From contig SUVP01000001.1 in NCBI GenBank assembly GCA_015061945.1, forward strand, positions 186,001 to 250,000: a stretch of DNA of 64,000 nucleotides, read 5' to 3'. How positions within the stretch are numbered: the first letter of the stretch is position 1; each line of letters starts with the position of its first letter. This stretch comes from Opitutales bacterium. GTDB taxonomy: Bacteria; Verrucomicrobiota; Verrucomicrobiia; Opitutales; Intestinicryptomonadaceae. Both the position numbers and the translations under genes were made by a program. The notes beneath the pieces were generated by a model. It ran no database searches, had not been told where the DNA came from, and saw nothing but the letters and a program-made list of their open reading frames with translations. Positions 1 to 64,000 of this stretch are shown here, piece by piece.

Positions 1-680
1 AGGTCGAAAAAAAGACATCGCAAGGCGGACTTTCTCTCAACCCCGACGCTCTCAAAAAAGCTGTCGATGAATTGAAATCCACCTGCCAAATACTCGGCAC
101 ACCTCAACCCGACATCACACCAGACCTCATCTTGAAAATCGACGAACGCCTCTCCCAAAACGCTTCTCAAGCCGATTGGGAAGACGCTTGGGCTGATGTT
201 GAACCTGCCCTTTCACAAGCTGTCGCACAACTCGAAGAAATGCAAGACGCAGAAGGTAAAGAATTGAAAGCCGACCTTACTATGCGTTTGCAACTCATCG
301 AAAATTTGGTTTCGCAAGTCGAAGAAAATTCAAAAGGTACTGTCGAAAAATACAAAGAACAACTCTTGCAACGTCTCGCAACATCTGGTCTTGAACTCGA
401 CCCTAACGACGAACGTGTACTCAAAGAAATCTGTCTCTTTGCCGATAGATGCGACATTTGCGAGGAAATCACTCGCCTAAAAAGCCACATCAAACAATTC
501 CTCTCAACAATGGAAGAACAAGATGCTGTCGGCAGAAAAATGGACTTCATCTGTCAAGAAATGGGGCGTGAAATTAACACAACTGCAAGCAAAGCAAATT
601 CTCTCGAACTCACAAAGCTCGCAATTGAACTAAAAAACGAACTCGAAAGAATCCGCGAACAAACCCAAAATATTTTATAG
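1..680 (+). CDS. YicC/YloC family endoribonuclease, C-terminal part (5' end outside window)
   Basis: The frame is open from base 3 to a TAG at 678-680, so this is the 3' part of a gene that begins upstream; the first in-window start-like codon (TTG at 72) is internal. About 225 residues are visible. The C-terminal 70 residues match the YicC/YloC (DUF1732) signature: a G-R-K-x-D-F-x-x-Q-E-M-x-R-E-x-N-T block followed by S-K-A-N and an E-L-E-x-I-R-E-Q-x-Q-N-I end. The family comprises single-strand endoribonucleases acting in RNA turnover. In many bacteria yicC sits beside gmk; here gmk is about 16 kb away. Three hairpins follow the stop codon. The identification rests on the C-terminal motif and I am fairly sure of it. 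Confidence 0.85.
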   Translation, partial: VEKKTSQGGLSLNPDALKKAVDELKSTCQILGTPQPDITPDLILKIDERLSQNASQADWEDAWADVEPALSQAVAQLEEMQDAEGKELKADLTMRLQLIENLVSQVEENSKGTVEKYKEQLLQRLATSGLELDPNDERVLKEICLFADRCDICEEITRLKSHIKQFLSTMEEQDAVGRKMDFICQEMGREINTTASKANSLELTKLAIELKNELERIREQTQNIL

Positions 681-686
681 ACGGGC

Positions 687-811
687 ACCGGCGGACATTG
701 CTAACGCAATCGTCCTTTGAAACGGGTTGCCGATTTTACAGAAAAACTGCCAATGCGTTGGCTGTTTTTCGTTTAGTGTTTTTAATGTGAATACCGACGG
801 ACATTGCTAAC
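687..811. repeat. Two copies of a 19-bp repeat beside tandem terminators
   Basis: ACCGGCGGACATTGCTAAC (687-705) recurs at 793-811 with one mismatch (G to A at the fifth base). Each copy is followed at different distances by a G-T-T-G-G hairpin arm, a T tract and T-A-G-T-G. The first copy can fold with GCAATCGTCC just downstream (694-715). The arrangement looks like an imperfect duplication of a terminator module. Confidence 0.6.
742..769 (+). terminator. Intrinsic terminator 1 downstream of yicC
   Basis: A 12-bp stem with one mismatch (AAAAACTGCCAA with TTGGCTGTTTTT) and a short loop, ending in a run of five T. It is the first of three consecutive hairpins after the YicC stop codon. Confidence 0.7.
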
Positions 812-832
812 TGAAATGTGTTGGCAGTTTTT
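804..832 (+). terminator. Intrinsic terminator 2 downstream of yicC
   Basis: TTGCTAAC pairs with GTTGGCAG with G-U pairs across an eight-base loop, followed by TTTTTAGTTTT. The 5' arm is the end of the second copy of the 19-bp repeat. Confidence 0.55.
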
Positions 833-858
833 AGTTTTAGTGCAAAGAAAAGTATACC

Positions 859-891
859 AAAAAAACTCTCCAAAATGTTGGAGAGTTTTTT
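859..891. terminator. Bidirectional terminator between yicC and the PEP-CTERM gene
   Basis: CTCTCCAA (866-873) pairs perfectly with TTGGAGAG (878-885), and the stem is extended by an A tract on one side and a T tract on the other. It can therefore end transcription of yicC on the plus strand and of the minus-strand gene at 918-1868. Confidence 0.85.
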
Positions 892-917
892 GTAGTGTTT
901 TAAATCTGTATTATGTT

Positions 918-1868
918 TTATTTACGTCTACGATAAATTGCTAAACAGAGTGCTAACGCACCTAAAATCATTGCCCATTCGGCTGGTTCTGGAACTGCTA
1001 CCCCATAAAGCTTATAACCACCATCAACGGCTTCCCATTTAAGATTTTGAAGTGCATTACCATCTACATCGACAAACGATGCAATCTGTTTCTTTGAACC
1101 TGAATTGATAGTCAATCTAGAATCTGACTCACTCCACAAATATGTATTCGAATAAAAACTATCGTCAGTTAGGAACATCATCGAACCATCGAGCAATCCA
1201 TTTTCTATTTTGAATGTTACAGTTCCGCTATCATCATTCAATAGAGAAACACCTGTTACAGTAAAGAGAGCGTCATTAGTAATATTGACAGAATAAATTG
1301 AGTTAGCACGAGAATCTAATGCAAAACTTTGGTTGCAATTCATATTGATTACAAGTTCGCGTTGACCACCAGCAACACCAACTACCATTTTCTTTTCGCT
1401 AATGCCATACTCTTTCCAAAGGTTGAGAGTTGTTGTCTTCGCATTTGAAAATAATTTATGTGCTCTAAACTTATTCGCTGTCGATTCAATAGTAAGAGTA
1501 AACTCATCAGCACCATTAATAATACCAAAGCTTGCACTTGAATAAATAATAAATGATGCACCATCTTTTATTGTAAGCGATGAATTTCCTTCTACTGCTA
1601 CAATATAAGTACCACCACCAACAGTCAACCCAGCTGAATTTGTTGTTCCAACAACTAAGTTTTTGCTTGTTCCAGAACAAGTTAAATTTGCTTCATACAA
1701 CCACAAATTGTCATATGTATTTGAAGTTGAATTTGTGTATGTACCAGTTATTTGGGGCGTAGTTATGGAAGGATTTTGAGAATATGGAACATCTAAAGTC
1801 AAACCTGCAAACGATTGAGTCGCCACACAAACGATTAATGAAAGTAAAAATGTGAATTTTGTTTTCAT
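918..1868 (-). CDS. PEP-CTERM-type secreted repeat/beta-helix protein
   Basis: A 316-residue protein. The start is placed at the ATG ending at 1868, because the residues before it are not signal-like while M-K-T-K-F plus a hydrophobic stretch and A-x-A-type end make a Sec signal peptide; the longer frame starts at 1910. The middle is rich in Ser, Thr, Asn and Gly with beta-strand-like patterns, as in passenger-type adhesins. The C terminus has the sorting tag: V-P-E-P, a hydrophobic helix, then R-R-R-K. PEP-CTERM proteins are known to be processed by exosortase and delivered to the outer surface or exopolysaccharide; no exosortase gene lies in this window. The ligand cannot be told. No Shine-Dalgarno is visible. 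It ends into the 859-891 terminator. Confidence 0.8.
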   Translation of the reverse strand: MKTKFTFLLSLIVCVATQSFAGLTLDVPYSQNPSITTPQITGTYTNSTSNTYDNLWLYEANLTCSGTSKNLVVGTTNSAGLTVGGGTYIVAVEGNSSLTIKDGASFIIYSSASFGIINGADEFTLTIESTANKFRAHKLFSNAKTTTLNLWKEYGISEKKMVVGVAGGQRELVINMNCNQSFALDSRANSIYSVNITNDALFTVTGVSLLNDDSGTVTFKIENGLLDGSMMFLTDDSFYSNTYLWSESDSRLTINSGSKKQIASFVDVDGNALQNLKWEAVDGGYKLYGVAVPEPAEWAMILGALALCLAIYRRRK

Positions 1869-2005
1869 AGTATAAATAGAAAAAAAGAAAATCCCAACAT
1901 AAGTCAACAATTTTTGTTAAAACACAAAACACATACAATGATATTTTTCTATAATTACAAACAAGTTACAGAACATATATTCATTTATACTTTTATATAT
2001 AAAAA

Positions 2006-4018
2006 CTATTTTTCTATTTTAAGATTTACTTTTGAATCTGTTTTGCAGTTTACAAACAGGACAAATTTTGAATTTGATAGTTCGTCGAATCTTGAAAAGA
2101 AGAAATCTTTACCTCTTATAAGTTGCTTGCCATTTATGCTAACAGTCGGATTTTCGATATCCCAATTTTCGACAATCACAGCTAAATTATATATTGGGGA
2201 ATCTTTCGATGCGTCAAAATTCATTTCAAAAACGGAAACATCTTTTTTGTTTTTTGAAATTAGATATGCTCTTTGATAGACATCATATTTTGGTTGAGTG
2301 AAAGCGTCATTATTTGTCGACGCTTTCGCTGGGAAATTCCACGATTTTGCCAAAGGTAAAAGCGTATCAATTTTAGAATCAGTCATACCAAACATTTGTC
2401 GAACAGCATATGAGTTTTTGCCGATTTTCTCATACTTTTGCTTTGCACCGACAGTCTCTGCAAGCGATGTATGCGTTGGTCTGTCTACATCGGGGACATA
2501 TCGTTGACCATCGTTTTTGAATTGCGTTACAGGGTAATGGTTTCGGCAATGATATGGTGTTTGTTTAGTCCATAAGCCATGCAAAAGGAATGAGCGAGTT
2601 GTACGAGTCGGTTCAAAAATCGAGAATGGTTTATATTTTGATTTTATGTTTACAATTTGAATCGGCATAACATCGGGCTTATCGAAGTTTGGCGAGCCAT
2701 CGAGCCAAGAATACGATGCCGTATTGCCCTGCATATCTGAAAAAGTCATCGCATATTTTTCGAGATTATCAGTTGGGCGAGTTCCAGGTTGATTTATCAA
2801 AATCGTCTCTTGGAATTGGTATCCCCATTGTTTACGTTTTTCATAATTTGAAGAATGCAAAATTTGTTTACGAACACCTACTCCGTCGGGATAAATTGCG
2901 AAGTATTCATCGACCCATTCGCCCCAGCCAGTTTCGTCTTCATCTCTTATTTGATTGAGGACATTAGTCATCGCATATCGCCAATGAATTAGTACACGAG
3001 CTTCGCCATTTTCAACAACCCTAATATGCGAGTATCTGCATTGTTTATCGCTCATAACTTCGGAGCATTCGCCATTACGGAAATTTTCAAGGCTTTGGTC
3101 GGTCAACCAAATATCATTTTCAGAAGCCCAAACAGGAACATATCCCATACCACGCCAGAAGATATATTTTATGGGCTTATCGGGGAAACGCACAACAACA
3201 TCTGAATGTTCTGCCACACGCCAAAGATTATCCCAAGTTGGCTCAAATTTCAGCGTTGAGTGGTACGCACCAAATTTTGCACAAGGCAAGTTTGCACAAG
3301 GTAATTTGGGGAATTTCAATCCAGAATCTTTATTTATATTTTCAGATTTTTTTACATTTTCTAAAATCGATTGGAAGAAATTTAAATCAGAAATTCGCAA
3401 GTCGGCAATGATACCATCAAACCTAAAATACGATTTCAACGATGCGTGTTTGGCAATCCCAGCCGAAGTTTTAACGCTCAATGGAATTTGGGTTCTCCCT
3501 ATTTCAACTGGAGCATTTGAGAAATCAAATGTTCCACGAGCTTTCTTTTTTGCCGATTCTTTTCCGTTGATAAAAATTCTGACAAACTCGCCGTCAAACG
3601 ATGCTCCGATATGCGACCATTTCAACAATGGAATTTTTTTTGAAGTAATAAGTTGTTTGGTCGGAGAGCCGTTTATTGTATACGAAAATTCAATCGTACC
3701 ATCTTTGCGTATACCTAAAATCCAGCCACGTTCAGAGTCAATCGAGTTTGCGATTGCCCCAGTATTACCAGCATACATACGCGGTGCAACCCAAGCCGAA
3801 ACGCCCCACGACCCAGCAATAATGGGAGATTCACGCCAAATCAATTTTGAATTATATTCATTTACAAACACACCTTTGCCAAATGGTGTATCGACAGCGT
3901 CCACGTTTTCGTACAATTTTGCTGAAGTCAAACCATCAAAAGAATATCTAACACACTCTTTGGCTAACAACAAATTTGATGAAATAAAAGCAATTAAAAA
4001 AAGTATAAATTTAGTCAT
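2006..4018 (-). CDS. Secreted LamG (concanavalin A-like) domain protein
   Basis: 670 residues from the ATG ending at 4018. The frame runs 98 codons further upstream, but only this start gives a signal peptide (M-T-K-F, a hydrophobic stretch, L-L-L-A-K). Residues about 20-190 form a LamG/concanavalin A-like fold: an R-Y-S-F-D-G opening, W-x-V-S-A-W-V, a W-S-H-I-G-A-S-F-D-G core strand, then an I-x-I-N-G-K turn. A second large domain of about 400 residues is rich in Trp and Tyr (W-R-G-M-G-Y, W-G-E-W-V-D-E-Y). I do not know a characterised enzyme for it; similar architectures occur among putative polysaccharide-acting secreted proteins of Planctomycetes and Verrucomicrobia. It is divergent from the 4098 gene, with about 80 bp between them. 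A glycan substrate is an inference. Confidence 0.7.
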   Translation of the reverse strand: MTKFILFLIAFISSNLLLAKECVRYSFDGLTSAKLYENVDAVDTPFGKGVFVNEYNSKLIWRESPIIAGSWGVSAWVAPRMYAGNTGAIANSIDSERGWILGIRKDGTIEFSYTINGSPTKQLITSKKIPLLKWSHIGASFDGEFVRIFINGKESAKKKARGTFDFSNAPVEIGRTQIPLSVKTSAGIAKHASLKSYFRFDGIIADLRISDLNFFQSILENVKKSENINKDSGLKFPKLPCANLPCAKFGAYHSTLKFEPTWDNLWRVAEHSDVVVRFPDKPIKYIFWRGMGYVPVWASENDIWLTDQSLENFRNGECSEVMSDKQCRYSHIRVVENGEARVLIHWRYAMTNVLNQIRDEDETGWGEWVDEYFAIYPDGVGVRKQILHSSNYEKRKQWGYQFQETILINQPGTRPTDNLEKYAMTFSDMQGNTASYSWLDGSPNFDKPDVMPIQIVNIKSKYKPFSIFEPTRTTRSFLLHGLWTKQTPYHCRNHYPVTQFKNDGQRYVPDVDRPTHTSLAETVGAKQKYEKIGKNSYAVRQMFGMTDSKIDTLLPLAKSWNFPAKASTNNDAFTQPKYDVYQRAYLISKNKKDVSVFEMNFDASKDSPIYNLAVIVENWDIENPTVSINGKQLIRGKDFFFSRFDELSNSKFVLFVNCKTDSKVNLKIEK

Positions 4019-4097
4019 ACAAAAAAAGATTAATCTGTTTATTTTTGATGTCAAATTTATCTCGACATAAACACCGACATCACCGATACTAAAACCT

Positions 4098-5300
4098 ATG
4101 GAATATACGGGCAAATATGTATTACAAAAAGTTGTAAACACTCTTACAGCTTGTACGATTTTTTGTGCGTACACAACTACAACAAATCTGTTCGCAACAG
4201 AAATTATGGCAGGTAAAGCCGACACATTTATATCGCAAGCTATGCCAAAGGGTGAATTTTCAAAATCAGAATTTTTGGCAATCAGTCGCGACGCTAACGA
4301 AAAAACAATCACCTATATTCCTTTTGAATTCGACGCACAACATATCGGGATACAACCAACTCGTGATAGAATCAACGACGCCACGCTAACATTGTTTGTA
4401 AAATCGTTCCCGTCTATGCCGAAAAGCAACGCAATCGGTTCAGACGGCACGCCAAATGTCTCGACAACTCTTACCGAAGACTCGCCCGATGTCTCCGCAA
4501 AAAAAATCCAAGAAAACGTACAAGATAAAATCGATTCTGCTGAAGATACCGTCATAAGAATAGAAGTTTACGGAGTTATCGACGACGAAACTTTAACAGC
4601 CGATTCAAAACATTTCCGTTTTTCGTGGGATGGCAAGCACGATGCCCCTGCCCCAAAACACAATACAATGGACGATCAACTTGAAAAAGGCGGAATCACA
4701 AAACTCGGCACGATTGAAATAGACATCTCAAAAGATGATTACGACGATGGCGACAGAGTCGAATTTAAAAGCGATGAATTGACCGATTACCTTAACTTCT
4801 GCTACGGCATAACAATCGCACGCGAAGAAACACCTAAATTCAATTCCTCGCTTGAATATATTAGAAACGCAACATTCATATTGCGTCAAGAGTCAGGGCC
4901 AAGTGCGATTCTGTTTTACTCGGCAGATTCGCTCGGCGAAGAATCGGACAAACAAGAAAGTGGCGAAATATCAAAAGAACAAAAAGCAAAGGATGAAAAA
5001 GAAGAAGAAATTTCTTCGCCAAATATTCTCCCACGCGATGCAAAAGAACAAGAGAAATTATTGAAAAAAGAACGGGCAAAAGAAATCAAAGAAGTAGAAA
5101 AAATAGTCGCAAAAAAAATGGAATCAAAAGACGAACACTTGCAGTTTTCTTTGATTCACGATGTCCCGACAGATTCGGACGACGAAAAGTCCGACAAACA
5201 ACAAGAGAAAAAGGGCAATCAGCCCGATAATGAAGAACAAAAGCCCGACTTGCGTCCACGTATCAATTTTGAATTCCGTGCCGATACAATCGACCAATAA
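4098..5300 (+). CDS. Secreted protein with DNRLRE/CBM96-like domain and charged tail
   Basis: 400 residues. An N-terminal hydrophobic segment (about 12-32) ending in F-A-T-E is probably a signal peptide. The next 80 residues follow the DNRLRE/CBM96-like pattern: A-D-T-F-I, then the repeated idea of a conserved strand Y-I-P-F-E-F-D and a conserved A-T-L-T-L-F-V strand. A second beta-rich part follows to about residue 265 (ending A-I-L-F-Y-S-A). The last 130 residues are Lys/Glu/Asp-rich, probably disordered or coiled coil. The DNRLRE assignment is by pattern only. It lies divergent from the LamG gene and just upstream of the moxR/bat operon, separated by 135 bp without a clear terminator. Confidence 0.55.
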   Translation: MEYTGKYVLQKVVNTLTACTIFCAYTTTTNLFATEIMAGKADTFISQAMPKGEFSKSEFLAISRDANEKTITYIPFEFDAQHIGIQPTRDRINDATLTLFVKSFPSMPKSNAIGSDGTPNVSTTLTEDSPDVSAKKIQENVQDKIDSAEDTVIRIEVYGVIDDETLTADSKHFRFSWDGKHDAPAPKHNTMDDQLEKGGITKLGTIEIDISKDDYDDGDRVEFKSDELTDYLNFCYGITIAREETPKFNSSLEYIRNATFILRQESGPSAILFYSADSLGEESDKQESGEISKEQKAKDEKEEEISSPNILPRDAKEQEKLLKKERAKEIKEVEKIVAKKMESKDEHLQFSLIHDVPTDSDDEKSDKQQEKKGNQPDNEEQKPDLRPRINFEFRADTIDQ

Positions 5301-5435
5301 GTGCAAACAACATCTTATCTCGCATACAAAAATGCCGACAAAAAATTTTCGGAACTTTAGTTGAAATATCTTTGTCCGAAATAACTAACAACATAAAACA
5401 ATTTTCCGATTTTAATAAAAACCAAATAAAAAATT

Positions 5436-6428
5436 ATGAGCACAAACTTAAGCGAAATAAACGATAAAGTGAAGTCAGCATCAGACTGGACATTCCTCCT
5501 CAGAAACGAAATTGCCAAAAATGTCGTCGGGCAAAAATATCTTATCGACCGACTCCTAACCGGCATTCTCGCAAATGGACACGTTTTGCTCGAAGGCGTT
5601 CCAGGTTTGGCAAAGACGCTCGCTGTAAAAACAATGGCATCGGCAATGGATGCAAAATTCAGCAGAATCCAATTCACACCTGACCTTCTCCCAGCAGATA
5701 TAGTTGGTACTCTAATTTACAATCAGCAAAAAGGCGAGTTCCTCACACAAAAAGGTCCAGTTTTTGCAAACATAGTTTTGGCTGACGAAATCAATCGTGC
5801 ACCAGCAAAAGTTCAAAGTGCATTGCTTGAAGCTATGCAAGAACGTCAAGTTACAATAGGTGGAGAAACTTTTGCATTGCCCGAACCTTTCCTTGTTTTA
5901 GCAACACAAAACCCAATCGACCAAGAAGGGACATACACACTCCCAGAAGCACAAGTAGACCGCTTTATGCTCAAGCTGAAAGTCGGCTATCCCGACAAAA
6001 AAGAAGAACGCTTGATTCTCGACTTGATGGCAAAGACAAGAGTTGTCGATGCAATCAATACAATCGTCACGCCCGAAAAGATTATGAAATCGCGTGAGAT
6101 TGTTGACGAAATTTATATCGACGACAAAATCAAAGACTACATTGTCGATATTGTCTTTGCAACACGAGAACCCGAAAAGAACGGACTTGCAGAGCTTTCA
6201 AATATGATTCAATTTGGTGCAAGCCCACGTGCGACAATCGCATTGACACTTGCCTCAAAAGCACACGCATTCCTCGAAGGTCGTGGATATGTCGTTCCAC
6301 AAGACATCAAGGACATAGCTCCTGACGTTTTGCGACACAGAATTATAGTTACCTACGAAGCAGAAGCTGAAGGTATCACAAGCGAAGACATTATCGCAAA
6401 AGTTTTGAACAGAGTTGCTGTTCCATAA
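5436..6428 (+). CDS. moxR: MoxR-family AAA+ ATPase
   Basis: 330 residues. Walker A is G-V-P-G-L-A-K-T (about 54-61). Walker B is L-A-D-E-I-N-R-A, followed by the sensor region A-T-Q-N-P-I-D-Q-E-G-T-Y and L-P-E-A-Q-V-D-R-F, which is diagnostic of MoxR. MoxR ATPases act as chaperone-like factors that work with von Willebrand factor A (VWA) proteins in the envelope. The gene opens the bat operon: the DUF58 gene follows after 18 bp and the rest overlap. No Shine-Dalgarno precedes the ATG. I am confident of the family; the client protein is unknown but is probably a Bat VWA protein. Confidence 0.95.
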   Translation: MSTNLSEINDKVKSASDWTFLLRNEIAKNVVGQKYLIDRLLTGILANGHVLLEGVPGLAKTLAVKTMASAMDAKFSRIQFTPDLLPADIVGTLIYNQQKGEFLTQKGPVFANIVLADEINRAPAKVQSALLEAMQERQVTIGGETFALPEPFLVLATQNPIDQEGTYTLPEAQVDRFMLKLKVGYPDKKEERLILDLMAKTRVVDAINTIVTPEKIMKSREIVDEIYIDDKIKDYIVDIVFATREPEKNGLAELSNMIQFGASPRATIALTLASKAHAFLEGRGYVVPQDIKDIAPDVLRHRIIVTYEAEAEGITSEDIIAKVLNRVAVP

Positions 6429-6446
6429 TAAAAATTTCTCGCACAA

Positions 6447-7367
6447 ATGAGCGACAATATCACAGAGATGCTCAAGAAGGTGCGTCAAATTGAAATCCGC
6501 ACCAACAAGCAGGTCAGCGAAGCACTCGCAGGAGCATACCACAGTGTCTTTAAAGGGCGTGGTATGGACTTTGAAGAAGCACGAGAGTACCAAGCTGGCG
6601 ATGAAATCCGTTCGATTGATTGGAATGTAACGGCACGCACAGGCAAAGCACACGTCAAAAAATATCGTGAAGAACGAGAACTCACAATGATGATTGTTGT
6701 CGATCTCTCCGCAAGTGGAAGCTTTGGCAGTGGCAATTCGTCAAAACGTGAAATCGCCGCAGAACTCGCAAGTACGCTCGCATTTTCGGCAACTCGCAAC
6801 AATGACAAAGTAGGCTTGGCACTATTCACTGAAGGTGTCGAACAAATACTTCCACCACGCAAGGGCAGACAACATATTTTGCGTATGATTCGTGATGTAC
6901 TCATTTACGAACCACAAAAACATGGAACAAATATCGCATCGGCTCTCGACGAAGTGAATCGAGTCTTGAAACGCAAAGCAATAGTCGTGCTAATTTCCGA
7001 CTTTTTGCAAGGTCCCGACGGCAAAATTCCAAATCCTGACGACCCCACAAAATCAGATGTTTTCAAAGCACTCGACATCACAAACCGTCGCCACGATCTC
7101 GTTTGTTTCGAGATTGTTGACCCACGCGAAACTGCCCTCCCCAACTTGGGCGTCATCACTCTTGAAGACTCGGAAACTGGCGAGATTGTATCGCTGAACA
7201 CAGGCAGTGCGTCGGTTCGCAAGGCTTACGAGCAATATAATCAGAATAGATTAACTGAATTTAAACGTGCATTAACACGCTCAAAAATCGATCTTCTCGA
7301 AGTGAGAACAGATAAACCGTTTATCACCCCGCTACGAAAATTCTTTGAACGTCGGGCAAAACGCTAA
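6447..7367 (+). CDS. DUF58 family protein (VWA-like, MoxR partner)
   Basis: 306 residues, soluble. The DUF58 signature is clear around residues 37-75: G-x-G-M-D-F-E-E-A-R-E-Y-Q, G-D-E-I-R-S-I-D-W-N and A-R-T-G-K, followed by the degenerate MIDAS-like V-V-D-L-S-A-S. DUF58 proteins are almost always encoded directly after moxR and before VWA proteins, as here. Its stop codon shares a base with the next start (TAATG at 7365-7369), so translation is probably coupled. The biochemical role of the family is still poorly defined. Confidence 0.93.
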   Translation: MSDNITEMLKKVRQIEIRTNKQVSEALAGAYHSVFKGRGMDFEEAREYQAGDEIRSIDWNVTARTGKAHVKKYREERELTMMIVVDLSASGSFGSGNSSKREIAAELASTLAFSATRNNDKVGLALFTEGVEQILPPRKGRQHILRMIRDVLIYEPQKHGTNIASALDEVNRVLKRKAIVVLISDFLQGPDGKIPNPDDPTKSDVFKALDITNRRHDLVCFEIVDPRETALPNLGVITLEDSETGEIVSLNTGSASVRKAYEQYNQNRLTEFKRALTRSKIDLLEVRTDKPFITPLRKFFERRAKR

Positions 7368-8128
7368 TGAAAAAAACAATCACATTTCTATTGCTTACAA
7401 TAAGTGCTTACATTGGCATCGCCCAAACGCAAGCAACTCAACCATTACAACAATCGTCGGCTCCACAGATTGCTCCGTTGCAACAAATGCAAATTCCGCA
7501 AGGAATGATTCCCGCAAATGCCCAACAAATGCAGTCTCAGCCGACACCCCCACCACCCGACCCCGAAAAATTCGCATCGCTCTTCCCGAAAATCGAAGGC
7601 GACACATCGAAAATCGGATTGTCATTTTGGGAAGCACATTGGCACTGCGTTTTAATTTTTACAATAGTTGCAATCGCAATAATCGCACTACTTTTGAGAA
7701 AGAAACGCATTGCACCAATTCCGCCAATGGAACGTGCATTGCAACGCATCGCACTTGCACGCCGAGACTCTGAAAAACTTTCCGAAAAATTGTATGCACT
7801 CGAAATCAGCCAAGCTGTCAGAGATTATATCGAAGATAAACACAGCTTGCCTGCCCCCGAACGCACAACAAAAGAATTTTTGCAAATGGCGTCGAGTGCC
7901 GATATTTTCGACGATAACGCCCAAGAACTCCTTCGCAAAATATTGACGCTTTCCGATATGGCAAAGTTTGCCCAGCACTCTTTCCAAAATCAAGAACGCG
8001 ACGAACTCGCCTTGCTTTCTATCGAATTTATCGAAAGCGACGATATAAAAGAAGACAAGAAATCGCCCGCAAATGCAACCGACAAAACAGAAACATCAAC
8101 CAACGAGAAAGGAGAAGAATCAAAATGA
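7367..8128 (+). CDS. DUF4381-type membrane protein of the bat operon
   Basis: 253 residues. There is a signal-like N terminus (about 1-19), then a Pro/Gln-rich linker. One transmembrane helix (about 91-108) is followed by an R-K-K-R stop-transfer, and a cytoplasmic helical domain contains A-L-E-I-S-Q-A-V-R-D-Y-I and P-A-P-E-R-T-T-K-E-F-L. This is the pattern of DUF4381 proteins, which usually lie between DUF58 and BatA genes. It ends with an ATGA overlap with the next gene, and an AAAGGAG inside its last codons serves as the ribosome binding site for BatA. Confidence 0.8.
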   Translation: MKKTITFLLLTISAYIGIAQTQATQPLQQSSAPQIAPLQQMQIPQGMIPANAQQMQSQPTPPPPDPEKFASLFPKIEGDTSKIGLSFWEAHWHCVLIFTIVAIAIIALLLRKKRIAPIPPMERALQRIALARRDSEKLSEKLYALEISQAVRDYIEDKHSLPAPERTTKEFLQMASSADIFDDNAQELLRKILTLSDMAKFAQHSFQNQERDELALLSIEFIESDDIKEDKKSPANATDKTETSTNEKGEESK

Positions 8129-9162
8129 ACTTTGATTTTGCAAATCCTGAATTCCTTTGGGGATTGTTGTTCTTGCCTGTTCTCGCACTTCTCCGTGGAG
8201 CAAGTGGCAAAAGTGGCTCGTTAATTTTCTCGAGTGTTGCTGTCGCAAAAATCGCATCAAAGAAAAACAAAAGCTCGGCTGGATTCTGGAAATTCTTGTT
8301 AACGTTAATCGCACTCGCACTTTTGATAATCGCACTCGCTCGCCCCAGAATTGGGATGGGATACAGCGAAAAAGAAGAAAGCGGTATCGACATAGTTTTG
8401 ACAATAGACGTGTCTGGCTCTATGGCAGGTCTCGATTTCAGTGCAGGACGTTCCCGTCCATTGACTCGCCTCGACGCCGTAAAAGAAGTCGTCAACGCCT
8501 TCATTGAAAAGCGTCCCAACGACAGACTTGGAATGGTAACGTTTGCGGCAAACTCATTTCTCGTATCGCCCATGACACTCAATCACGATTGGCTCAAACA
8601 AAATCTTGAACGAATTGAGATTGGTGTAATTGACGCAAATAGAACAGCAATCGGCTCGGCAATCGGAATGAGTGTAAATAGACTTCGAGATTTAAAGAAA
8701 GCAAAATCGAGAGTAATTATTTTGCTCACAGACGGCGAAAATAATGCGGGAAAAATCTCGCCGATAGCAGCAGCCGAAGCGGCATCGACATACGATACAA
8801 AAATCTATACGATAGCAGCAGGCAGAAGTGGAATCGTTCCAGCGGCAGCACTTAACGATAAACAACAAGTTGTACGCGACCGTGCCGGAAACCCAGTTTA
8901 TGGCGGAGATATGCGAAGCGAAGTCGATGAAGAAACTTTGAAGAAAATTTCTGAAATAACCGGTGGAAAATTTTATCGTGCTACAAATTTAAAGGAACTT
9001 CAAAACATCTATGCTGATATTGATAGATTGGAGAAAACCACTGTAAAACTTCGCAACTTCACATCATACCGCGAACTCTTTCAATACTTCGCTGGAATGG
9101 CAATCGCAATACTCGCATTGAAGCTCATATTAGCAAACACTAAATTCAGAACACTTCCATGA
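8125..9162 (+). CDS. batA: BatA-like VWA-domain membrane protein
   Basis: 345 residues. Two N-terminal membrane segments (about 10-25 and 55-72, the latter ending A-R-P-R) precede a VWA domain whose metal-ion-dependent adhesion site is D-V-S-G-S (95-99); T-D-G-E-N-N is the later acidic motif. A third helix lies near the C terminus (about 317-336). This is the BatA layout. The start is supported by an AAAGGAG eight or so bases upstream. The Bat proteins are known for effects on aerotolerance and envelope integrity, though the molecular job is unsettled. Confidence 0.9.
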   Translation: MNFDFANPEFLWGLLFLPVLALLRGASGKSGSLIFSSVAVAKIASKKNKSSAGFWKFLLTLIALALLIIALARPRIGMGYSEKEESGIDIVLTIDVSGSMAGLDFSAGRSRPLTRLDAVKEVVNAFIEKRPNDRLGMVTFAANSFLVSPMTLNHDWLKQNLERIEIGVIDANRTAIGSAIGMSVNRLRDLKKAKSRVIILLTDGENNAGKISPIAAAEAASTYDTKIYTIAAGRSGIVPAAALNDKQQVVRDRAGNPVYGGDMRSEVDEETLKKISEITGGKFYRATNLKELQNIYADIDRLEKTTVKLRNFTSYRELFQYFAGMAIAILALKLILANTKFRTLP

Positions 9163-11723
9163 ACTTTCATTCTATAAATTGGATTTATATAGGCGTAGTT
9201 GCCCTCGCACTGATTATAGTGATTTATGCGTGGGCAGATAAGCGTCGCCGTAAGTCGCTTGCAGAATTTGCGTCGGCAAAACTTTTACCAAACCTTTCGC
9301 AAACGATAAGCCCGACAAAAGTATTGCTTAAAAAAATACTTTTTGCATTAGGCGTATTTGCAATCTTTGTGGCAATCGCAAGACCACAATGGGGCTATCG
9401 CTGGGAAGAAACAAAGTCGAAAGGTATAGATATAATTTTTGCAATCGACACATCAAAAAGTATGCTCGCTGAAGATGTCAAGCCGAGCCGACTCGATAGA
9501 GCAAAGCTTGCTGTTCTCGATTTGCTGAATGTCCTCAACGGCGATAGAATCGGTATTGTTGCATTTAGTGGACAAGCATTCTTGCAATGCCCGCTTACCC
9601 TCGATTACGACGCTTTCAGAATGTCGCTTGAAGCACTCGATACAAATGTAATTCAACGTGGTGGAACAAACATCGCATCGGCAATCGACGAAGCTGAAAT
9701 TGCGTTTTCAAACACGTCTAACAAAAAAGTTATAGTGTTAATTAGCGATGGCGAAGAACTCGAAGCATCGGCAATCGACAAAGCAAAACAAGCATCTAAA
9801 AACGACGTCATAATTTACTCGCTTGGGGTCGGTGGAACAAAAGGCGAAGCGATTCCAGTCAGAGACGCATCCGGCAGACTCACTCAACTTCGAGACGAAA
9901 ATGGAAAAATTGTTACAAGCAAACTTAACGAAAAAGTTTTATCTGAAATAGCAAAAATCACAGGTGGATTTTACGAACCACTCACTGCAAACGGAATGGA
10001 TATTATCTACGAAGACGGATTGAAAAAAATTCCACAACACGAACTTTCTGCAAGAATGAAACAGTTGGCTATTGAAAGATTCCAAATTCCATTGGCGATT
10101 GCAATCGTACTTATCGCACTTGAATCGCTTATCGGCACACGCAAATTCTTTGCACGCAGACGAAAAGTAAGCAACATCGCCCCACTGTTAGCATTTGCAC
10201 TTTTGCCCGCATTTGTATTCGCCCCACAAGGTTTACGAGCTGAAACAACGCTCCCACAAGAGCAATCAAAGCCCGAAAAAATCGAGCAAACAAAAGTTCA
10301 AACAAAAGAAGAAAAATCGGATGAAGAAAAAATCAATCTTCCAGAAAATCCGACAGCACGAGATTACTTTAACACTGCGATAGATTTGTCAGCAAGAGGC
10401 GACAAACAAAAAGCAAAAGAATTCTTTGAAACATCAATGAAGATGTCGCCCGAAGATTTCGGCTTACACGCAAAAGCGTTTTACAATATGGGGAACATCG
10501 ATTATGTTGAAGCAAAACATTCGCTCGCAACGGCGGAAACATCTGAAAGCATTGCACAAAAAGTAGCACAAGCAGACGGTGCCATAAATATGGCAATGTC
10601 GCAAGGCTCACAACTTCTTAAGCAAGGTGCTCCACTTTTACAGCAAGAGCAAGATGCGTTGAAGAAAGCAAAATCGGATGAAGAAAAAAAGAAAGTTATG
10701 CAAAATTCTCCGCTGAAAAATCAACAATTTCAACAACAGTTGAAACAAGGAATTTCTATGTGCGACGGCATCGAAAAAGGATTCGATGAATTGAAAAAAT
10801 CTTCCACCGAGAATTCTGAAAAATGGGAGAATGCGATGAAAATTCTCGACAATGCACTTGGAGATTACAACAGTGCCTTATCGCTCGACCCAAGTTTTTC
10901 GGATGCAAAAAAGAATCTTTCATCGGCACTCGATGCACAAAAAAATCTGCAAAAACAAATAGACCAAAACAAAAAAATTTCAGACGCATTAAATTCTGAA
11001 GTCTTAAAACAAAGACTTACTAATCTTGCAAAGATGAAAGAAGAACTCAAAAAATTGGTTCGCGACGATAATAATCAAAATAAAGATAATCAACAAAACC
11101 AAGATCAGCAAAACCAAGACCAAAATCAGCAGAATCAAAATAACCAACAAAATCAGCAAGACCAAAACAAGCAAAATCAAGATAAACAACAAAACCAACA
11201 AAATCAAAACAAGCAAGATAAGCAAGATAACAAGGATAACCAAAATAAGCAGGATAAAAATCAACAAGACAAAAACAAACAAGACAAACAAAATCAAGAC
11301 CAGCAAAATCAAGATAAAAATCAACAAAATCAGCAAGACAAAAAGGACGGCTCGCAAGATAAGCAACCCGACGAACAAGCGGTAGAAAATAAGCCTGAAC
11401 AACAAAAAGCAGACGAGCAAAAGTCTGGCAAAGACGAACAGAAATCTGCTCAAGATAAAAAAGAAGATAAAAAAGAAAAGCAAGGCGAACAACCGCAAGA
11501 AATGCCTGTCGAACAAAAGAAAGGCGAAAAGAAAGATGCGTCGGCATCGCAAGGTGAGAAGTCCGAAAAACAAAACGAAAACTTTAGAGCATCGGTCGGT
11601 GCAATGACAAAAGGTGAAGCAAAACAGCTCCTTGAATCAATGAAAGATTCTGACAAAATTTTGCCATTGCGTGGATACGGTGAACAAAAAGACAGATTTG
11701 AAAAGTCCTACAAGGATTGGTAA
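9159..11723 (+). CDS. BatB-BatC fusion: VWA domain plus TPR and Gln/Asn-rich tail
   Basis: 854 residues, far longer than a usual BatB (about 330). Residues 1-340 are BatB: two N-terminal helices, A-R-P-Q-W-G, MIDAS D-T-S-K-S (97-101), the S-D-G-E-E motif and a third helix near 305-323. A second hydrophobic stretch (about 340-360) leads to a BatC-like part with tetratricopeptide-type helices (about 395-620; N-P-T-A-R-D-Y-F-N-T-A, then F-Y-N-M-G-N-I-D). Residues about 636-745 are almost entirely Gln, Asn, Asp and Lys, followed by a Lys/Glu-rich stretch and a conserved-looking end (G-E-A-K-Q-L-L-E-S-M). In many genomes BatB and BatC are separate genes. It overlaps batA by ATGA and batD by TAATG. 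Confidence 0.88.
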   Translation: MNFHSINWIYIGVVALALIIVIYAWADKRRRKSLAEFASAKLLPNLSQTISPTKVLLKKILFALGVFAIFVAIARPQWGYRWEETKSKGIDIIFAIDTSKSMLAEDVKPSRLDRAKLAVLDLLNVLNGDRIGIVAFSGQAFLQCPLTLDYDAFRMSLEALDTNVIQRGGTNIASAIDEAEIAFSNTSNKKVIVLISDGEELEASAIDKAKQASKNDVIIYSLGVGGTKGEAIPVRDASGRLTQLRDENGKIVTSKLNEKVLSEIAKITGGFYEPLTANGMDIIYEDGLKKIPQHELSARMKQLAIERFQIPLAIAIVLIALESLIGTRKFFARRRKVSNIAPLLAFALLPAFVFAPQGLRAETTLPQEQSKPEKIEQTKVQTKEEKSDEEKINLPENPTARDYFNTAIDLSARGDKQKAKEFFETSMKMSPEDFGLHAKAFYNMGNIDYVEAKHSLATAETSESIAQKVAQADGAINMAMSQGSQLLKQGAPLLQQEQDALKKAKSDEEKKKVMQNSPLKNQQFQQQLKQGISMCDGIEKGFDELKKSSTENSEKWENAMKILDNALGDYNSALSLDPSFSDAKKNLSSALDAQKNLQKQIDQNKKISDALNSEVLKQRLTNLAKMKEELKKLVRDDNNQNKDNQQNQDQQNQDQNQQNQNNQQNQQDQNKQNQDKQQNQQNQNKQDKQDNKDNQNKQDKNQQDKNKQDKQNQDQQNQDKNQQNQQDKKDGSQDKQPDEQAVENKPEQQKADEQKSGKDEQKSAQDKKEDKKEKQGEQPQEMPVEQKKGEKKDASASQGEKSEKQNENFRASVGAMTKGEAKQLLESMKDSDKILPLRGYGEQKDRFEKSYKDW

Positions 11724-13588
11724 TGAAAAAAATATACTTAAGCATTCTATCAACAATTTTGTGTTCTGTGCTTTTAGCACAGTCAGTTCAAACAACTGGT
11801 TTTAAGCCCGACACAATACGCCCAGACTCCACAACCGACTACACGTTGGTTTTTAAAGACATCTCTGGAAATGTCGATATATCGTCGATGAAACTACCCG
11901 ACGGCTTGAGAATCGTCGGACAAAATAGTTCGCGAAGTCATTCTTGGGTAAACGGAAAAGCATCAAGCTCGACGTCGGTCATATTGAAAATGCATGCATC
12001 AAAAGAAGGGACTTTGACAATCCCAGAATGGACAGTAAAAATCGGTGGAAAAACTTTCACAATAAAATCGGCATCACTAAAGGTCGACCCAAACGCACCA
12101 GAACAATCCTACGATAATGATGAGGAGGACTTGTTCTCGCGTGGATTTGGATTCAACCCGTTTGTAAGGCAACAAGCACAACGTCAACAGCAAGCACGCC
12201 GACAAATACAATCGTTTGAAGCAAATTTGCGAAACAACGCAAAGCTTGAAATCAAACTCAAACGCGACAACATTTACGTCGGCGAATCAGTACCTTGCGA
12301 ACTAATTTTCTCTTTCGATAAATCGCTAATTCAACAAGGTTTTAATCTCGTTCAACTCGTTCCTGAAACGAAAAAAGCAGACGACTTCGATATGCCAGCG
12401 TTCACCGAAAAACCCGTTATCGATGAATCGTCCGACCCTACAAGAGTGTTAATCAAATATAGCACAGCAATCACTCCGCTAAAAGTTGGCACTTACGATT
12501 TAGACTTCTCTGCACAAGGTGTATTCAACCGTGAGCTTCGTGCTGACGATATGATGAGTATGTCTATATTCGACCAAATGGCGTCGTTCGGTGGCAGACA
12601 AATTCCATTTAAAGTGGATATGCCATCGAAAAAAATCGAAGTTCTACCTCTTCCAGCAGAAGGTAAGCCTGAAAATTTCACAGGTGCAATCGGAAGTTTT
12701 TCTCTCGATAGTGTGAGTGTAGATCCCGACGCACTCACCGTTGGCGAGCCTTGTACAATTGTCGTAAAAATTGTTGGTATCGGCAACTTCCCAAGAATAC
12801 AAGAGCCGAAACTCGATGCAAAAGATGAATGGAAAACTTACAAAGCAAAGTCGTCTTTTATCGATGAAAGTAATGGTCATTCAAATATTGGAATAAAAAC
12901 TTTTGAATACACTGTTGTGCCTCGCAAGCCCGATATTCCCTACGCCCCCGAAGTTTTGTTCAACTACTTCGACCCTATCGCAAAACGCTATGTTGAAGTA
13001 AAATCAAAACCAATACAAGTTAGCGTCGCACCGACAGGACGTTCAAAACGTGTAAAAGAAAACGAAGAAGTTGCACCAAAACCTGCACTCGATAAAATCA
13101 TCGAAACAACGACATCTACTGCCGAAGCACGTTTGCTTGAATCGCCATATTTTTGGGGAACGCAAATTTTCATTCTCTTAGCTGTAATAGGTTTTGTTGC
13201 ATACAAGCGTGAAATGTTGCGTCGTGAGAACGATTCTGCTTACGCAAAGCGTTTGGAATGTAATAAAGATGCTAAAAAATTCTTGGCTCGTGCAATCGAC
13301 GACGCTAAAAAATCAGACACACCACACTTCTTCGACAACGCAAAAACGGCATTGCAATACGCATTGGCGTCGGACTCTGAAACGCAAGCTCGTGCAATTA
13401 CATTGAAAGAAGCAAAAGATATTTTACGCGATAAAAATTTTGACGAGATGCAAATTGACACAGTCGCAAAAATCTTTGAAGGGTCTGATGCAATCGCATA
13501 CGGAGCAACTATAATCTCGACAGACGAAGTTCTCGATGCATCACAAAAGCTTGGTGGCATAATAGAAAAAATCTTAAAACGCAAATGA
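11723..13588 (+). CDS. batD: BatD-like (oxygen tolerance) membrane protein
   Basis: 621 residues. The start is the ATG inside TAATG at the end of the previous gene; a TTG two codons earlier is not needed. There is a signal peptide (M-K-K-I-Y-L-S, hydrophobic core, L-L-A-Q-S). Beta-rich periplasmic repeats follow, with the family-typical openings P-D-S-T-T-D-Y-T-L-V-F and V-G-E-S-V-P-C-E-L-I-F and V-G-E-P-C-T-I-V-V-K. A transmembrane helix lies at about 480-497, then a cytoplasmic helical C-terminal domain. This matches the BatD/DUF3520-type oxygen tolerance family. The gene ends in an ATGA overlap with batE. Confidence 0.88.
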   Translation: MKKIYLSILSTILCSVLLAQSVQTTGFKPDTIRPDSTTDYTLVFKDISGNVDISSMKLPDGLRIVGQNSSRSHSWVNGKASSSTSVILKMHASKEGTLTIPEWTVKIGGKTFTIKSASLKVDPNAPEQSYDNDEEDLFSRGFGFNPFVRQQAQRQQQARRQIQSFEANLRNNAKLEIKLKRDNIYVGESVPCELIFSFDKSLIQQGFNLVQLVPETKKADDFDMPAFTEKPVIDESSDPTRVLIKYSTAITPLKVGTYDLDFSAQGVFNRELRADDMMSMSIFDQMASFGGRQIPFKVDMPSKKIEVLPLPAEGKPENFTGAIGSFSLDSVSVDPDALTVGEPCTIVVKIVGIGNFPRIQEPKLDAKDEWKTYKAKSSFIDESNGHSNIGIKTFEYTVVPRKPDIPYAPEVLFNYFDPIAKRYVEVKSKPIQVSVAPTGRSKRVKENEEVAPKPALDKIIETTTSTAEARLLESPYFWGTQIFILLAVIGFVAYKREMLRRENDSAYAKRLECNKDAKKFLARAIDDAKKSDTPHFFDNAKTALQYALASDSETQARAITLKEAKDILRDKNFDEMQIDTVAKIFEGSDAIAYGATIISTDEVLDASQKLGGIIEKILKRK

Positions 13589-14337
13589 TACTCATTAAAA
13601 AAATTTTTTGCACAATCTCGCTAATGCTGATTTTTTCGGCAATTTCGGCGGTGCAACTGCAAGCACAAACTGCACACGAGTTCTTTATGCTCGGCAACAA
13701 CGCATACAAAAGTGGTGATTACAAAAAGGCAGTTGAGTGTTATGAATCGGCTATCGAACAAAAGTTCGACAGTGCGGAGCTCCACTACAATCTTGCAAAC
13801 GCCCTCTCAAAGCTCGACAAAAAAGGCGAAGCGTTGCTCAATTACAAACGTGCAATTTTCAACTCGCCCAGAATGCGAGAAGCAGTTGCAAATTTACAGA
13901 TGTTTGCAAAAGATAATTCGCTCGACGACGGCTTCGGCAACTTTGCAACACCACTTATTGCGGAATTGTCGGACACAGAATGGACGACTATCGCATTCAT
14001 TGCGTTTTGGGGAGCAGTACTAATGTTTTTTATTCCTCCACTTTTTGCACGTCGCACAACTGCCACGACATTTATCGTCATACTTTTTGTCGCAATTTTT
14101 GCAGTGTCGGTTTTCTCAATCTCTAACTGGAAAGCTTACGAAAACTCTGCGGTATCGATAAAACAAGATGTCCCATTGCGTCTATCGCCTACACCCGACG
14201 CACCTATATCATCAATCATAGCCGAAGGTCAAACTGCGTCAATAGAAGCACGACATGGCGATTACATCTATGTCGAAACGCAAAACGGCAAACGTGGTTG
14301 GTCGTCGATAAAAGATTTTATACCAATCGTTCAATAA
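13585..14337 (+). CDS. batE: BatE-like TPR protein with SH3-type end
   Basis: 250 residues. A signal peptide (about 1-28, ending L-Q-A-Q) is followed by at least two tetratricopeptide helices pairs (G-N-N-A-Y-K-S-G-D-Y-K-K-A-V-E-C-Y, then L-H-Y-N-L-A-N-A). There are two transmembrane segments (about 133-152 and 158-177). The C-terminal 65 residues resemble a bacterial SH3 domain (V-P-L-R-L-S-P-T-P, G-K-R-G-W-S-S-I). This layout is that of BatE, the last gene of Bat operons. The terminator at 14353-14377 closes the operon. Confidence 0.85.
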   Translation: MILIKKIFCTISLMLIFSAISAVQLQAQTAHEFFMLGNNAYKSGDYKKAVECYESAIEQKFDSAELHYNLANALSKLDKKGEALLNYKRAIFNSPRMREAVANLQMFAKDNSLDDGFGNFATPLIAELSDTEWTTIAFIAFWGAVLMFFIPPLFARRTTATTFIVILFVAIFAVSVFSISNWKAYENSAVSIKQDVPLRLSPTPDAPISSIIAEGQTASIEARHGDYIYVETQNGKRGWSSIKDFIPIVQ

Positions 14338-14352
14338 CAAAATTTTGACAAG

Positions 14353-14377
14353 ACCTTCCCTTGCGGAAGGTTTTTTT
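14353..14377 (+). terminator. Terminator of the moxR-bat operon
   Basis: ACCTTCC pairs with GGAAGGT over a five-base loop and is followed by seven T. It lies 16 bp after the batE stop codon. Confidence 0.9.
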
Positions 14378-14460
14378 GTGTCCGCAAAAAAATAGAAGAT
14401 TTTGTTGAAATAATGCCGATATTTATTTTTATAGATAACGTAAAACATCAAAATAATTTT

Positions 14461-15828
14461 ATGAAAAAACTAAAAGTTTTGTCTGTGTCGGCTGTCGTTG
14501 TTTGGGCGTCAGGTTATTTTTTGGTTTCAAACTTTTCGGGTCTCCCCAATGTCGAACCCGACAAAATGCCTCTTGCAGTTCTCGAACAAGCTGGTTGCGT
14601 AATGTGCCACTCTAAAGAAGCAACGCAACCATTTTACGCACACGTTCCAATCGCTGGTCAACTCATAAAGACCGATATGGAAGAAGGCTTGAAACACTTT
14701 GATATTACACCAACTATTGAAGAATTAAAAGCTGGTAAAATTGTAAACGAAACTGCACTCGCAAAAATCGAACATTCTATTAACGATAACTCGATGCCTC
14801 CGCTCCGCTTCTCAATCGTACACTGGACATCATCGCTGAACAAGGCAAAGAAACAAGTACTGCTCGATTGGATTGCAAGCGAACGCAAAAAATTAAATGC
14901 AAATACTGGCATCGCAAAAAAATTTGAAAACGAACCTGTATGGCCTGTCGTTGCACCAAAGAATATCGACGCTCGCAAAGTTAAGTTGGGTTCTATTCTC
15001 TATCACCACACTGCCCTTTCTGGCGACGAAACTGTTTCGTGTGCAACTTGCCACCCACTCGACAAAGGTGGTGCCGACGGCTTGCAAACTTCAACTGGTA
15101 TCAGAAAACAAAAAGGCGACATCAACGCTCCAACAGTTTACAACGCCGTCTTTAACCACAGACAATTCTGGGACGGACGTGCCGATAACTTGCAATCGCA
15201 AGCAGGCGGACCGCCTCTCAATCCTGTTGAAATGGACGGTGGCGATTGGGATAAAATCGCAAAACGCCTCGAAAAAGATTCCGCTTTTGCAAAAGAATTT
15301 AAGGCAGTTTATCCAGACGGATTTACTGAAAAAAATATCACCGACGCAATCGCAGAGTTTGAATCGACACTCGTTACAGTTGATAGCGATTTCGACTTGT
15401 TCCTCAAAGGCGACGAAAACGCAATGAGCGAAAATGCCAAAAAAGGCTACAAGCTTTTCAAAGATATGGGTTGTGCAGTTTGCCACTCTGGACGCAATCT
15501 CGGTGGACAAACATTTGAATATATGGGCTTAAAAGCCGACTATTTCAAGGAACGTGGGAATGTTGGAAAAATCAACGACAAAGGTTTGGTATCTTTCACA
15601 AAAGATGAACGTGATACTCATAAGTTCAAAACACCAACACTTCGCAACGTGTCGTTAACAGCTCCATATTTCCACGACGGCTCAACATCTAACCTCAAAG
15701 AAGCTGTCGAAATTATGGCAAAATTCCAACGCGATAAAAATCTTTCTGACGAAGAAATTGCCGATATCGTAAAGTTCCTCGAATCGCTAACTGGGAAACT
15801 CAACGGCAAAAAGCTCGAAAAGAAATAA
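14461..15828 (+). CDS. Tri-heme cytochrome c peroxidase
   Basis: 455 residues from the ATG at 14461; the frame opens 16 codons earlier, but that extension spoils the N-terminal membrane anchor (about 6-24). There are three haem c sites, C-V-M-C-H (46-50), C-A-T-C-H (194-198) and C-A-V-C-H (338-342). The N-terminal 150 residues form a separate haem-binding domain, and the last 300 are the di-haem CcpA/MauG-like peroxidase with N-A-P-T-V-Y-N, F-W-D-G-R and T-P-T-L-R-N-V motifs. It should reduce hydrogen peroxide in the periplasm with electrons from the quinol or cytochrome pool. The extra haem domain suggests direct feeding from the membrane. It is a single-gene unit flanked by terminators; placement after the bat operon fits an oxidative-stress theme. 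Confidence 0.92.
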   Translation: MKKLKVLSVSAVVVWASGYFLVSNFSGLPNVEPDKMPLAVLEQAGCVMCHSKEATQPFYAHVPIAGQLIKTDMEEGLKHFDITPTIEELKAGKIVNETALAKIEHSINDNSMPPLRFSIVHWTSSLNKAKKQVLLDWIASERKKLNANTGIAKKFENEPVWPVVAPKNIDARKVKLGSILYHHTALSGDETVSCATCHPLDKGGADGLQTSTGIRKQKGDINAPTVYNAVFNHRQFWDGRADNLQSQAGGPPLNPVEMDGGDWDKIAKRLEKDSAFAKEFKAVYPDGFTEKNITDAIAEFESTLVTVDSDFDLFLKGDENAMSENAKKGYKLFKDMGCAVCHSGRNLGGQTFEYMGLKADYFKERGNVGKINDKGLVSFTKDERDTHKFKTPTLRNVSLTAPYFHDGSTSNLKEAVEIMAKFQRDKNLSDEEIADIVKFLESLTGKLNGKKLEKK

Positions 15829-15843
15829 TTTTCGCACAAGCAC

Positions 15844-15877
15844 GACTCCCGATAAAAAAGTCGGGAGTCTTTCTTTT
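15844..15877 (+). terminator. Terminator after cytochrome peroxidase, abutting the next start codon
   Basis: GACTCCCGA pairs perfectly with TCGGGAGTC over an eight-base loop, then TTTCTTTT. The thioesterase ATG lies only four bases after the T tract. Confidence 0.9.
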
Positions 15878-15881
15878 ACCT

Positions 15882-16622
15882 ATGGACGCAATTTACAAAA
15901 CAAATTACAAAGTGAGAATGTCGGATGCCGACTCATCGGCACATCTGAAAATGCCCGCACTTTTGCAAATGTTGCAAGAATCGGCGACTGAACACGCCCA
16001 TAAACTCGGCATTGCATACTCGCATTTGAAGCCACAAGGTTTGGGTTGGGTAATCTCAAAACTGATTGTTAACATCGACAAAATTCCGTCATGGGACGAA
16101 CGTGTGTACATAAAAACGTGGCCGTCTACACGCGAAAAAATTGCAACTTATCGTGAGTTCTCGGCAGTTGACGCCGACGGCAACGCCTTGTTTTCTGCAC
16201 GTTCGCAATGGCTCTTGATGGATATAAATGCTCGGAGAATTGCACGTTTGGAACGCCTAAAATATTGGGACTTGTTCCCCGAACAAGCTAATGACGATTC
16301 CTTTGAAACACCATTTGAAAAAATCGACGCAAGCTCGACCGACAACATCAAAGAATCGTCATTCTTTGCACGCAACGACGATATCGACCTAAACGAACAC
16401 GTCAACAATGCAGTATTTTTAATATGGGCGATGGAATCGCTTCCAGACCAATTCACAAAACGCATTCCACAGAAAATAAAAATCAGTTTTCTTGAAGAAG
16501 TCCGTCCGCATACAGAAGTCAAGGCACGTTGCCAATACTGGCAAGACAAGACGATAACATCGCTAATCTCGCCACTGACAAATCGCGAACACGCCAGAAT
16601 CTGCATCGACTGGGCTAAATAG
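15882..16622 (+). CDS. Acyl-ACP thioesterase (FatA/FatB-like, double hot-dog)
   Basis: 246 residues. The N-terminal hot-dog repeat has M-L-Q-E-S-A-T-E-H-A and G-L-G-W-V-I-S-K-L; the second repeat has the catalytic-type D-L-N-E-H-V-N-N-A-V-F (about 167-177), which corresponds to the Asn and His of the acyl-ACP thioesterase family. The enzyme should hydrolyse acyl-ACP to free fatty acid in the cytoplasm. No Shine-Dalgarno is visible. A strong terminator ends just before the start codon, so either a promoter overlaps the hairpin or the hairpin is an attenuator. The membrane-protein gene follows after 36 bp. Confidence 0.88.
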   Translation: MDAIYKTNYKVRMSDADSSAHLKMPALLQMLQESATEHAHKLGIAYSHLKPQGLGWVISKLIVNIDKIPSWDERVYIKTWPSTREKIATYREFSAVDADGNALFSARSQWLLMDINARRIARLERLKYWDLFPEQANDDSFETPFEKIDASSTDNIKESSFFARNDDIDLNEHVNNAVFLIWAMESLPDQFTKRIPQKIKISFLEEVRPHTEVKARCQYWQDKTITSLISPLTNREHARICIDWAK

Positions 16623-16658
16623 CTTGATTTTAATCCTATATTACTATTGTTTTTAAGT

Positions 16659-17192
16659 ATGACTTTATATCAATCAACATATCTATTTGCACTTTTACTT
16701 GTCGCAATCGGGATTCCATTTGCCTTCTTTGCGTCGTTTGAAAAATACGCTGTCGCTTTTTTGCGAAGTACAAAAGCGTCAATCATAACATTTGGCGGAA
16801 GTGGTCTTTGGTTTTTGTACATCCTCTCGCAACTTGGCGAGTCGGATTTTGGTAATATCAAAGGTATGCTGATGGCAGTTTTCGGTGGAGCTGGTATACT
16901 CGCATTTTTCTACCTCAACGATTTCCTCTCGGTTCGTGGGCTCTGCGTCTTTGCACTCCTAATTTCAAGAGAATTTCTCGACTCTGCGTTTATGCAAGAA
17001 CCTACCTCACGCCTTGTACTCGTCAGTTTAACGTACATCTTAGTTTTGGTCGCACTCTATTTGGGTGCCGTGCCGTACAGATTGCGAGATTTCTTTTCAT
17101 ACATCTATGAAAAGCCAATCCGTGCCCGCCTCTTTGGTATCACTCTTTGCGGATGCTCGCTCGCATTGATAATTTCATCGCTTATGTACTAA
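16659..17192 (+). CDS. Integral membrane protein of unknown function
   Basis: 177 residues. The ATG at 16659 is preferred to a TTG four codons earlier. Four to five hydrophobic helices can be seen (near residues 5-27, 38-56, 67-84, 90-104, 116-137 and a last one at 158-175), so most of the protein lies in the membrane. I do not recognise a family and see no catalytic motif. It lies one base before gmk, so the two are probably cotranscribed and perhaps translationally coupled. Confidence 0.75.
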   Translation: MTLYQSTYLFALLLVAIGIPFAFFASFEKYAVAFLRSTKASIITFGGSGLWFLYILSQLGESDFGNIKGMLMAVFGGAGILAFFYLNDFLSVRGLCVFALLISREFLDSAFMQEPTSRLVLVSLTYILVLVALYLGAVPYRLRDFFSYIYEKPIRARLFGITLCGCSLALIISSLMY

Positions 17193-17193
17193 T

Positions 17194-17772
17194 ATGAAAA
17201 ATGTAATTATGATAATCAGCGGACCTGCGGGAAGTGGCAAAAACACAGTTGCCGAACGTCTTATGGCAGAATTTCCGCAAGTCAAACGTGTGATTACAAC
17301 AACATCACGCCCTCCACGTGGACAAGAAGTTGATGGCGTTGATTACCACTTTTTGTCGCCAGAACAATTTGAACAAGATATTGCCGATGGCAAATTTTAT
17401 GAATACGCAAAAGTTCACGACCGCTACTACGGGACATCGAAAAAAGCGGTGCTCGATAGCCTCGCAAAAGGTGATGACCTCATTTTGATTATCGATGTGC
17501 AAGGTGCAAACTCGTGGAAAAAAATCGCTGAAAAAAATCCCGAGATTGCCGAAAAACTTGCAACTATTTTTGTCGCGCCCGATTCAATTGATGAGTTGCG
17601 TACACGCCTTCGTGGACGTGCGACAGAATCGGAAGAAGATATTGAGCGTCGTATGCGAACAGCAATAGATGAGTTTAAACAAGCAGATAAATTCGATAAA
17701 AAAATAGATTCAAAAACAAAAGACGAAGATTACTCTGCCCTCAAAAAAATCTATCTTGAAATAAAACAATAA
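17194..17772 (+). CDS. gmk: Guanylate kinase
   Basis: 192 residues, a usual length. The P-loop is G-P-A-G-S-G-K-N-T (about 9-17), the GMP-binding region has T-T-T-S-R-P-P-R-G-Q-E-V-D-G-V-D-Y-H-F, then E-Y-A-K-V-H and Y-Y-G-T-S. The lid has R-L-R-G-R-A-T-E-S-E-E-D-I-E-R-R. It phosphorylates GMP to GDP. The Asn in the P-loop, where Ser, Thr or Gly is common, is unusual but occurs in related kinases. There is no ribosome binding site; its start codon is one base from the previous stop codon. Confidence 0.96.
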   Translation: MKNVIMIISGPAGSGKNTVAERLMAEFPQVKRVITTTSRPPRGQEVDGVDYHFLSPEQFEQDIADGKFYEYAKVHDRYYGTSKKAVLDSLAKGDDLILIIDVQGANSWKKIAEKNPEIAEKLATIFVAPDSIDELRTRLRGRATESEEDIERRMRTAIDEFKQADKFDKKIDSKTKDEDYSALKKIYLEIKQ

Positions 17773-17826
17773 TCGCATTCTGCAAAAGCACGACAACACA
17801 ATACAGCATTATAATTTTACACGAAA

Positions 17827-17852
17827 AAAGCCCACCGCACTTGGTGGGCTTT
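17827..17852. terminator. Bidirectional terminator between gmk and tatA
   Basis: AAAGCCCACC pairs perfectly with GGTGGGCTTT across a six-base loop. It serves the convergent gmk (plus) and tatA (minus) transcripts. Confidence 0.88.
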
Positions 17853-17878
17853 AAATATATAAAAATAAGAGAGGTTTC

Positions 17879-18142
17879 TTATTCCACTTTGTCCTTAGCG
17901 GAAGCCTCAGTTTCGACAGGTTCGGTCTTCGTTGCCTGAACCTTCTTAACTTCTTCTTCTTTGATGGCCTCGCGGATATTATCTTCGACTTCGCTTGTCG
18001 CTTTCTTAAACTCACGAATCGACTTTCCCAAACCTTTTGCGAGTTCAGGCAAACGTTTTGCGCCGAACAACAAAAGGATTGCGAGAAGTATGACAATCCA
18101 TTCTGTGCCACCAGGCATACCAAATAGTAGTATGTTATTCAT
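17879..18142 (-). CDS. tatA: Sec-independent translocase protein TatA/E
   Basis: 87 residues. A short N terminus leads to one transmembrane helix (about 14-26) with the family Glu just before it. The hinge follows as [17 protein letters not shown], then an amphipathic helix (I-R-E-F-K-K-A) and a charged tail. TatA forms the pore for folded proteins with twin-arginine signals; at least three such proteins occur at 44505-52320. No tatB or tatC is present here. It is the last gene of the minus-strand group running down from 25712, 40 bp after the SGNH gene, and ends at a strong terminator. Confidence 0.95.
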
Positions 18143-18182
18143 AAGTCTTCTAATCTATTTTTTTAAATTTTAGAGTCAAGCG

Positions 18183-19547
18183 TTAATTGATTTTTTTCAG
18201 CTCAAATCTATGTTTTTTGGGTGTTGCAATTTTGTAAAGTTCATCGTGCAATCGGCGTGATTCTGCGAACATTTCAGCTTGCTTGGGCTTTGTTGTTTTA
18301 TAAAGCACTGCACATTTTCTGATATATGGATGTTTAATTTTCTTTTCTTTCAACATCTTTTCAAGACGTTCTACGCGTGCTTCAAACGAGTCGAGTTCAT
18401 AGAGTTTTTGCCACATTTCAGTTGCATTTATTTCTCGCAAAGAATTGCAAAAATCGCGGAATACAAACGATGCTTTTTCGGTTTCGACTGCTTGTTTATA
18501 TTGAGGCGTATTTGTGTTGTTGCCGATATTTACACCCTTTGCGAGTTCGTCAGATGAATATTTGGCAACTTCTTTCCCATCGATAAGCAAGCTATAATCG
18601 CCCTTTTCAAGCCCAATAACTTTTATAATTTGACGATTATACTCTTTCACAAAACGCACATATTCTTCGGCAAATGCCGTATCTTTGTTCAATGGGAATG
18701 GCAACGAGTACTCCAAAGAATCAAATGAAACTCTATTTTTCTCTGCTTTAAAATCAGATACATCGCAATTAAATGAGTATTCAAGCTTTGCAGTTTTTGC
18801 GTTGATTTCAACAGTCGAGATTTCTCGATACTCACCGAGCGTGCGGACAAAATTCGACATCATCACATAACCGCCCATATCGGTTGGATGAACTCTATCG
18901 TTTCCTGAAGTAGAAATTTCTGGATGTTTCTTTTGTATTTCAATGCTCACATCAGTCATATAATTCCACATATCTATAAGTGGCAAATTATGTTTGAACG
19001 CAAAGCGTCGGCACTGATCTGCGAAAAATTCGAGCTCACGACGTTTCCCAAACACAACTGGTTTGTCTTTAATCTTTGCGTCTTCATCGTATGGCGACGG
19101 AGCAAACATAATCAACTTACAATTTGCGTCTTTGATTTTCTGAATAATTTCACCGACATTTTTTATATACGATTGACGGTTTTCTTCGAGTTTGTTTCTA
19201 AACCAATCATTCGGATTCTCCCTCATATATCGGGTATCATTCATCCCAATCATAAGGGTTGCATAGTTCGGCTTTAGGCTCAACACATCGTCTTTCAGAC
19301 GCTTATTTACATATTTAGCGACATCGCCACTTATGCCTACATCGTAAAAATTTATTTTGTCAGTCGGGTAGCGAGTTGCATAAAACAGAACAATATTTTT
19401 CATATATTTTGCGTTGTGTGTTATGCTATCGCCAATCAAGCAGACGTTAGAACCTGCCTCAAAAGTCGGCTTTACATCCTTTTTAGCGAATGCAGAAGTC
19501 GCCAATGAAAGCACTACCAATATTACAATATATTTCTTCATATTCAT
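18183..19547 (-). CDS. Secreted SGNH/GDSL hydrolase
   Basis: 454 residues with a signal peptide (M-N-M-K-K, hydrophobic core, A-F-A). The SGNH blocks are visible: block I G-D-S-I-T with the catalytic Ser (about 37-41), block II G-I-S-G-D, block III G-M-N-D, block V D-R-V-H-P-T-D-M-G-G-Y with catalytic Asp and His. The last 200 residues are a helical extension not needed for the fold. Such enzymes deacetylate or de-esterify carbohydrates or lipids; the substrate cannot be told. The start overlaps the stop of the upstream gene (TAATGA), so it is cotranscribed with the unknown gene at 19547-21049. Confidence 0.9.
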   Translation of the reverse strand: MNMKKYIVILVVLSLATSAFAKKDVKPTFEAGSNVCLIGDSITHNAKYMKNIVLFYATRYPTDKINFYDVGISGDVAKYVNKRLKDDVLSLKPNYATLMIGMNDTRYMRENPNDWFRNKLEENRQSYIKNVGEIIQKIKDANCKLIMFAPSPYDEDAKIKDKPVVFGKRRELEFFADQCRRFAFKHNLPLIDMWNYMTDVSIEIQKKHPEISTSGNDRVHPTDMGGYVMMSNFVRTLGEYREISTVEINAKTAKLEYSFNCDVSDFKAEKNRVSFDSLEYSLPFPLNKDTAFAEEYVRFVKEYNRQIIKVIGLEKGDYSLLIDGKEVAKYSSDELAKGVNIGNNTNTPQYKQAVETEKASFVFRDFCNSLREINATEMWQKLYELDSFEARVERLEKMLKEKKIKHPYIRKCAVLYKTTKPKQAEMFAESRRLHDELYKIATPKKHRFELKKIN

Positions 19548-21049
19548 TATTTATTTAAAGTTTTCACTTGTTGCAAAACGAGTTGTGCATACTTGTAATC
19601 TGAAATAAATTGCTTTTTTGCCTCGTTGAAATCGGAAAGATTGTCTTCGTAAATCGCCTCATACATCCGTCCAAGCGACACAAGCGAGTTGTAGAATATC
19701 GGGTTTATGGTCGACAGAGCTACTTTAATCTCAAGAACTCTTTGTTTGATTTCATTCTGCAAGACATCGCGATGTTCAAAAAGTTTAGAAACGCTAACGC
19801 CAACACGTTGCCCATCTGACGTATTCACTTGCAGAATCGCCAAACGTGAGACTTCTGAAACGGAACGCTCCGCTGAAAGCAGTCCACCCATTCTTGCCCA
19901 GATTTCACCAGTTATCAAGCATCGCCACCAAATTTGAAAATCATACCTTTGTGGTTTGAATGCCAACATTTTTTCGGAAAGCGATTTTGGCGACTCGCCT
20001 GCGAGCACTCGTCTTATAAACGCAGACAATATCGATTTATCTTTTATAACTTTTTCGATAGCGACAAGTGTCCAAAATGAGTGAGACTGTGCCGATAATG
20101 TTGTTTGTGTTAAAGCAAAAATTTTCTCGGGTAATTCGGGTGGAACCTTTGCCGATATTTCAGCCATTTCTGCCGACACACCAAAGCGGATTGATTGCTC
20201 GAGCGAGCGTGCAATCCCCATTTTTAGCCATATTGGGACTTTTTCCATTGCACCTTTTCCACCACTTTCGTATGCTATTTTTAGAAGAACAGCATTGGCG
20301 ATAGCATCGCAAAACTCTTCAATTTTCAAGGATTTTGTCCATGCGATGTGTAAAGTAAAGTCGCCCGACTGGCTTACAAAAAGGTTTGTATTGCGTTGCG
20401 GATTTTTTTCATCCGATATTTTTATTGATATTTTTTTGAGCAAAACTAATTGCTGGTTGTCGTTTGAAAAATATGTATCAAAGACTTTTTCAAACTCACC
20501 CAACGCATAAATTAACGTTGTGTGTGCACGATAATTATCCGACAGCAAGTCGAACAAACGCCCCTTGTACGAAAAGTAGTCAGGCAATTGAGAGAGTTTC
20601 TTTTCGATTTCCACAAGCTCTTCAATTTCTTTTTTTCGTGCTTGGTTTGCATCTTTATCCCCCCCAACAATCCCAGTATAATAGCCGTTAATAAAGTCTT
20701 TTGACGTATCTACAACATACTTTTTCTTTGTTGACGAGTCCGTCTTTGCGTCGTCTTTTTTTGAAGTTGCCTCAGTTGGCGATTCAGCTGTGATGTCAGA
20801 ATCTTCTGCTATACTTTCTTGCGGTGAATTCGGTATTTTTCCGAGCGATTTGCAACGCTCAAGCTCTTTGGCAAAATCGAAATCGCCTGTCAACACACGT
20901 CCAGTTTCAGCCTTACCTTGTGCCGCTTCATCAGCCAAATGGCGTGCTAATGCGAGCTTCTGCGAGAGTGTCAACGCTGGTTTGCTTGCCCCACAAACGA
21001 CTCCACTAAGTGCGACGAACACTAAAAACATCAAGGCACGATATTTCAT
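19547..21049 (-). CDS. Secreted protein of unknown function
   Basis: 500 residues with a signal peptide (about 1-20, ending V-V-C-G-A; the Cys could also be a lipoprotein site, but the context G-V-V-C is poor). Residues about 70-120 are low complexity (Ser, Thr, Asp, Lys). The rest is predicted helical, with F-D-T-Y-F-S-N and W-R-C-L-I-T-G-E-I-W-A-R-M-G-G-L patterns; I see no metal-binding HExxH or nucleophile motif. I do not recognise the family. It overlaps the next gene upstream by four bases and the SGNH gene downstream. Confidence 0.8.
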   Translation of the reverse strand: MKYRALMFLVFVALSGVVCGASKPALTLSQKLALARHLADEAAQGKAETGRVLTGDFDFAKELERCKSLGKIPNSPQESIAEDSDITAESPTEATSKKDDAKTDSSTKKKYVVDTSKDFINGYYTGIVGGDKDANQARKKEIEELVEIEKKLSQLPDYFSYKGRLFDLLSDNYRAHTTLIYALGEFEKVFDTYFSNDNQQLVLLKKISIKISDEKNPQRNTNLFVSQSGDFTLHIAWTKSLKIEEFCDAIANAVLLKIAYESGGKGAMEKVPIWLKMGIARSLEQSIRFGVSAEMAEISAKVPPELPEKIFALTQTTLSAQSHSFWTLVAIEKVIKDKSILSAFIRRVLAGESPKSLSEKMLAFKPQRYDFQIWWRCLITGEIWARMGGLLSAERSVSEVSRLAILQVNTSDGQRVGVSVSKLFEHRDVLQNEIKQRVLEIKVALSTINPIFYNSLVSLGRMYEAIYEDNLSDFNEAKKQFISDYKYAQLVLQQVKTLNK

Positions 21050-21633
21050 TTTTCAATCCTCACTCTTGAATTTGGGGGTAGCTCGATTTTACAATTTTCC
21101 AAAATATCGAGATATTTTTCAAGTGGTTTGATTGAAGAATAAAAACTCAACAGCGACTCCGCAACATCTTCGGCGATAAAATCGGGCAAGCGTGCATCGC
21201 CGATATAAACGTACTTCACATCGACACCATCGCCGTCGAACGAAAGCCCCACGAACGCACCCAACTTTATATTTTTCGAGAACACTCTCGCTGAAAATGG
21301 AATGCAAACTTCTATATTTTTTCTACTAACCGAAAAGGTCGGCGATATCGGTGCCGACACTGCATTTTGCTCTGCCAAAGATTGTTTTTTTGCACATTCG
21401 AGAATCAAATTAAACGCACCTTCATTCAATTCATCCATAGAAAACTCTTTTGATTTTTCCGAAGAATCCAAGAATTCTGCCAAGAGAGGCGATGTAGACT
21501 TTACCATTGGCGGAACATCGCCCGACAACGCCATAAATAAAAAAGCGACAAGTACCCCGAACGTCATAAACAATGCGACGTTCAACACAAAAGAACAGAG
21601 TCCCCAAAAAAGAAATTTTAAAAATTTCAACAT
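21046..21633 (-). CDS. Membrane-anchored protein of unknown function
   Basis: 195 residues from the ATG ending at 21633; a TTG nine codons upstream is less likely. One long hydrophobic N-terminal region (about 6-37) looks like one or two membrane helices, followed by a periplasmic beta-rich domain with no recognisable motif. It sits between the two larger unknown secreted proteins, with a 4-bp overlap downstream, suggesting the three act together at the envelope. Confidence 0.75.
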   Translation of the reverse strand: MLKFLKFLFWGLCSFVLNVALFMTFGVLVAFLFMALSGDVPPMVKSTSPLLAEFLDSSEKSKEFSMDELNEGAFNLILECAKKQSLAEQNAVSAPISPTFSVSRKNIEVCIPFSARVFSKNIKLGAFVGLSFDGDGVDVKYVYIGDARLPDFIAEDVAESLLSFYSSIKPLEKYLDILENCKIELPPNSRVRIEK

Positions 21634-21663
21634 ATTTATCCGATTAAAAGTGCGGAACAAAAA

Positions 21664-23571
21664 TTATTCAGTATATCTCGATGCTACTCTTTCTATACCA
21701 AGTCTGCACGCTTGCGAAGCTGGAAAGATTTCTTGAGCCGAAAGATAACAATTTAGTGCGATTGCATAATTTTGTTTCTCTTCTTCAGCTTTTGCACGAC
21801 CCAACATTTTCACATAATCGGCAACTTCAGGTGCGAGGCGAGCCAATGCAAGAGCCAATTTAGAATCGCTACCATCTATCGCACGAGCGTTTTCGAGAAT
21901 ATCCCACGCAAAATATTTGTTGTTTTGTTTTTCAAATTCTTCGGCTTGTGCAATCAGCGTGTCAATCTGCGAGATTCTGACAACAATCTTGCGTAGCTCT
22001 TTAGCACGTTCATCATCTTGTCTAAATGCGATTGCATACTCTGGTGCTTCGGCAACTATTTCTCGATAATTCTTACGAGCCAAAAGCTCATCAAATTTTT
22101 GAATATATTTTGATGCCCCCGACGCAAGCCCGACTAAATCTTTATTGAATTCGTTTATCGCCGGATTGAGTGGCCACATCTGCATTGCTTGTGCAAGCGA
22201 TGCTTTTACATCTTCGATTTTCCCGAGTGCAGCAGCCTGTTTTGCCGCCATAACGTGCATATCGCTGACACGTTGAGCTGTACGGACTTTTGCGAGAACC
22301 TCGCGTGAACGGAAGTCGGGTGCAGTTGTTTTAAAGTCTTCAAGAATTTCAATAATAGCACCCCAATCCTTTGAGTCGGCGAGAGTTTTCATTGCCGAGA
22401 CATCTTTGTAAATCTTGAGAATCTGACGACGTTTTTCCGACGGCAAAAGTGCGAGCTCGCTATCAAATTCGCCAAGAGCAAAAGTTTCCATAAGGCGTTC
22501 AAACGCACCAAACATCTCACCGTTTTTGATAAGCGAGTTCACTGCTACCATTCCGTCGTGAATATCTTTGCGTGCTTCAGTTGCGATATTTTCAAAAACA
22601 TCAATCGACGGCAAGAAGCTCGAAACAGGAATCAACTCTTTGATTTCATTTTTGCCAACCTGTAATTCTTGTGCTGACCCACGGAAAATATGGCGATAGA
22701 ACATTGATGCAATTTGTGCTTGTTGAAATTTTCTTTCCAACAAGAACGACACTATTTGCGATTGAAATAACAACACTGCTTTTGACCCGACCAATTCTTT
22801 TGCGGCTTTTTTTGTCGCTAAATTTGCTATTTCCTCGTCTAAATCTTGAATAGCGTATGCGAGTGAAGACGCCCCCTTTGTTCGTTGTTTTGTATTGTGT
22901 TTACGATTTTGCGAAACAATTTTGTCGCTCGCATACTCGATAAATTCTGCCTTTCCGACTACTTCTTTTTTTTGTTCATCTGTTATTTCTTGTTGTTTAA
23001 TTTCCGATGTGCGAGCATTTTGATATTCGCCTCGCATACGCCACGACAAATACACCAAATTTGCAATCGTCAACGATGATCTTCCATCGACATCATATTC
23101 GGCTGCGTCGAAAAGACGGCTCCAACAAGCACGCACAACTTCGTCTGGCAATCTATCATTACTTGCCGACAATCGAGATGTAATTTCAGCAAGGATTGCT
23201 TGATATGCGTTATAATCTTGGGACAATTCTGGCATAGCAAGATAGCGTTCAAAACGTGCTCTTACCATACGCGAGTCGCCAACATTAAAAGTTTTACCTT
23301 TCCAATTTAGTGTTCCGTTTTCAAAGTCGAAAGAGTCTTTGTCGGTATCAAAAATTTTATCTGCAGTGCGTTCAAAAGTAGAGCTTTCAAAAAAACCTTT
23401 TTGTTGCGGAACTGCTGGTTGCGTTGATACACTCGGTACAGAAGCAGACGCTTGTGGATTCACTTGTGGATTTGCCGATATCGATTGCGATTTATTCAAC
23501 CACGTTGCAGATTGTGAAAATCCGATTGCACAAGAAAAAATAATCGCCAATGAAATAATAGATTTTTTCAT
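21664..23571 (-). CDS. Large secreted helical-repeat (TPR-like) protein of unknown function
   Basis: 635 residues with a clear signal peptide (M-K-K-S-I-I, hydrophobic core, G-F-S-Q-S). After a Pro/Gln/Ser/Val-rich linker (about 20-60) comes a domain with W-K-G-K-T-F-N-V-G-D-S-R, then long helices. The last 250 residues have tetratricopeptide-like helix pairs (A-L-A-L-A-R-L-A-P and A-I-A-L-N-C-Y-L-S-A-Q-E-I-F-P). No enzyme motif is visible. It is probably a periplasmic or outer-membrane scaffold; this is inferred from its architecture. It lies 10 bp downstream of the 23582 gene in an apparent operon. Confidence 0.8.
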   Translation of the reverse strand: MKKSIISLAIIFSCAIGFSQSATWLNKSQSISANPQVNPQASASVPSVSTQPAVPQQKGFFESSTFERTADKIFDTDKDSFDFENGTLNWKGKTFNVGDSRMVRARFERYLAMPELSQDYNAYQAILAEITSRLSASNDRLPDEVVRACWSRLFDAAEYDVDGRSSLTIANLVYLSWRMRGEYQNARTSEIKQQEITDEQKKEVVGKAEFIEYASDKIVSQNRKHNTKQRTKGASSLAYAIQDLDEEIANLATKKAAKELVGSKAVLLFQSQIVSFLLERKFQQAQIASMFYRHIFRGSAQELQVGKNEIKELIPVSSFLPSIDVFENIATEARKDIHDGMVAVNSLIKNGEMFGAFERLMETFALGEFDSELALLPSEKRRQILKIYKDVSAMKTLADSKDWGAIIEILEDFKTTAPDFRSREVLAKVRTAQRVSDMHVMAAKQAAALGKIEDVKASLAQAMQMWPLNPAINEFNKDLVGLASGASKYIQKFDELLARKNYREIVAEAPEYAIAFRQDDERAKELRKIVVRISQIDTLIAQAEEFEKQNNKYFAWDILENARAIDGSDSKLALALARLAPEVADYVKMLGRAKAEEEKQNYAIALNCYLSAQEIFPASQACRLGIERVASRYTE

Positions 23572-23581
23572 AAAGTACCTC

Positions 23582-23953
23582 TTAGTATTTCTTCATCGAT
23601 TCTACAATTATTTCGCCTTTTTTGCCGATAAGAATGTCCATATCATAACGCTGTTTTGTCTGTGCGTTGACATTTAAACTATTCGGAATTAGCACTGCAA
23701 ATTTCTTTCGGTTTGAATCACGCAAAGAGACAACTCTGCCATTACCGACATCGGCGAGTTGCATTTCAAGCTCCGCCTTAAGCGAGTACCTGTTGCCCGA
23801 CATATTTCTTGGCGATTCTAAATATTGCACATACGAAAATTCTGGATTACTCGAAAATCCACGTTTCTTAAAATATATTAACGACAATGCCATAGCGATT
23901 GAAATAAGCGGTATGAGTATTGCAATTATTATTGGAGTTGTTTTCGATTTCAT
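23582..23953 (-). CDS. Small membrane-anchored protein of unknown function
   Basis: 123 residues with one N-terminal transmembrane helix (about 7-28), followed by K-K-R and an extracytoplasmic domain of about 90 residues with K-A-E-L-E-M-Q-L-A-D-V and V-S-L-R-D-S-N-R-K-K-F-A-V-L-I-P. It looks like the first gene of the unknown operon 23953-18183. I do not recognise a family. Confidence 0.75.
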   Translation of the reverse strand: MKSKTTPIIIAILIPLISIAMALSLIYFKKRGFSSNPEFSYVQYLESPRNMSGNRYSLKAELEMQLADVGNGRVVSLRDSNRKKFAVLIPNSLNVNAQTKQRYDMDILIGKKGEIIVESMKKY

Positions 23954-24032
23954 AATATCAAATTATCAAAGAAAAATCATTTTTTGTCTTATTAGATTTT
24001 CCTAAAATATTGTCGACAGTTCAAGCATATTA

Positions 24033-25712
24033 TTAGTTCCAGCGTTTCGCAAAACAGCCGTAAAAAACCACGCCCACAGCCAACACAAATTGTACAGTTA
24101 AAACGGCAATTGCGAGTTCTGGCACAGGCATAAAATCCCAATCAGGTTTTGTTTGGATGTACGCATCGTAAATGCGAGTGTTTTTCATTGATGTCATATA
24201 CCCTGCCCATCCCCAATATGTAGAGATAAATGGACGGCACACCCACTTCAATGCTTCGGGCAATGCCAGTACCACACCTGACAATGGGAGCTGAAAACCA
24301 ACCAAATATATCGATACCAAATTTGCTTTATCCGACGATGAGAATATCGCACTGAACGCCAAACATATTGCCGTCATAGTGATACAAACCATCGCCAAAT
24401 TTAGCGACTGTACTGCGACATTCCCAGGGAATCCACAGACATATTTCACAAACACGCACATCCAAACTCCTTGAAATAATGCGAGCGACGATGTAAATAT
24501 TATTTTAGAAAATGCGTATGCCGATGGACGCAAGCCTATCAAACGTTCCTTTTCGTAAAGATTGCGTTCGCCTGCAATTTCGCGAGCTGAATTATTTGCT
24601 CCTATAAGCGAGAGCAAAACCACTTGGAACAAAATCAATCCAGTAACTATTGTCGACGTGTTTGCCGCACTAATTTGCATTTTCAGCGTTTCTTTCAATT
24701 CGTCGAGAGCTCCCAAATTGCGTTCAAGAGCCAAGCTCTCAATTTGAGGTAATCCCCCGATTGAAAAAATCACCACAACGAGTGGGAAACCAAATGTTAT
24801 GCCGAGAGTCAAAAGCAAATACGTTGTATCTCTAAAAAACAGTTTGTAGCGTCGCCCCAAGAGTGTAATCAACTGCGACAACATTGACGGACGTTGGTAT
24901 TCCAATTCCTCTGCGTTTTCAGATTCATTTTCGTCGTCCAAAAAATCGTTTTGTTCAGCTAAATAATCAGCCCATTTTTGACGCCATACGGAAATGTCAA
25001 AATCGTTGAGTCTATCGTAAAGCGAAAGTGCAGAATCTATTTCAAAATAAGTTTTCAGTTCATCGAGATTGCCTTGAAAAACAATTTCACCAGCAAAAAC
25101 AACCGTGATTTTGTCGAAGTAATCGAGCTTTGCGAGATTGTGGATTATACAGATAAAAGTTTTCGATTGCTCGCGAGCAAGCTTTTGCAATAAATCGAGA
25201 ATTGAATTTTCAGATAGAGGGTCGAGCCCAGATGTTACTTCATCGCAAACCATAGTCGACGGATTATTCGCAAGCTCGACAGCCAATCCGATTCGACGAA
25301 GTTGTCCGCCCGAGAGCGAACCAACCAACTTGTCTTTATGTTCCGATAATCCCACTATCGACAAAATAGATTCGAGGCGTTCAGCACGTCCAGTTGAATC
25401 AGCCACTGCAATATCAAGAGCACTTTCCAACGCTTCGCTAACAGTTAACATTGGGTGCACGCATGTAAACTGTGGAGCAAAACCGACCTTACCAACCAAG
25501 TCTTCGCTCGAGTCCACTTTATGCCCTGAATAAAATGAGTCGCCTTCAGCCGATATTATTTTCAACATCGCCTTCACAAGTGTCGTCTTTCCGCAACCCG
25601 ATGGACCAATCACGGCATTCATCGCACGTGGAGCAAACGATACATTTGCATTCTTCAAAATCGGCTCATCCGAGTTTGGAACTCTAACAGTAAGATTTTT
25701 GCAACTTAACAT
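24033..25712 (-). CDS. ABCG-type ABC transporter (ATPase fused to permease)
   Basis: 559 residues. The N-terminal ATPase has Walker A G-P-S-G-C-G-K-T-T (about 37-45), signature L-S-G-G-Q, Walker B V-C-D-E-V-T-S-G-L-D and an H-loop His in I-I-H-N. A charged linker (about 240-275) leads to an ABC2-type permease with about six helices from residue 290 on. ATPase-before-permease in one chain is the ABCG/White arrangement, which acts as a dimer and usually exports lipids, polysaccharide precursors or hydrophobic compounds. The substrate is unknown. It is the first minus-strand gene of the group and is divergent from 25775, with 62 bp between them. Confidence 0.9.
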   Translation of the reverse strand: MLSCKNLTVRVPNSDEPILKNANVSFAPRAMNAVIGPSGCGKTTLVKAMLKIISAEGDSFYSGHKVDSSEDLVGKVGFAPQFTCVHPMLTVSEALESALDIAVADSTGRAERLESILSIVGLSEHKDKLVGSLSGGQLRRIGLAVELANNPSTMVCDEVTSGLDPLSENSILDLLQKLAREQSKTFICIIHNLAKLDYFDKITVVFAGEIVFQGNLDELKTYFEIDSALSLYDRLNDFDISVWRQKWADYLAEQNDFLDDENESENAEELEYQRPSMLSQLITLLGRRYKLFFRDTTYLLLTLGITFGFPLVVVIFSIGGLPQIESLALERNLGALDELKETLKMQISAANTSTIVTGLILFQVVLLSLIGANNSAREIAGERNLYEKERLIGLRPSAYAFSKIIFTSSLALFQGVWMCVFVKYVCGFPGNVAVQSLNLAMVCITMTAICLAFSAIFSSSDKANLVSIYLVGFQLPLSGVVLALPEALKWVCRPFISTYWGWAGYMTSMKNTRIYDAYIQTKPDWDFMPVPELAIAVLTVQFVLAVGVVFYGCFAKRWN

Positions 25713-25774
25713 ATTTACAACGTGTCTATTAAATTTCTGTTGATATTTTTACAACTTTGTAATTAATTGCAACT

Positions 25775-26326
25775 ATGAAGATTTTAAATTTTTTATTTCT
25801 CACATTGCTATCCAGTGCCTCGACCCTGAATTTGCACGCACTTCAAGTTGCGACAACAATAGTTAACCCAAATAATTTTGGAATAAAATTTCCAAATGGA
25901 TCTCAGTTTTATGGGAACGCAAACAAGGTTGTATCAATTTCAAAACAAGAATTTATCGTTGGTCCGTTGCTCGTTACAGAAGTCTGCATTGAGTTCGACC
26001 AATCCCCACTTCAAGTGAGAATCTATAACTCGCAAACAATACCGACAGATAAAGTTTTAAACGACGCTAACAAAAAAATCCCTGAAAGACTCTCTACATT
26101 GGCAAGAAACCCAAATCTGCCTAAAAAAATCGACAAAGAAATGTCTAATACAACAACCCAACAAAATGTATACAAGGATTACCCAACGACAACTCATGCG
26201 AGAACTATTGAATTTATTGTCCCAAAATTGAGCGAACTAAACGCTTTTTTCGATAAAATCAGCGACGATTTTAATCGAATGGGAAATCAATCTATGAACA
26301 AAAAAATTTACATATTAACGGAATAA
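25775..26326 (+). CDS. Small secreted protein of unknown function
   Basis: 183 residues with a signal peptide (M-K-I-L-N-F-L-F-L-T, ending L-H-A). The remaining 160 residues are mixed alpha/beta, without Cys pairs beyond one and without a motif I know. The next gene, also a secreted unknown, starts four bases after its stop codon, so the two form an operon. There is no homology I can name from the sequence. Confidence 0.75.
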   Translation: MKILNFLFLTLLSSASTLNLHALQVATTIVNPNNFGIKFPNGSQFYGNANKVVSISKQEFIVGPLLVTEVCIEFDQSPLQVRIYNSQTIPTDKVLNDANKKIPERLSTLARNPNLPKKIDKEMSNTTTQQNVYKDYPTTTHARTIEFIVPKLSELNAFFDKISDDFNRMGNQSMNKKIYILTE

Positions 26327-26330
26327 AAAA

Positions 26331-27113
26331 ATGAACAAATCATACTTGTTTTTAATCGGATTATTGATTGCGTCAGCGTCGCTTTTTGCTGAAAAAATCG
26401 GTGATGTCGTCAAAGCAGGCAACTCTGCATATATGCTCGTTTGCGAACTCAACACGCCCGAGCAAAATGCAAATTTCCAACGCAATATAAATGTAATGCA
26501 ACGCTCTGCAAAAGCTATCGACTTTGCAAAAGAAAAAATCCAGACAGAAAAAGATCCAGCCAAAAAAGCTGAATACGAAAAAGCTCTCAAGACCCTCGAA
26601 CGCGACTTTAAAACTAATGATGAGTTAATGCAAAAAACATACGCATTTTCTTCTCATAGAAAATACAGAATGATGTTCCTCGAAACAAATATCTGCGTTC
26701 CGCTCACATCAAAAGAACTGTCAGAACTCAAAGACGAAAACGGCAAAGCTCTCGACCCTATGAAAGTTTTTCAACGTGGCAATACATCGCTTTATATCGC
26801 AAGTAAAGTTATCGGCATTAAAGAAAACCAAGAGTTGCAACGTATGATTAGCTATGTCGTAAAACGTCGAGCTGATATGGAAAAACTCCGCAAAGAACTC
26901 GTCAAAACAACCGACGCATCAAAGCAAATGGAGTTGACAAAACAATTAGGTGCTACCGAAAATGCACTCAATGAAGCCGAAGAAAATTTGAGAAAAAATT
27001 ATGGTATAAAATCAAAAGGCGATTATCTTATCGAAACTGCAAAATTAAAATTATATCTAATTTTGACGCCTGAAGAACTCGCAAAAATAGAGGCTCAACA
27101 AGGTAAAAAATAA
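26331..27113 (+). CDS. Secreted coiled-coil protein of unknown function
   Basis: 260 residues with a signal peptide (about 1-20, ending S-L-F-A-E). Two helical segments rich in Lys and Glu (about 58-100 and 180-225) look like coiled coils. The parts between them share the theme L-x-L-T-x-E-E-L or V-P-L-T-S-K-E-L-S-E-L, seen near both residue 125 and residue 250, which suggests an internal repeat. The function is unknown. It is the second gene of a two-gene operon that ends at the strong terminator at 27151-27187. Confidence 0.75.
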   Translation: MNKSYLFLIGLLIASASLFAEKIGDVVKAGNSAYMLVCELNTPEQNANFQRNINVMQRSAKAIDFAKEKIQTEKDPAKKAEYEKALKTLERDFKTNDELMQKTYAFSSHRKYRMMFLETNICVPLTSKELSELKDENGKALDPMKVFQRGNTSLYIASKVIGIKENQELQRMISYVVKRRADMEKLRKELVKTTDASKQMELTKQLGATENALNEAEENLRKNYGIKSKGDYLIETAKLKLYLILTPEELAKIEAQQGKK

Positions 27114-27150
27114 AATAAAAAACGGGCATCAAAAGCCAAAAACAAAAAAT

Positions 27151-27187
27151 AAAAATGGAGTTAAGTTTTTCGCTTAACTCCATTTTT
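27151..27187. terminator. Strong bidirectional terminator
   Basis: A perfect 15-bp inverted repeat (27151-27165 with 27173-27187) around a seven-base loop, with an A tract on one side and a T tract on the other. It lies between the convergent genes ending at 27113 and 27207. Confidence 0.92.
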
Positions 27188-27206
27188 TTACAGCTGTAAA
27201 ATTGTA

Positions 27207-28265
27207 TTAGAGTTCTTGAACCCAAATATTGCGGAACGATACAGCGTCGGTATGGTCTTGCAATCTCAAGTTTACTGGTTCTTTTGGGTGTTTAAATTTA
27301 GCAAGATCTTTAAGTGCAATGCTTGTGCCATATGGAACAGGTGTTGCTCTTTGAACACACTTACCGTTGTGATAAACTGTGAAAGTTGGGTATTCTACAA
27401 CCTTATCGCCTTCGTATTTTGCAGGGGTATATTCAATATCGTATGTTTGCCATGCACCAGGTTCGAGCGATGCGTTGTATTGCGATGCAGTCTGACGATA
27501 AATTGAACCGCAGTGGTCCCAAGTTGCATCAGCACCGAAAGAGTCGAGAACTTGTACTTCGTATGGACCAAAGAATACACCTGAATTTGAACGAGCTTGT
27601 GCCATTTTGTCATAGAGTGGAGCTGTTCTGAATTCGATGTGTAATTTGCATTTTCCGAAAGCTTTTTTCGATTCGATTGTCGTGTTGAATCTCTTGCCAT
27701 TTGGGCGTTTCATATTTGTTTCAACAGTCATTGCACCGTCGCCGAGAATCCAATTAGCTGGTTTTGTTTTATCACCAACAAGAACCCAATTTGCTTCGAG
27801 ACATTTTTTTGTACCATCGAAGAGAACAACAGCACCTTCTGGAGCTTTAGCCCCCAATGTTGGCGACTTAAATACAAATCTTTTCAACGCAATCTTAACT
27901 TTTTGACCTTGGTACACACCAGTTGCAACAACTTCTTTTGGTGTGATAGTACCATTCAAATCAAACGCTTTATCTTTTGACGTGAATGATATTTTTCCTT
28001 CGTTTGCAGTCAAATTTTCGGCTACAAATGATGCCTCTGCACGAGCCAAAATACCAGTGAGAAGTTTTAAACGATACTTCGCTTCAGGTCCTCTATATAC
28101 TTCCGCATAAATTTCAGGATACATCGAAACAGGATAACCTCTTTTGAGTTCCGCACCGTCAGCGAGAGTAATCTTGCCCTTGTAAAGCCCTGCAAATTCG
28201 TCGTATTGAGAAAATGCTGGGAGCGTTGCCAATAATGTGATTGCTATAAATAGTAGTTTTCTCAT
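27207..28265 (-). CDS. DUF1080 (3-keto-disaccharide hydrolase-like) secreted protein
   Basis: 352 residues with a signal peptide (M-R-K-L-L-F-I-A, ending A-F-S-Q). Residues about 150-352 are the DUF1080 concanavalin A-like domain: L-F-D-G-T, N-W-x-L-G-D-G-A-M, L-H-I-E-F-R-T-A, N-S-G-V-F-F-G-P-Y-E-V-Q-V-L-D-S-F and the closing L-R-L-Q-D-H-T-D-A-V-S-F-R-N-I-W-V. Members of this family hydrolyse 3-keto-glycosides made by GMC-type or Gfo/Idh-type sugar dehydrogenases. Such a dehydrogenase system is encoded 19 kb away at 45815-52320. The N-terminal 130 residues form a separate small beta domain. The family is certain, the substrate is inferred. Confidence 0.9.
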   Translation of the reverse strand: MRKLLFIAITLLATLPAFSQYDEFAGLYKGKITLADGAELKRGYPVSMYPEIYAEVYRGPEAKYRLKLLTGILARAEASFVAENLTANEGKISFTSKDKAFDLNGTITPKEVVATGVYQGQKVKIALKRFVFKSPTLGAKAPEGAVVLFDGTKKCLEANWVLVGDKTKPANWILGDGAMTVETNMKRPNGKRFNTTIESKKAFGKCKLHIEFRTAPLYDKMAQARSNSGVFFGPYEVQVLDSFGADATWDHCGSIYRQTASQYNASLEPGAWQTYDIEYTPAKYEGDKVVEYPTFTVYHNGKCVQRATPVPYGTSIALKDLAKFKHPKEPVNLRLQDHTDAVSFRNIWVQEL

Positions 28266-28437
28266 AAATGGAAGAATCTATTTTTTAGACTGCATACGTC
28301 AACAAAATAACAATATCAGAATATTTTTTTATTCTTGCGAAAAATTGCGAGTTCTCCAAACTTGTTCGATTAAATTGTTTAATTGATTACAACGTGTAAA
28401 TTTGCACATCACTTTTATAATATACAAAGGAAAAAAT

Positions 28438-29943
28438 ATGGTCGATATGGCAACAATAGAAGGTCTTTGCAAACGCAGAGGTTTTATTTATCGTTCCTCC
28501 GAAATCTACGGCGGATTTAACGGATTTTTCGATTATGGTCCACTCGGAGTAGAATTGAAAAATAATATCAAACGTGCTTGGTGGAAAGATTTTGTACATG
28601 GTCGCGACGATATCGTTGGGCTCGATGCGTCAATTATTATGCACCCAGATGTATGGCGTGCTTCAGGACACGTCGCCGGATTCTCCGACCCTATGGTCGA
28701 TTGTAAGGAATCAAAACTCCGTTTCCGTGCAGACCAAATTTTCTTTGCAGAAGTAAAAGTTGGCGACGAAACAATCGGCTACGTTAGCGTTCTCGAAGAC
28801 GACGGAATGCAAAAAGAAGCTGAAAAGAAAGCATCGGAACTCAAGCGTAAACTCGCAAAACAAGGCGAGTTGGGCGAAGTTGTACTCAAGAACTATATGG
28901 ACGCTAAACCATTTGAGTACGATCTCATTCCTTCGCCAGCAACTGGCAATGCAGGCACTTTGACACCACCACGAGACTTCAACTTGATGTTCCAAACATA
29001 CGTTGGTGCAATGCGTGATGAAACAGCAGTTGCATACCTCCGCCCAGAAACAGCACAAGGTATTTTTGCCGATTTCAAAAATATCTGCGACACAAATCGT
29101 GTAAAAGTTCCGTTTGGTATCGCACAAGTCGGCAAGGCTTTCAGAAACGAAATTACTCCACGCAACTTCATCTTCCGCAGTCGTGAGTTTGAACAAATGG
29201 AAATTGAATATTTCATATCTCCATACGACGATTGGAAGACTCTCCACCGTGAGTGGATTGACGCTTGCAAAGCTTGGTTTGTATCTATCGGCTTGCCTGC
29301 TGAATCGCTCGCTGAAGATGTCCACCCTGACGAAAAGCTCGCACACTATGCGAAGGCTTGCACAGACATCACATTCCACTTCCCACACGGCTTGCAAGAA
29401 TTGCAAGGTATTGCTGTTCGCGGAAACTTTGACCTCACACAACATCAAAATGCGTCGGGCAAAAACCTTGAGTACTTCGACGAAGCTCGCAAGGAAAAAT
29501 ATCTCCCACACGTTATCGAGCCATCGTTGGGTGTTGATCGCACATTCCTCGCTGTGATGAGTGCCGCATACACTGAAGACGAAGTTCCAAACGATAAGGG
29601 ACAACCTGAAAAACGTATCGTGCTTAAATTCAGCCCACGAGTATCGCCATTCAAGGCTGCAATTTTCCCACTCGTTAAGAATAAGCCAGAAATTTACGAA
29701 AAGGCAGAAGCGTTGTACAAAAAGCTCCGTCGCCGTTGGAACGTATTTTTCGATGCATCAGGTGCAATCGGCAGACGTTATCGTCGCCAAGACGAAATTG
29801 GTACTCCATTCGGAATTACAATCGACTTCCAAACAATTGAAGGCGACGGCACTGTTACACTTCGCGATCGTGATACAACAGAGCAAATCCGTATGTCAGA
29901 AGCAGAGCTTATCAACTACCTCTCGGAAAAAATCGACGTCTAA
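28438..29943 (+). CDS. glyQS: Glycyl-tRNA synthetase, single-chain (alpha2) type
   Basis: 501 residues. The ATG at 28438 follows AAAGG at a seven-base spacing; the frame opens 12 codons earlier with a TTG, which is not needed. The N terminus M-V-D-M-A-T-I-E and [12 protein letters not shown], then [12 protein letters not shown], are typical of the homodimeric class II enzyme shared with archaea and eukaryotes. Motif 2 is F-R-N-E-I-T-P-R and motif 3 lies around G-V-D-R-T. The C-terminal anticodon domain ends at 29943. The enzyme charges tRNA-Gly. The gene stands alone with its own terminator. A TATAAT lies at 28416-28421, upstream of the start codon. Confidence 0.96.
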
Positions 29944-29964
29944 TTTTGGCGTTTTATCGAAAAC

Positions 29965-30002
29965 AAAAAACTTGCGGAATAAAACAATCCGCAAGTTTTT
30001 TT
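29965..30002. terminator. Bidirectional terminator between glyQS and psd
   Basis: AAAAAACTTGCGGA pairs with TCCGCAAGTTTTTT across a loop of about ten bases. It lies between the convergent glyQS and psd genes. Confidence 0.9.
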
Positions 30003-30023
30003 GTGTCTACTAAGAATGTAAAT

Positions 30024-30926
30024 TTAAGATTCTTTTATGCCCGCAAGCTCATTTACTCTCGCATAACATTCAATCGATTGTGGCGAGTATTCTCTCAAGG
30101 CTGAGTTCCATTCTATTTTATTTTCTTTCGGGAAAATTGTCGCTACACACGAGCCACCAAAACGGAACATTCCAGCTTGTTCGCCACGTTCTACGACATC
30201 ACCCAGCTTGCCAAAGTTCTCAATGCACCCGACATTTGTCGCACCTATTTCGACAAACGCACATACGCCAAATTGTCGAGATTCAATCAAATTGACAATG
30301 CGTTTGTTTTCCCAAAAAACAGAAAGTCTTTCCGAAAGTGCGATTGGGCTTACCGAAAAAAGTTTTCCGTCAATCGATTTGCGAGCAATAATTTCTCCAG
30401 AGATTGGATAATGGAAGCGGTGATAATCCATAGGAGCAAGGCGAGAAATCAACATCGAGCCATTTTCAAAACGCAACGCAAGCTTTTCATCGCCTAAAAA
30501 TTTTGCGAGATTAAACTTTATTCCCTTTGCGTAAAAGGTGTCGTTTTGCGTGATATTTTCAATCAACAAATGTCGCCCATCGCTTGGGAAAGATACTGCA
30601 TTTGCGTTGCCGTTCTCTGCGAGCGGACGTTTACCGTCGGCGAGTTCACGTGTAAAGAAATCGTTAAATGTACCAAATTGAGATGCTGGATTTTTAAATT
30701 CGGAAATGTCGATTTGGTTATCTGCTATAAACTTTAAAATAGATTTTTTACTTCGTTTTGAATCAGCCCAAAGCCCGCAAAGACGTGAAAAAAACAGACG
30801 CTTAAAAATTGCAAAAGTCGTCAATCGCCCGACCTGAGTTCCGTACAAGAATCTCATAAACGATTCGGCACACACTTTTTCTTCATCAATTTTTCCTTTT
30901 TGGATATTAAACAATTTTAAGCTCAT
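30024..30926 (-). CDS. psd: Phosphatidylserine decarboxylase proenzyme
   Basis: 300 residues. F-P-S-D-G, L-A-P-M-D-Y-H-R-F-H-Y-P-I-S-G (with the conserved His pair), and the cleavage region F-R-F-G-G-S (about 254-259) are visible. The family cleaves itself before the Ser of an L-G-S-T or related motif to make a pyruvoyl group; here the residues before Ser are F-G-G. It makes phosphatidylethanolamine from phosphatidylserine at the inner membrane. Its start overlaps the recD2 stop by four bases, so the pair is cotranscribed. The family is clear; the G-G-S variant of the processing site deserves a look. Confidence 0.93.
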   Translation of the reverse strand: MSLKLFNIQKGKIDEEKVCAESFMRFLYGTQVGRLTTFAIFKRLFFSRLCGLWADSKRSKKSILKFIADNQIDISEFKNPASQFGTFNDFFTRELADGKRPLAENGNANAVSFPSDGRHLLIENITQNDTFYAKGIKFNLAKFLGDEKLALRFENGSMLISRLAPMDYHRFHYPISGEIIARKSIDGKLFSVSPIALSERLSVFWENKRIVNLIESRQFGVCAFVEIGATNVGCIENFGKLGDVVERGEQAGMFRFGGSCVATIFPKENKIEWNSALREYSPQSIECYARVNELAGIKES

Positions 30927-33097
30927 ATCGATTCTAATCTTTCTTTTAAAAATGTTCGTCTTCGTGTCGATCTTATATTTTTAACCGCCATTTTCCATGC
31001 CGACTCATCGCCGATAATAAAGACTTTTTTGCGTCCACGTGTCAATGCAGTGTAAAGCAAATTGCGTTGAAGCATAATAAAATGTTGGCGTAAAAGTGGA
31101 ATAATTACGATAGGAAATTCGCTCCCCTGCGACTTGTGAATACTTATCGCATACGCAATTTGCAAGTCCGACATATCATTACGCGAGATTGCAACTTTGC
31201 GTCCATCCATATTGACCGACACGCCAGTATCGCCGTCGATAATCTGCCCGATACGCCCCATATCGCCATTAAAAATGTCGAGATCGTAATTGTTGCGAGT
31301 CTGCATAACCTTGTCGCCAACTGCAAATTTGCCGATACACTGCCACGCTTTTTTATCGCCATTGAGTGCCGATTTCAACGCCTGATTGAAACTTTCAATA
31401 CCAGCAGTTCCCTTATGCATGGGGGCAAGCACTTGGACATCGTCAATAGAATCGCAACCATACCATTGTGGAATTTTGTCTCGGATAAGTTTTACACAAC
31501 TTGCGATGCAATCTTCTGGTGTCGGTGCGTCGATAAAATTTATATCGTTATTTTTGTCGATAAAATTCAAAGAGGTTGGAGGGAATGACGCTGTTGAATC
31601 TACGCCATTTAAAATATCTCGTGCAGTTATCACAATTTGACTACGCTCACCTTGTCGGAAAATTCGCTCAAGGCGTGTAGTAGAAAATTTTTGCGAAGAG
31701 ATTAAATCTTTCAAGACATTCCCTGCACCGACACTTGGGAGCTGGTCGATATCGCCGACAAAAACGATATGTGCGTCATTCGGAACAGCCGAAATTATCG
31801 CCGATGCCAACTTGGTATCAAGCATAGACGCTTCGTCGATTACAACAAATTTTGCGGGCAAAGGTTTAAATTCAGAATGAACAAATTTACCGTCTTCATA
31901 TCCTAAAAGTCTATGTATTGTTTTTGCTTCAACGCCCGATGCTTCAGCCATTCTTTGCGATGCACGCCCTGTCGGTGCTGTGAGAATCGGCTGAACTTTT
32001 TTCATTTTTAGAATATCGCACAATGCACGCAAAATAGTAGTCTTACCAGTACCCGGACCACCTGTGATAATGGATACTTTATTTCTCAACGCTTCGATAA
32101 TCGCACGTGTTTGTTCAGGTGCAAAAGAAAACGATGCTCTGTTTTCTGCCCACTGTGCAGCGAGCTCAAATTTTATAGGTGGCAACGATGATGGTGTCGC
32201 CAAAATTTTCTTGAGTGATGTCGCAATTTTTCGTTCGGCATAATCGAGCGACGAACTCTGCAATACGCCCTCTCCGACATATTTCAGGTGCGAGTCCGAT
32301 ACAAGTTGAGCAATACAATCGGCACATTTTGAAGAATCAACTTCAAGCATTGCCGACGCTTTCGCAATCAACTCGCCCGATAAAATACAAGTATGACCAT
32401 CGTCTTCAGCTTCAGTTATGCAATGTAAAAGTCCTGCTTGAATACGTTCTGGACTCTCGTTTGGAATACCGATATTCAACGCAATCATATCGGCAGTTTT
32501 AAAACCGATACCGTCAATTTCACGCATCAAAGTATATGGCTCTTCACGAACAATTCTCGATGCGTCAGCTCCGAAGCGACTCATTATTTTCACGCACGCC
32601 GACATCCCAATTCCATACACACGCAACGCAATAACAATCTCACGAAGTTCCTTGCACTCGTCCCAAGATTTCTTGATTTTCTTGGCTCGCTCCTTGCCAA
32701 TTCCCTTTACTTCAGTCAATCGTGCCGACTCTGTGTCGATAACATTTAGCGTATCTGCACCAAAATGTGCTACAATTTTTTTAGCGTATCCAGCACCGAT
32801 TCCGTAGACTAACCCAGAGCCTAAAAATTTCTCGATTCCGTAAACTTCGGACGGCAATCTCGATGAAAATTTTGCAACTTTTATTTGCGACCCATACGCC
32901 GAATTACGCCATTGTCCGACAACCTCGACAGTCTCGCCACACTGAAGTGCTGGCATAGTTCCAGCTATTGTAATAGGTGTATTTTTTGCGTTCTTCCCCG
33001 TCGGACGCATCGACGCAATACAGTAGTGATTTTCCTCATTGAAGAAAATTATGCGTTCAACAACGCCGACAATCTTCACATCACTACTATCGTTCAT
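30923..33097 (-). CDS. recD2: RecD2-type ATP-dependent DNA helicase
   Basis: 724 residues. The N-terminal part (about 1-90) is the OB-like domain, followed by helix-hairpin-helix repeats (K-G-I-G-K-E-R-A-K-K-I and V-Y-G-I-G-M-S). The SF1B helicase core starts with Walker A G-G-P-G-T-G-K-T-T (about 341-349), then V-I-D-E-A-S-M-L-D and the late motif Y-A-I-S-I-H-K-S-Q-G-S-E-F. This is the long-form RecD2, which works without RecBC. It unwinds DNA 5'-3' in repair and recombination. It is followed by psd with a four-base overlap. Confidence 0.95.
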   Translation of the reverse strand: MNDSSDVKIVGVVERIIFFNEENHYCIASMRPTGKNAKNTPITIAGTMPALQCGETVEVVGQWRNSAYGSQIKVAKFSSRLPSEVYGIEKFLGSGLVYGIGAGYAKKIVAHFGADTLNVIDTESARLTEVKGIGKERAKKIKKSWDECKELREIVIALRVYGIGMSACVKIMSRFGADASRIVREEPYTLMREIDGIGFKTADMIALNIGIPNESPERIQAGLLHCITEAEDDGHTCILSGELIAKASAMLEVDSSKCADCIAQLVSDSHLKYVGEGVLQSSSLDYAERKIATSLKKILATPSSLPPIKFELAAQWAENRASFSFAPEQTRAIIEALRNKVSIITGGPGTGKTTILRALCDILKMKKVQPILTAPTGRASQRMAEASGVEAKTIHRLLGYEDGKFVHSEFKPLPAKFVVIDEASMLDTKLASAIISAVPNDAHIVFVGDIDQLPSVGAGNVLKDLISSQKFSTTRLERIFRQGERSQIVITARDILNGVDSTASFPPTSLNFIDKNNDINFIDAPTPEDCIASCVKLIRDKIPQWYGCDSIDDVQVLAPMHKGTAGIESFNQALKSALNGDKKAWQCIGKFAVGDKVMQTRNNYDLDIFNGDMGRIGQIIDGDTGVSVNMDGRKVAISRNDMSDLQIAYAISIHKSQGSEFPIVIIPLLRQHFIMLQRNLLYTALTRGRKKVFIIGDESAWKMAVKNIRSTRRRTFLKERLESI

Positions 33098-33124
33098 CAG
33101 AAAAATTTTTAAGAAAAAAACGTC

Positions 33125-33805
33125 TTACAATTCAATACCGAAAATCTCGCGTGCCATATCTTTAAAATCTGCAAACACACCGATTTTATCGGGACATTCT
33201 GCCGATAAAAATTCGAGCGAGTCTCCCCCTGTTGCGACGAGAGCCGAATCGATACCACACACACGTGCCGCTTTGTAATCGTACGGAGAATCGCCAATAC
33301 CGATTGTTTCGTCTGCCGATACCCCCAGCGTTTTAAGTGCAAAATCTGTAAATTCTTTTTCAGGCTTTCTCGGAGAATGTAGTGTTGTTCCGATAATTGC
33401 ATCAAGATATTTATCCAAGCCCAAGTGTTGCAAAATTTTTTCTGCACCATCTTGCTGTTTATTTGTGAAGCACGCAAGTTTCAAACCTTGCGATTTTAAC
33501 GCTCGCAAAAAATCTTCCGCATATGGCATCGGAGCAAGTCCGTCAAAAATATATTTTGGGAAAAGTGGAATGTACATATTGCCAATCTCGTCTGCCAAAT
33601 GCTCTTTATTGTGATAAGCTAATAACTTTCGTATGGTGATTAAAATCGACCCACCGACAGTACGCACAACTAAATCGTAATCGGGCTTTGGCACACCAAA
33701 CTTTTCAAAGCACGCACAAAGGCAATGGTGAATTGCTGTGTAATTGCTCACCAAAGTTCCGTCTAAATCAAAAAGTACGGCAGTATATTTTTTAGGGATG
33801 CTCAT
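33125..33805 (-). CDS. HAD-superfamily phosphatase, phosphoglycolate phosphatase-like
   Basis: 226 residues from the ATG ending at 33805; a frame extension of 38 codons upstream is hydrophobic and unlike the family. Motif I is F-D-L-D-G-T (about 12-17), motif II has C-F-T-N-K, motif III R-K-P, and motif IV G-I-G-D-S-P-Y-D. The helical cap lies between motifs I and II, as in Gph/PgmB enzymes. The substrate, probably 2-phosphoglycolate or another small phosphate ester, is not certain. It lies upstream of recD2 on the same strand with 27 bp between them. Confidence 0.9.
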   Translation of the reverse strand: MSIPKKYTAVLFDLDGTLVSNYTAIHHCLCACFEKFGVPKPDYDLVVRTVGGSILITIRKLLAYHNKEHLADEIGNMYIPLFPKYIFDGLAPMPYAEDFLRALKSQGLKLACFTNKQQDGAEKILQHLGLDKYLDAIIGTTLHSPRKPEKEFTDFALKTLGVSADETIGIGDSPYDYKAARVCGIDSALVATGGDSLEFLSAECPDKIGVFADFKDMAREIFGIEL

Positions 33806-33943
33806 CAAATTTATAATATAAAAACATATCAATACTATGATACAACAAAGATGTGTCAAACATTTCAACATCGCAACAGTAAGTTCTTTTTTTGTTGATG
33901 TATTTGATAAATATGACACTATTTTCAGAAAAGGAAATCTACT

Positions 33944-36900
33944 ATGAAAACACTTATATATACATTATTCACAGCGTTGTTAATCTCGCCACTTTCTTTG
34001 TTGGCGCAAAAAAATTTGCAAAATTGCGCAACCAGAATAACGATAACTTGCGACTACCCATTTGAAAATGTTTCGTCAAATGGCACTAAATTAAACAATT
34101 TTAGTTATAACAAAAACGGCAAAAGAAAATACGTTCTGCAAGATTACCGACTAAACAAAGACCCGAACAAGTGGGAAGAATTTTCAATAAGTTTCACGCC
34201 AACACAAAATGCGCCAGTCTCTGTTTTGATTAACGGCGTATCGGTTAAAACAAAATCAACAACATCAAGGGCTACATCGCTTATCGACAATTTGAAGCTA
34301 AATGGCGAACTTGTCGAAAATGGAGATTTTGAAAAAGATTTAGAAACTTTCTCGTGTACGAAAGATAAACAATTACCTGTTAGAATAGAACAATCGCCAA
34401 ACCTTGTAAAATTTGGCAAAAAATGCGTATCGGTTTGGGCGAAAACAATTGTCTCAAAAAAATTTAATGCCCAAAAAGGCGAGCCAATGCGTTTCTCGGT
34501 TATGACTAAACCTCGCGGTGAAGTTATCACTTACGACTCAATGTTGGATTTTTCGGAACACGCAAACGCTCAATCACCTTTCGCAAATAAACCTAATGTA
34601 TTTTTTGAAGGCTTAAAATTCGACGGACAAAAAAGTATAGATGTAAACAAAGAAATTACATTCAACATCAATAAAAAAGGGCAGTACGGAGATTATTTAT
34701 ATGTTCTTCATACTTTCGACGGTTTACAAAATGCCGACGACAAAGTGTGTGCAGTTGTCGTTATCAGAAATTCAGACGGCAAAGTTGTAAAGTACGACCT
34801 TAAATCGTCCGAAGAAGCACTCGATACAAACCAAGTTAAACTTGCCTATAACGCAAAGCCCGTTTTCTATGCAGACAAAAAAAATAAGAAAGGTGCAATT
34901 TACCTATCTCGCTTTGCGACACCGTCAAATGCTCCGATAAAATCGATAACATTTGCCCCACGAAAAATTGCTCAATGGAAAGTTTTTTCTGCAACAATAT
35001 CCGACCAAGATGTCCGCCCATACGAGTGTTGGAAGCCAACTCCTGACCAATGGAAAATAGCAGATATTCAAAAAAATAATATCGTCATAAAAAATTCTGC
35101 ACTCGATTTGACCCACTTCTTCCACGACGGCGAAGCAGGAAAATATGGGCGTATCATCGTTTCAGAACGTGGAACTTTTGCATTTGAAAACGCTCCCGAT
35201 AAAGATGTAAGATTAAAAAGTTTCTCACTGAACTCATATCAATTTAGAGAAGGTAAAAGTCCAAAACGTTATAAACGCTTAAAAGAATATGCCGAACTTA
35301 TCAAACGTTCTGGCTACAACTGCGTCCGTATCGACTTCGATTTTATCAGAGATCCGTCAGTCGCAAAAAAACTCGACGACAATATGGATATGCTCGACTA
35401 CTTTATGGCAGAGCTGAAAAAGAATGGCGTTTATATCCACTACGTTCTTGCATGGCGTGATTTGGGCTTGAAAAAAACAAGCAAACAATATGAACGCGAC
35501 GAAATGAAAATGCGTTGTATTTTCCTCGAACCCGAAGCTGTCGAAGGCTGGAAGAAATGGACAACATATTTGCTCAATCATAAAAATCCATACACAAACC
35601 TCGCCCTTAAAGATGATCCACAAATTGTACAAGTTGAATATTTCAACGAGTTTTCAATCACGCTCGGACGTATGAATAGAATGCCAAAGCACATTCAAGC
35701 TTATACATACGACGTTTTCAGAAAGTGGTTAAAAGAAAAATATAAGACTATTGAAAACCTCAATTCTGCGTGGAATACACAAGGTTTCTACGCAAAAAAT
35801 GGTGGTGCAAATTATACATCATTCGATGAAGTAAAAGATGCAGTTGCACATAACCACGACTGGATGATTTTTGCGGCTGAATCACGACACAAATTCTTTG
35901 AAATTTGCACAAAAACTGTTCGAGGAACTGGATACAAAGGAATCATAGCAAGCGAAAATATGGGAGGTTATCCGTTGGCAATTCCACTTAAAAATCGCGA
36001 CTTCGACTCTATCATTGGCAACACTTATTATTCGCACCCCAAAGGCTTCGACTACACAAATACATCGTGTAGCCAAGATAGTTCAATCGGCTCGGCATTC
36101 CCAAATATCTTCAATCTAACTTACAACAATTTCAACGATAGACCAGCGGGAATCACCGAATATAACTACTGTTTCTGGAATCAGCATCGATACGAAATTC
36201 CAGCCACATACCCACTCTACGCATCGTATCAAAATTTCTCGATGATGACAATTCACGAAGACGCTGTTCCAAATATGGACGCAATTGAGATGCCATATCG
36301 CAAAGAAATAAACCCGTTCCGCACTCAAAATTCTCCAATTCTGCGTGCGTCTGAAGTTTTCTCAACGGCACTCTTTGTACGTCAAGACATTACCCCTGCA
36401 ACACCGACTGTTGAAATAGATATGAGCAAGGAAAATTTGGCTTCATTGCCGTCGCAAATTAGACGCTTCGATGATTTCGATGCCAGACTCTCACTTTTAA
36501 CTGGCGTCAGATTAAAAGTCTACGGCGAACGTCCAGCAAACATTAAAAAAGTGAAAGTTGCCCCTGCTCTTCATACAATCAAACCTAATTCCGATGACAA
36601 AAGTTTATCTTTTAATAAATGGCTTGAAAGAGTCTATCAAGGCAATATGAGTGGCTCTACACTCCCACAAAATATCGAAAAATTACGTGAACTCGGGATT
36701 CTCGATAAATCAAATAAAACCGACATCACGAAAGGCGTTTTCCATTCCGACACAAAGGAAATTTTGCTCGATGCAAAAAATAAAATGCTAAAAGCAATAA
36801 CGCCCAAAACAGAACTTTTAACTGGAAAAGTTTTGAAAAATCAAAAGTTGGATAATTTGAAAGTTGTGTCGTCATCAATCCCTGCGTCTGTCGGTGTAAT

Positions 36901-37237
36901 GTCGCTTGACGACAAAAAAATCGAAGAAAGCAATCGCCTCATATTTGCCTATATGACTCAAGAAGCAAATAGTGAAATGGAGGCATCGTTCGACCAATTT
37001 TACTTGGTAAAAATGGGTAATGCACCAATACTTTTGAGAACTGGAAAGCTCAAAGCCGAACTCAAACTCGACCCGAACAAAACTTACAAACTCTATCCCC
37101 TTTCGTTAAACGGCGAGCGTCGAGCAGAAATTCCGTGCGACTTCAAAAACGGCATTTTGAAAATCGAAATAGATACTCACGCACTTCCAAATGGTCCAAC
37201 TACACTCTTTGAAGTAGTCTCAAGTAATGATAAATAA
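33944..37237 (+). CDS. Large secreted glycoside hydrolase (GH5/GH42-like TIM barrel)
   Basis: 1097 residues with a signal peptide (about 1-21, ending L-L-A-Q). An AAAGGAAA sits before the start codon. Residues about 25-190 are beta-rich and may bind carbohydrate. Another beta region runs to about 410, then a TIM barrel: G-Y-N-C-V-R-I-D-F-D-F-I, Y-I-H-Y-V-L-A-W-R-D, and Q-V-E-Y-F-N-E (about 563-569) whose N-E pair fits the clan A acid/base. G-I-T-E-Y-N near residue 738 is a candidate nucleophile position. The C-terminal 250 residues are beta-rich. The exact GH family and substrate are uncertain. The next gene overlaps it by 11 bp, so a shared substrate is likely. Confidence 0.82.
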   Translation: MKTLIYTLFTALLISPLSLLAQKNLQNCATRITITCDYPFENVSSNGTKLNNFSYNKNGKRKYVLQDYRLNKDPNKWEEFSISFTPTQNAPVSVLINGVSVKTKSTTSRATSLIDNLKLNGELVENGDFEKDLETFSCTKDKQLPVRIEQSPNLVKFGKKCVSVWAKTIVSKKFNAQKGEPMRFSVMTKPRGEVITYDSMLDFSEHANAQSPFANKPNVFFEGLKFDGQKSIDVNKEITFNINKKGQYGDYLYVLHTFDGLQNADDKVCAVVVIRNSDGKVVKYDLKSSEEALDTNQVKLAYNAKPVFYADKKNKKGAIYLSRFATPSNAPIKSITFAPRKIAQWKVFSATISDQDVRPYECWKPTPDQWKIADIQKNNIVIKNSALDLTHFFHDGEAGKYGRIIVSERGTFAFENAPDKDVRLKSFSLNSYQFREGKSPKRYKRLKEYAELIKRSGYNCVRIDFDFIRDPSVAKKLDDNMDMLDYFMAELKKNGVYIHYVLAWRDLGLKKTSKQYERDEMKMRCIFLEPEAVEGWKKWTTYLLNHKNPYTNLALKDDPQIVQVEYFNEFSITLGRMNRMPKHIQAYTYDVFRKWLKEKYKTIENLNSAWNTQGFYAKNGGANYTSFDEVKDAVAHNHDWMIFAAESRHKFFEICTKTVRGTGYKGIIASENMGGYPLAIPLKNRDFDSIIGNTYYSHPKGFDYTNTSCSQDSSIGSAFPNIFNLTYNNFNDRPAGITEYNYCFWNQHRYEIPATYPLYASYQNFSMMTIHEDAVPNMDAIEMPYRKEINPFRTQNSPILRASEVFSTALFVRQDITPATPTVEIDMSKENLASLPSQIRRFDDFDARLSLLTGVRLKVYGERPANIKKVKVAPALHTIKPNSDDKSLSFNKWLERVYQGNMSGSTLPQNIEKLRELGILDKSNKTDITKGVFHSDTKEILLDAKNKMLKAITPKTELLTGKVLKNQKLDNLKVVSSSIPASVGVMSLDDKKIEESNRLIFAYMTQEANSEMEASFDQFYLVKMGNAPILLRTGKLKAELKLDPNKTYKLYPLSLNGERRAEIPCDFKNGILKIEIDTHALPNGPTTLFEVVSSNDK

Positions 37238-39008
37238 AATAATACTTACTTTTTTAATCGCACACGCAACACTATTTGCACTCGCACTTGAAAATGCGAC
37301 ACTTTACATCACAAAGTTAAATGGTGATGTCGAAGAACGTCGCGTTAAGTTAGAGAAAATCGAAGAAAATATTTGGAGATTTAAATTACCCAAAGAACAA
37401 ATTTCTAAAGATACAAAGTATATATCCATCTTGAACGATTGGGCGATTGCACGCAAAGGCGAAGACGGATTTTTCCTTACCCAACAAGGCGAATATGGTA
37501 CGTTTCGACAAGACGAAGGCAAAGTTGAAGTAAAACGACAACCTGTGCAAGTTTTCGGAATGAAAACGCCAAGAGGCTGTTTTGCGTCGATAATTAAAGG
37601 TCTTAAATTAGAATACACGCAATTTGTTGATATCAAAAATGGAGTCTACAAAATGTATCCACGCTTCGATATTGCCGATATTGAATTTGCCCCATACGAA
37701 GACATCATTATAGATTTCTACAAACTAACACCTGAAAAATCTAATTACTCGGCAATAGCCGAAGTTTATCGCAATTACGTTTTATCAACCGGTAAAGTGA
37801 TTCCGCTTTCCGAAAGAATTAAAGGCAATCCGACACTGAAAAATTCAGCTGAAACAATGTTCGTGCGAATAAAATTCGGGCGTTGCGACCGTCGTTCAGC
37901 ACCAAGCAAAAAATGGAAACAAGCTGGATACAAACCGAAAATGGTTGTCGACCACACTTTTGATGACGCAAAAAAAATTATGCAGAATCTGAAAAATCTG
38001 GGTATGGATGATGTAGAAATCTGCTTTGTCGGTTGGCATAAAGATGGACACGACGGACCTTTCCCTGATTTATTCCCTGTTCCCAGCGAATTTGGTGGCG
38101 AAGAAAAAATGAAAGAAGCTGTTGCGTTCGGTAAATCACTCGGATACAGAATGACCGTTCATACAAATCACCACAACTATTACGCACACGCAAAACGATT
38201 CAATCCCGACTACACAAATAAAAATCCGGACGGCTCATTGCGTGTTTACAGATATTGGCCCGGAGGTAAAGCATATCACTCATGCTTCAAAACTGTCTTG
38301 GATAAATATCTCGACGAAGACATAAAACGATTGAAAGAAATTGGAATCAATGGAACCTATCACGTTGATGTGACAAGCGTACGCAAGCCGACACAATGTT
38401 GCAACAAATTGCATCCTCTCAACAAACAACAAATGGCAGATGTGCAAAATGAAATCGGTAGAAAACTGCGTAAACACTTTGGCGGATTTAGCTCTGAAGG
38501 CAAAATGGATCACGTTGCAGAAACGCTCGACTACGGTCTCTACACCCGTTGGACCGCAACTTATTTACGCAACAATGCTATCGATAAAGATGTCCCCTTG
38601 AATGAACTTGTATACAACGGGATAATTTTGAGTAATCCATATTATGCCACTATCGATGCACCATACGAACGCAAAAAAACAGAAAGACTTTCTGACGCAA
38701 ACAAACCTTACTCAATTATGGGTACGCCAACAAAAGCGTGCTTAAAAGTTATTGAATGGGGAGGTCGCCCTACATTCTACTACATAGATTATTCCAACCT
38801 AAAACCTATGCTCGATTTTTATCAAGAGTGGCAAAAGCTAAAATATCTTCAATATCATTTTATGATATTCCACGATGAAATTTCTCAAGACGTATTTGTA
38901 TCAAAATGGAGTAATGGCGATGAAATTATTACAAATTACTCCGACAAAATTTTCTCTTATAAAAATCAAAAAGTAGAGCCACTCTCTTATCGACTCTACA
39001 AAAAATAA
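37227..39008 (+). CDS. Secreted TIM-barrel glycoside hydrolase-like protein (DUF5696-type)
   Basis: 593 residues with a signal peptide (M-I-N-K-I-I-L-T-F, ending L-F-A-L-A). An N-terminal beta domain (about 22-190) is followed by a barrel with D-V-E-I-C-F-V-G-W-H-K-D-G-H-D-G, G-Y-R-M-T-V-H-T-N-H-H-N-Y-Y and Y-H-V-D-V-T-S strands, and F-S-S-E-G-K-M-D. This pattern resembles DUF5696/GH101-like proteins of host-associated bacteria, but I cannot fix the family. The Asp in H-V-D-V and the Glu in S-S-E-G are plausible catalytic residues. It starts inside the end of the upstream hydrolase gene, so the two are translationally coupled. Confidence 0.75.
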   Translation: MINKIILTFLIAHATLFALALENATLYITKLNGDVEERRVKLEKIEENIWRFKLPKEQISKDTKYISILNDWAIARKGEDGFFLTQQGEYGTFRQDEGKVEVKRQPVQVFGMKTPRGCFASIIKGLKLEYTQFVDIKNGVYKMYPRFDIADIEFAPYEDIIIDFYKLTPEKSNYSAIAEVYRNYVLSTGKVIPLSERIKGNPTLKNSAETMFVRIKFGRCDRRSAPSKKWKQAGYKPKMVVDHTFDDAKKIMQNLKNLGMDDVEICFVGWHKDGHDGPFPDLFPVPSEFGGEEKMKEAVAFGKSLGYRMTVHTNHHNYYAHAKRFNPDYTNKNPDGSLRVYRYWPGGKAYHSCFKTVLDKYLDEDIKRLKEIGINGTYHVDVTSVRKPTQCCNKLHPLNKQQMADVQNEIGRKLRKHFGGFSSEGKMDHVAETLDYGLYTRWTATYLRNNAIDKDVPLNELVYNGIILSNPYYATIDAPYERKKTERLSDANKPYSIMGTPTKACLKVIEWGGRPTFYYIDYSNLKPMLDFYQEWQKLKYLQYHFMIFHDEISQDVFVSKWSNGDEIITNYSDKIFSYKNQKVEPLSYRLYKK

Positions 39009-39009
39009 A

Positions 39010-39036
39010 AAAACGGTTTCGTTATGAAACCGTTTC
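39010..39036 (-). terminator. Terminator of hemD, with the stop codon in its loop
   Basis: Read on the minus strand, AAACGGTTTC pairs with GAAACCGTTT around a short loop and is followed by a T-rich run. The 5' arm is made of the last four codons of hemD and its TAA stop lies in the loop. The plus-strand side has no T run, so it serves hemD only. Confidence 0.8.
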
Positions 39037-39792
39037 AATCGCCTTGAGAACGTCTTGTGGATATGGCGTTGCAGATTCAATTGCAACTTTCATTCCATAC
39101 TTTTTCACAGCTTCGCTCGTTCTCGGTCCAATCGACACAATCTTCGGTTTTACCGAAGACGACGAAAGACTCAAATTATCTACATTTTTGACGAAGCTTT
39201 CAACTGCCGATGGGCTTGCAAAGACGATTACATCGGCACCACCCTTGCGAAAATCTTTTACTGCACTCGACGTGCTATCGACCATTGCACCTTCTGTTTT
39301 GTAAACTTCGAGTGCATCTACAATAGCATTGTTTTTTTCGAGAACATCGAACAAACCTTTGCCTGCAAGATTCCCGATAATGCACAAAATTTTCAGATTT
39401 TCCAACGACTCATATTCAGCCATTGCCTTGCCCATTTCCTCGCCAGTCGAGATTTGGGGGATAACATCGCTATGCAAAAAATACTTTTTCAATTCTTTAG
39501 CAGTCGATTCCCCAACGCATGCGATGCGAGAAAATCCGAGCGAGCGGATGTCGTCAAAATGTTTCAAAAATTCTTTAAAAAATCCACGCACGCCGTTGAC
39601 ACTCGAAAACGTCAACCAATCGTATCGTCCCATTTCATTGAAAACATCTTTGACATCAGATGCGTCCGATTCCAACGTTATTTTGATGAGTGGAATTTCG
39701 AGAACATCAAACCCTGCTTCAGCCAAGATATCCGCAAGCACTGCGTTATCTTCACGAGTAAGCAAAACTCTTTTTGATTTTGTCTTTGCCAT
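39022..39792 (-). CDS. hemD: Uroporphyrinogen-III synthase
   Basis: 256 residues from the ATG ending at 39792; 22 extra codons upstream overlap the M42 gene and do not fit the family. The protein opens with R-V-L-L-T-R-E and I-P-L-I-K-I, and has W-L-T-F-S-S-V-N-G-V-R-G-F-F, A-C-V-G-E-S-T-A-K-E-L, D-V-I-V-F-A-S-P-S-A-V-E-S-F and S-I-G-P-R-T-S-E-A-V-K-K-Y-G, all typical of HemD. It closes the tetrapyrrole ring for haem synthesis, needed for the cytochromes in this window. It is the last gene of the 43691-39022 minus-strand group; no other hem gene is nearby. Confidence 0.93.
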   Translation of the reverse strand: MAKTKSKRVLLTREDNAVLADILAEAGFDVLEIPLIKITLESDASDVKDVFNEMGRYDWLTFSSVNGVRGFFKEFLKHFDDIRSLGFSRIACVGESTAKELKKYFLHSDVIPQISTGEEMGKAMAEYESLENLKILCIIGNLAGKGLFDVLEKNNAIVDALEVYKTEGAMVDSTSSAVKDFRKGGADVIVFASPSAVESFVKNVDNLSLSSSSVKPKIVSIGPRTSEAVKKYGMKVAIESATPYPQDVLKAIETVS

Positions 39793-39794
39793 TT

Positions 39795-40844
39795 TTAGAA
39801 AGTGAAGTCGTCTGAATTTTTTAATGATTTTGCGAAAACTTCCAAAAGTTGAACGCACGCTTCGATATCATCGAGCGACGCTACTTCGGCTGGAGTGTGC
39901 ATATAACGAAGTGGGATGCCAACCAACCCAGTTGCAACACCACCACGAGTTGTCTGCAACACACGTGCGTCTGTACCAGTCGGACGCCCGTCCGCCGCAA
40001 TTTGATATGGAATGTTCGACATCTTCGCACAATCGACAAGCCTATCAAAAACTTTCGGATTGATATTCGGTCCTCTTGTGATAACAACGCCACCACCGAG
40101 TTTAATATATCCAAAACGTTGCTTGTTGCAACTTGGGAAGTCTGTTGCATGGTCGACATCAATCGCAATACCAACATCTGGATTTACTGCAAATGCCGAT
40201 GTCCACGCACCACGAGTCCCTATTTCTTCTTGAGTTGTCGCAACGCTTACAAGTTTAAACTCTGGCTTTTGTTCCGACTTCGCCAAACGACGCATCGCTT
40301 CAAACGCACAATAACAACCAGCTCTGTCGTCGAACGCACGTGCCGCACATTTATTATTTGAAAGTTGATGAACTGCTGTGTCGTAAACCACTGCGTCGCC
40401 AATTTCGACGAGCTCTCGAGCTTCTTCGCCCGACGACGCACCAATATCAATCCACACACCGTGTGTTTCTGGAACTTCCTTACGTTCTTTTGCGTCCATC
40501 AAGTGAATTGCACGCTTACCAGTTACGCCATAGACGTATCCTTTGCGAGTCAAAATAATCACACGTCTACCTGAAAGCATAACGTTATCGTGTCCGCCGA
40601 GCTGTTCAAAGAAGATAAAACCGCTGTCATCGATGTACGAAACGATGAATCCAATTTCGTCCATATGCCCAGCAAACATCAAGGTTTTTTCGCCATTGCC
40701 AAGCTCTGCAATACGGTTGCCCAAAACGTCACGTCGGACAGAATCGGCACAATCGGCTACATAGCGTTCTACAATATCTGCTGCCTCGCGTTCTGCACCT
40801 GTCGGGGAGCGAGACGCCAATAAATCAGCCAAAAATTTGTTCAT
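39795..40844 (-). CDS. M42-family metalloaminopeptidase
   Basis: 349 residues from the ATG ending at 40844, which is preceded by AAGGA; the ATG six codons upstream would translate that site. Metal ligands of the co-catalytic dizinc site are visible: H in F-A-G-H-M-D (about 60), D in A-F-D-D-R (about 177), the E-E pair in T-T-Q-E-E-I-G, D in A-I-D-V-D-H and the last H in R-Y-M-H-T-P. M42 enzymes form large tetrahedral aminopeptidase assemblies that degrade peptides in the cytoplasm. It lies three bases from hemD. Confidence 0.94.
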   Translation of the reverse strand: MNKFLADLLASRSPTGAEREAADIVERYVADCADSVRRDVLGNRIAELGNGEKTLMFAGHMDEIGFIVSYIDDSGFIFFEQLGGHDNVMLSGRRVIILTRKGYVYGVTGKRAIHLMDAKERKEVPETHGVWIDIGASSGEEARELVEIGDAVVYDTAVHQLSNNKCAARAFDDRAGCYCAFEAMRRLAKSEQKPEFKLVSVATTQEEIGTRGAWTSAFAVNPDVGIAIDVDHATDFPSCNKQRFGYIKLGGGVVITRGPNINPKVFDRLVDCAKMSNIPYQIAADGRPTGTDARVLQTTRGGVATGLVGIPLRYMHTPAEVASLDDIEACVQLLEVFAKSLKNSDDFTF

Positions 40845-40901
40845 TTCAAATTTTCCTTCCATAATTTTTTATCGAAAATATTTTACAAACCGAAAATCGA
40901 T

Positions 40902-42152
40902 TTACTTGTCGTCGCCACGCAACTGACCAATAGCAATGCCTGTGAGCTTGTAAGAAATTAAGCCCAAGTCGTACTCAGAACCACCGAAGTGGAATGTGCG
41001 TTGAATGTGGAACTGACTCTTCCCTGCGTCGAGCGAAAGTGCTGGCGAGTGAGTCGAGATTTCATAGAATGGGTCTGCCACAACCGAAGTTTTCGCAAGT
41101 GGACCATTGTTGTAGACGCTAATTGCATCGCCATTGAAACGTGCTGTATTTCCACGCCACGAGTTGCGTAAATAAGCACGTGTTGAGTCAGCTGGCTTTA
41201 TGTATAAGATTACAGTCAAAACTTGATTTTTTGCATCGTACGAAACAACAATACCTTCGCTTCGTTTAGCCGAAACGCCGAAACCAGCCATCTTTCTGCC
41301 ATCTGCATTAAACGATATATACGATGGGTCGATAAGCATACGGCCGTCGCCCGTTGCCGATTCATCCATAAAATCTTCACGAACAATTTCGCCGAGTTGC
41401 GAGACTTCTCCAGCTCTGTACGGAATAAACACACGAACTTTTTTGTTCGCATTAAAGCAAGATTGCACGCTGATATTCAAAAGCCCCGAGTTAATTGTCC
41501 ACTTCGATTTTCCGAGATTTGTAAGTTTATTGAAAGATTGGAAACCAACCAATTTTACGGTCGATGGGATTTCTATTCCCAAAATTTCCGAAACTTGCGA
41601 ACGATTCAAGACAGTGATTTCACGTTCAGCTCGCACGACAAAACATTGACCTTTTGCATTTTCAAAATCTGCATTTTTCTCAAACTTTGCTTGAGTCTTT
41701 GACGATGCCACAAGCTTCCATGGGTCGAGCGAGAAACCAGCTGGGGCACGCCAATTTTCAGACGAAAAACTTGCACCTTGCGGGAAGAAAATCGAATAGT
41801 CGCCACCTTGCGGACCGACCCAAAATCTGTCTTCGCCACCTACTTGATAAGTTTGCAAGCCGATTTTATTATCAGCTAAAAGCTCGTGATTTATCCAGCC
41901 GAGCGACGGACCTTCGACTCCCCCAAAAGTTGAAGTAAGAATTCTTCCTTGATATTTTGGGGAGACAGCGACCAACGAATCGCCCTCGCCGAGAATAAGG
42001 ACGTCAGATTTGTATTGAGAAAAGAATTTCAAGTCTTGCCCGAATGCGAGAAGATTTTGTTCAGCCTTATCGAGCGATGCTTCTTTAATTATACCACAAC
42101 CGCCCAACGCAGAGGCGATTGCAACAAGAGCCAATAGATAAAAATTTTTCAT
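40902..42152 (-). CDS. Lipoprotein of unknown function (DUF6786-like)
   Basis: 416 residues from the ATG ending at 42152, which gives a lipoprotein signal peptide with lipobox L-G-G-C (Cys about 19). The frame opens 13 codons earlier, in a stretch that is not signal-like. The mature part is beta-rich with W-I-N-H-E-L, F-W-V-G-P-Q-G-G, G-F-Q-S-F-N-K-L-T-N and a closing H-F-G-G-S-E motif. This pattern resembles DUF6786 proteins that I associate with carbohydrate-related loci, possibly with a galactose mutarotase-like fold. That link is tentative. It lies downstream of putP on the same strand. Confidence 0.7.
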   Translation of the reverse strand: MKNFYLLALVAIASALGGCGIIKEASLDKAEQNLLAFGQDLKFFSQYKSDVLILGEGDSLVAVSPKYQGRILTSTFGGVEGPSLGWINHELLADNKIGLQTYQVGGEDRFWVGPQGGDYSIFFPQGASFSSENWRAPAGFSLDPWKLVASSKTQAKFEKNADFENAKGQCFVVRAEREITVLNRSQVSEILGIEIPSTVKLVGFQSFNKLTNLGKSKWTINSGLLNISVQSCFNANKKVRVFIPYRAGEVSQLGEIVREDFMDESATGDGRMLIDPSYISFNADGRKMAGFGVSAKRSEGIVVSYDAKNQVLTVILYIKPADSTRAYLRNSWRGNTARFNGDAISVYNNGPLAKTSVVADPFYEISTHSPALSLDAGKSQFHIQRTFHFGGSEYDLGLISYKLTGIAIGQLRGDDK

Positions 42153-42212
42153 TCCAAATAAATTGTCATATCCGCCCCCACACTTCAACACTTTTTTATT
42201 TCACTTTTGTGC

Positions 42213-43691
42213 TTATTTATCGTGCAAAGTTGAAAGCATTTTGTCGAACTGATTTAAGATGTGCGTATTTCTTTGTGGAAAGAATTTTGATATCATATAA
42301 ATCGTGATTATCCCAGCGATGAACGCAGGCATAATTTCGTAAAGATATTTTCCAAGTCCAGAAAAATTCCATAACAACATCACTATTGTACCCACAAGCA
42401 TCCCGCAAAGAGCCGATTGATAGGTCATCCGACGCATATAAAGCGACATAACTACTACTGGACCAAACGCTGCTCCAAATCCGCCCCACGCAAATGTTAC
42501 AAGCGAAAATATCGTCTCATTCGGATTCAATGCCAATATGCATGCTACAAAAGTTATCCCTGTAACCAAAAATCTGTTCACCAACAAAAGCTCTTTTTCG
42601 CTCGCATTTTTTCTCACAACAAATGCGTAAAAATCTTGTGCAAGTGCCGTCGACGACGCCAACAGTTGCGAGTCTATAGTCGACATAATCGCAGCGAGAA
42701 TCGCAGCAAGAATCAATCCGCCAATCCATGGGTTGAAGAAATCCATCGCCATTTTGATGAAGATTTTTTCGCTATCTTGCGTCGACAAAACAGGATTGTC
42801 GTAAATGGGAATCGCAAAAAGCCCAATAATTACTGCCATCGCAAGAGAAATAATAACCCATATCAACGCAATATTCGCCGACTTCGACAATTCTTTGTGC
42901 GACGAAATACTCATAAATCGACTCAAGATGTGTGGTTGCCCAAAATATCCAAAGCCCCACGCACTCATTGATATAATCGATAACAACCCGAGCCACCCAG
43001 ACTCTTTCGGGAAAATCGAAAGCGATAAATCCCGAGCTTTACAAGTTTCTTGCAAGGCATTTTCAGGCGTGTGCATATACGCAACCACCGGAACGATAAT
43101 CAGTGCGAAGAACATAAACGCACCTTGAATCATATCAGTCTTGCAAACGGCTTGATACCCTCCGAGCAAAGTATACGCAAGGATTACCCCAGCCCCCAAC
43201 AAGACAGCAAGAGTGTAATCGATATTGAACATCGAGTCGAAAAGTTTTCCGGTTGCGACGAGTCCACTCCCTGCATAAATCGTAAAAAATCCGAGAGTGA
43301 TGAACGCAGCAATCAGACGCAATACGCCCGACTTATCGTCAAATCGATTCGAGAAGAACGACGATATCGTAAGGCTTTGTGTCAATTCAGTGTAAATGCG
43401 GAGTCGTTTTGAGATTAGGAACCAATTCAGAGCCGTTCCGACAAAAAGCCCGATAGCGATCCAAATATTGCAAAGCCCAGAAATATATACGACTCCAGGA
43501 AGTCCCATAAGGAGCCAACCGCTCATATCGCTTGCCTGAGCCGAGAGGGCAGTTACCCAACTCCCCATCGATCGACCGCCCAAGACATAACCATCAACCG
43601 TACCTTTTTTCTCAATACACGACACCCCGATAAAAATCATCATCGCCAGATAAAGAGCAAACATTATATATAAAGGAAAAATATCATTCAT
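42213..43691 (-). CDS. putP: Sodium:proline symporter family transporter
   Basis: 492 residues; the ATG ending at 43691 follows GAGGGG at close spacing. There are about 13 membrane helices. Family motifs of the sodium:solute symporters can be seen: G-Y-V-L-G-G-R-S-M-G-S-W-V-T-A-L-S-A-Q-A-S-D-M-S-G-W near residues 35-60 (in PutP this includes the sodium site), then A-Y-T-L-L-G-G-Y-Q-A-V and A-A-I-M-S-T-I-D-S-Q-L-L. PutP takes up proline with sodium. The residues favour proline over sugars, but this is inferred. It is the first gene of a minus-strand group of four. Confidence 0.9.
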   Translation of the reverse strand: MNDIFPLYIMFALYLAMMIFIGVSCIEKKGTVDGYVLGGRSMGSWVTALSAQASDMSGWLLMGLPGVVYISGLCNIWIAIGLFVGTALNWFLISKRLRIYTELTQSLTISSFFSNRFDDKSGVLRLIAAFITLGFFTIYAGSGLVATGKLFDSMFNIDYTLAVLLGAGVILAYTLLGGYQAVCKTDMIQGAFMFFALIIVPVVAYMHTPENALQETCKARDLSLSIFPKESGWLGLLSIISMSAWGFGYFGQPHILSRFMSISSHKELSKSANIALIWVIISLAMAVIIGLFAIPIYDNPVLSTQDSEKIFIKMAMDFFNPWIGGLILAAILAAIMSTIDSQLLASSTALAQDFYAFVVRKNASEKELLLVNRFLVTGITFVACILALNPNETIFSLVTFAWGGFGAAFGPVVVMSLYMRRMTYQSALCGMLVGTIVMLLWNFSGLGKYLYEIMPAFIAGIITIYMISKFFPQRNTHILNQFDKMLSTLHDK

Positions 43692-43808
43692 CCCCTCACC
43701 ATAGCAAACCAATCGCCATATAATCAATAAAGATTTAGAAAGAAATTATTTTAAGTTGTCCATTCTCCGATTAAAGTGGAGTTTTATTAGGTCGATAATA
43801 AACTCACC

Positions 43809-44093
43809 ATGAGAAATAAGATTAACAAAAAATTTCAGTTAGGTAAGGTTTTGATTACCAAACAACTGCACGATTTTGTGATGAAAAATAATGTCCCAAT
43901 TTTGAAATATTTGCGTCGCCATTCTGTGTGCGATTGGGGCGATGTAGACGATGACGAGTGGCTCAAAAACAATGACGCCGTCGACTCCTCGCAACCCATT
44001 ATTAGCATCTACAAATTTAACGATACAAAAATATTTATCATCACCGAAGCCGACAGAACCGCCACAACAATGCGTCTCGCCGACGATTGTTAA
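43809..44093 (+). CDS. Small conserved protein of the plasmid/mobile-element-associated type
   Basis: 94 residues. The sequence follows a widespread small family, often annotated as plasmid-related or type I restriction-associated, with Q-L-G-K-V-L-I-T at the start, a R-H-x-x-x-D-W-G-D motif (about 39-46) and the closing I-F-I-I-T-E-A-D-R-T-A-T-T. No experimental function is known to me. It stands alone, divergent from putP, and ends before a 290-bp stretch with only a doubtful small ORF. Confidence 0.75.
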   Translation: MRNKINKKFQLGKVLITKQLHDFVMKNNVPILKYLRRHSVCDWGDVDDDEWLKNNDAVDSSQPIISIYKFNDTKIFIITEADRTATTMRLADDC

Positions 44094-44126
44094 TTATTAT
44101 TATTTATTGTCAAATAATGCTATTTT

Positions 44127-44384
44127 TCAACTCCTACAATTTTCGCCCCTATTATATATCGAACACGTCCGTCTATCTTTAACTCCAAGATGCGATTTAC
44201 ACGATTTCAACTTTGGATACTCTTGACAAAATTTTAGAATAGCAGACTCTGATTGTGTTCGCAAGAGATGCTCTTGTAATTCGGCGTTCCACGGACGAGC
44301 AAATAAACCTGCGTTTTTTAACCTGCACAACAGCGTGTGTACTAACGTTAAAAATAAAAATTTTAAAGCAGTTCGGCGATTCAT
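44127..44384 (-). CDS. Doubtful small ORF with hydrophobic N terminus
   Basis: 85 codons. M-N-R-R-T-A-L-K-F-L-F-L-T-L-V-H could be a signal sequence, and the rest carries several Cys and basic residues. Codon choice includes AGG and CGG, unlike the surrounding genes, and no Shine-Dalgarno is seen. It is listed because nothing else occupies 44094-44504, but it may be chance. The 44385-44504 stretch is AT-rich and holds no other gene. Confidence 0.3.
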   Translation of the reverse strand: MNRRTALKFLFLTLVHTLLCRLKNAGLFARPWNAELQEHLLRTQSESAILKFCQEYPKLKSCKSHLGVKDRRTCSIYNRGENCRS

Positions 44385-44447
44385 AAAAAATCTCAATCTT
44401 TTTACAGTGGTTTTAAATTCAAAAACACAAAACCCCTAAAAAAAGAT

Positions 44448-44472
44448 AAAAATTTTTCAAGTTTTTATTTGC
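44448..44472 (-). terminator. Possible weak terminator of the metallophosphoesterase operon
   Basis: On the minus strand an AT-only hairpin (ATAAAAA with TTTTTAT) is followed by seven T. It lies 33-57 bp beyond the 44505 stop codon. The stem is weak because it lacks G-C pairs. Confidence 0.35.
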
Positions 44473-44504
44473 TATAAAAACGCAATATGAACATCACCGG
44501 TTGC

Positions 44505-45812
44505 CTACATCGACGCCGTATAAACAAAGTCGGGTTGCGATTTTTTGCCTGCCATATCGAAAAATTCGAGCTTGATATTTTCTTCGCTTATGTGGACAAA
44601 CATCGCCTCTTTATGCGAATTCACGACCGTCGGATAATGTACTTTTCCGTCTTCAGCGTTAACAGCTCTCATCAGTTGTGCTTTTAATTTTTCGGTTGTT
44701 CGATAAAGTTCTCGAGCGTCGCTTCCCTTCGGAAATATACAATGGCGGTGTAAGTGTCCGCAAAGTGCCATATCTATATTTGCGTCTTTCAGAACGTCAG
44801 ACAAGTGGAGATCTGTTTCGCTACGATATGCCAAATACTCGCCAACTGACGGTATATGTTGGATTGCAATTCGGTATTTCGCACTCTTAAATTCGGGAAG
44901 TTTTACAATTTCTCGCAACCACTTAACTTCTTCGTTTCGATATTTTGAATAATTGTTGAGATATTCGCCTTCTTTTGATGAATCGGGCTTATCTTCGCAA
45001 AGATCGAGGAATAAGAAAAATGCAGGTCCTGCCTTAAATGCAAAATAAGTTTTTCCTGTCGGAGTCGGGAAATATTTGAAATAGTCTTCGGCAGTTTGTC
45101 CACGAGTTTCGTGATTACCACGCAAATAGTAGACAGGCTTTACACCCTTGAGATTTTCAGCAATCACACCGACTGAACGTTTAAACAAACGTTCTTCTTC
45201 CATCATATAATTTACGGTATCGCCATTGACGACAAGAAAATCGTAATTATCGTTTGGAAATGCCTTGAACAATTTATTGATTTTCCCGACATTCTCATGG
45301 AGATCATTTACCATCGCAAACGTTAGCGTTTTGCTTTCCGTTTTTGGAAGTGTAAATTTTAGTGGAGTGCCGTCGACGTTTTTCTCGAGCGTGATTGTTT
45401 TCCCCAAGACAGTTTCGCCATATTTATCCTTTGGCGACTTCCTATAATTCCAGTACTTGATGACCTCTTTAGCGACTATCTTATAGAAGTAAGTTTTGCC
45501 ATTTTTAAGTCCGTCGATTTTTATATTGTGGATTGTCCCGACGTGTTTACGCCCTGTTAATTCGGACTCCACAAAGAGAACAGGTTCTTTAAAATCTGCA
45601 TCATCATCGCTCCAAACATAAACATCTGCGAGCGACAATTTGTTCACAGGGAACACGACAAATACGCAATCTGTACCGCCTCCGCATAGGTACGGAGTTG
45701 CTATAATTTCAAAATCTGCCGAGCTATCGGCTACAACTTTTCTTGTAGCCAATGCTTTTGCCGATGCTAAAAAAGTAGTAGCTGTTGCGAGTATAAAATT
45801 GCGTCTTAACAT
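44505..45812 (-). CDS. Tat-exported calcineurin-like metallophosphoesterase
   Basis: 435 residues. The N terminus M-L-R-R-N-F-I-L-A and hydrophobic stretch ending in A-L-A fit a twin-arginine signal. A fibronectin-like beta domain (about 30-155) precedes the phosphoesterase core. Metal motifs are M-V-N-D-L-H (D-x-H-like), V-V-N-G-D, Y-L-R-G-N-H-E, then H-I-P and C-G-H-L-H-R. This is the purple acid phosphatase-like architecture. The substrate is unknown. It starts two bases after the stop codon of the eight-heme cytochrome gene, so it belongs to that operon. Confidence 0.87.
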   Translation of the reverse strand: MLRRNFILATATTFLASAKALATRKVVADSSADFEIIATPYLCGGGTDCVFVVFPVNKLSLADVYVWSDDDADFKEPVLFVESELTGRKHVGTIHNIKIDGLKNGKTYFYKIVAKEVIKYWNYRKSPKDKYGETVLGKTITLEKNVDGTPLKFTLPKTESKTLTFAMVNDLHENVGKINKLFKAFPNDNYDFLVVNGDTVNYMMEEERLFKRSVGVIAENLKGVKPVYYLRGNHETRGQTAEDYFKYFPTPTGKTYFAFKAGPAFFLFLDLCEDKPDSSKEGEYLNNYSKYRNEEVKWLREIVKLPEFKSAKYRIAIQHIPSVGEYLAYRSETDLHLSDVLKDANIDMALCGHLHRHCIFPKGSDARELYRTTEKLKAQLMRAVNAEDGKVHYPTVVNSHKEAMFVHISEENIKLEFFDMAGKKSQPDFVYTASM

Positions 45813-45814
45813 AT

Positions 45815-46798
45815 TTATTTTTTAGAGATAAATTGCGGGCATTTACCACTTTTAAATTTATATTTTTCTTCTTTTGAATCGTGGCATTTTATGCACGAGT
45901 CTGATGCTGAATTAGAGTGTGGATCGTGGCAGACAACGCAACTCATACCTTCGTGAACTCCAACTGGAGTGCGATCGTCCGATGTTCCAACTTCCCGTTT
46001 CCAATTTGGCGAGTGGCAATTTGAGCAGAGTTTCGACGATGGGTCGTCTGAAGTTTTCACTTCTTTTCCATTCAAATAGCGTTTTACATTTGTCAACATA
46101 TCTGTTCTAAAATGTGCCTTATCGGCACGAGAATAGAATGATGTTTTAGGGATATCGCAAGCTGGTGTTTTCGATTTTCTGCAATTTTCAAAGTTTGGCA
46201 ACTTTGGTTTTTCAGAGTGAATCTGGTGGCAAGCCATACAAGGAATTGCTGGGAGTTGACACTGCTTTGTATCTTTAATTTTCCACTTTGTGCAATCGTC
46301 GCTATCGAAGTTCATCAGCGTATTGATATTACCTTCGTAGAACATACCATGGCAACGGAAACAATCCCAATAAGGTTTTTCTTGTGAGTTATGAATTTTA
46401 TCTTCAAAGATATTTGCGTATGTTGTAGAGTGAGCCCCTTTCTTCCACTTCGCAACTTCATCTTTGTGGCAGTTTGCACAACGCTTCATAATATCCAAAC
46501 GTTGAGCTTCGGTCAGTTTGATATCGCCATTTTTCACGTCTTTTGTGAAGTGCGATACGACCATACCCAACTTTTCTTTTACACTATGAATACCATTTGA
46601 AATTGCCGTCCCATGACACTTTACGCACGCTACTTTTGAGTGTATGGAATTTTTCCACTTTTGGTGTGTCGGTTTAATTTCATGACATTGCGCACAAGTA
46701 TATTCTGGGTCGAGAACATTCCATGTTGAATATCCAGCGAATGCAAAAACTGCCAAAAGGGCAAAAATCAATCCGTATGTAAAAATAATTTTTTTCAT
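45815..46798 (-). CDS. Eight-heme membrane-anchored cytochrome c (NapC/NirT-like start)
   Basis: 327 residues from the ATG ending at 46798; an 18-codon extension upstream is not signal-like and runs into the GMC gene. One N-terminal helix (about 4-22) anchors it. Eight C-x-x-C-H haem sites lie at about residues 35, 58, 107, 146, 187, 258, 287 and 302. The first part (C-A-Q-C-H, H-x-x-W-x-x-S-x-H, C-V-K-C-H) resembles NapC/NirT quinol dehydrogenases. It probably passes electrons from the GMC oxidoreductase encoded immediately upstream, either to quinone or on to other carriers. In gluconate dehydrogenase-type complexes a tri-heme cytochrome is usual; eight haems are unusual here. The whole family is uncertain beyond the haem content. 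Confidence 0.88.
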   Translation of the reverse strand: MKKIIFTYGLIFALLAVFAFAGYSTWNVLDPEYTCAQCHEIKPTHQKWKNSIHSKVACVKCHGTAISNGIHSVKEKLGMVVSHFTKDVKNGDIKLTEAQRLDIMKRCANCHKDEVAKWKKGAHSTTYANIFEDKIHNSQEKPYWDCFRCHGMFYEGNINTLMNFDSDDCTKWKIKDTKQCQLPAIPCMACHQIHSEKPKLPNFENCRKSKTPACDIPKTSFYSRADKAHFRTDMLTNVKRYLNGKEVKTSDDPSSKLCSNCHSPNWKREVGTSDDRTPVGVHEGMSCVVCHDPHSNSASDSCIKCHDSKEEKYKFKSGKCPQFISKK

Positions 46799-46800
46799 TA

Positions 46801-48432
46801 TTATGCCTTTCCGAATGTTTTTGCGATATGTGCACCTGTACGGAACGCACAAGCCATAATTGTTAGGACAGGATTAAATCCGCCATTAGAAACGTGAACT
46901 GAACCATCGCCGATAAAAACGTTATCGGTACCCCAAATTTTACAGTTGGAATCGACAACCGACGTCTTTGGGTCATTTCCCATACGGCATGTACCTGCTT
47001 GGTGTTGACCACCAGCGTTTGGATAATTCAAATTAGGTTTTCGATTTTGTTGCCATACGGTTTTTGCACCAGCCTCGCGTAAGATTGCGGCGGCGGCATC
47101 CGTCATAATCTCACACTGTTTTACAGTTAACGGATGTTTCTTTCCTGATTCTTTTAACATTGGCAACCCAAACCAATTTCGTTTCGACTCATCGAGAACA
47201 ACACGCGATTCAAACATCGGTATTTCTTGAACTGGTCCAACTATACGAAGAATTCTTTTATAATTTTCTCTTTGGAATTTCTTGTGTTCGGCACCCCATC
47301 TTGGAGCTCCCCAAGGACGCATTTTTGAGCGTGCCCATGGCAACGTATAGAACTCTGAACAAAGAGCCCCTGCGAAAATCCCCTTGCTTGCGTTGTGGTT
47401 AAAATCAGAAATTGCGACGCTCGCACCAGGTCCTGTTTCAGACGATACGTCATAGTCGAAAACACCGGCGGCACCGCAATAAACGTGAGAATTTATACAA
47501 CGCCCAACCATATCATTTTGGTTGCCCAAGCCAGTCGGGAACAATTCCGATTTCGACATAAACAAAAGCTTTGATGTTTCTCGAGCATTTGCGGCAACAA
47601 CGACAATATCAGCTGGCTGGAAATGTTCGCCACGTTCATCATCAAAATATTTTACCCCGATAGCTCTGCGACCTTTCATCACAACTTCGTATGCGAGCGA
47701 GTTTGTGCGAACTTCGCAATTACCAGTTTTCATTGCGACAGGGATAACCGAGTTTTGCGTTCCATTTTTTGCATCGCAAGGGCAAGCATAACCGCAACAA
47801 GTGTGATTGCGTTGGCACGCTGCACGCCCATTATACTTCACAGAATTGCGGAGCATCGGGATTGGGAATGGGTGGAAGCCCAAGCGTTTCATCGCTGGAA
47901 TAATAACTTCGGCATCTTCCCTATTATATTCAAACGCTGGCATTGGGAATGGTTTTTTGCGTGGCGGTGCAAATGGATTTGTCGACATATCGCCCGACAC
48001 GCCTACTTCGTATTCAGCCTGTTGATAAAATGGCTCAAGCTCATCGTATGTGATTGGCCAGTCAGCCAACGCCGAGTCTTTGATTTCTGGATACAAAGTT
48101 TTCAGCTTAAAATCTTGTGGCATAAAACGCCAACCCATTGCACCGTATGTTACAGTACCCGAACCTACACAAGCGGCAATATCAACAGTCAAAGGCATCC
48201 ACGATTTTCTGCCGATTTCCCCGTGCTTTGCGACATCTGGTCCATGCAAGCTTCGGATTGCGTGCGTACGTTGGTTTATCAATTCATCATTTGTAGATTC
48301 TTCGTAATCGTGCCATCCGCCACGTTCGAGAAGTACGCATTTTAAACCAGCAGTAGCGAGTTGCTTTGCAACGCAACCACCACCTGCACCAGCACCGACA
48401 ATAACAGCATCAACTTTTTCGTGCGTAGTCAT
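46801..48432 (-). CDS. GMC-family FAD sugar oxidoreductase (gluconate/glucoside dehydrogenase-like)
   Basis: 543 residues. The FAD site G-A-G-A-G-G-G begins at residue 13, followed by E-R-G-G-W near 36. A G-S-G-T-V-T-Y-G-A-M-G-W-R-F motif, a Cys-rich segment C-G-Y-A-C-P-C near 212-222, H-Q-A-G-T-C-R-M-G near 477 and the closing G-D-G-S-V, G-G-F-N-P-V-L-T-I-M motif fit the bacterial GMC large subunits. No signal peptide is seen; such subunits are exported together with the Tat-tagged small subunit, whose gene lies directly upstream and overlaps it by one base. The family oxidises sugars, sugar acids or glycosides; a glucoside 3-dehydrogenase role is inferred. Confidence 0.92.
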   Translation of the reverse strand: MTTHEKVDAVIVGAGAGGGCVAKQLATAGLKCVLLERGGWHDYEESTNDELINQRTHAIRSLHGPDVAKHGEIGRKSWMPLTVDIAACVGSGTVTYGAMGWRFMPQDFKLKTLYPEIKDSALADWPITYDELEPFYQQAEYEVGVSGDMSTNPFAPPRKKPFPMPAFEYNREDAEVIIPAMKRLGFHPFPIPMLRNSVKYNGRAACQRNHTCCGYACPCDAKNGTQNSVIPVAMKTGNCEVRTNSLAYEVVMKGRRAIGVKYFDDERGEHFQPADIVVVAANARETSKLLFMSKSELFPTGLGNQNDMVGRCINSHVYCGAAGVFDYDVSSETGPGASVAISDFNHNASKGIFAGALCSEFYTLPWARSKMRPWGAPRWGAEHKKFQRENYKRILRIVGPVQEIPMFESRVVLDESKRNWFGLPMLKESGKKHPLTVKQCEIMTDAAAAILREAGAKTVWQQNRKPNLNYPNAGGQHQAGTCRMGNDPKTSVVDSNCKIWGTDNVFIGDGSVHVSNGGFNPVLTIMACAFRTGAHIAKTFGKA

Positions 48433-48977
48433 TATGCGTTCCCTCCGTATCTATTTTGTCCGAGTACATGTGGCATATCGATTCCGCACATTCTATACGA
48501 CATATAATTTTTGTTTCCACCATGGCGTGGAGGTCCGTAAAAACCTTGCATCGAACGTGTGAGCATTTCTTCAAAGAAATATTGTTGATTGATTTTTGTC
48601 CAATCTTCCCTTGATAGTTTACCTCTTTCCATTTGTTTCAGGAAATTAGTTTGCGTATTAAAATCGAGCTCTTGGAAATTTTTTGAATACAATCTTTGTG
48701 CCGATTTCTGCATACTTTCAACACCATTCTTAAAAATCGGCAACGATGTTGGGTGATACTTTGTTACCCAATTTTCGATATAATTGATAACGCCAGCTTC
48801 GGTTGCTCCGCCCCACTCTTCATCTGCTGGGATGAATTGTTCTGCCATTGCAATCAAGCAATCTCTTTCCGATTTTGTGAATGGTTGTTGCGATGCCTCA
48901 GATGGATTGCAACCATAAAGTGCAACTCCAGCCGAGACTGCAAGCGATGTTTTTATAAACGTTCTTCTTGTAGCCAT
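48432..48977 (-). CDS. Gluconate 2-dehydrogenase subunit 3-type Tat lipoprotein
   Basis: 181 residues. The Tat motif T-R-R-T-F-I-K (RR at 4-5) is followed by a hydrophobic stretch and L-Y-G-C (Cys 23), suggesting a Tat-exported lipoprotein. The mature part has A-M-A-E-Q-F-I-P-A-D and G-A-T-E-A-G-V-I-N-Y-I, typical of the subunit 3 family. It is the small partner that carries the GMC flavoprotein across the membrane. Its stop codon overlaps the GMC start by one base (TAATG), which makes translational coupling likely. Confidence 0.9.
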   Translation of the reverse strand: MATRRTFIKTSLAVSAGVALYGCNPSEASQQPFTKSERDCLIAMAEQFIPADEEWGGATEAGVINYIENWVTKYHPTSLPIFKNGVESMQKSAQRLYSKNFQELDFNTQTNFLKQMERGKLSREDWTKINQQYFFEEMLTRSMQGFYGPPRHGGNKNYMSYRMCGIDMPHVLGQNRYGGNA

Positions 48978-49044
48978 AAGTAATATATTGATGTTTGAAA
49001 ATTAGCTTATTTAAACTACCTATATATTGCAACAACAAAACGAT

Positions 49045-49995
49045 TTATTTTTTTGGAAGTTCGATAGATGTGGTGTCTGCTTGCAAATCTCCGCAACAAA
49101 ATTGGAGCATACGCATATGGAATTCTTGAACTTTTGGGTCGAGATAATTGTTCTCGGCATGTCCGATGACAGAATACGCAACTCGCCCTTTTCCGAACGA
49201 TTTTATATAAGCTGTCGCATAGTCGCCTTCGGGATAAATTTTGTTTTGTCCCTTTGTTGTGATAGGGCTTCGCTTCGTATCAATACGCATAAGAACTCTG
49301 CATTTTTTGCGATCGTATGATTTACCAAGCAGATAAATTTCGTCTCTAATTTTGAAACTATCGCCTTGCCAAATTCCCTTTGTGATTGGCGATTGCGTGT
49401 CGTCGATAACAAATGTAACAGGCTTATTAGAGATATACCAAGGGTGCGATATGAACTCGCCACCGAGCATTTCAACAAAGGCAGAATTGCGAATATTCTT
49501 GTGATTGTAGCAATCTACACCTGCATGCAAAGCGAAAATCGATCCGCCATTTTTAACATAATCGATGATATTCGCACAAATTTTGTCCGACTTTTTTACA
49601 ATCGCCTTACGCTTTTCTTCTGGCATTTTTGCGAGCTCTTTTGGGCTTTCACCAAAACACATTCCCGTTGAATTATTCAGGACAACACAATCAAATTTCT
49701 TGAGATTTTCTGGTGTAAAATTTTCTAAATCATCTGAAATAACAGTCTGCCAAGCACCAAGCTTGTCCCCGATATTTTTGAAAGCTAACTTCACAGCTGG
49801 GATACCTTCGGTATGTCGCCAACCTTTTGTTCTCGAGAATATGAGAATCTTGCGTGGCTGAATTGGCTTTACCGCACTTTTCGGACAAGCGTTGCAAATT
49901 GCATCGGCTTTCTTTGATAAATCGGCATCAGGTTTTACTTTTGCAAATGAGACAACACATACAAAAGCTGTCAAAAGTATGATTATTTTTTTCAT
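49045..49995 (-). CDS. ThuA-like secreted protein
   Basis: 316 residues with a signal peptide (M-K-K-I-I-I-L-L-T-A, ending S-F-A). The core has K-I-L-I-F-S-R-T-K-G-W-R-H-T-E-G-I-P, C-V-V-L-N-N-S-T-G, then G-S-I-F-A-L-H-A-G-V-D-C-Y, G-G-E-F-I-S-H-P and a closing V-I-G-H-A-E-N-N-Y. These are hallmarks of the ThuA/trehalose-utilisation-like fold (class I glutamine amidotransferase-like). ThuA-type proteins accompany 3-keto-sugar metabolism genes such as thuB; the enzymatic step is unsettled. The gene sits within the GMC-cytochrome operon, 67 bp upstream of subunit 3. Confidence 0.9.
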   Translation of the reverse strand: MKKIIILLTAFVCVVSFAKVKPDADLSKKADAICNACPKSAVKPIQPRKILIFSRTKGWRHTEGIPAVKLAFKNIGDKLGAWQTVISDDLENFTPENLKKFDCVVLNNSTGMCFGESPKELAKMPEEKRKAIVKKSDKICANIIDYVKNGGSIFALHAGVDCYNHKNIRNSAFVEMLGGEFISHPWYISNKPVTFVIDDTQSPITKGIWQGDSFKIRDEIYLLGKSYDRKKCRVLMRIDTKRSPITTKGQNKIYPEGDYATAYIKSFGKGRVAYSVIGHAENNYLDPKVQEFHMRMLQFCCGDLQADTTSIELPKK

Positions 49996-50011
49996 AATTA
50001 TTTAACGATAT

Positions 50012-51028
50012 TTATTTGCCCAATATTTTCAACACTGCTTTTTGATAAGGCGATTCTATCTTTGCATATTCCTTGAGAATATCTACAACTTGTTTTTTTG
50101 AAGAATCGTCCATACGCATCAATGCTGATGTCAAAATTTTAACATAAAAAGGTAATTCTTTTACATCTAACTTTGTAAAATTTTGTGCAAGTTTTAATGC
50201 AGTATAATTATTTGCGACAACTTCAAGACTTATCTTTAATTCTTTTGTATAACTTTCAGAATTCTTTTCAAAAAGTTGGTTATAAAGGATGTCTTCGGCT
50301 TCGCTAACACGACCAATTCTTGAGGCAATAACGGCAAACTCTTTCTTTGCTTTTATGCCGTCTAAAATTACATCTGTTGAATCTTTGCAAAGACCTAAAG
50401 GATATGCCATATAAACATTTTTCTTCGTAGAAATTTCAAATATTTTCTCTGCCGATTTTTTACCACCGAACTTTGAAAGTACATTGCATTGAGCTTTTAA
50501 AACTCGGCTTGTTTTCCCTTCGTATGCAAGCATAAACTCGATATTTTTTTCACACGTTTCAAGTGAGTATATCGCACTTACAATTTCATTTTCGTCGTTC
50601 GATTCACTAATCAATTTGCGAAGTTTATCTTGCGATGGCAATGGCGAAGCCATAAACAATGCACTCTTTGCTACCTTTGAGCCATTGGCAACAAGTTTCT
50701 GCAAAATCGGCAAAGTTCCGTCGTACTTGGCAAGTCCGAGTATAACAGCTGGACACTCATCTAATTTTTCAAACGCGAGCTTCTCGAGAATCGGGAGGGC
50801 TTGCTCGCACTTCATACATGCCAACGAATACAAAATGCCATCTCTAATCTCTGGACGCTTTTCATTCTGCAACGCTTTCAACAAAGCAGATGTATCCATT
50901 TGGCGATGCAGTTCAAGACGGACGTTGTCGGCAATTTTTAAATCGGCATTAGATATATCAGCAATCTCATCTGCACCTGCACATACAGCTGACACACCTA
51001 AAATAAAATTAACTAAAAATCTTTTCAT
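50012..51028 (-). CDS. Secreted HEAT-like repeat protein
   Basis: 338 residues with a signal peptide (about 1-18, ending C-A-G-A). The rest is alpha-helical, with HEAT-like pairs such as L-L-K-A-L-Q-N-E-K-R-P-E-I-R-D-G-I-L and A-L-P-I-L-E-K-L-A. No catalytic motif is seen; such proteins are usually scaffolds. It lies between the ThuA gene and the Gfo/Idh/MocA gene, two bases from the latter, so it is part of the operon. A role in holding the envelope oxidoreductases together is possible but untested. Confidence 0.8.
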   Translation of the reverse strand: MKRFLVNFILGVSAVCAGADEIADISNADLKIADNVRLELHRQMDTSALLKALQNEKRPEIRDGILYSLACMKCEQALPILEKLAFEKLDECPAVILGLAKYDGTLPILQKLVANGSKVAKSALFMASPLPSQDKLRKLISESNDENEIVSAIYSLETCEKNIEFMLAYEGKTSRVLKAQCNVLSKFGGKKSAEKIFEISTKKNVYMAYPLGLCKDSTDVILDGIKAKKEFAVIASRIGRVSEAEDILYNQLFEKNSESYTKELKISLEVVANNYTALKLAQNFTKLDVKELPFYVKILTSALMRMDDSSKKQVVDILKEYAKIESPYQKAVLKILGK

Positions 51029-51030
51029 AA

Positions 51031-52320
51031 TTATACCCCCAAGAAATATGGATATCTGCGTGGACGCGAAAGCATAGCTTCGGCTTCTTTGTTATCAATC
51101 ACTTTTTCTGTATTAGGATCCCACTTAACATGTTTGCCAATTCTGCTTGAAATCGACATCAAATGGCATATTGTCGCACTGCGATGACCTACTTCAACAG
51201 GGCTAACATTCTGTTTCCCGAAACGAATTGCATCTATAAAATCAAGTCGATGATCGATTGACACCTGCAATCTTTCGTCAGAACTTTTCAATGTAAGATT
51301 TTTCAAATTGCGTGGAGTTGTATCAAAACGTTGAGCGCGCGAGACAAAAATTTCACCTTCATCGCCAATAAACTGAATCATGTGATTTTTTGGGATTGGA
51401 GCATTTACATAAACACCAATTCCGTTTGCATACTTGTAGTGTCGATACGGTGAACCGTCTGTGTTTGCAGGGTAAAAATCAGTTGGACCAGAATTATCCA
51501 TACCCAATGCCCACTGAATAATGTCGAAATGATGTGCGCCCCAATCGCCATCTTTACGTTGTCCATACTCATAAAAGCAACGCCAGCCACCAGAATAATC
51601 GCCCAAAACACGAAATGAATTGTAAGGACGATATGGAGTTTGTCCGAGCCATGCATCGTAATCAAATCCATCGGGAATTTTTTCTTCTGGAAGATTTTTC
51701 GGTGGTTGTGGAAACACACCAATTTGCGTGTTAATTCGTTTAATATTTCCAATATATCCATTGCGTACAAATTCTGACGCTTTACGGAATGCCCACTCAC
51801 TACGTTGCTGTGTGCCTACTTGCAAGATACCATTCTTGCGTTTCACTGCATCTGAAAGAATACGCCCTTCTTCAACAGTCAAGCTCATCGGTTTTTCAAC
51901 GTAAACAGCCTTGCCCATTTCGATAGCTTTTAATGCAATCGCAACGTGCCAATGGTCTGGAGTTGCAACACATACAGCATCGATATCATCGCGCTCGATA
52001 ACATCTTGGTAGCGTGTGTATGCGTCAATCGGCTTAAATCCAGTATCTGTGCGAGATTTAGTGATTTCTTCTGCTTCTTTTTTTGCACTAATCAATCTAC
52101 CTTGATGAACATCGCACACAGCAAAAATTTGCGTTTCTGTCGCCCTTGCAAAATATCTGCGATGCCCTCTTGAAATCAATCCATTGCCAATAATCGCCAT
52201 ATTTATTCTACCACTTGGAGATACTCCTCCTCTACCAAGTACACGCGATGGCACAATCTGAACACCCAGCATCGACAACGCAGTGCATTTTGCAAAACTT
52301 CTTCTACTGATTTTTTTCAT
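51031..52320 (-). CDS. Tat-exported Gfo/Idh/MocA-family oxidoreductase
   Basis: 429 residues from the ATG ending at 52320 (a TTG two codons upstream is less likely). The N terminus has a very good twin-arginine motif S-R-R-S-F-A-K (RR at 6-7). The Rossmann region has I-I-G-N-G-L-I-S-R-G-H, then V-C-V-A-T-P-D-H-W-H and the family Lys in V-E-K-P-M (about 131-135). A second half carries G-W-R-C-F-Y-E-Y-G-Q-R-K-D-G-D-W-G-A-H-H. Tat export of a folded, cofactor-loaded enzyme is typical of the secreted Gfo/Idh/MocA group in Verrucomicrobia and Planctomycetes. It probably interconverts sugar hydroxyl and keto groups with bound NAD(P). Confidence 0.9.
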   Translation of the reverse strand: MKKISRRSFAKCTALSMLGVQIVPSRVLGRGGVSPSGRINMAIIGNGLISRGHRRYFARATETQIFAVCDVHQGRLISAKKEAEEITKSRTDTGFKPIDAYTRYQDVIERDDIDAVCVATPDHWHVAIALKAIEMGKAVYVEKPMSLTVEEGRILSDAVKRKNGILQVGTQQRSEWAFRKASEFVRNGYIGNIKRINTQIGVFPQPPKNLPEEKIPDGFDYDAWLGQTPYRPYNSFRVLGDYSGGWRCFYEYGQRKDGDWGAHHFDIIQWALGMDNSGPTDFYPANTDGSPYRHYKYANGIGVYVNAPIPKNHMIQFIGDEGEIFVSRAQRFDTTPRNLKNLTLKSSDERLQVSIDHRLDFIDAIRFGKQNVSPVEVGHRSATICHLMSISSRIGKHVKWDPNTEKVIDNKEAEAMLSRPRRYPYFLGV

Positions 52321-52386
52321 ATTCAATTTAGTTATTAAATGGATTTTCTCCGTTATAAAGTTTGTCGGATAGACTATAAATTCTAA

Positions 52387-52509
52387 TGCCTTTGTATAAA
52401 TTACTCAGGTTATCAATTAGATTTTAACAAAAAATTTATCGATTATCTTTCAGAATTTAACAGTGAAAGATTTTATAAATCAGTTCAAGATATACTCGAT
52501 AAACATTAA
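52387..52509 (+). pseudogene. Possible remnant of a coding sequence, no start codon
   Basis: Between the Gfo/Idh/MocA and AraC genes the plus strand is open for 40 codons between TAA (52384-52386) and TAA (52507-52509), without ATG, GTG or TTG. The translated part reads like a protein end (F-N-K-K-F-I-D-Y-L-S-E-F, R-F-Y-K-S-V-Q-D-I-L-D-K-H). It could be a decayed C terminus or chance in AT-rich DNA. Otherwise 52321-52526 has no gene that I can see. Confidence 0.25.
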
Positions 52510-52526
52510 AACACAAAATCATTACG

Positions 52527-53546
52527 TTAATCTTTTATATAATAACTTGGAGGGTTTCCATACTTCTTGTGAAATATAGTAGAAAAATATTGGCTTGTTG
52601 AAAACCCACAATCCAAAGCAATATCAAGCAAAGATTTTTTGCAATCGCTGTCTTCAATCAATTCTTTTGCACGCTTCAAACGCACCTCATTGAGATATTC
52701 TATCGGCGAAAGATTTGTCAACATTTTGCAATAATATGAAAAGCGAGTTGGTTTCAATCCACAATCCTCTGCCATCGTTTTTATTGTCCATGGTTCAGAT
52801 AGATAATTTGGCAACTGCTCAAGGAAACACTTTACAACATTTTCCGATGGTGATGTTTCAGAATAATTGTGTTTATCGCATCTAAAAACATCTAACATCT
52901 GGAAAATTATAACGTTTATTAAAAGTGCAATTTTTGATATATCCAATTTTCTTGATGAAAGAATTTTCCCGATGCTCACAAACGCTGAACGTAATTCAGA
53001 TGTTGATTTAAACACTGCAATATCCGACTTACTCATATAATCGGCAAATTCTTTTTTATCGTCCTCGCTCAAAAGAATCCATGACGGCCACTTCCATTTT
53101 TGATTTGGCTTGCGCACACCAAAATCAATAATGATAAAATACATCTTGTTAACACCCAAAAACGGATTGCCAATAGAATGTGCTTGCCATGGTTTAGTTA
53201 CGGTAAAATCTTCTCGCGACAAAGACACATAGCTCTTATTTTTTGTATCTGTTGAAAATTCCGCATTTCCACTTTCGACAAATCCAATTTCGAGACCTTC
53301 ATTGCGATGAAAACCAAGCCCCCAATCTTGTGGCTTTTTCGCATTCCAATAAGCCAACAATCTCAAACCATCAAGTTCAAGCGATTCAAACTTCGTACCA
53401 GGATAAAGACCACGCTTAATACCAACCCACTCCAAAGTTTTGCGTTTTATACCATCCTTTAGGGGCTCACATGTGTCGCAAACGTATTTATAATCTTGAC
53501 TGATAAATACGGTGGGACGTTGCACTACTGACTTTTCTTTACCCAT
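52527..53546 (-). CDS. AraC-family transcriptional regulator
   Basis: 339 residues from the ATG ending at 53546; a GTG three codons upstream is not needed. The N-terminal part has a cupin-like sensor region with H-R-N-E-G-L-E-I-G-F-V-E-S-G. The last 100 residues hold the two AraC helix-turn-helix motifs: M-A-E-D-C-G-L-K-P-T-R-F-S-Y-Y-C, then I-A-L-D-C-G-F-S-T-S-Q-Y-F-S-T-I-F-H-K-K-Y-G. It lies 206 bp upstream of the Gfo/Idh/MocA gene on the same strand, so it could regulate the oxidoreductase operon in response to a sugar ligand. The DNA target is not identified. Confidence 0.92.
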   Translation of the reverse strand: MGKEKSVVQRPTVFISQDYKYVCDTCEPLKDGIKRKTLEWVGIKRGLYPGTKFESLELDGLRLLAYWNAKKPQDWGLGFHRNEGLEIGFVESGNAEFSTDTKNKSYVSLSREDFTVTKPWQAHSIGNPFLGVNKMYFIIIDFGVRKPNQKWKWPSWILLSEDDKKEFADYMSKSDIAVFKSTSELRSAFVSIGKILSSRKLDISKIALLINVIIFQMLDVFRCDKHNYSETSPSENVVKCFLEQLPNYLSEPWTIKTMAEDCGLKPTRFSYYCKMLTNLSPIEYLNEVRLKRAKELIEDSDCKKSLLDIALDCGFSTSQYFSTIFHKKYGNPPSYYIKD

Positions 53547-53604
53547 AGAATACACTGCGTAAATAAAAGCTTTAATTTTAATTATTGAAAAATCAACGCA
53601 AAAA

Positions 53605-53633
53605 AAAACGACATCGTTTGAAGATGTCGTTTT
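53605..53633. terminator. Terminator between the 53642 gene and the AraC gene
   Basis: AAAACGACATC pairs perfectly with GATGTCGTTTT around a seven-base loop. It ends the minus-strand HTH gene just beyond its stop codon. Confidence 0.88.
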
Positions 53634-53641
53634 CGTTTTGG

Positions 53642-54022
53642 TTATCTCAAATATCTACTCTTTTTTGAATATAATTTGTCGCGTATGATTTTCTCGAGCC
53701 TGATAAGCTGATAGTCGCTACAACGCGAGATAATTGACTCGATAGCTTCCATAAAAGATTCGGTCGTATAATTTGCAGAGTTCAACAAGTATATCACAAG
53801 AGCGTCGCGATGCACACGCAAATATGTCTTTTTCTCTTCTCCTTTTTTTGCGATTCCGTTTGAAGTATGCCCCATAATTTTGCCAGTGTTAAAACAATCG
53901 CGTACAAATTGGTCCGACCTTCCTATAATATTTCCAGCCTCTTTCGGACTAAACCAATCTTGCCCCGCAGGTATTAGCGATGAAAAATATTCAAAATCAT
54001 CAACTGAGTAATTCTCTTTCAT
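53642..54022 (-). CDS. Small helix-turn-helix protein (excisionase/MerR-like fold)
   Basis: 126 residues from the ATG ending at 54022, which has AAAG upstream; a TTG start eight codons earlier is possible. The middle shows W-F-S-P-K-E-A-G-N-I-I-G-R-S-D-Q-F-V-R-D-C (about 23-43), the pattern of winged helix-turn-helix DNA-binding proteins of the excisionase type, then a wing with K-K-T-Y-L-R-V-H-R-D-A-L. Family members act in phage or conjugative-element regulation, but no integrase is near. It is divergent from the 54191 HTH gene across an AT-rich region with a perfect inverted repeat. Confidence 0.7.
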   Translation of the reverse strand: MKENYSVDDFEYFSSLIPAGQDWFSPKEAGNIIGRSDQFVRDCFNTGKIMGHTSNGIAKKGEEKKTYLRVHRDALVIYLLNSANYTTESFMEAIESIISRCSDYQLIRLEKIIRDKLYSKKSRYLR

Positions 54023-54087
54023 TTCTTTTCTTTCTTTTGCTCGCAATCACTTTTTTTGCGAAGTTCTTTTTTTCTTTTTATGGTTTA

Positions 54088-54129
54088 TTATTATTTAATT
54101 GTATTTTATTATTTAATATGTTTATTAAA
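54088..54129. promoter_or_regulatory. Operator-like AT-rich repeats between divergent HTH genes
   Basis: A 12-bp direct repeat TTATTATTTAAT occurs at 54088-54099 and 54106-54117, 18 bp apart. A perfect inverted repeat, TTTAATA-TGTT-TATTAAA, spans 54112-54129. These lie in the 168-bp gap between two divergent DNA-binding protein genes and could be binding sites for one or both. This is inferred from symmetry only. Confidence 0.45.
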
Positions 54130-54190
54130 CAATTCTGAAGTAATAATTATTATTCATAATTGTCAATATAAAAATAGAAAAATTCTACTT

Positions 54191-54595
54191 ATGAAAAAAA
54201 ATATCAAAATTTACCAAAATAAAATACTTGCAGAACGCTTCAGAATTCTTATGGGCAAACATCAAATTACCTTGAAAGATATTTCCGATGCAACAGGTTG
54301 TGCAATAAGTACTGTAAGCACTTGGCGACGTGGTAGACCACCACGCAACAAAAACATCATAAAGAAAATATCCAAAATCTTTAAGGTATCGCCCGATTAC
54401 TTACTTGGAAATTCGCAAGAAGTTTTTTCAAACGAAAAATCAGCAAATCTCGAAAATTCTGCACAAATAAAAGATATTGAGAAAAAAATAAAAATCCTAA
54501 TTGAACACGCACAAGTTCAACCTAATGGATTAAAGATATTGAATAATTGTCTCGAAAAAATATCGAAAAAATTTGAGAACAAAAAAATAAAATAA
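54191..54595 (+). CDS. XRE-type helix-turn-helix regulator
   Basis: 134 residues from the ATG at 54191; the 45 codons that can be read before it are a low-complexity, Ile/Tyr-rich stretch unlike a real protein. The HTH is R-F-R-I-L-M-G-K-H-Q-I-T-L-K-D-I-S-D-A-T-G-C-A-I-S-T-V-S-T-W-R-R-G (about 16-48, given in single letters), ending in P-D-Y-L-L-G-N, as in Cro/CI-like repressors. The C-terminal 60 residues are Lys-rich and helical, perhaps for dimerisation. Codon use is richer in A and T than its neighbours. It is the divergent partner of the 53642 gene. Confidence 0.85.
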   Translation: MKKNIKIYQNKILAERFRILMGKHQITLKDISDATGCAISTVSTWRRGRPPRNKNIIKKISKIFKVSPDYLLGNSQEVFSNEKSANLENSAQIKDIEKKIKILIEHAQVQPNGLKILNNCLEKISKKFENKKIK

Positions 54596-54649
54596 AAAGT
54601 TTCGCAAAAAAAGGTTGCTCACCGGCGATATTAGTTTTTTCTTAAGTGT

Positions 54650-55312
54650 ATGAAGCAAGCAAACGCACAGTACACTATTGCGGAAGAAATATGGAATACC
54701 TCTACACACGCATTGGGTATTGCCTTCAGTATATCCGCATTAACAGTGTTGGTAACGCTCGCTTCGGTTTACGCATCGGCGTGGTCGATTGTATCGTGTG
54801 CGATATTTGGTGCATCTATGCTTTTTGTCTATACGGCATCGTCATTTTATCACGCAATCCCATTTGAAAAAGCAAAACGTATTCTCAAAAAAATAGACCA
54901 CATTGCTATCTATTATTTGATTGCGGGCTCGTACACGCCATTTTTGCTCGTCTGTTTGCGTTCGGCATCGCCGGTATCGGCATGGATTGTCTTTGCGATA
55001 ATTTGGACTCTCGCTGTGCTTGGGACAGTCTTAAAAATCTGTGCAAATTCGTCTGGCACAAAGTGGTGGTCTATTGGACTTTATTTATTGATGGGCTGGC
55101 TTGTCGTTTCAGTTTTGGGTAAACTCTTACCAGTACTACCTACAAGTGCATTAGTATTCCTAATTTTAGGCGGATTATTTTATACAACTGGAGTACTTTT
55201 TTACATCAAGAAAAGCTGGAAGTACTCGCATGCAATCTGGCATATGTTTGTTCTAATGGGAACAATTATGCACTTTTTCTCAATAATGTTTTCGTGTGTT
55301 TTTTCGATATGA
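54650..55312 (+). CDS. Hemolysin III (HlyIII/PAQR) family membrane protein
   Basis: 220 residues with seven membrane helices. Family motifs are A-S-S-F-Y-H-A (about 62-68), D-H-I-A-I-Y-Y-L-I-A-G-S-Y-T-P-F and a final H-A-I-W-H-M-F-V-L-M-G-T-I-M-H-F, whose His residues bind zinc in the PAQR superfamily. The haemolytic activity suggested by the name is not established for most members; the family may act in membrane homeostasis or lipid signalling. Its stop codon overlaps the dCMP deaminase start (ATGA). Confidence 0.93.
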   Translation: MKQANAQYTIAEEIWNTSTHALGIAFSISALTVLVTLASVYASAWSIVSCAIFGASMLFVYTASSFYHAIPFEKAKRILKKIDHIAIYYLIAGSYTPFLLVCLRSASPVSAWIVFAIIWTLAVLGTVLKICANSSGTKWWSIGLYLLMGWLVVSVLGKLLPVLPTSALVFLILGGLFYTTGVLFYIKKSWKYSHAIWHMFVLMGTIMHFFSIMFSCVFSI

Positions 55313-55785
55313 ATGAAGAGATGAATATAGTTGAAGGTCTCGACAATTTTTTGAAGTCGTGGGAAGGCAAACGTCCCTCGTGGGATGAGTATTTTATTTG
55401 CACCGCTTTATTGATGTCAACTCGCTCGCCATGTAGCCGATTAAATGTCGGCTGTGTAATGGTAAGTACTGGCGAACACAAAAACAGAATTATAGCGGCT
55501 GGATACAATGGATACTTGGCTGGTGCACCACACACATCTTGCATTCGCGACGGACACGAACTTGCGACAGTTCATGCCGAACAAAACGCAATATCAGACG
55601 CTGCCCGACGTGGTGTATCGCTCAATGGTGCAACTGCATACATCACACACTTCCCTTGTATAAATTGTGCAAAAATTATGATATCGGCAGGCATAAAAGC
55701 CGTTAAATATTTGCACGATTACCATAATGACGACCTCGTGTTGCGACTCTTCCAAGAATCAAATATCGAAATAACAAAGCTATAA
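55309..55785 (+). CDS. dCMP deaminase-like cytidine deaminase
   Basis: 158 residues from the ATG at 55309 (ATGA overlap with HlyIII); the frame opens five codons earlier with GTG. The zinc motif is H-A-E-Q-N-A-I (about 90-96) and P-C-I-N-C-A-K (about 114-120), and the substrate region R-S-P-C-S-R-L-N-V-G-C-V, A-G-Y-N-G-Y, P-H-T-S-C is typical of dCMP deaminases such as ComEB. It converts dCMP to dUMP for dTTP synthesis. YqgE follows after one base. Confidence 0.93.
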   Translation: MNEEMNIVEGLDNFLKSWEGKRPSWDEYFICTALLMSTRSPCSRLNVGCVMVSTGEHKNRIIAAGYNGYLAGAPHTSCIRDGHELATVHAEQNAISDAARRGVSLNGATAYITHFPCINCAKIMISAGIKAVKYLHDYHNDDLVLRLFQESNIEITKL

Positions 55786-55786
55786 A

Positions 55787-56332
55787 ATGAAGAGTATTTA
55801 CAACGATTTATCTTGGAGCTTTTTAGTGGCATCCCCTTCTTTTTCAGGACCATTTTTTGAAGAAGCAGTAATTCTACTTTTGGAAGATAACGAAGATGGA
55901 TCGTTTGGAGTTATCGTAAACAAACCGACCGGAAAGACGCTCGGCGAACTCGGTAGCGAGTTTGAAAACGAGCTTGCCTGTGTTGAAGTTTTTGACGGAG
56001 GACCAGTCTCGCCCGAACATGTCAGCCTTGCGATATGTTCAGAAAGCGGAAAAAACGAAGGAGCCTTTTCCTTTGGCGTTCCACCTGAAAAAGCACTCGA
56101 GATTTTGAAGAAAGATTCGTCTGCAAAAATTGCAGCCTTTGCTGGCTACACTGGCTGGGGACCAAATCAGTTGCAAGGCGAAATAAACGAAGGCACTTGG
56201 ATTGTATCAAATGCCGATATCGACGCAATGCTTTCGCTTTCATCAAAAGAATTGTGGAAACACGCAATCCTAAAAGAGATGAAACAATTTGAAGGCTTGC
56301 AAGAACCTGAAAATCCGCCCGAATTAAATTAG
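55787..56332 (+). CDS. yqgE: YqgE/AlgH (UPF0301) family protein
   Basis: 181 residues. L-V-A-S-P-S-F-S-G-P-F-F-E-E-A-V-I-L-L-L, G-S-F-G-V-I-V-N-K-P-T-G and F-D-G-G-P-V are the hallmarks of the family, together with F-A-G-Y-T-G-W-G-P-N-Q-L-Q-G-E. The fold is known, the function is not. The TAG stop overlaps the TAA stop of the convergent lpxR gene. Confidence 0.94.
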   Translation: MKSIYNDLSWSFLVASPSFSGPFFEEAVILLLEDNEDGSFGVIVNKPTGKTLGELGSEFENELACVEVFDGGPVSPEHVSLAICSESGKNEGAFSFGVPPEKALEILKKDSSAKIAAFAGYTGWGPNQLQGEINEGTWIVSNADIDAMLSLSSKELWKHAILKEMKQFEGLQEPENPPELN

Positions 56333-57339
56333 AAAAATACTTTGACCGCAAGTGTCCAAAACATATGCGGAGAATGTTTTTGGTTGTGATATTCAGACGA
56401 ACGCAAAGTCCAATTTAAATCGGCTTGAATATTTTTATAACGGGTTGAAATACCTGCGATAGCTTCGCCAACAAGCCACTTCGATGCGACAGAATAACTA
56501 TCGCGATATGTGTTGCCGTCGAGCGTAATATCGTAGCCGACAAACCTTGCCGATCCTCCAGCATACATAAAGCAATGCCAATCTGGCGATGCGTCAGTTG
56601 GTCGCCACAAGACATCATTTGCGTCGGAAGAATCAATTCTGTTTGCCGAAAATGAGTATGGTAAATTGAAACCGAAACGCCAAATTGCACGAACAACACC
56701 TTGAGTAATAACATTGCCCAAATCGGCACCGAGCGTCCCGATTACATCGGTTGAAAAATCTTCTGTTAATTGACGACGGAAAAATCTTTCATTGTGTTCA
56801 TAAGCGATGATAAATCCAAACTCGTCTTCTATTTGATTATGCCAGCCCATCGGTTTATCTAAATCCCAAAGACTGTGCCAAAATTTTTGCGTATGCTCTG
56901 CAAAAGAATGTGGACCGACAATACCCAAGTTGATAGTGAGAGAATCGAGACTATTTTTGCGTGCCAAGTGCGAACCAAACGACGCATAAAGCCAACCTGC
57001 ATATGGGCGATCGCCATCGGGTGGATTCGGTATATTTATATCGCTCGACACGCACATTTTCTGCCCGATTGAAACGCTTTGGTAGTGTTGTGCTTCATCG
57101 CCAAAAATAGATTTTAAGACTGCAAATTGCAAACGGCTCGTCAAAAAATCATCGCCACTTTGCGTGTACGATATCTTAACTCCGTTCGTATAATAACGGT
57201 CAGAAAAGTACATATCGTTCTCCATTCTGAAGGAGAAAACTTCGTAATCTGAAGTTTTTTCGGTTTCTACTTTCTGTGCAAACAAAGTAATCGAAGAAAG
57301 ACTGAGTAGAATAATTGACAAAGTTTTAAAATTATCCAT
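56329..57339 (-). CDS. lpxR: Lipid A deacylase LpxR family protein
   Basis: 336 residues with a signal peptide (about 1-21, ending L-F-A-Q). The family signature is clear: F-S-F-R-M-E-N-D (with the active-site N-D pair), Y-Y-T-N-G-V-K-I-S-Y, G-D-R-P-Y-A-G-W, G-I-V-G-P-H-S-F-A-E and P-M-G-W-H-N-Q. The rest is a transmembrane beta barrel ending in Phe (V-K-V-F-F). LpxR removes the 3'-acyloxyacyl chain from lipid A in the outer membrane and is calcium-dependent in Salmonella. It shows that this organism has a lipid A outer membrane. It is divergent from rsmD, with 11 bp between them. Confidence 0.93.
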   Translation of the reverse strand: MDNFKTLSIILLSLSSITLFAQKVETEKTSDYEVFSFRMENDMYFSDRYYTNGVKISYTQSGDDFLTSRLQFAVLKSIFGDEAQHYQSVSIGQKMCVSSDINIPNPPDGDRPYAGWLYASFGSHLARKNSLDSLTINLGIVGPHSFAEHTQKFWHSLWDLDKPMGWHNQIEDEFGFIIAYEHNERFFRRQLTEDFSTDVIGTLGADLGNVITQGVVRAIWRFGFNLPYSFSANRIDSSDANDVLWRPTDASPDWHCFMYAGGSARFVGYDITLDGNTYRDSYSVASKWLVGEAIAGISTRYKNIQADLNWTLRSSEYHNQKHSPHMFWTLAVKVFF

Positions 57340-57350
57340 ACTTTTAAGAT

Positions 57351-57953
57351 ATGAGAATTACATCGGGCATTGCAAGAGGAATTTCTCTTGAATCCCCCAA
57401 GGGAGACAACACGCGACCAGCAACAGATGCGGCACGTCAGGCTATATTTTCGTCGCTCGGCGAACTCGTAATCGACGCTCGTGTACTCGACCTTTTTGCA
57501 GGGACCGGTTCGTACGGATTAGAATCGGCGAGTCGTGGTGCAAGCGAAGTTTTTTTTGTTGAAAATGACAGACGTGCATTTGCTTGTTTGAAAAAAAACG
57601 TTTTGGCTGTATCGAAGTCATTGCGTGCCTCGGGGGAATCGCAGGCACGCTTAAACACAATCTCGGCAGATTTCCAACAGGCGACAAAAAATCTCGCCGA
57701 TAAAAAGTTTGATATAATTTTTGCCGATCCACCATACCGACTTCTTCTCGAAGAAAAATCGCTATTGGCAATCTTAAAATCTTTCACAATGCTTGCGTGC
57801 GACGATACACTTTTTATCCTCGAAGCACCTGCCGATTTTGAATTTCCCACTGAAATACCCGATTGCAATTTTACATTCGATATCATCAAAAGACTCGGGA
57901 AAAAATCAAAAGGTAAACCATCGCAAATAATTTTCAAAATTCAAAAAAAATGA
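57351..57953 (+). CDS. rsmD: 16S rRNA (guanine-N2)-methyltransferase RsmD
   Basis: 200 residues. M-R-I-T-S-G-I-A-R-G, R-P-A-T-D-A-A-R-Q-A-I-F-S, L-D-L-F-A-G-T-G-S-Y-G-L-E (SAM-binding motif I) and F-A-D-P-P-Y (about 126-131) are the standard RsmD motifs. It methylates G966 of 16S rRNA during ribosome assembly. The stop codon overlaps the pilT start by four bases (ATGA). Confidence 0.94.
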   Translation: MRITSGIARGISLESPKGDNTRPATDAARQAIFSSLGELVIDARVLDLFAGTGSYGLESASRGASEVFFVENDRRAFACLKKNVLAVSKSLRASGESQARLNTISADFQQATKNLADKKFDIIFADPPYRLLLEEKSLLAILKSFTMLACDDTLFILEAPADFEFPTEIPDCNFTFDIIKRLGKKSKGKPSQIIFKIQKK

Positions 57954-58993
57954 ACGAGTTCGATACCCTCATAGAAGTTGGCTTACGCACAAAGGCAACA
58001 GATATACACATCTGCGAAAATCTCACACCACGTTTGAGAATAGACAATCGCCTTCAAGAATTTTCTCAATTTTACGCTCCGCCAAATTTGGTAGTTGAAC
58101 AAATTTTAAGCCGTCTACCCCCGAACATTTCAGAAAAATCGGCAAAGCAATTTGCCGAAGGAAAGGATATCGATTGTGCGATAACAACCTTTTCAAATTC
58201 TCGAGTAAGGGCAAATATATATCGCACAAACGCTGGTACTCAAATTGCCTTGAGAATTTTACCAGCAAAAATTTTGACAGCTGGCGAAATCGGATTACCC
58301 TTTGCAATCACCGAAGTCTGTAAGAAAAAAAGCGGATTGTTTGTCGTTACTGGTGCAAATTCATCAGGCAAAACTACAACCCTTGCATCGCTTATTGAAA
58401 TAATAAACAACTCGCAACCTGCACACATTTTAACAATCGAAAACCCGATTGAATACGTTTTCAAAAACAAGATGTCGATGATATCTCAACGTGAGGTTGG
58501 CGTTCACACTCCGTCTTTTTACGATGCATTGCGGTCGGCAGTCAGAGAGAATCCAGATGTTGTTGTACTCGGTGAAATGCGAGATATTGAAACGACAAGA
58601 ATCGCCATAGAACTCGCTGAAATGGGACGCCTTGTCTTTGCAACACTCCACACTCGAACAGCGACATCAACTATTGATAGACTCATCGGACAATTCCCGT
58701 CGGGCGAGCAAGAGCAAATAAGAATGATGATATCGGAAAATCTTATCGGCGTGCTTTCGCAAACTTTGCTTGCGAAAAAAGCGGGAGGACTAATTGCTGG
58801 CTTCGAGTATTTGCAAACGACCGACGCTGTAAAAAATATGATTCGAGAACGGAAAATTCCACAACTTCTCAGCGTGATGCAAACAAGTAGAAATTTGGGA
58901 ATGATGACAATGGAAGACTCCATTAAAGGCTTGCTCGAAAAAGGTATAATTACAGAAGAAGAAGCAAAATTAAAATCATACAGAGGTATATAA
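57950..58993 (+). CDS. pilT: PilT-type twitching ATPase
   Basis: 347 residues. Walker A is G-A-N-S-S-G-K-T-T (about 133-141), Asp-box E-N-P-I-E, Walker B V-V-V-L-G-E-M-R and His box F-A-T-L-H-T. The AIRNLIRE-like retraction motif of PilT appears only as a diverged helix near G-G-L-I-A-G-F-E and M-I-R-E-R-K-I-P. The family disassembles type IV pili. No other pilus gene is in the window. Fusion by overlap to rsmD is a chance neighbourhood. The gene ends at a terminator. Confidence 0.9.
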   Translation: MNEFDTLIEVGLRTKATDIHICENLTPRLRIDNRLQEFSQFYAPPNLVVEQILSRLPPNISEKSAKQFAEGKDIDCAITTFSNSRVRANIYRTNAGTQIALRILPAKILTAGEIGLPFAITEVCKKKSGLFVVTGANSSGKTTTLASLIEIINNSQPAHILTIENPIEYVFKNKMSMISQREVGVHTPSFYDALRSAVRENPDVVVLGEMRDIETTRIAIELAEMGRLVFATLHTRTATSTIDRLIGQFPSGEQEQIRMMISENLIGVLSQTLLAKKAGGLIAGFEYLQTTDAVKNMIRERKIPQLLSVMQTSRNLGMMTMEDSIKGLLEKGIITEEEAKLKSYRGI

Positions 58994-59000
58994 AAAAGAT

Positions 59001-59031
59001 GGTCTGCGAGAAAAACTCACAGACCTTTTTT
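59001..59031. terminator. Terminator between pilT and the holin-like gene
   Basis: GGTCTGCGAG pairs with CTCACAGACC (one C/A mismatch) over a five-base loop, then six T. It can serve pilT and, on the minus strand, the 59035 gene. Confidence 0.85.
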
Positions 59032-59034
59032 GTA

Positions 59035-59502
59035 TTATTTTCCCAAACTAAACGCACGGCGAGCAATCCCTGCCCCAATGTATGCGGAAATCAGATTTGC
59101 CATTAAATCTTTCCAAATTTCAGAAAGATAAAATCCGTTGACGTACGCAATGGCGAGTTTCTCACGTTCGGGGAAAAGCCCCCAAAACCAGCCTCCCGAT
59201 TGAATCGCACTTTCCACAGCTATTGGAATATCTTGCCAAAATGCAAAAATAAGCGGACAAACACCGAGCATAAAAAAGCCCATAAAAAGCATAGTTCTTC
59301 TGATAAAAACTCCACCGTCGCCACTGCGTTGGAAAGCAGTATCGTGAACAATAGCATCGTTGTTTTGTGTGGCTTTCAGAACGTCTACAACAGCCGAAAA
59401 CTTTTGCGAGTTCATCGCCGACAACTGCCCGAAACACGTTATGAGAGTCGAGAACATTCCGCCCAAAACTCCGTTATCCCAAAGTTCTTTTACAATGTCC
59501 AT
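59035..59502 (-). CDS. Small membrane protein, holin-like in layout
   Basis: 155 residues. An N-terminal weakly hydrophobic segment (about 12-30) and a helix with K-F-S-A-V-V-D-V-L-K-A precede a strong transmembrane segment (about 69-89), a linker with W-F-W-G-L-F-P-E-R-E, and a C-terminal segment (about 135-150) ending A-R-R-A-F-S-L-G-K. The order of segments resembles the three-TM holins of phages and gene transfer agents, but I see no specific motif, so this is a guess. It has the best ribosome binding site of the window, AAGGAGG at 59510-59516. It stands alone on the minus strand. Confidence 0.65.
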   Translation of the reverse strand: MDIVKELWDNGVLGGMFSTLITCFGQLSAMNSQKFSAVVDVLKATQNNDAIVHDTAFQRSGDGGVFIRRTMLFMGFFMLGVCPLIFAFWQDIPIAVESAIQSGGWFWGLFPEREKLAIAYVNGFYLSEIWKDLMANLISAYIGAGIARRAFSLGK

Positions 59503-59509
59503 AAAGACG

Positions 59510-59516
59510 CCTCCTT
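59510..59516 (-). promoter_or_regulatory. Canonical Shine-Dalgarno AAGGAGG for the 59502 gene
   Basis: AAGGAGG on the minus strand with a seven-base spacer to the ATG. Most genes of the window show no such site, so this one implies unusually strong or specially regulated translation. It confirms the start at 59502. Confidence 0.85.
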
Positions 59517-59660
59517 CGTATTTTCTGAATTTTTATAATTAAGTTTTAACATATATTTTCGATTCCTTTCTATATTGACTGTCAAATTCTGTATCTGACA
59601 TACCCCCGATAATATACTAAGGCGAAAAATTTACAAAAAAACTTTGGGAAATTTTGATAA

Positions 59661-59689
59661 TTGACATCTACAAAGAGTCCGACATTCTA
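59661..59689 (+). promoter_or_regulatory. Possible promoter directly before the 59697 gene
   Basis: TTGACA (59661-59666) is followed after 17 bases by ATTCTA (59684-59689). Transcription from it would begin at or next to the ATG at 59697, giving a leaderless or nearly leaderless message. The -10 match is poor, so this is tentative. Confidence 0.3.
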
Positions 59690-59696
59690 TTTGAGT

Positions 59697-60155
59697 ATGG
59701 CAAAAGTAGATATAGAACTCGTGCAGGCAATACTCCAAAAAGCAGATTTGGATGCTATTAAAATTTCTCAAATTATGGAAGATCTCAAGTTTGAGGCTAA
59801 ACAAAAAGAAGCAGATCCAGACAAGGAACCACCTGTAAAAAAACAATTTGTAATTGTCGTGAACGATCCTTATGGAAAAATCGGCGAAACTGGCTTTGAA
59901 TATCAAGGCTGGGTTGTGCAAATTCCAGAAGACGATGCACCAATGAAGGCACTCGAACGTTTGCACAAAGGCGTTTACGATTTCAATTTAACACCAAAAG
60001 GTCGCAGGATGCCAATTCAAACAATCGCAGAAGCGTGCGAGTTTGGCTCGGCTAAAATTTACAAAGAACACAAAGTTTGGGTTAAGACAAAAGAACCTGT
60101 ACTCGTATTGAGAACAAACGGAAAAGTTCCACGCGAAGACAATCAAGAATTCTAA
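59697..60155 (+). CDS. Conserved-looking soluble protein of unknown function
   Basis: 152 residues from the ATG at 59697; the frame can be read 12 codons further to a TTG that lies upstream. It has an acidic helical start (A-K-V-D-I-E-L-V-Q-A-I-L-Q-K-A) and a beta-rich centre with F-V-I-V-V-N-D-P-Y-G and F-E-Y-Q-G-W-V-V-Q-I-P-E-D-D, then a basic end with P-K-G-R-R-M-P-I-Q-T. I do not recognise it. Four bases separate it from the peptide deformylase gene, so it is probably cotranscribed with def, coaE and rho. Confidence 0.7.
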   Translation: MAKVDIELVQAILQKADLDAIKISQIMEDLKFEAKQKEADPDKEPPVKKQFVIVVNDPYGKIGETGFEYQGWVVQIPEDDAPMKALERLHKGVYDFNLTPKGRRMPIQTIAEACEFGSAKIYKEHKVWVKTKEPVLVLRTNGKVPREDNQEF

Positions 60156-60159
60156 TAAA

Positions 60160-60753
60160 ATGTTAAGACGTCTCACAAAATTTGGCGAACCTGTACTAAA
60201 AGCGAAAGCTAAACCAGTTGAAGTTTTTGACGAGTCAATCGAAGAACTCGGCAAAGACCTTGTCGAAACTATGTACGAAGAAAATGGTCTCGGCTTGGCT
60301 GCCCCACAAATTGATGTCAGCAAGCGTATGTTTGCTATCGATATGCGACGCCGTGCAAACCCCGATGCACCTTGCATTTTTAAGCTCGACGGACAAGAAC
60401 TTCCACTCGATTTGGCGATGCCACTTGTCGCAGTAAATCCAGTAGTCGAAGAGTTGGGCGAATACGTTGAAATAGCCGAAGAAGGTTGCCTTTCTTTCCC
60501 TGGAATATTCGCAGAAGTCGAACGTAGCGAGATTGTCAAAATGAATTATTTTGATACAAAAGGTAATCCGCACGAACTCATTTGCGAAGGTCTTTTTGCA
60601 CGTTGCGTACAACACGAAAACGACCACCTCGACGGCATTTGCTTTGTAGATCACCTTTCACCTCGACAACTTTTTCAGATAAAATCAAAGCTCGACAGAG
60701 TGCGTCGTGCAACGAGAGACTTCCTGAAAGCACAAAAAAAATCGGGCAAATAA
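60160..60753 (+). CDS. def: Peptide deformylase
   Basis: 197 residues. Motif 1 is G-L-G-L-A-A-P-Q-I (about 45-53), motif 2 E-E-G-C-L-S-F-P (about 108-115) and motif 3 Q-H-E-N-D-H-L-D-G (about 150-158); the Cys and two His bind the metal, Glu is catalytic. It removes the formyl group from nascent proteins. There is no visible ribosome binding site; the start is four bases from the previous stop codon, as expected for coupled translation. Confidence 0.96.
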   Translation: MLRRLTKFGEPVLKAKAKPVEVFDESIEELGKDLVETMYEENGLGLAAPQIDVSKRMFAIDMRRRANPDAPCIFKLDGQELPLDLAMPLVAVNPVVEELGEYVEIAEEGCLSFPGIFAEVERSEIVKMNYFDTKGNPHELICEGLFARCVQHENDHLDGICFVDHLSPRQLFQIKSKLDRVRRATRDFLKAQKKSGK

Positions 60754-60780
60754 CACATCGCTCGCCCAATTTATATCTAT

Positions 60781-61347
60781 ATGAAAATAGCCTTAACAGG
60801 TGCAATGGGTTGCGGGAAATCGGCAACACGACAAGCCTTTGAAATGGCTGGAACAAAAGTTCTCGATGCCGATAAACTCGCACATTTTGTACTTGAAAAT
60901 GATTCTACCGTTATAAAATCAGTAAAAGCATTGCTTGGCGATGATACCTATGAAAACGGCAAACCTAACCGACAGAAAATCGCCCAAGCAGTATTTTCGG
61001 ATAGCAAAAAATTGCAAGCTCTCGAAGAAATCATACACCCTGCAATCGAGAAAATATGGACATCTGCGATGCAGGATAATCAAATTGTAGTGGTTGAAAT
61101 CCCACTTCTTTTTGAAAAAAAACTTGAAAAACATTTCGATATTTGCGTTAGTGTTTTCTGTAGTGAAGCGTTGCGTATGAAACGGCTCATTCAACGAGGT
61201 ATGAATCTGCAAGAGATTTTAAAACGCGACGCATTTCAGTTGTCAGCCACCGAAAAAGCAAAACGGGCAGATATAGTCCTGTTCAACGAAGGCTCTTTAG
61301 ACTTCCTCAATAAACAAGTGGCTTTTGTATTATCACGTTTAAAATAA
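60781..61347 (+). CDS. coaE: Dephospho-CoA kinase
   Basis: 188 residues. The P-loop is G-A-M-G-C-G-K-S (about 7-14), with L-D-A-D-K-L-A-H near 29, I-H-P near 88, E-I-P-L-L-F-E near 103 and the R-x-x-x-R-G-M/R-D lid near 131-143, all typical of CoaE. It makes coenzyme A from dephospho-CoA and ATP. It sits between def and rho in one transcription unit, six bases upstream of rho. Confidence 0.95.
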   Translation: MKIALTGAMGCGKSATRQAFEMAGTKVLDADKLAHFVLENDSTVIKSVKALLGDDTYENGKPNRQKIAQAVFSDSKKLQALEEIIHPAIEKIWTSAMQDNQIVVVEIPLLFEKKLEKHFDICVSVFCSEALRMKRLIQRGMNLQEILKRDAFQLSATEKAKRADIVLFNEGSLDFLNKQVAFVLSRLK

Positions 61348-61353
61348 AAAACA

Positions 61354-64000
61354 ATGGAAGAAGAAAATATCAATACGCCCGCACAAGAACAAACACCTAA
61401 AAAACGCGGACGCAAGCCAAAATCAGAAATTTCTGCGTCTGAAAATTCCGCACCCAAAAAACGTGGAAGACCACGCAAGACAGAAGTTGTAGATGAACAA
61501 CAAACAACTGAACAAAATACACAAACCGACGAGCAACAAACACGCAAAGTATCGCTCGATGAAATGCTCGACTCTGCCGTAAAACAACGTCGTGCAAGAG
61601 GTAGACCTTCGACAAAAATTCCCCGTGAAGACGGTCCAGCGTGGCGTGATACTCCTGCCGTTTCACAAGAATCAGATACTCAAACGGGAGAAACCGACGG
61701 AGAATCTGAAAGCGAAATTTTTGTCCATCATGGTAAATCAGACGATTTTGAATTTACCAAAACAAGCGACGGCGACAACTCTTTCCAAGAAGATAACGAT
61801 GATGATGACGATATCCCAACATCGTTTTCAACTACGGATGATGATTTAGACCCCGACGCATATCGCAATAATTTTGACAACGACGATTCTGAAAAAGATG
61901 ATGACCAAAGAATCGCCGAAGCGAGAGAATACGAAAACGCTGTTGATGATGATGACGATTCTCAATCGCCACAAGAAGCACAACAACACGATAGACAAAA
62001 CGATCGCCAACAACGCTGGCAAAAGCGTGATCGCAACAATAAATTCGACAAACGCGACAGACAAAATAATAACAATCGCAACCAAAATCAGCAACGCCAA
62101 CAAGGGCAAAATAATCGTCAAGATTTTCGCAACAAAAATAATCGTAATCAGAATCAGCAACAGAACAATCGCAACCAAAATAATCAGCGTCAACAGCAAC
62201 AACAAAAGCAACAACAACGCCAAAATCAGCAGAAGAAATCGCGTTGGAACCAAAATCAAAATTCTGAAGAAGAATTTATAAATCCAGCCGATTTGCCTGA
62301 ATGGAATTCGTTTAAAAATGAAGTTGCGTTGAACGAACGTCTCGCTCAAATTTTCTTCGGCAAAACGCCATCATGGGAACTCGAAACATTTGAATCGGCA
62401 ACGCCTATCGCATTAGACGGCACGCCTATCGAACAATCGACAGATTCCTCGCAAGAACAAGCTCAACTGTCGGAACAAAAAGACGAAGAAAATATCGAGC
62501 AACCGACACAAGAAAATGTTGAAGTTGCCGAAGAACAAGAAACGCAAACAACAGAAGAAAATCCTGACCTTGAAATTCCACAAAAAGCCGTTTCCGATAT
62601 GAATTATTGGGAACTTATGGCTAATGCAAATGATTCGGCTGTAAAAAAATTAGGTCTCGAAAAAGGTTTAATCGAAAAAGAGAAAGTCGAAGAATCTGCT
62701 CAAGAACAAAGCTCGCAACCCGAACAAAACAAAGTTCAACCTGAAGAAAAATCAGACTTCCAAGAGCCAACGTCCCTCATTGTTAGCGATTGTGGCGAAG
62801 TTGAATCGCTCGACGGATTTGACGATATTTACAAACTTTCTGCTCGTGAAATTCAACAAAAGTACGATGAACTTGGAATTGAGTACAAACGTGGAATTGC
62901 AAAGTCTGACCTCGTTTTAGAATATTTTAAATATGCACTTTCACAAAAGAAGCTTGTCAAAGTTTCGGGTGTACTCGACGTGTTCCAAGACAATCTCGGC
63001 GGAGCAATCACGTTTGAATGCGACAATTACAGATTGAAAAAATGTTCTGTTTATGTTCCACAACTTTTTATAGATAAATATGCACTCAAACGTGGGCACA
63101 CTGTATCGGCATTTGCGATGCCCCCACGCGAGTATGGTCGTGAAAATTGCCCATTTGCAGTAGCAATAACATCGGTTATGAACGGCTCGGCAGACGACGC
63201 AAAGAACATCACGCCATTTACAGACCTCGTGCCATACTACCCGACTCGCAGAATTATTCTCGAATCGCCATCAGCGTCGCGTACAGATAGTTTGCCGATG
63301 CGTGCAGTTGATTTGCTTACGCCAATCGGTTTTGGTCAGCGTGCGTTGATAGTCGCACCGCCTCGCACTGGTAAGACTGTTCTTATGCAAGGTATGGCAA
63401 AGTCTATCCGTACGAACGCCCCAGACGCCCATTTGATGATTTTGCTTGTCGACGAACGTCCAGAAGAAGTGACCGACTTTAAGCGAAATGTCGACGCCGA
63501 AGTTATAGCGTCAACCTTTGACGAAGAAGCTGGCAACCACGTCCACGCCGCAGAAATGGTAATCAGCCGAGCAAGACGTATGGTCGAAGCTGGCAAAGAT
63601 GTGATAATTTTGCTCGACTCAATTACACGCCTCGCCCGAGCATACAACGCACTTATGCCAAATGGCGGACGCACGATGTCGGGTGGTGTGGAAGCTAACG
63701 CACTACAAAAACCAAAGAAGTTCTTTGGTTCGGCAAGAAATATTGAAGACGGTGGGTCGCTCACAATTATCGGCACTGCACTCATCGAAACTGGTAGCAA
63801 AATGGACGAAGTAATTTTTGAAGAATTTAAAGGTACGGGCAACCTCGAACTTCACCTCGACCGAGCTTTGTCCGACAAGAGAATCTTCCCTGCTATCAAT
63901 ATCGAAAAGAGTGGTACACGCAAAGAAGAATTGCTCTATCACCCAGACGAAATGGCAAAAATTTACGCATTGCGTCGGGCTATGAAAGGCGTACCAACAA
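61354..64000 (+). CDS. rho: Transcription termination factor Rho with very long N-terminal extension (3' end outside window)
   Basis: The frame runs from the ATG at 61354 to the window end without a stop (882 codons visible). The conserved Rho part begins near residue 485: helical N domain (I-Y-K-L-S-A-R-E-I), RNA-binding cold-shock-like domain (about 545-620), Walker A A-P-P-R-T-G-K-T (about 667-674), [10 protein letters not shown] and [11 protein letters not shown]. Before it lie about 480 extra residues: three AT-hook-like motifs (K-R-G-R-K-P, K-R-G-R-P-R, A-R-G-R-P-S) in the first 95, an acidic stretch, an Asn/Gln/Arg-rich low-complexity tract (about 205-305) and a second acidic stretch. 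Rho ends RNA synthesis at Rho-dependent sites. Confidence 0.95.

Follow-up and report, generated by a model that had tools for sequence, protein, structure and literature searches.

A GMC dehydrogenase gene cluster with an NrfH-like multiheme cytochrome in an Opitutales genome

The genes at the locus and their products

The window, i.e. the whole stretch of 64,000 nucleotides that was analysed, carries on its minus strand three adjoining genes for subunit 3, a GMC flavoprotein dehydrogenase and a multiheme cytochrome c. They belong to a putative operon running from 52326 to 44505, the extent of which was judged by spacing and strand only. By this measure, the operon starts with genes for a Gfo/Idh/MocA oxidoreductase (51031..52326, PF01408 and PF19051), a HEAT-repeat-like protein (50012..51028, weak PF13646 match) and a ThuA-domain protein (49045..49995, PF06283 at 101.5 bits), followed by the three genes named above. 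It ends with a metallophosphoesterase gene (44505..45812, PF00149 at 68.3 bits) located two bases behind the cytochrome gene, and an AraC-type regulator is encoded upstream. The Gfo/Idh/MocA protein partially matched the NCBIfam glycoside 3-dehydrogenase model BT_2158_fam, scoring 146 bits where the cut-off is 750. Downstream of the operon, at a distance of about 780 bp, a sodium/proline symporter PutP is encoded on the minus strand (42213-43691; 573 bits, above the NCBIfam cut-off). A DUF5696/GH101-like protein (37227-39008, plus strand) and a DUF6786 protein (40902-42191, minus strand) are possibly further carbohydrate-related proteins.

The GMC protein (46801..48432, minus strand), the catalytic subunit, matched PF05199 and PF00732 over the cut-off, and no signal peptide was seen in it. 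Its closest solved structures were FAD glucose dehydrogenase 6a2u (E 7.5e-49) and fructose dehydrogenase 8xcm (E 2.6e-45). The catalytic residues His477 and Asn520 were found in 76 of 77 GMC rows of the family, the remaining row being gapped there. Cys206, Cys212 and Cys217 (47782..47817, minus strand), the predicted ligands of a 3Fe-4S cluster, were invariant in all 77 family GMCs. Allowing a one-residue gap that is placed differently in the printed alignment, they align with Cys212, Cys218 and Cys222 of the B. cepacia FAD glucose dehydrogenase, which are the cluster ligands of that enzyme (PMC6719666). Similar cysteine triads were also found in GMC proteins without a nearby cytochrome, so the triad is a trait of the wider GMC family and is in itself no sign of a cytochrome acceptor.

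Subunit 3 (48432..48977, minus strand; Gluconate_2-dh3, the "hitchhiker") gave 77.7 bits with PF13618 and is the sole match to this model in the genome. The twin-arginine signal model scored 22.0 bits, slightly below its cut-off of 22.7; the RR motif is present, likewise in most of the relatives shown, and a signal of this kind is what a hitchhiker should carry.

The cytochrome gene (45815..46798, minus strand) has an ATG start and encodes 327 amino acids. Its ATG at 46798 follows the end of the GMC ORF at 46801 with two bases between, as an earlier note on this DNA had described. The eight CXXCH motifs that the same note placed behind a single anchor helix were found again after one N-terminal hydrophobic stretch, and their columns are conserved in relatives. 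These are CAQCH at residues 35-39 (46682..46696), CVKCH at 58-62 (46613..46627), CANCH at 107-111 (46466..46480), CFRCH at 146-150 (46349..46363), CMACH at 187-191 (46226..46240), CSNCH at 258-262 (46013..46027), CVVCH at 287-291 (45926..45940) and CIKCH at 302-306 (45881..45895), all on the minus strand. Most relatives have a ninth motif after these, which is absent here. Since a scan gave 214 loci with relatives and the motif columns showed little or no variation across the 75 aligned relatives, the ORF is not a chance one.

In the AlphaFold model of the cytochrome (pLDDT 85.7, pTM 0.81), residues 2-28 (46715..46795, minus strand) form an N-terminal helix that is probably an uncleaved membrane anchor. 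A 19-residue hydrophobic window above 1.6 was present in 73 of the 75 relatives, and an AxA site lay near that window in only 11 of them. The protein from the window has AFA at residues 19-21, so that its own N-terminus may be cleaved.

Fold and family of the cytochrome

The first part of the cytochrome, residues 11-150 with the helix and hemes 1-4 (46349..46768, minus strand), resembles NrfH. The TIGR03153 NrfH profile aligned over its positions 6-133 of 138 with an E-value of 7.2e-13 and 48.8 bits, which falls below the curated cut-off of 134.2 bits. Likewise, PF03264 (NNT) gave 17.5 bits, under its cut-off of 24.1. The NrfH profile matched 72 of the 75 family members, and when the family profile was searched against solved sequences NrfH 2j7a was the top match (E 5.2e-5). 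Foldseek placed the AlphaFold model on the same NrfH structure with a probability of 0.98 and an E-value of 0.037. The profile searches, at scores under the curated cut-offs, and the structure searches agree with the earlier description of a protein that starts like NapC/NirT and is longer than NapC or NrfH. The window cytochrome is the only match to a NapC/NirT profile in the genome (assembly 97% complete). Chains of the fructose dehydrogenase cytochrome gave no match to it at E-values up to 1.

Aligned as a whole with VIA-align, the model put octaheme nitrite reductases on top, with 8rv0 at Z 8.9 over 218 residues (rmsd 4.4), ahead of NrfH at Z 6.7 over 132 residues (rmsd 4.1); the program's own note cautions that Z values of such size are common. 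This ranking is what would speak for the cytochrome being itself an enzyme, a divergent octaheme reductase of the nitrite or hydroxylamine type that merely shares an operon with the GMC gene. Foldseek, however, returned E-values of only 2 to 3 for octaheme nitrite reductase structures. The CXXCK motif of their catalytic heme is absent, all eight motifs being CXXCH, and candidate ligand histidines are as many as the hemes in nine-heme members. Nor did a separate prediction of the C-terminal part (pLDDT 86) find a good match: its top hit in VIA-align was c552 5ze8 at Z 4.5 and the Foldseek E-value was 1.1. No close solved relative of this part was found with the two programs, a result that is not proof of a new fold. 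Together with the strict linkage to a GMC gene described below, these results make the enzyme reading very improbable. The earlier note had named an unambiguous hit to a characterised octaheme family of unrelated function as what would overturn its proposal; octaheme nitrite reductases gave only a moderate structural match. Because it has no CXXCK heme, the cytochrome looks like an electron carrier and not like an octaheme reductase.

Conservation of the module and variation in heme number

Genome contigs were scanned with a six-sequence alignment, and 80 of the 214 relatives were kept. A GMC relative was encoded on the same strand in all 80 loci and lay directly upstream of the cytochrome in 79 of them, with a median gap of 10 bp. 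The exception was a Dysgonomonadaceae relative (L036), in which a hybrid two-component regulator (L036:5312-9370) is located between the two genes. Subunit 3 was present in 72 of the 80 loci, which are all those with enough upstream sequence; in the other eight the contig extends no further than about 2 kb upstream of the cytochrome gene. This adjacency bears out the earlier proposal that the cytochrome is the partner of the GMC protein. Most of the carriers belong to Bacteroidota, and others to Verrucomicrobiota, Ignavibacteriota, Planctomycetota, Acidobacteriota and KSB1, at least five phyla besides that of the window; many of the genomes are metagenome-assembled. As judged from these sequences, the module is a widespread variant of the three-subunit GMC dehydrogenases that occurs beyond this genome. 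The combination of a GMC protein, subunit 3 and a multiheme cytochrome was not found in the literature searched, which covered few subscription papers.

The module is patchy in the phylum of the window: a strict threshold left 6 carriers among 387 genomes. In a sample of its class, six GMC proteins shared at least about 50% identity, the window's own included, and all were accompanied by a cytochrome. At the next 24 GMC loci of that sample, with identities of at most 35%, no same-strand CXXCH ORF longer than 80 aa was found within 1.5 kb. Of the nearest GMC proteins on plasmids (Deinococcus and Paenibacillus, 40-43%), those examined were fusions with subunit 3, and there was no adjoining cytochrome gene; at L153:3464-5623 and L154:3449-5581 subunit 3 and GMC form one protein of 710-719 aa. 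The cytochrome had no match on plasmids in PLSDB, and there was no match in PHROGs or PADLOC.

The gene neighbours were less constant. ThuA and Gfo/Idh/MocA neighbours recall 3-keto-glycoside pathways. Across 95 scanned neighbourhoods the contents varied, with Gfo/Idh in 7 and AP_endonuc_2 in 6, and GH106, GH127, GH92 and SusD were also seen. Reading a fixed substrate from the neighbours was therefore rejected, and only a general carbohydrate theme was retained. The metallophosphoesterase was not conserved in relatives; as ThuA and Gfo/Idh/MocA were not conserved even in close ones, we kept the substrate as a generic sugar or glycoside.

The earlier note had described an eight-heme cytochrome. 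This is true of the protein in the window but does not define the family, since nine hemes were counted in 55 of the 75 aligned relatives, eight in 10 and seven in 10. The clade of the window lacks the C-terminal ninth heme, and a gut Bacteroidales clade has seven. In the tree, the window falls within a clade of five Verrucomicrobiota, all with eight hemes (support 100/100). This clade is nested in one of 19 rows (100/99), the rest of which are Tannerellaceae, Dysgonomonadaceae and Prevotellaceae with seven to nine hemes. The arrangement suggests transfer between phyla and loss of hemes from the C-terminal end. Because the root is a midpoint, the direction is what we infer from this topology.

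In nine-heme members nine non-motif histidines are conserved, in the columns of residues 53, 71, 83, 123, 136, 194, 282 and 294 plus one in a part missing from the window protein; with nine hemes these are enough to serve as second ligands for all of them. Lineages that have lost hemes have also lost some of these histidines: rows without heme 1 lack His71 and His83, and six seven-heme rows lack His282. In the eight-heme clade (45815-45895 in the window; loci L031-L034) a common C-terminal Tyr-Lys/Arg...Cys tail replaces the His-bearing segment of the ninth heme, and seven-heme relatives retain a terminal VH. One heme of the window protein may have an unusual second ligand.

The proposed electron path and known systems

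The genome encodes two MqnA/MqnD-type proteins, i.e. menaquinone genes of the futalosine type, together with cytochrome bd, a b558-type succinate/fumarate cytochrome and the c-type maturation protein ResB. A heme-copper oxidase gave no match in the genome (assembly 97% complete). Given this respiratory gene set, menaquinone would be the simplest acceptor.

We propose that the products of the genes from 48977 to 45815 assemble into a single membrane-bound dehydrogenase complex in the periplasm, of the FAD glucose/fructose/lactose dehydrogenase type. Judging from known systems, subunit 3 with its twin-arginine signal would take the folded GMC protein across the membrane. There the GMC protein would oxidise an alcohol group of a sugar or glycoside, and electrons would pass from FAD to the predicted 3Fe-4S cluster and on to the multiheme cytochrome. 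The latter would stand in for the triheme, Met-ligated subunit, with an NrfH-like anchored tetraheme part and a C-terminal arm of four or five hemes. It would deliver the electrons to menaquinone, the chemistry of NapC/NrfH being run as a quinone reductase, and menaquinol would pass them to fumarate or cytochrome bd. That a NapC relative can feed quinone is known from the hydroxylamine:ubiquinone module with cM552 (PMC3701875). We consider it rather probable that the three-gene complex oxidises a sugar or glycoside and sends the electrons through its heme chain to menaquinone, and we infer complex formation, direction of flow, acceptor and substrate alike. The earlier proposal of a new outlet, possibly to quinone, is plausible and fits the respiratory genes.

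At heme 1, NrfH has CHxM. Of 75 family members, 63 have CHEI at this motif and just 3 have CHEM, so a quinone site cannot be assumed. Furthermore, neither heme 1 nor a clear anchor is present in the relatives from one Verrucomicrobiota family, which is hard to reconcile with direct contact to quinone in that family. The same complex might instead hand its electrons to a soluble or outer-membrane acceptor, such as a periplasmic cytochrome, a di-heme peroxidase or an extracellular compound, with the long heme arm as a relay. Seven to nine hemes exceed what a link from dehydrogenase to quinone would need, and besides the lineage without an anchor, the MtrC/MtrF domain model matched 38 of the 75 family members and a DmsE-type decaheme model weakly matched 58 of them. 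The genome also encodes a di-heme CCP/MauG-type protein with an extra Haem_bd domain (14413-15828, plus strand), which is unlinked to the module in relatives. Yet no relative of this peroxidase was present in any of the 80 homologous neighbourhoods, and the earlier suggestion that it is the acceptor was rejected. No porin-cytochrome conduit gene was seen recurring beside the module, which argues against the extracellular acceptor that had also been suggested. In addition, gut lineages have shed hemes of the C-terminal end and kept the NrfH-like end. On balance an acceptor other than quinone seems unlikely, if still worth keeping in mind.

Electrons could also run in reverse, from quinol through the cytochrome to the flavoprotein, which would make the GMC protein a respiratory reductase of an organic acceptor. 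NapC/NrfH proteins do usually oxidise quinol, and in the working model of a gut flavoprotein reductase of Eggerthella, Cgr1 is a membrane-anchored cytochrome of NapC/NirT type (PMC5953540). Cgr2, on the other hand, is not described as a GMC protein. To our knowledge, every GMC enzyme with subunit 3 that has been characterised is a dehydrogenase. They include FAD glucose dehydrogenase, fructose dehydrogenase and LacABC (PMC9007349), and we regard reverse flow as quite improbable.

Chances are about even that the module represents a widespread and previously undescribed class in which an NrfH-like cytochrome of 7-9 hemes replaces the triheme subunit and links the flavoenzyme directly to menaquinone, with which anaerobic gut and sediment bacteria would respire sugars in the periplasm, the heme chain having been shortened in gut lineages and the module having moved between Bacteroidota and Verrucomicrobiota. 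If true, periplasmic sugar oxidation would gain an electron outlet in Bacteroidales and Opitutales, among them gut species that, like this one, lack a heme-copper oxidase, and chemistry of the NapC/NrfH type would be linked with the oxidation of carbohydrates. For direct-electron-transfer biosensors, too, a GMC enzyme with a compact multiheme partner could be of interest.

The closest known dehydrogenases are the B. cepacia FAD glucose dehydrogenase and fructose dehydrogenase, which likewise combine a GMC protein with conserved Fe-S cysteines, a signal-bearing hitchhiker and a co-encoded c-type cytochrome. In the B. cepacia enzyme the cytochrome is triheme, with Met as sixth ligands (PMC5979317), whereas that of the window family is His-rich and NrfH-like with 7-9 hemes, and no relation between the two was detected. 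LacABC of Caulobacter is a three-component membrane-bound lactose 3-dehydrogenase that forms 3-keto sugars in the periplasm (PMC9007349). It shares the three-component make-up and the sugar-catabolism neighbours, a functional parallel only; oxidation at C3 is a feature of LacABC, for which the window system offers no more than hints from context (ThuA, Gfo/Idh). Among cytochromes, the tetraheme NrfH, NapC and cM552 resemble the window protein in the anchor helix and first four hemes, which fit the NrfH profile and structure. In contrast to them, the window family has four to five more hemes, a GMC partner, scores below the curated cut-offs and a heme-1 Met motif that is mostly replaced. Octaheme nitrite reductases (8rv0, 3ttb) share the eight hemes, and the overall structural alignment is moderate (Z 8.9, a value of a common size); the window cytochrome has no CXXCK, carries an N-terminal anchor and is almost 200 residues shorter. 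Cgr1/Cgr2 of Eggerthella lenta (PMC5953540) also pairs an anchored NapC/NirT-like cytochrome with a flavoprotein encoded alongside it, although the flavoprotein is a different one and the proposed direction of the electrons is opposite.
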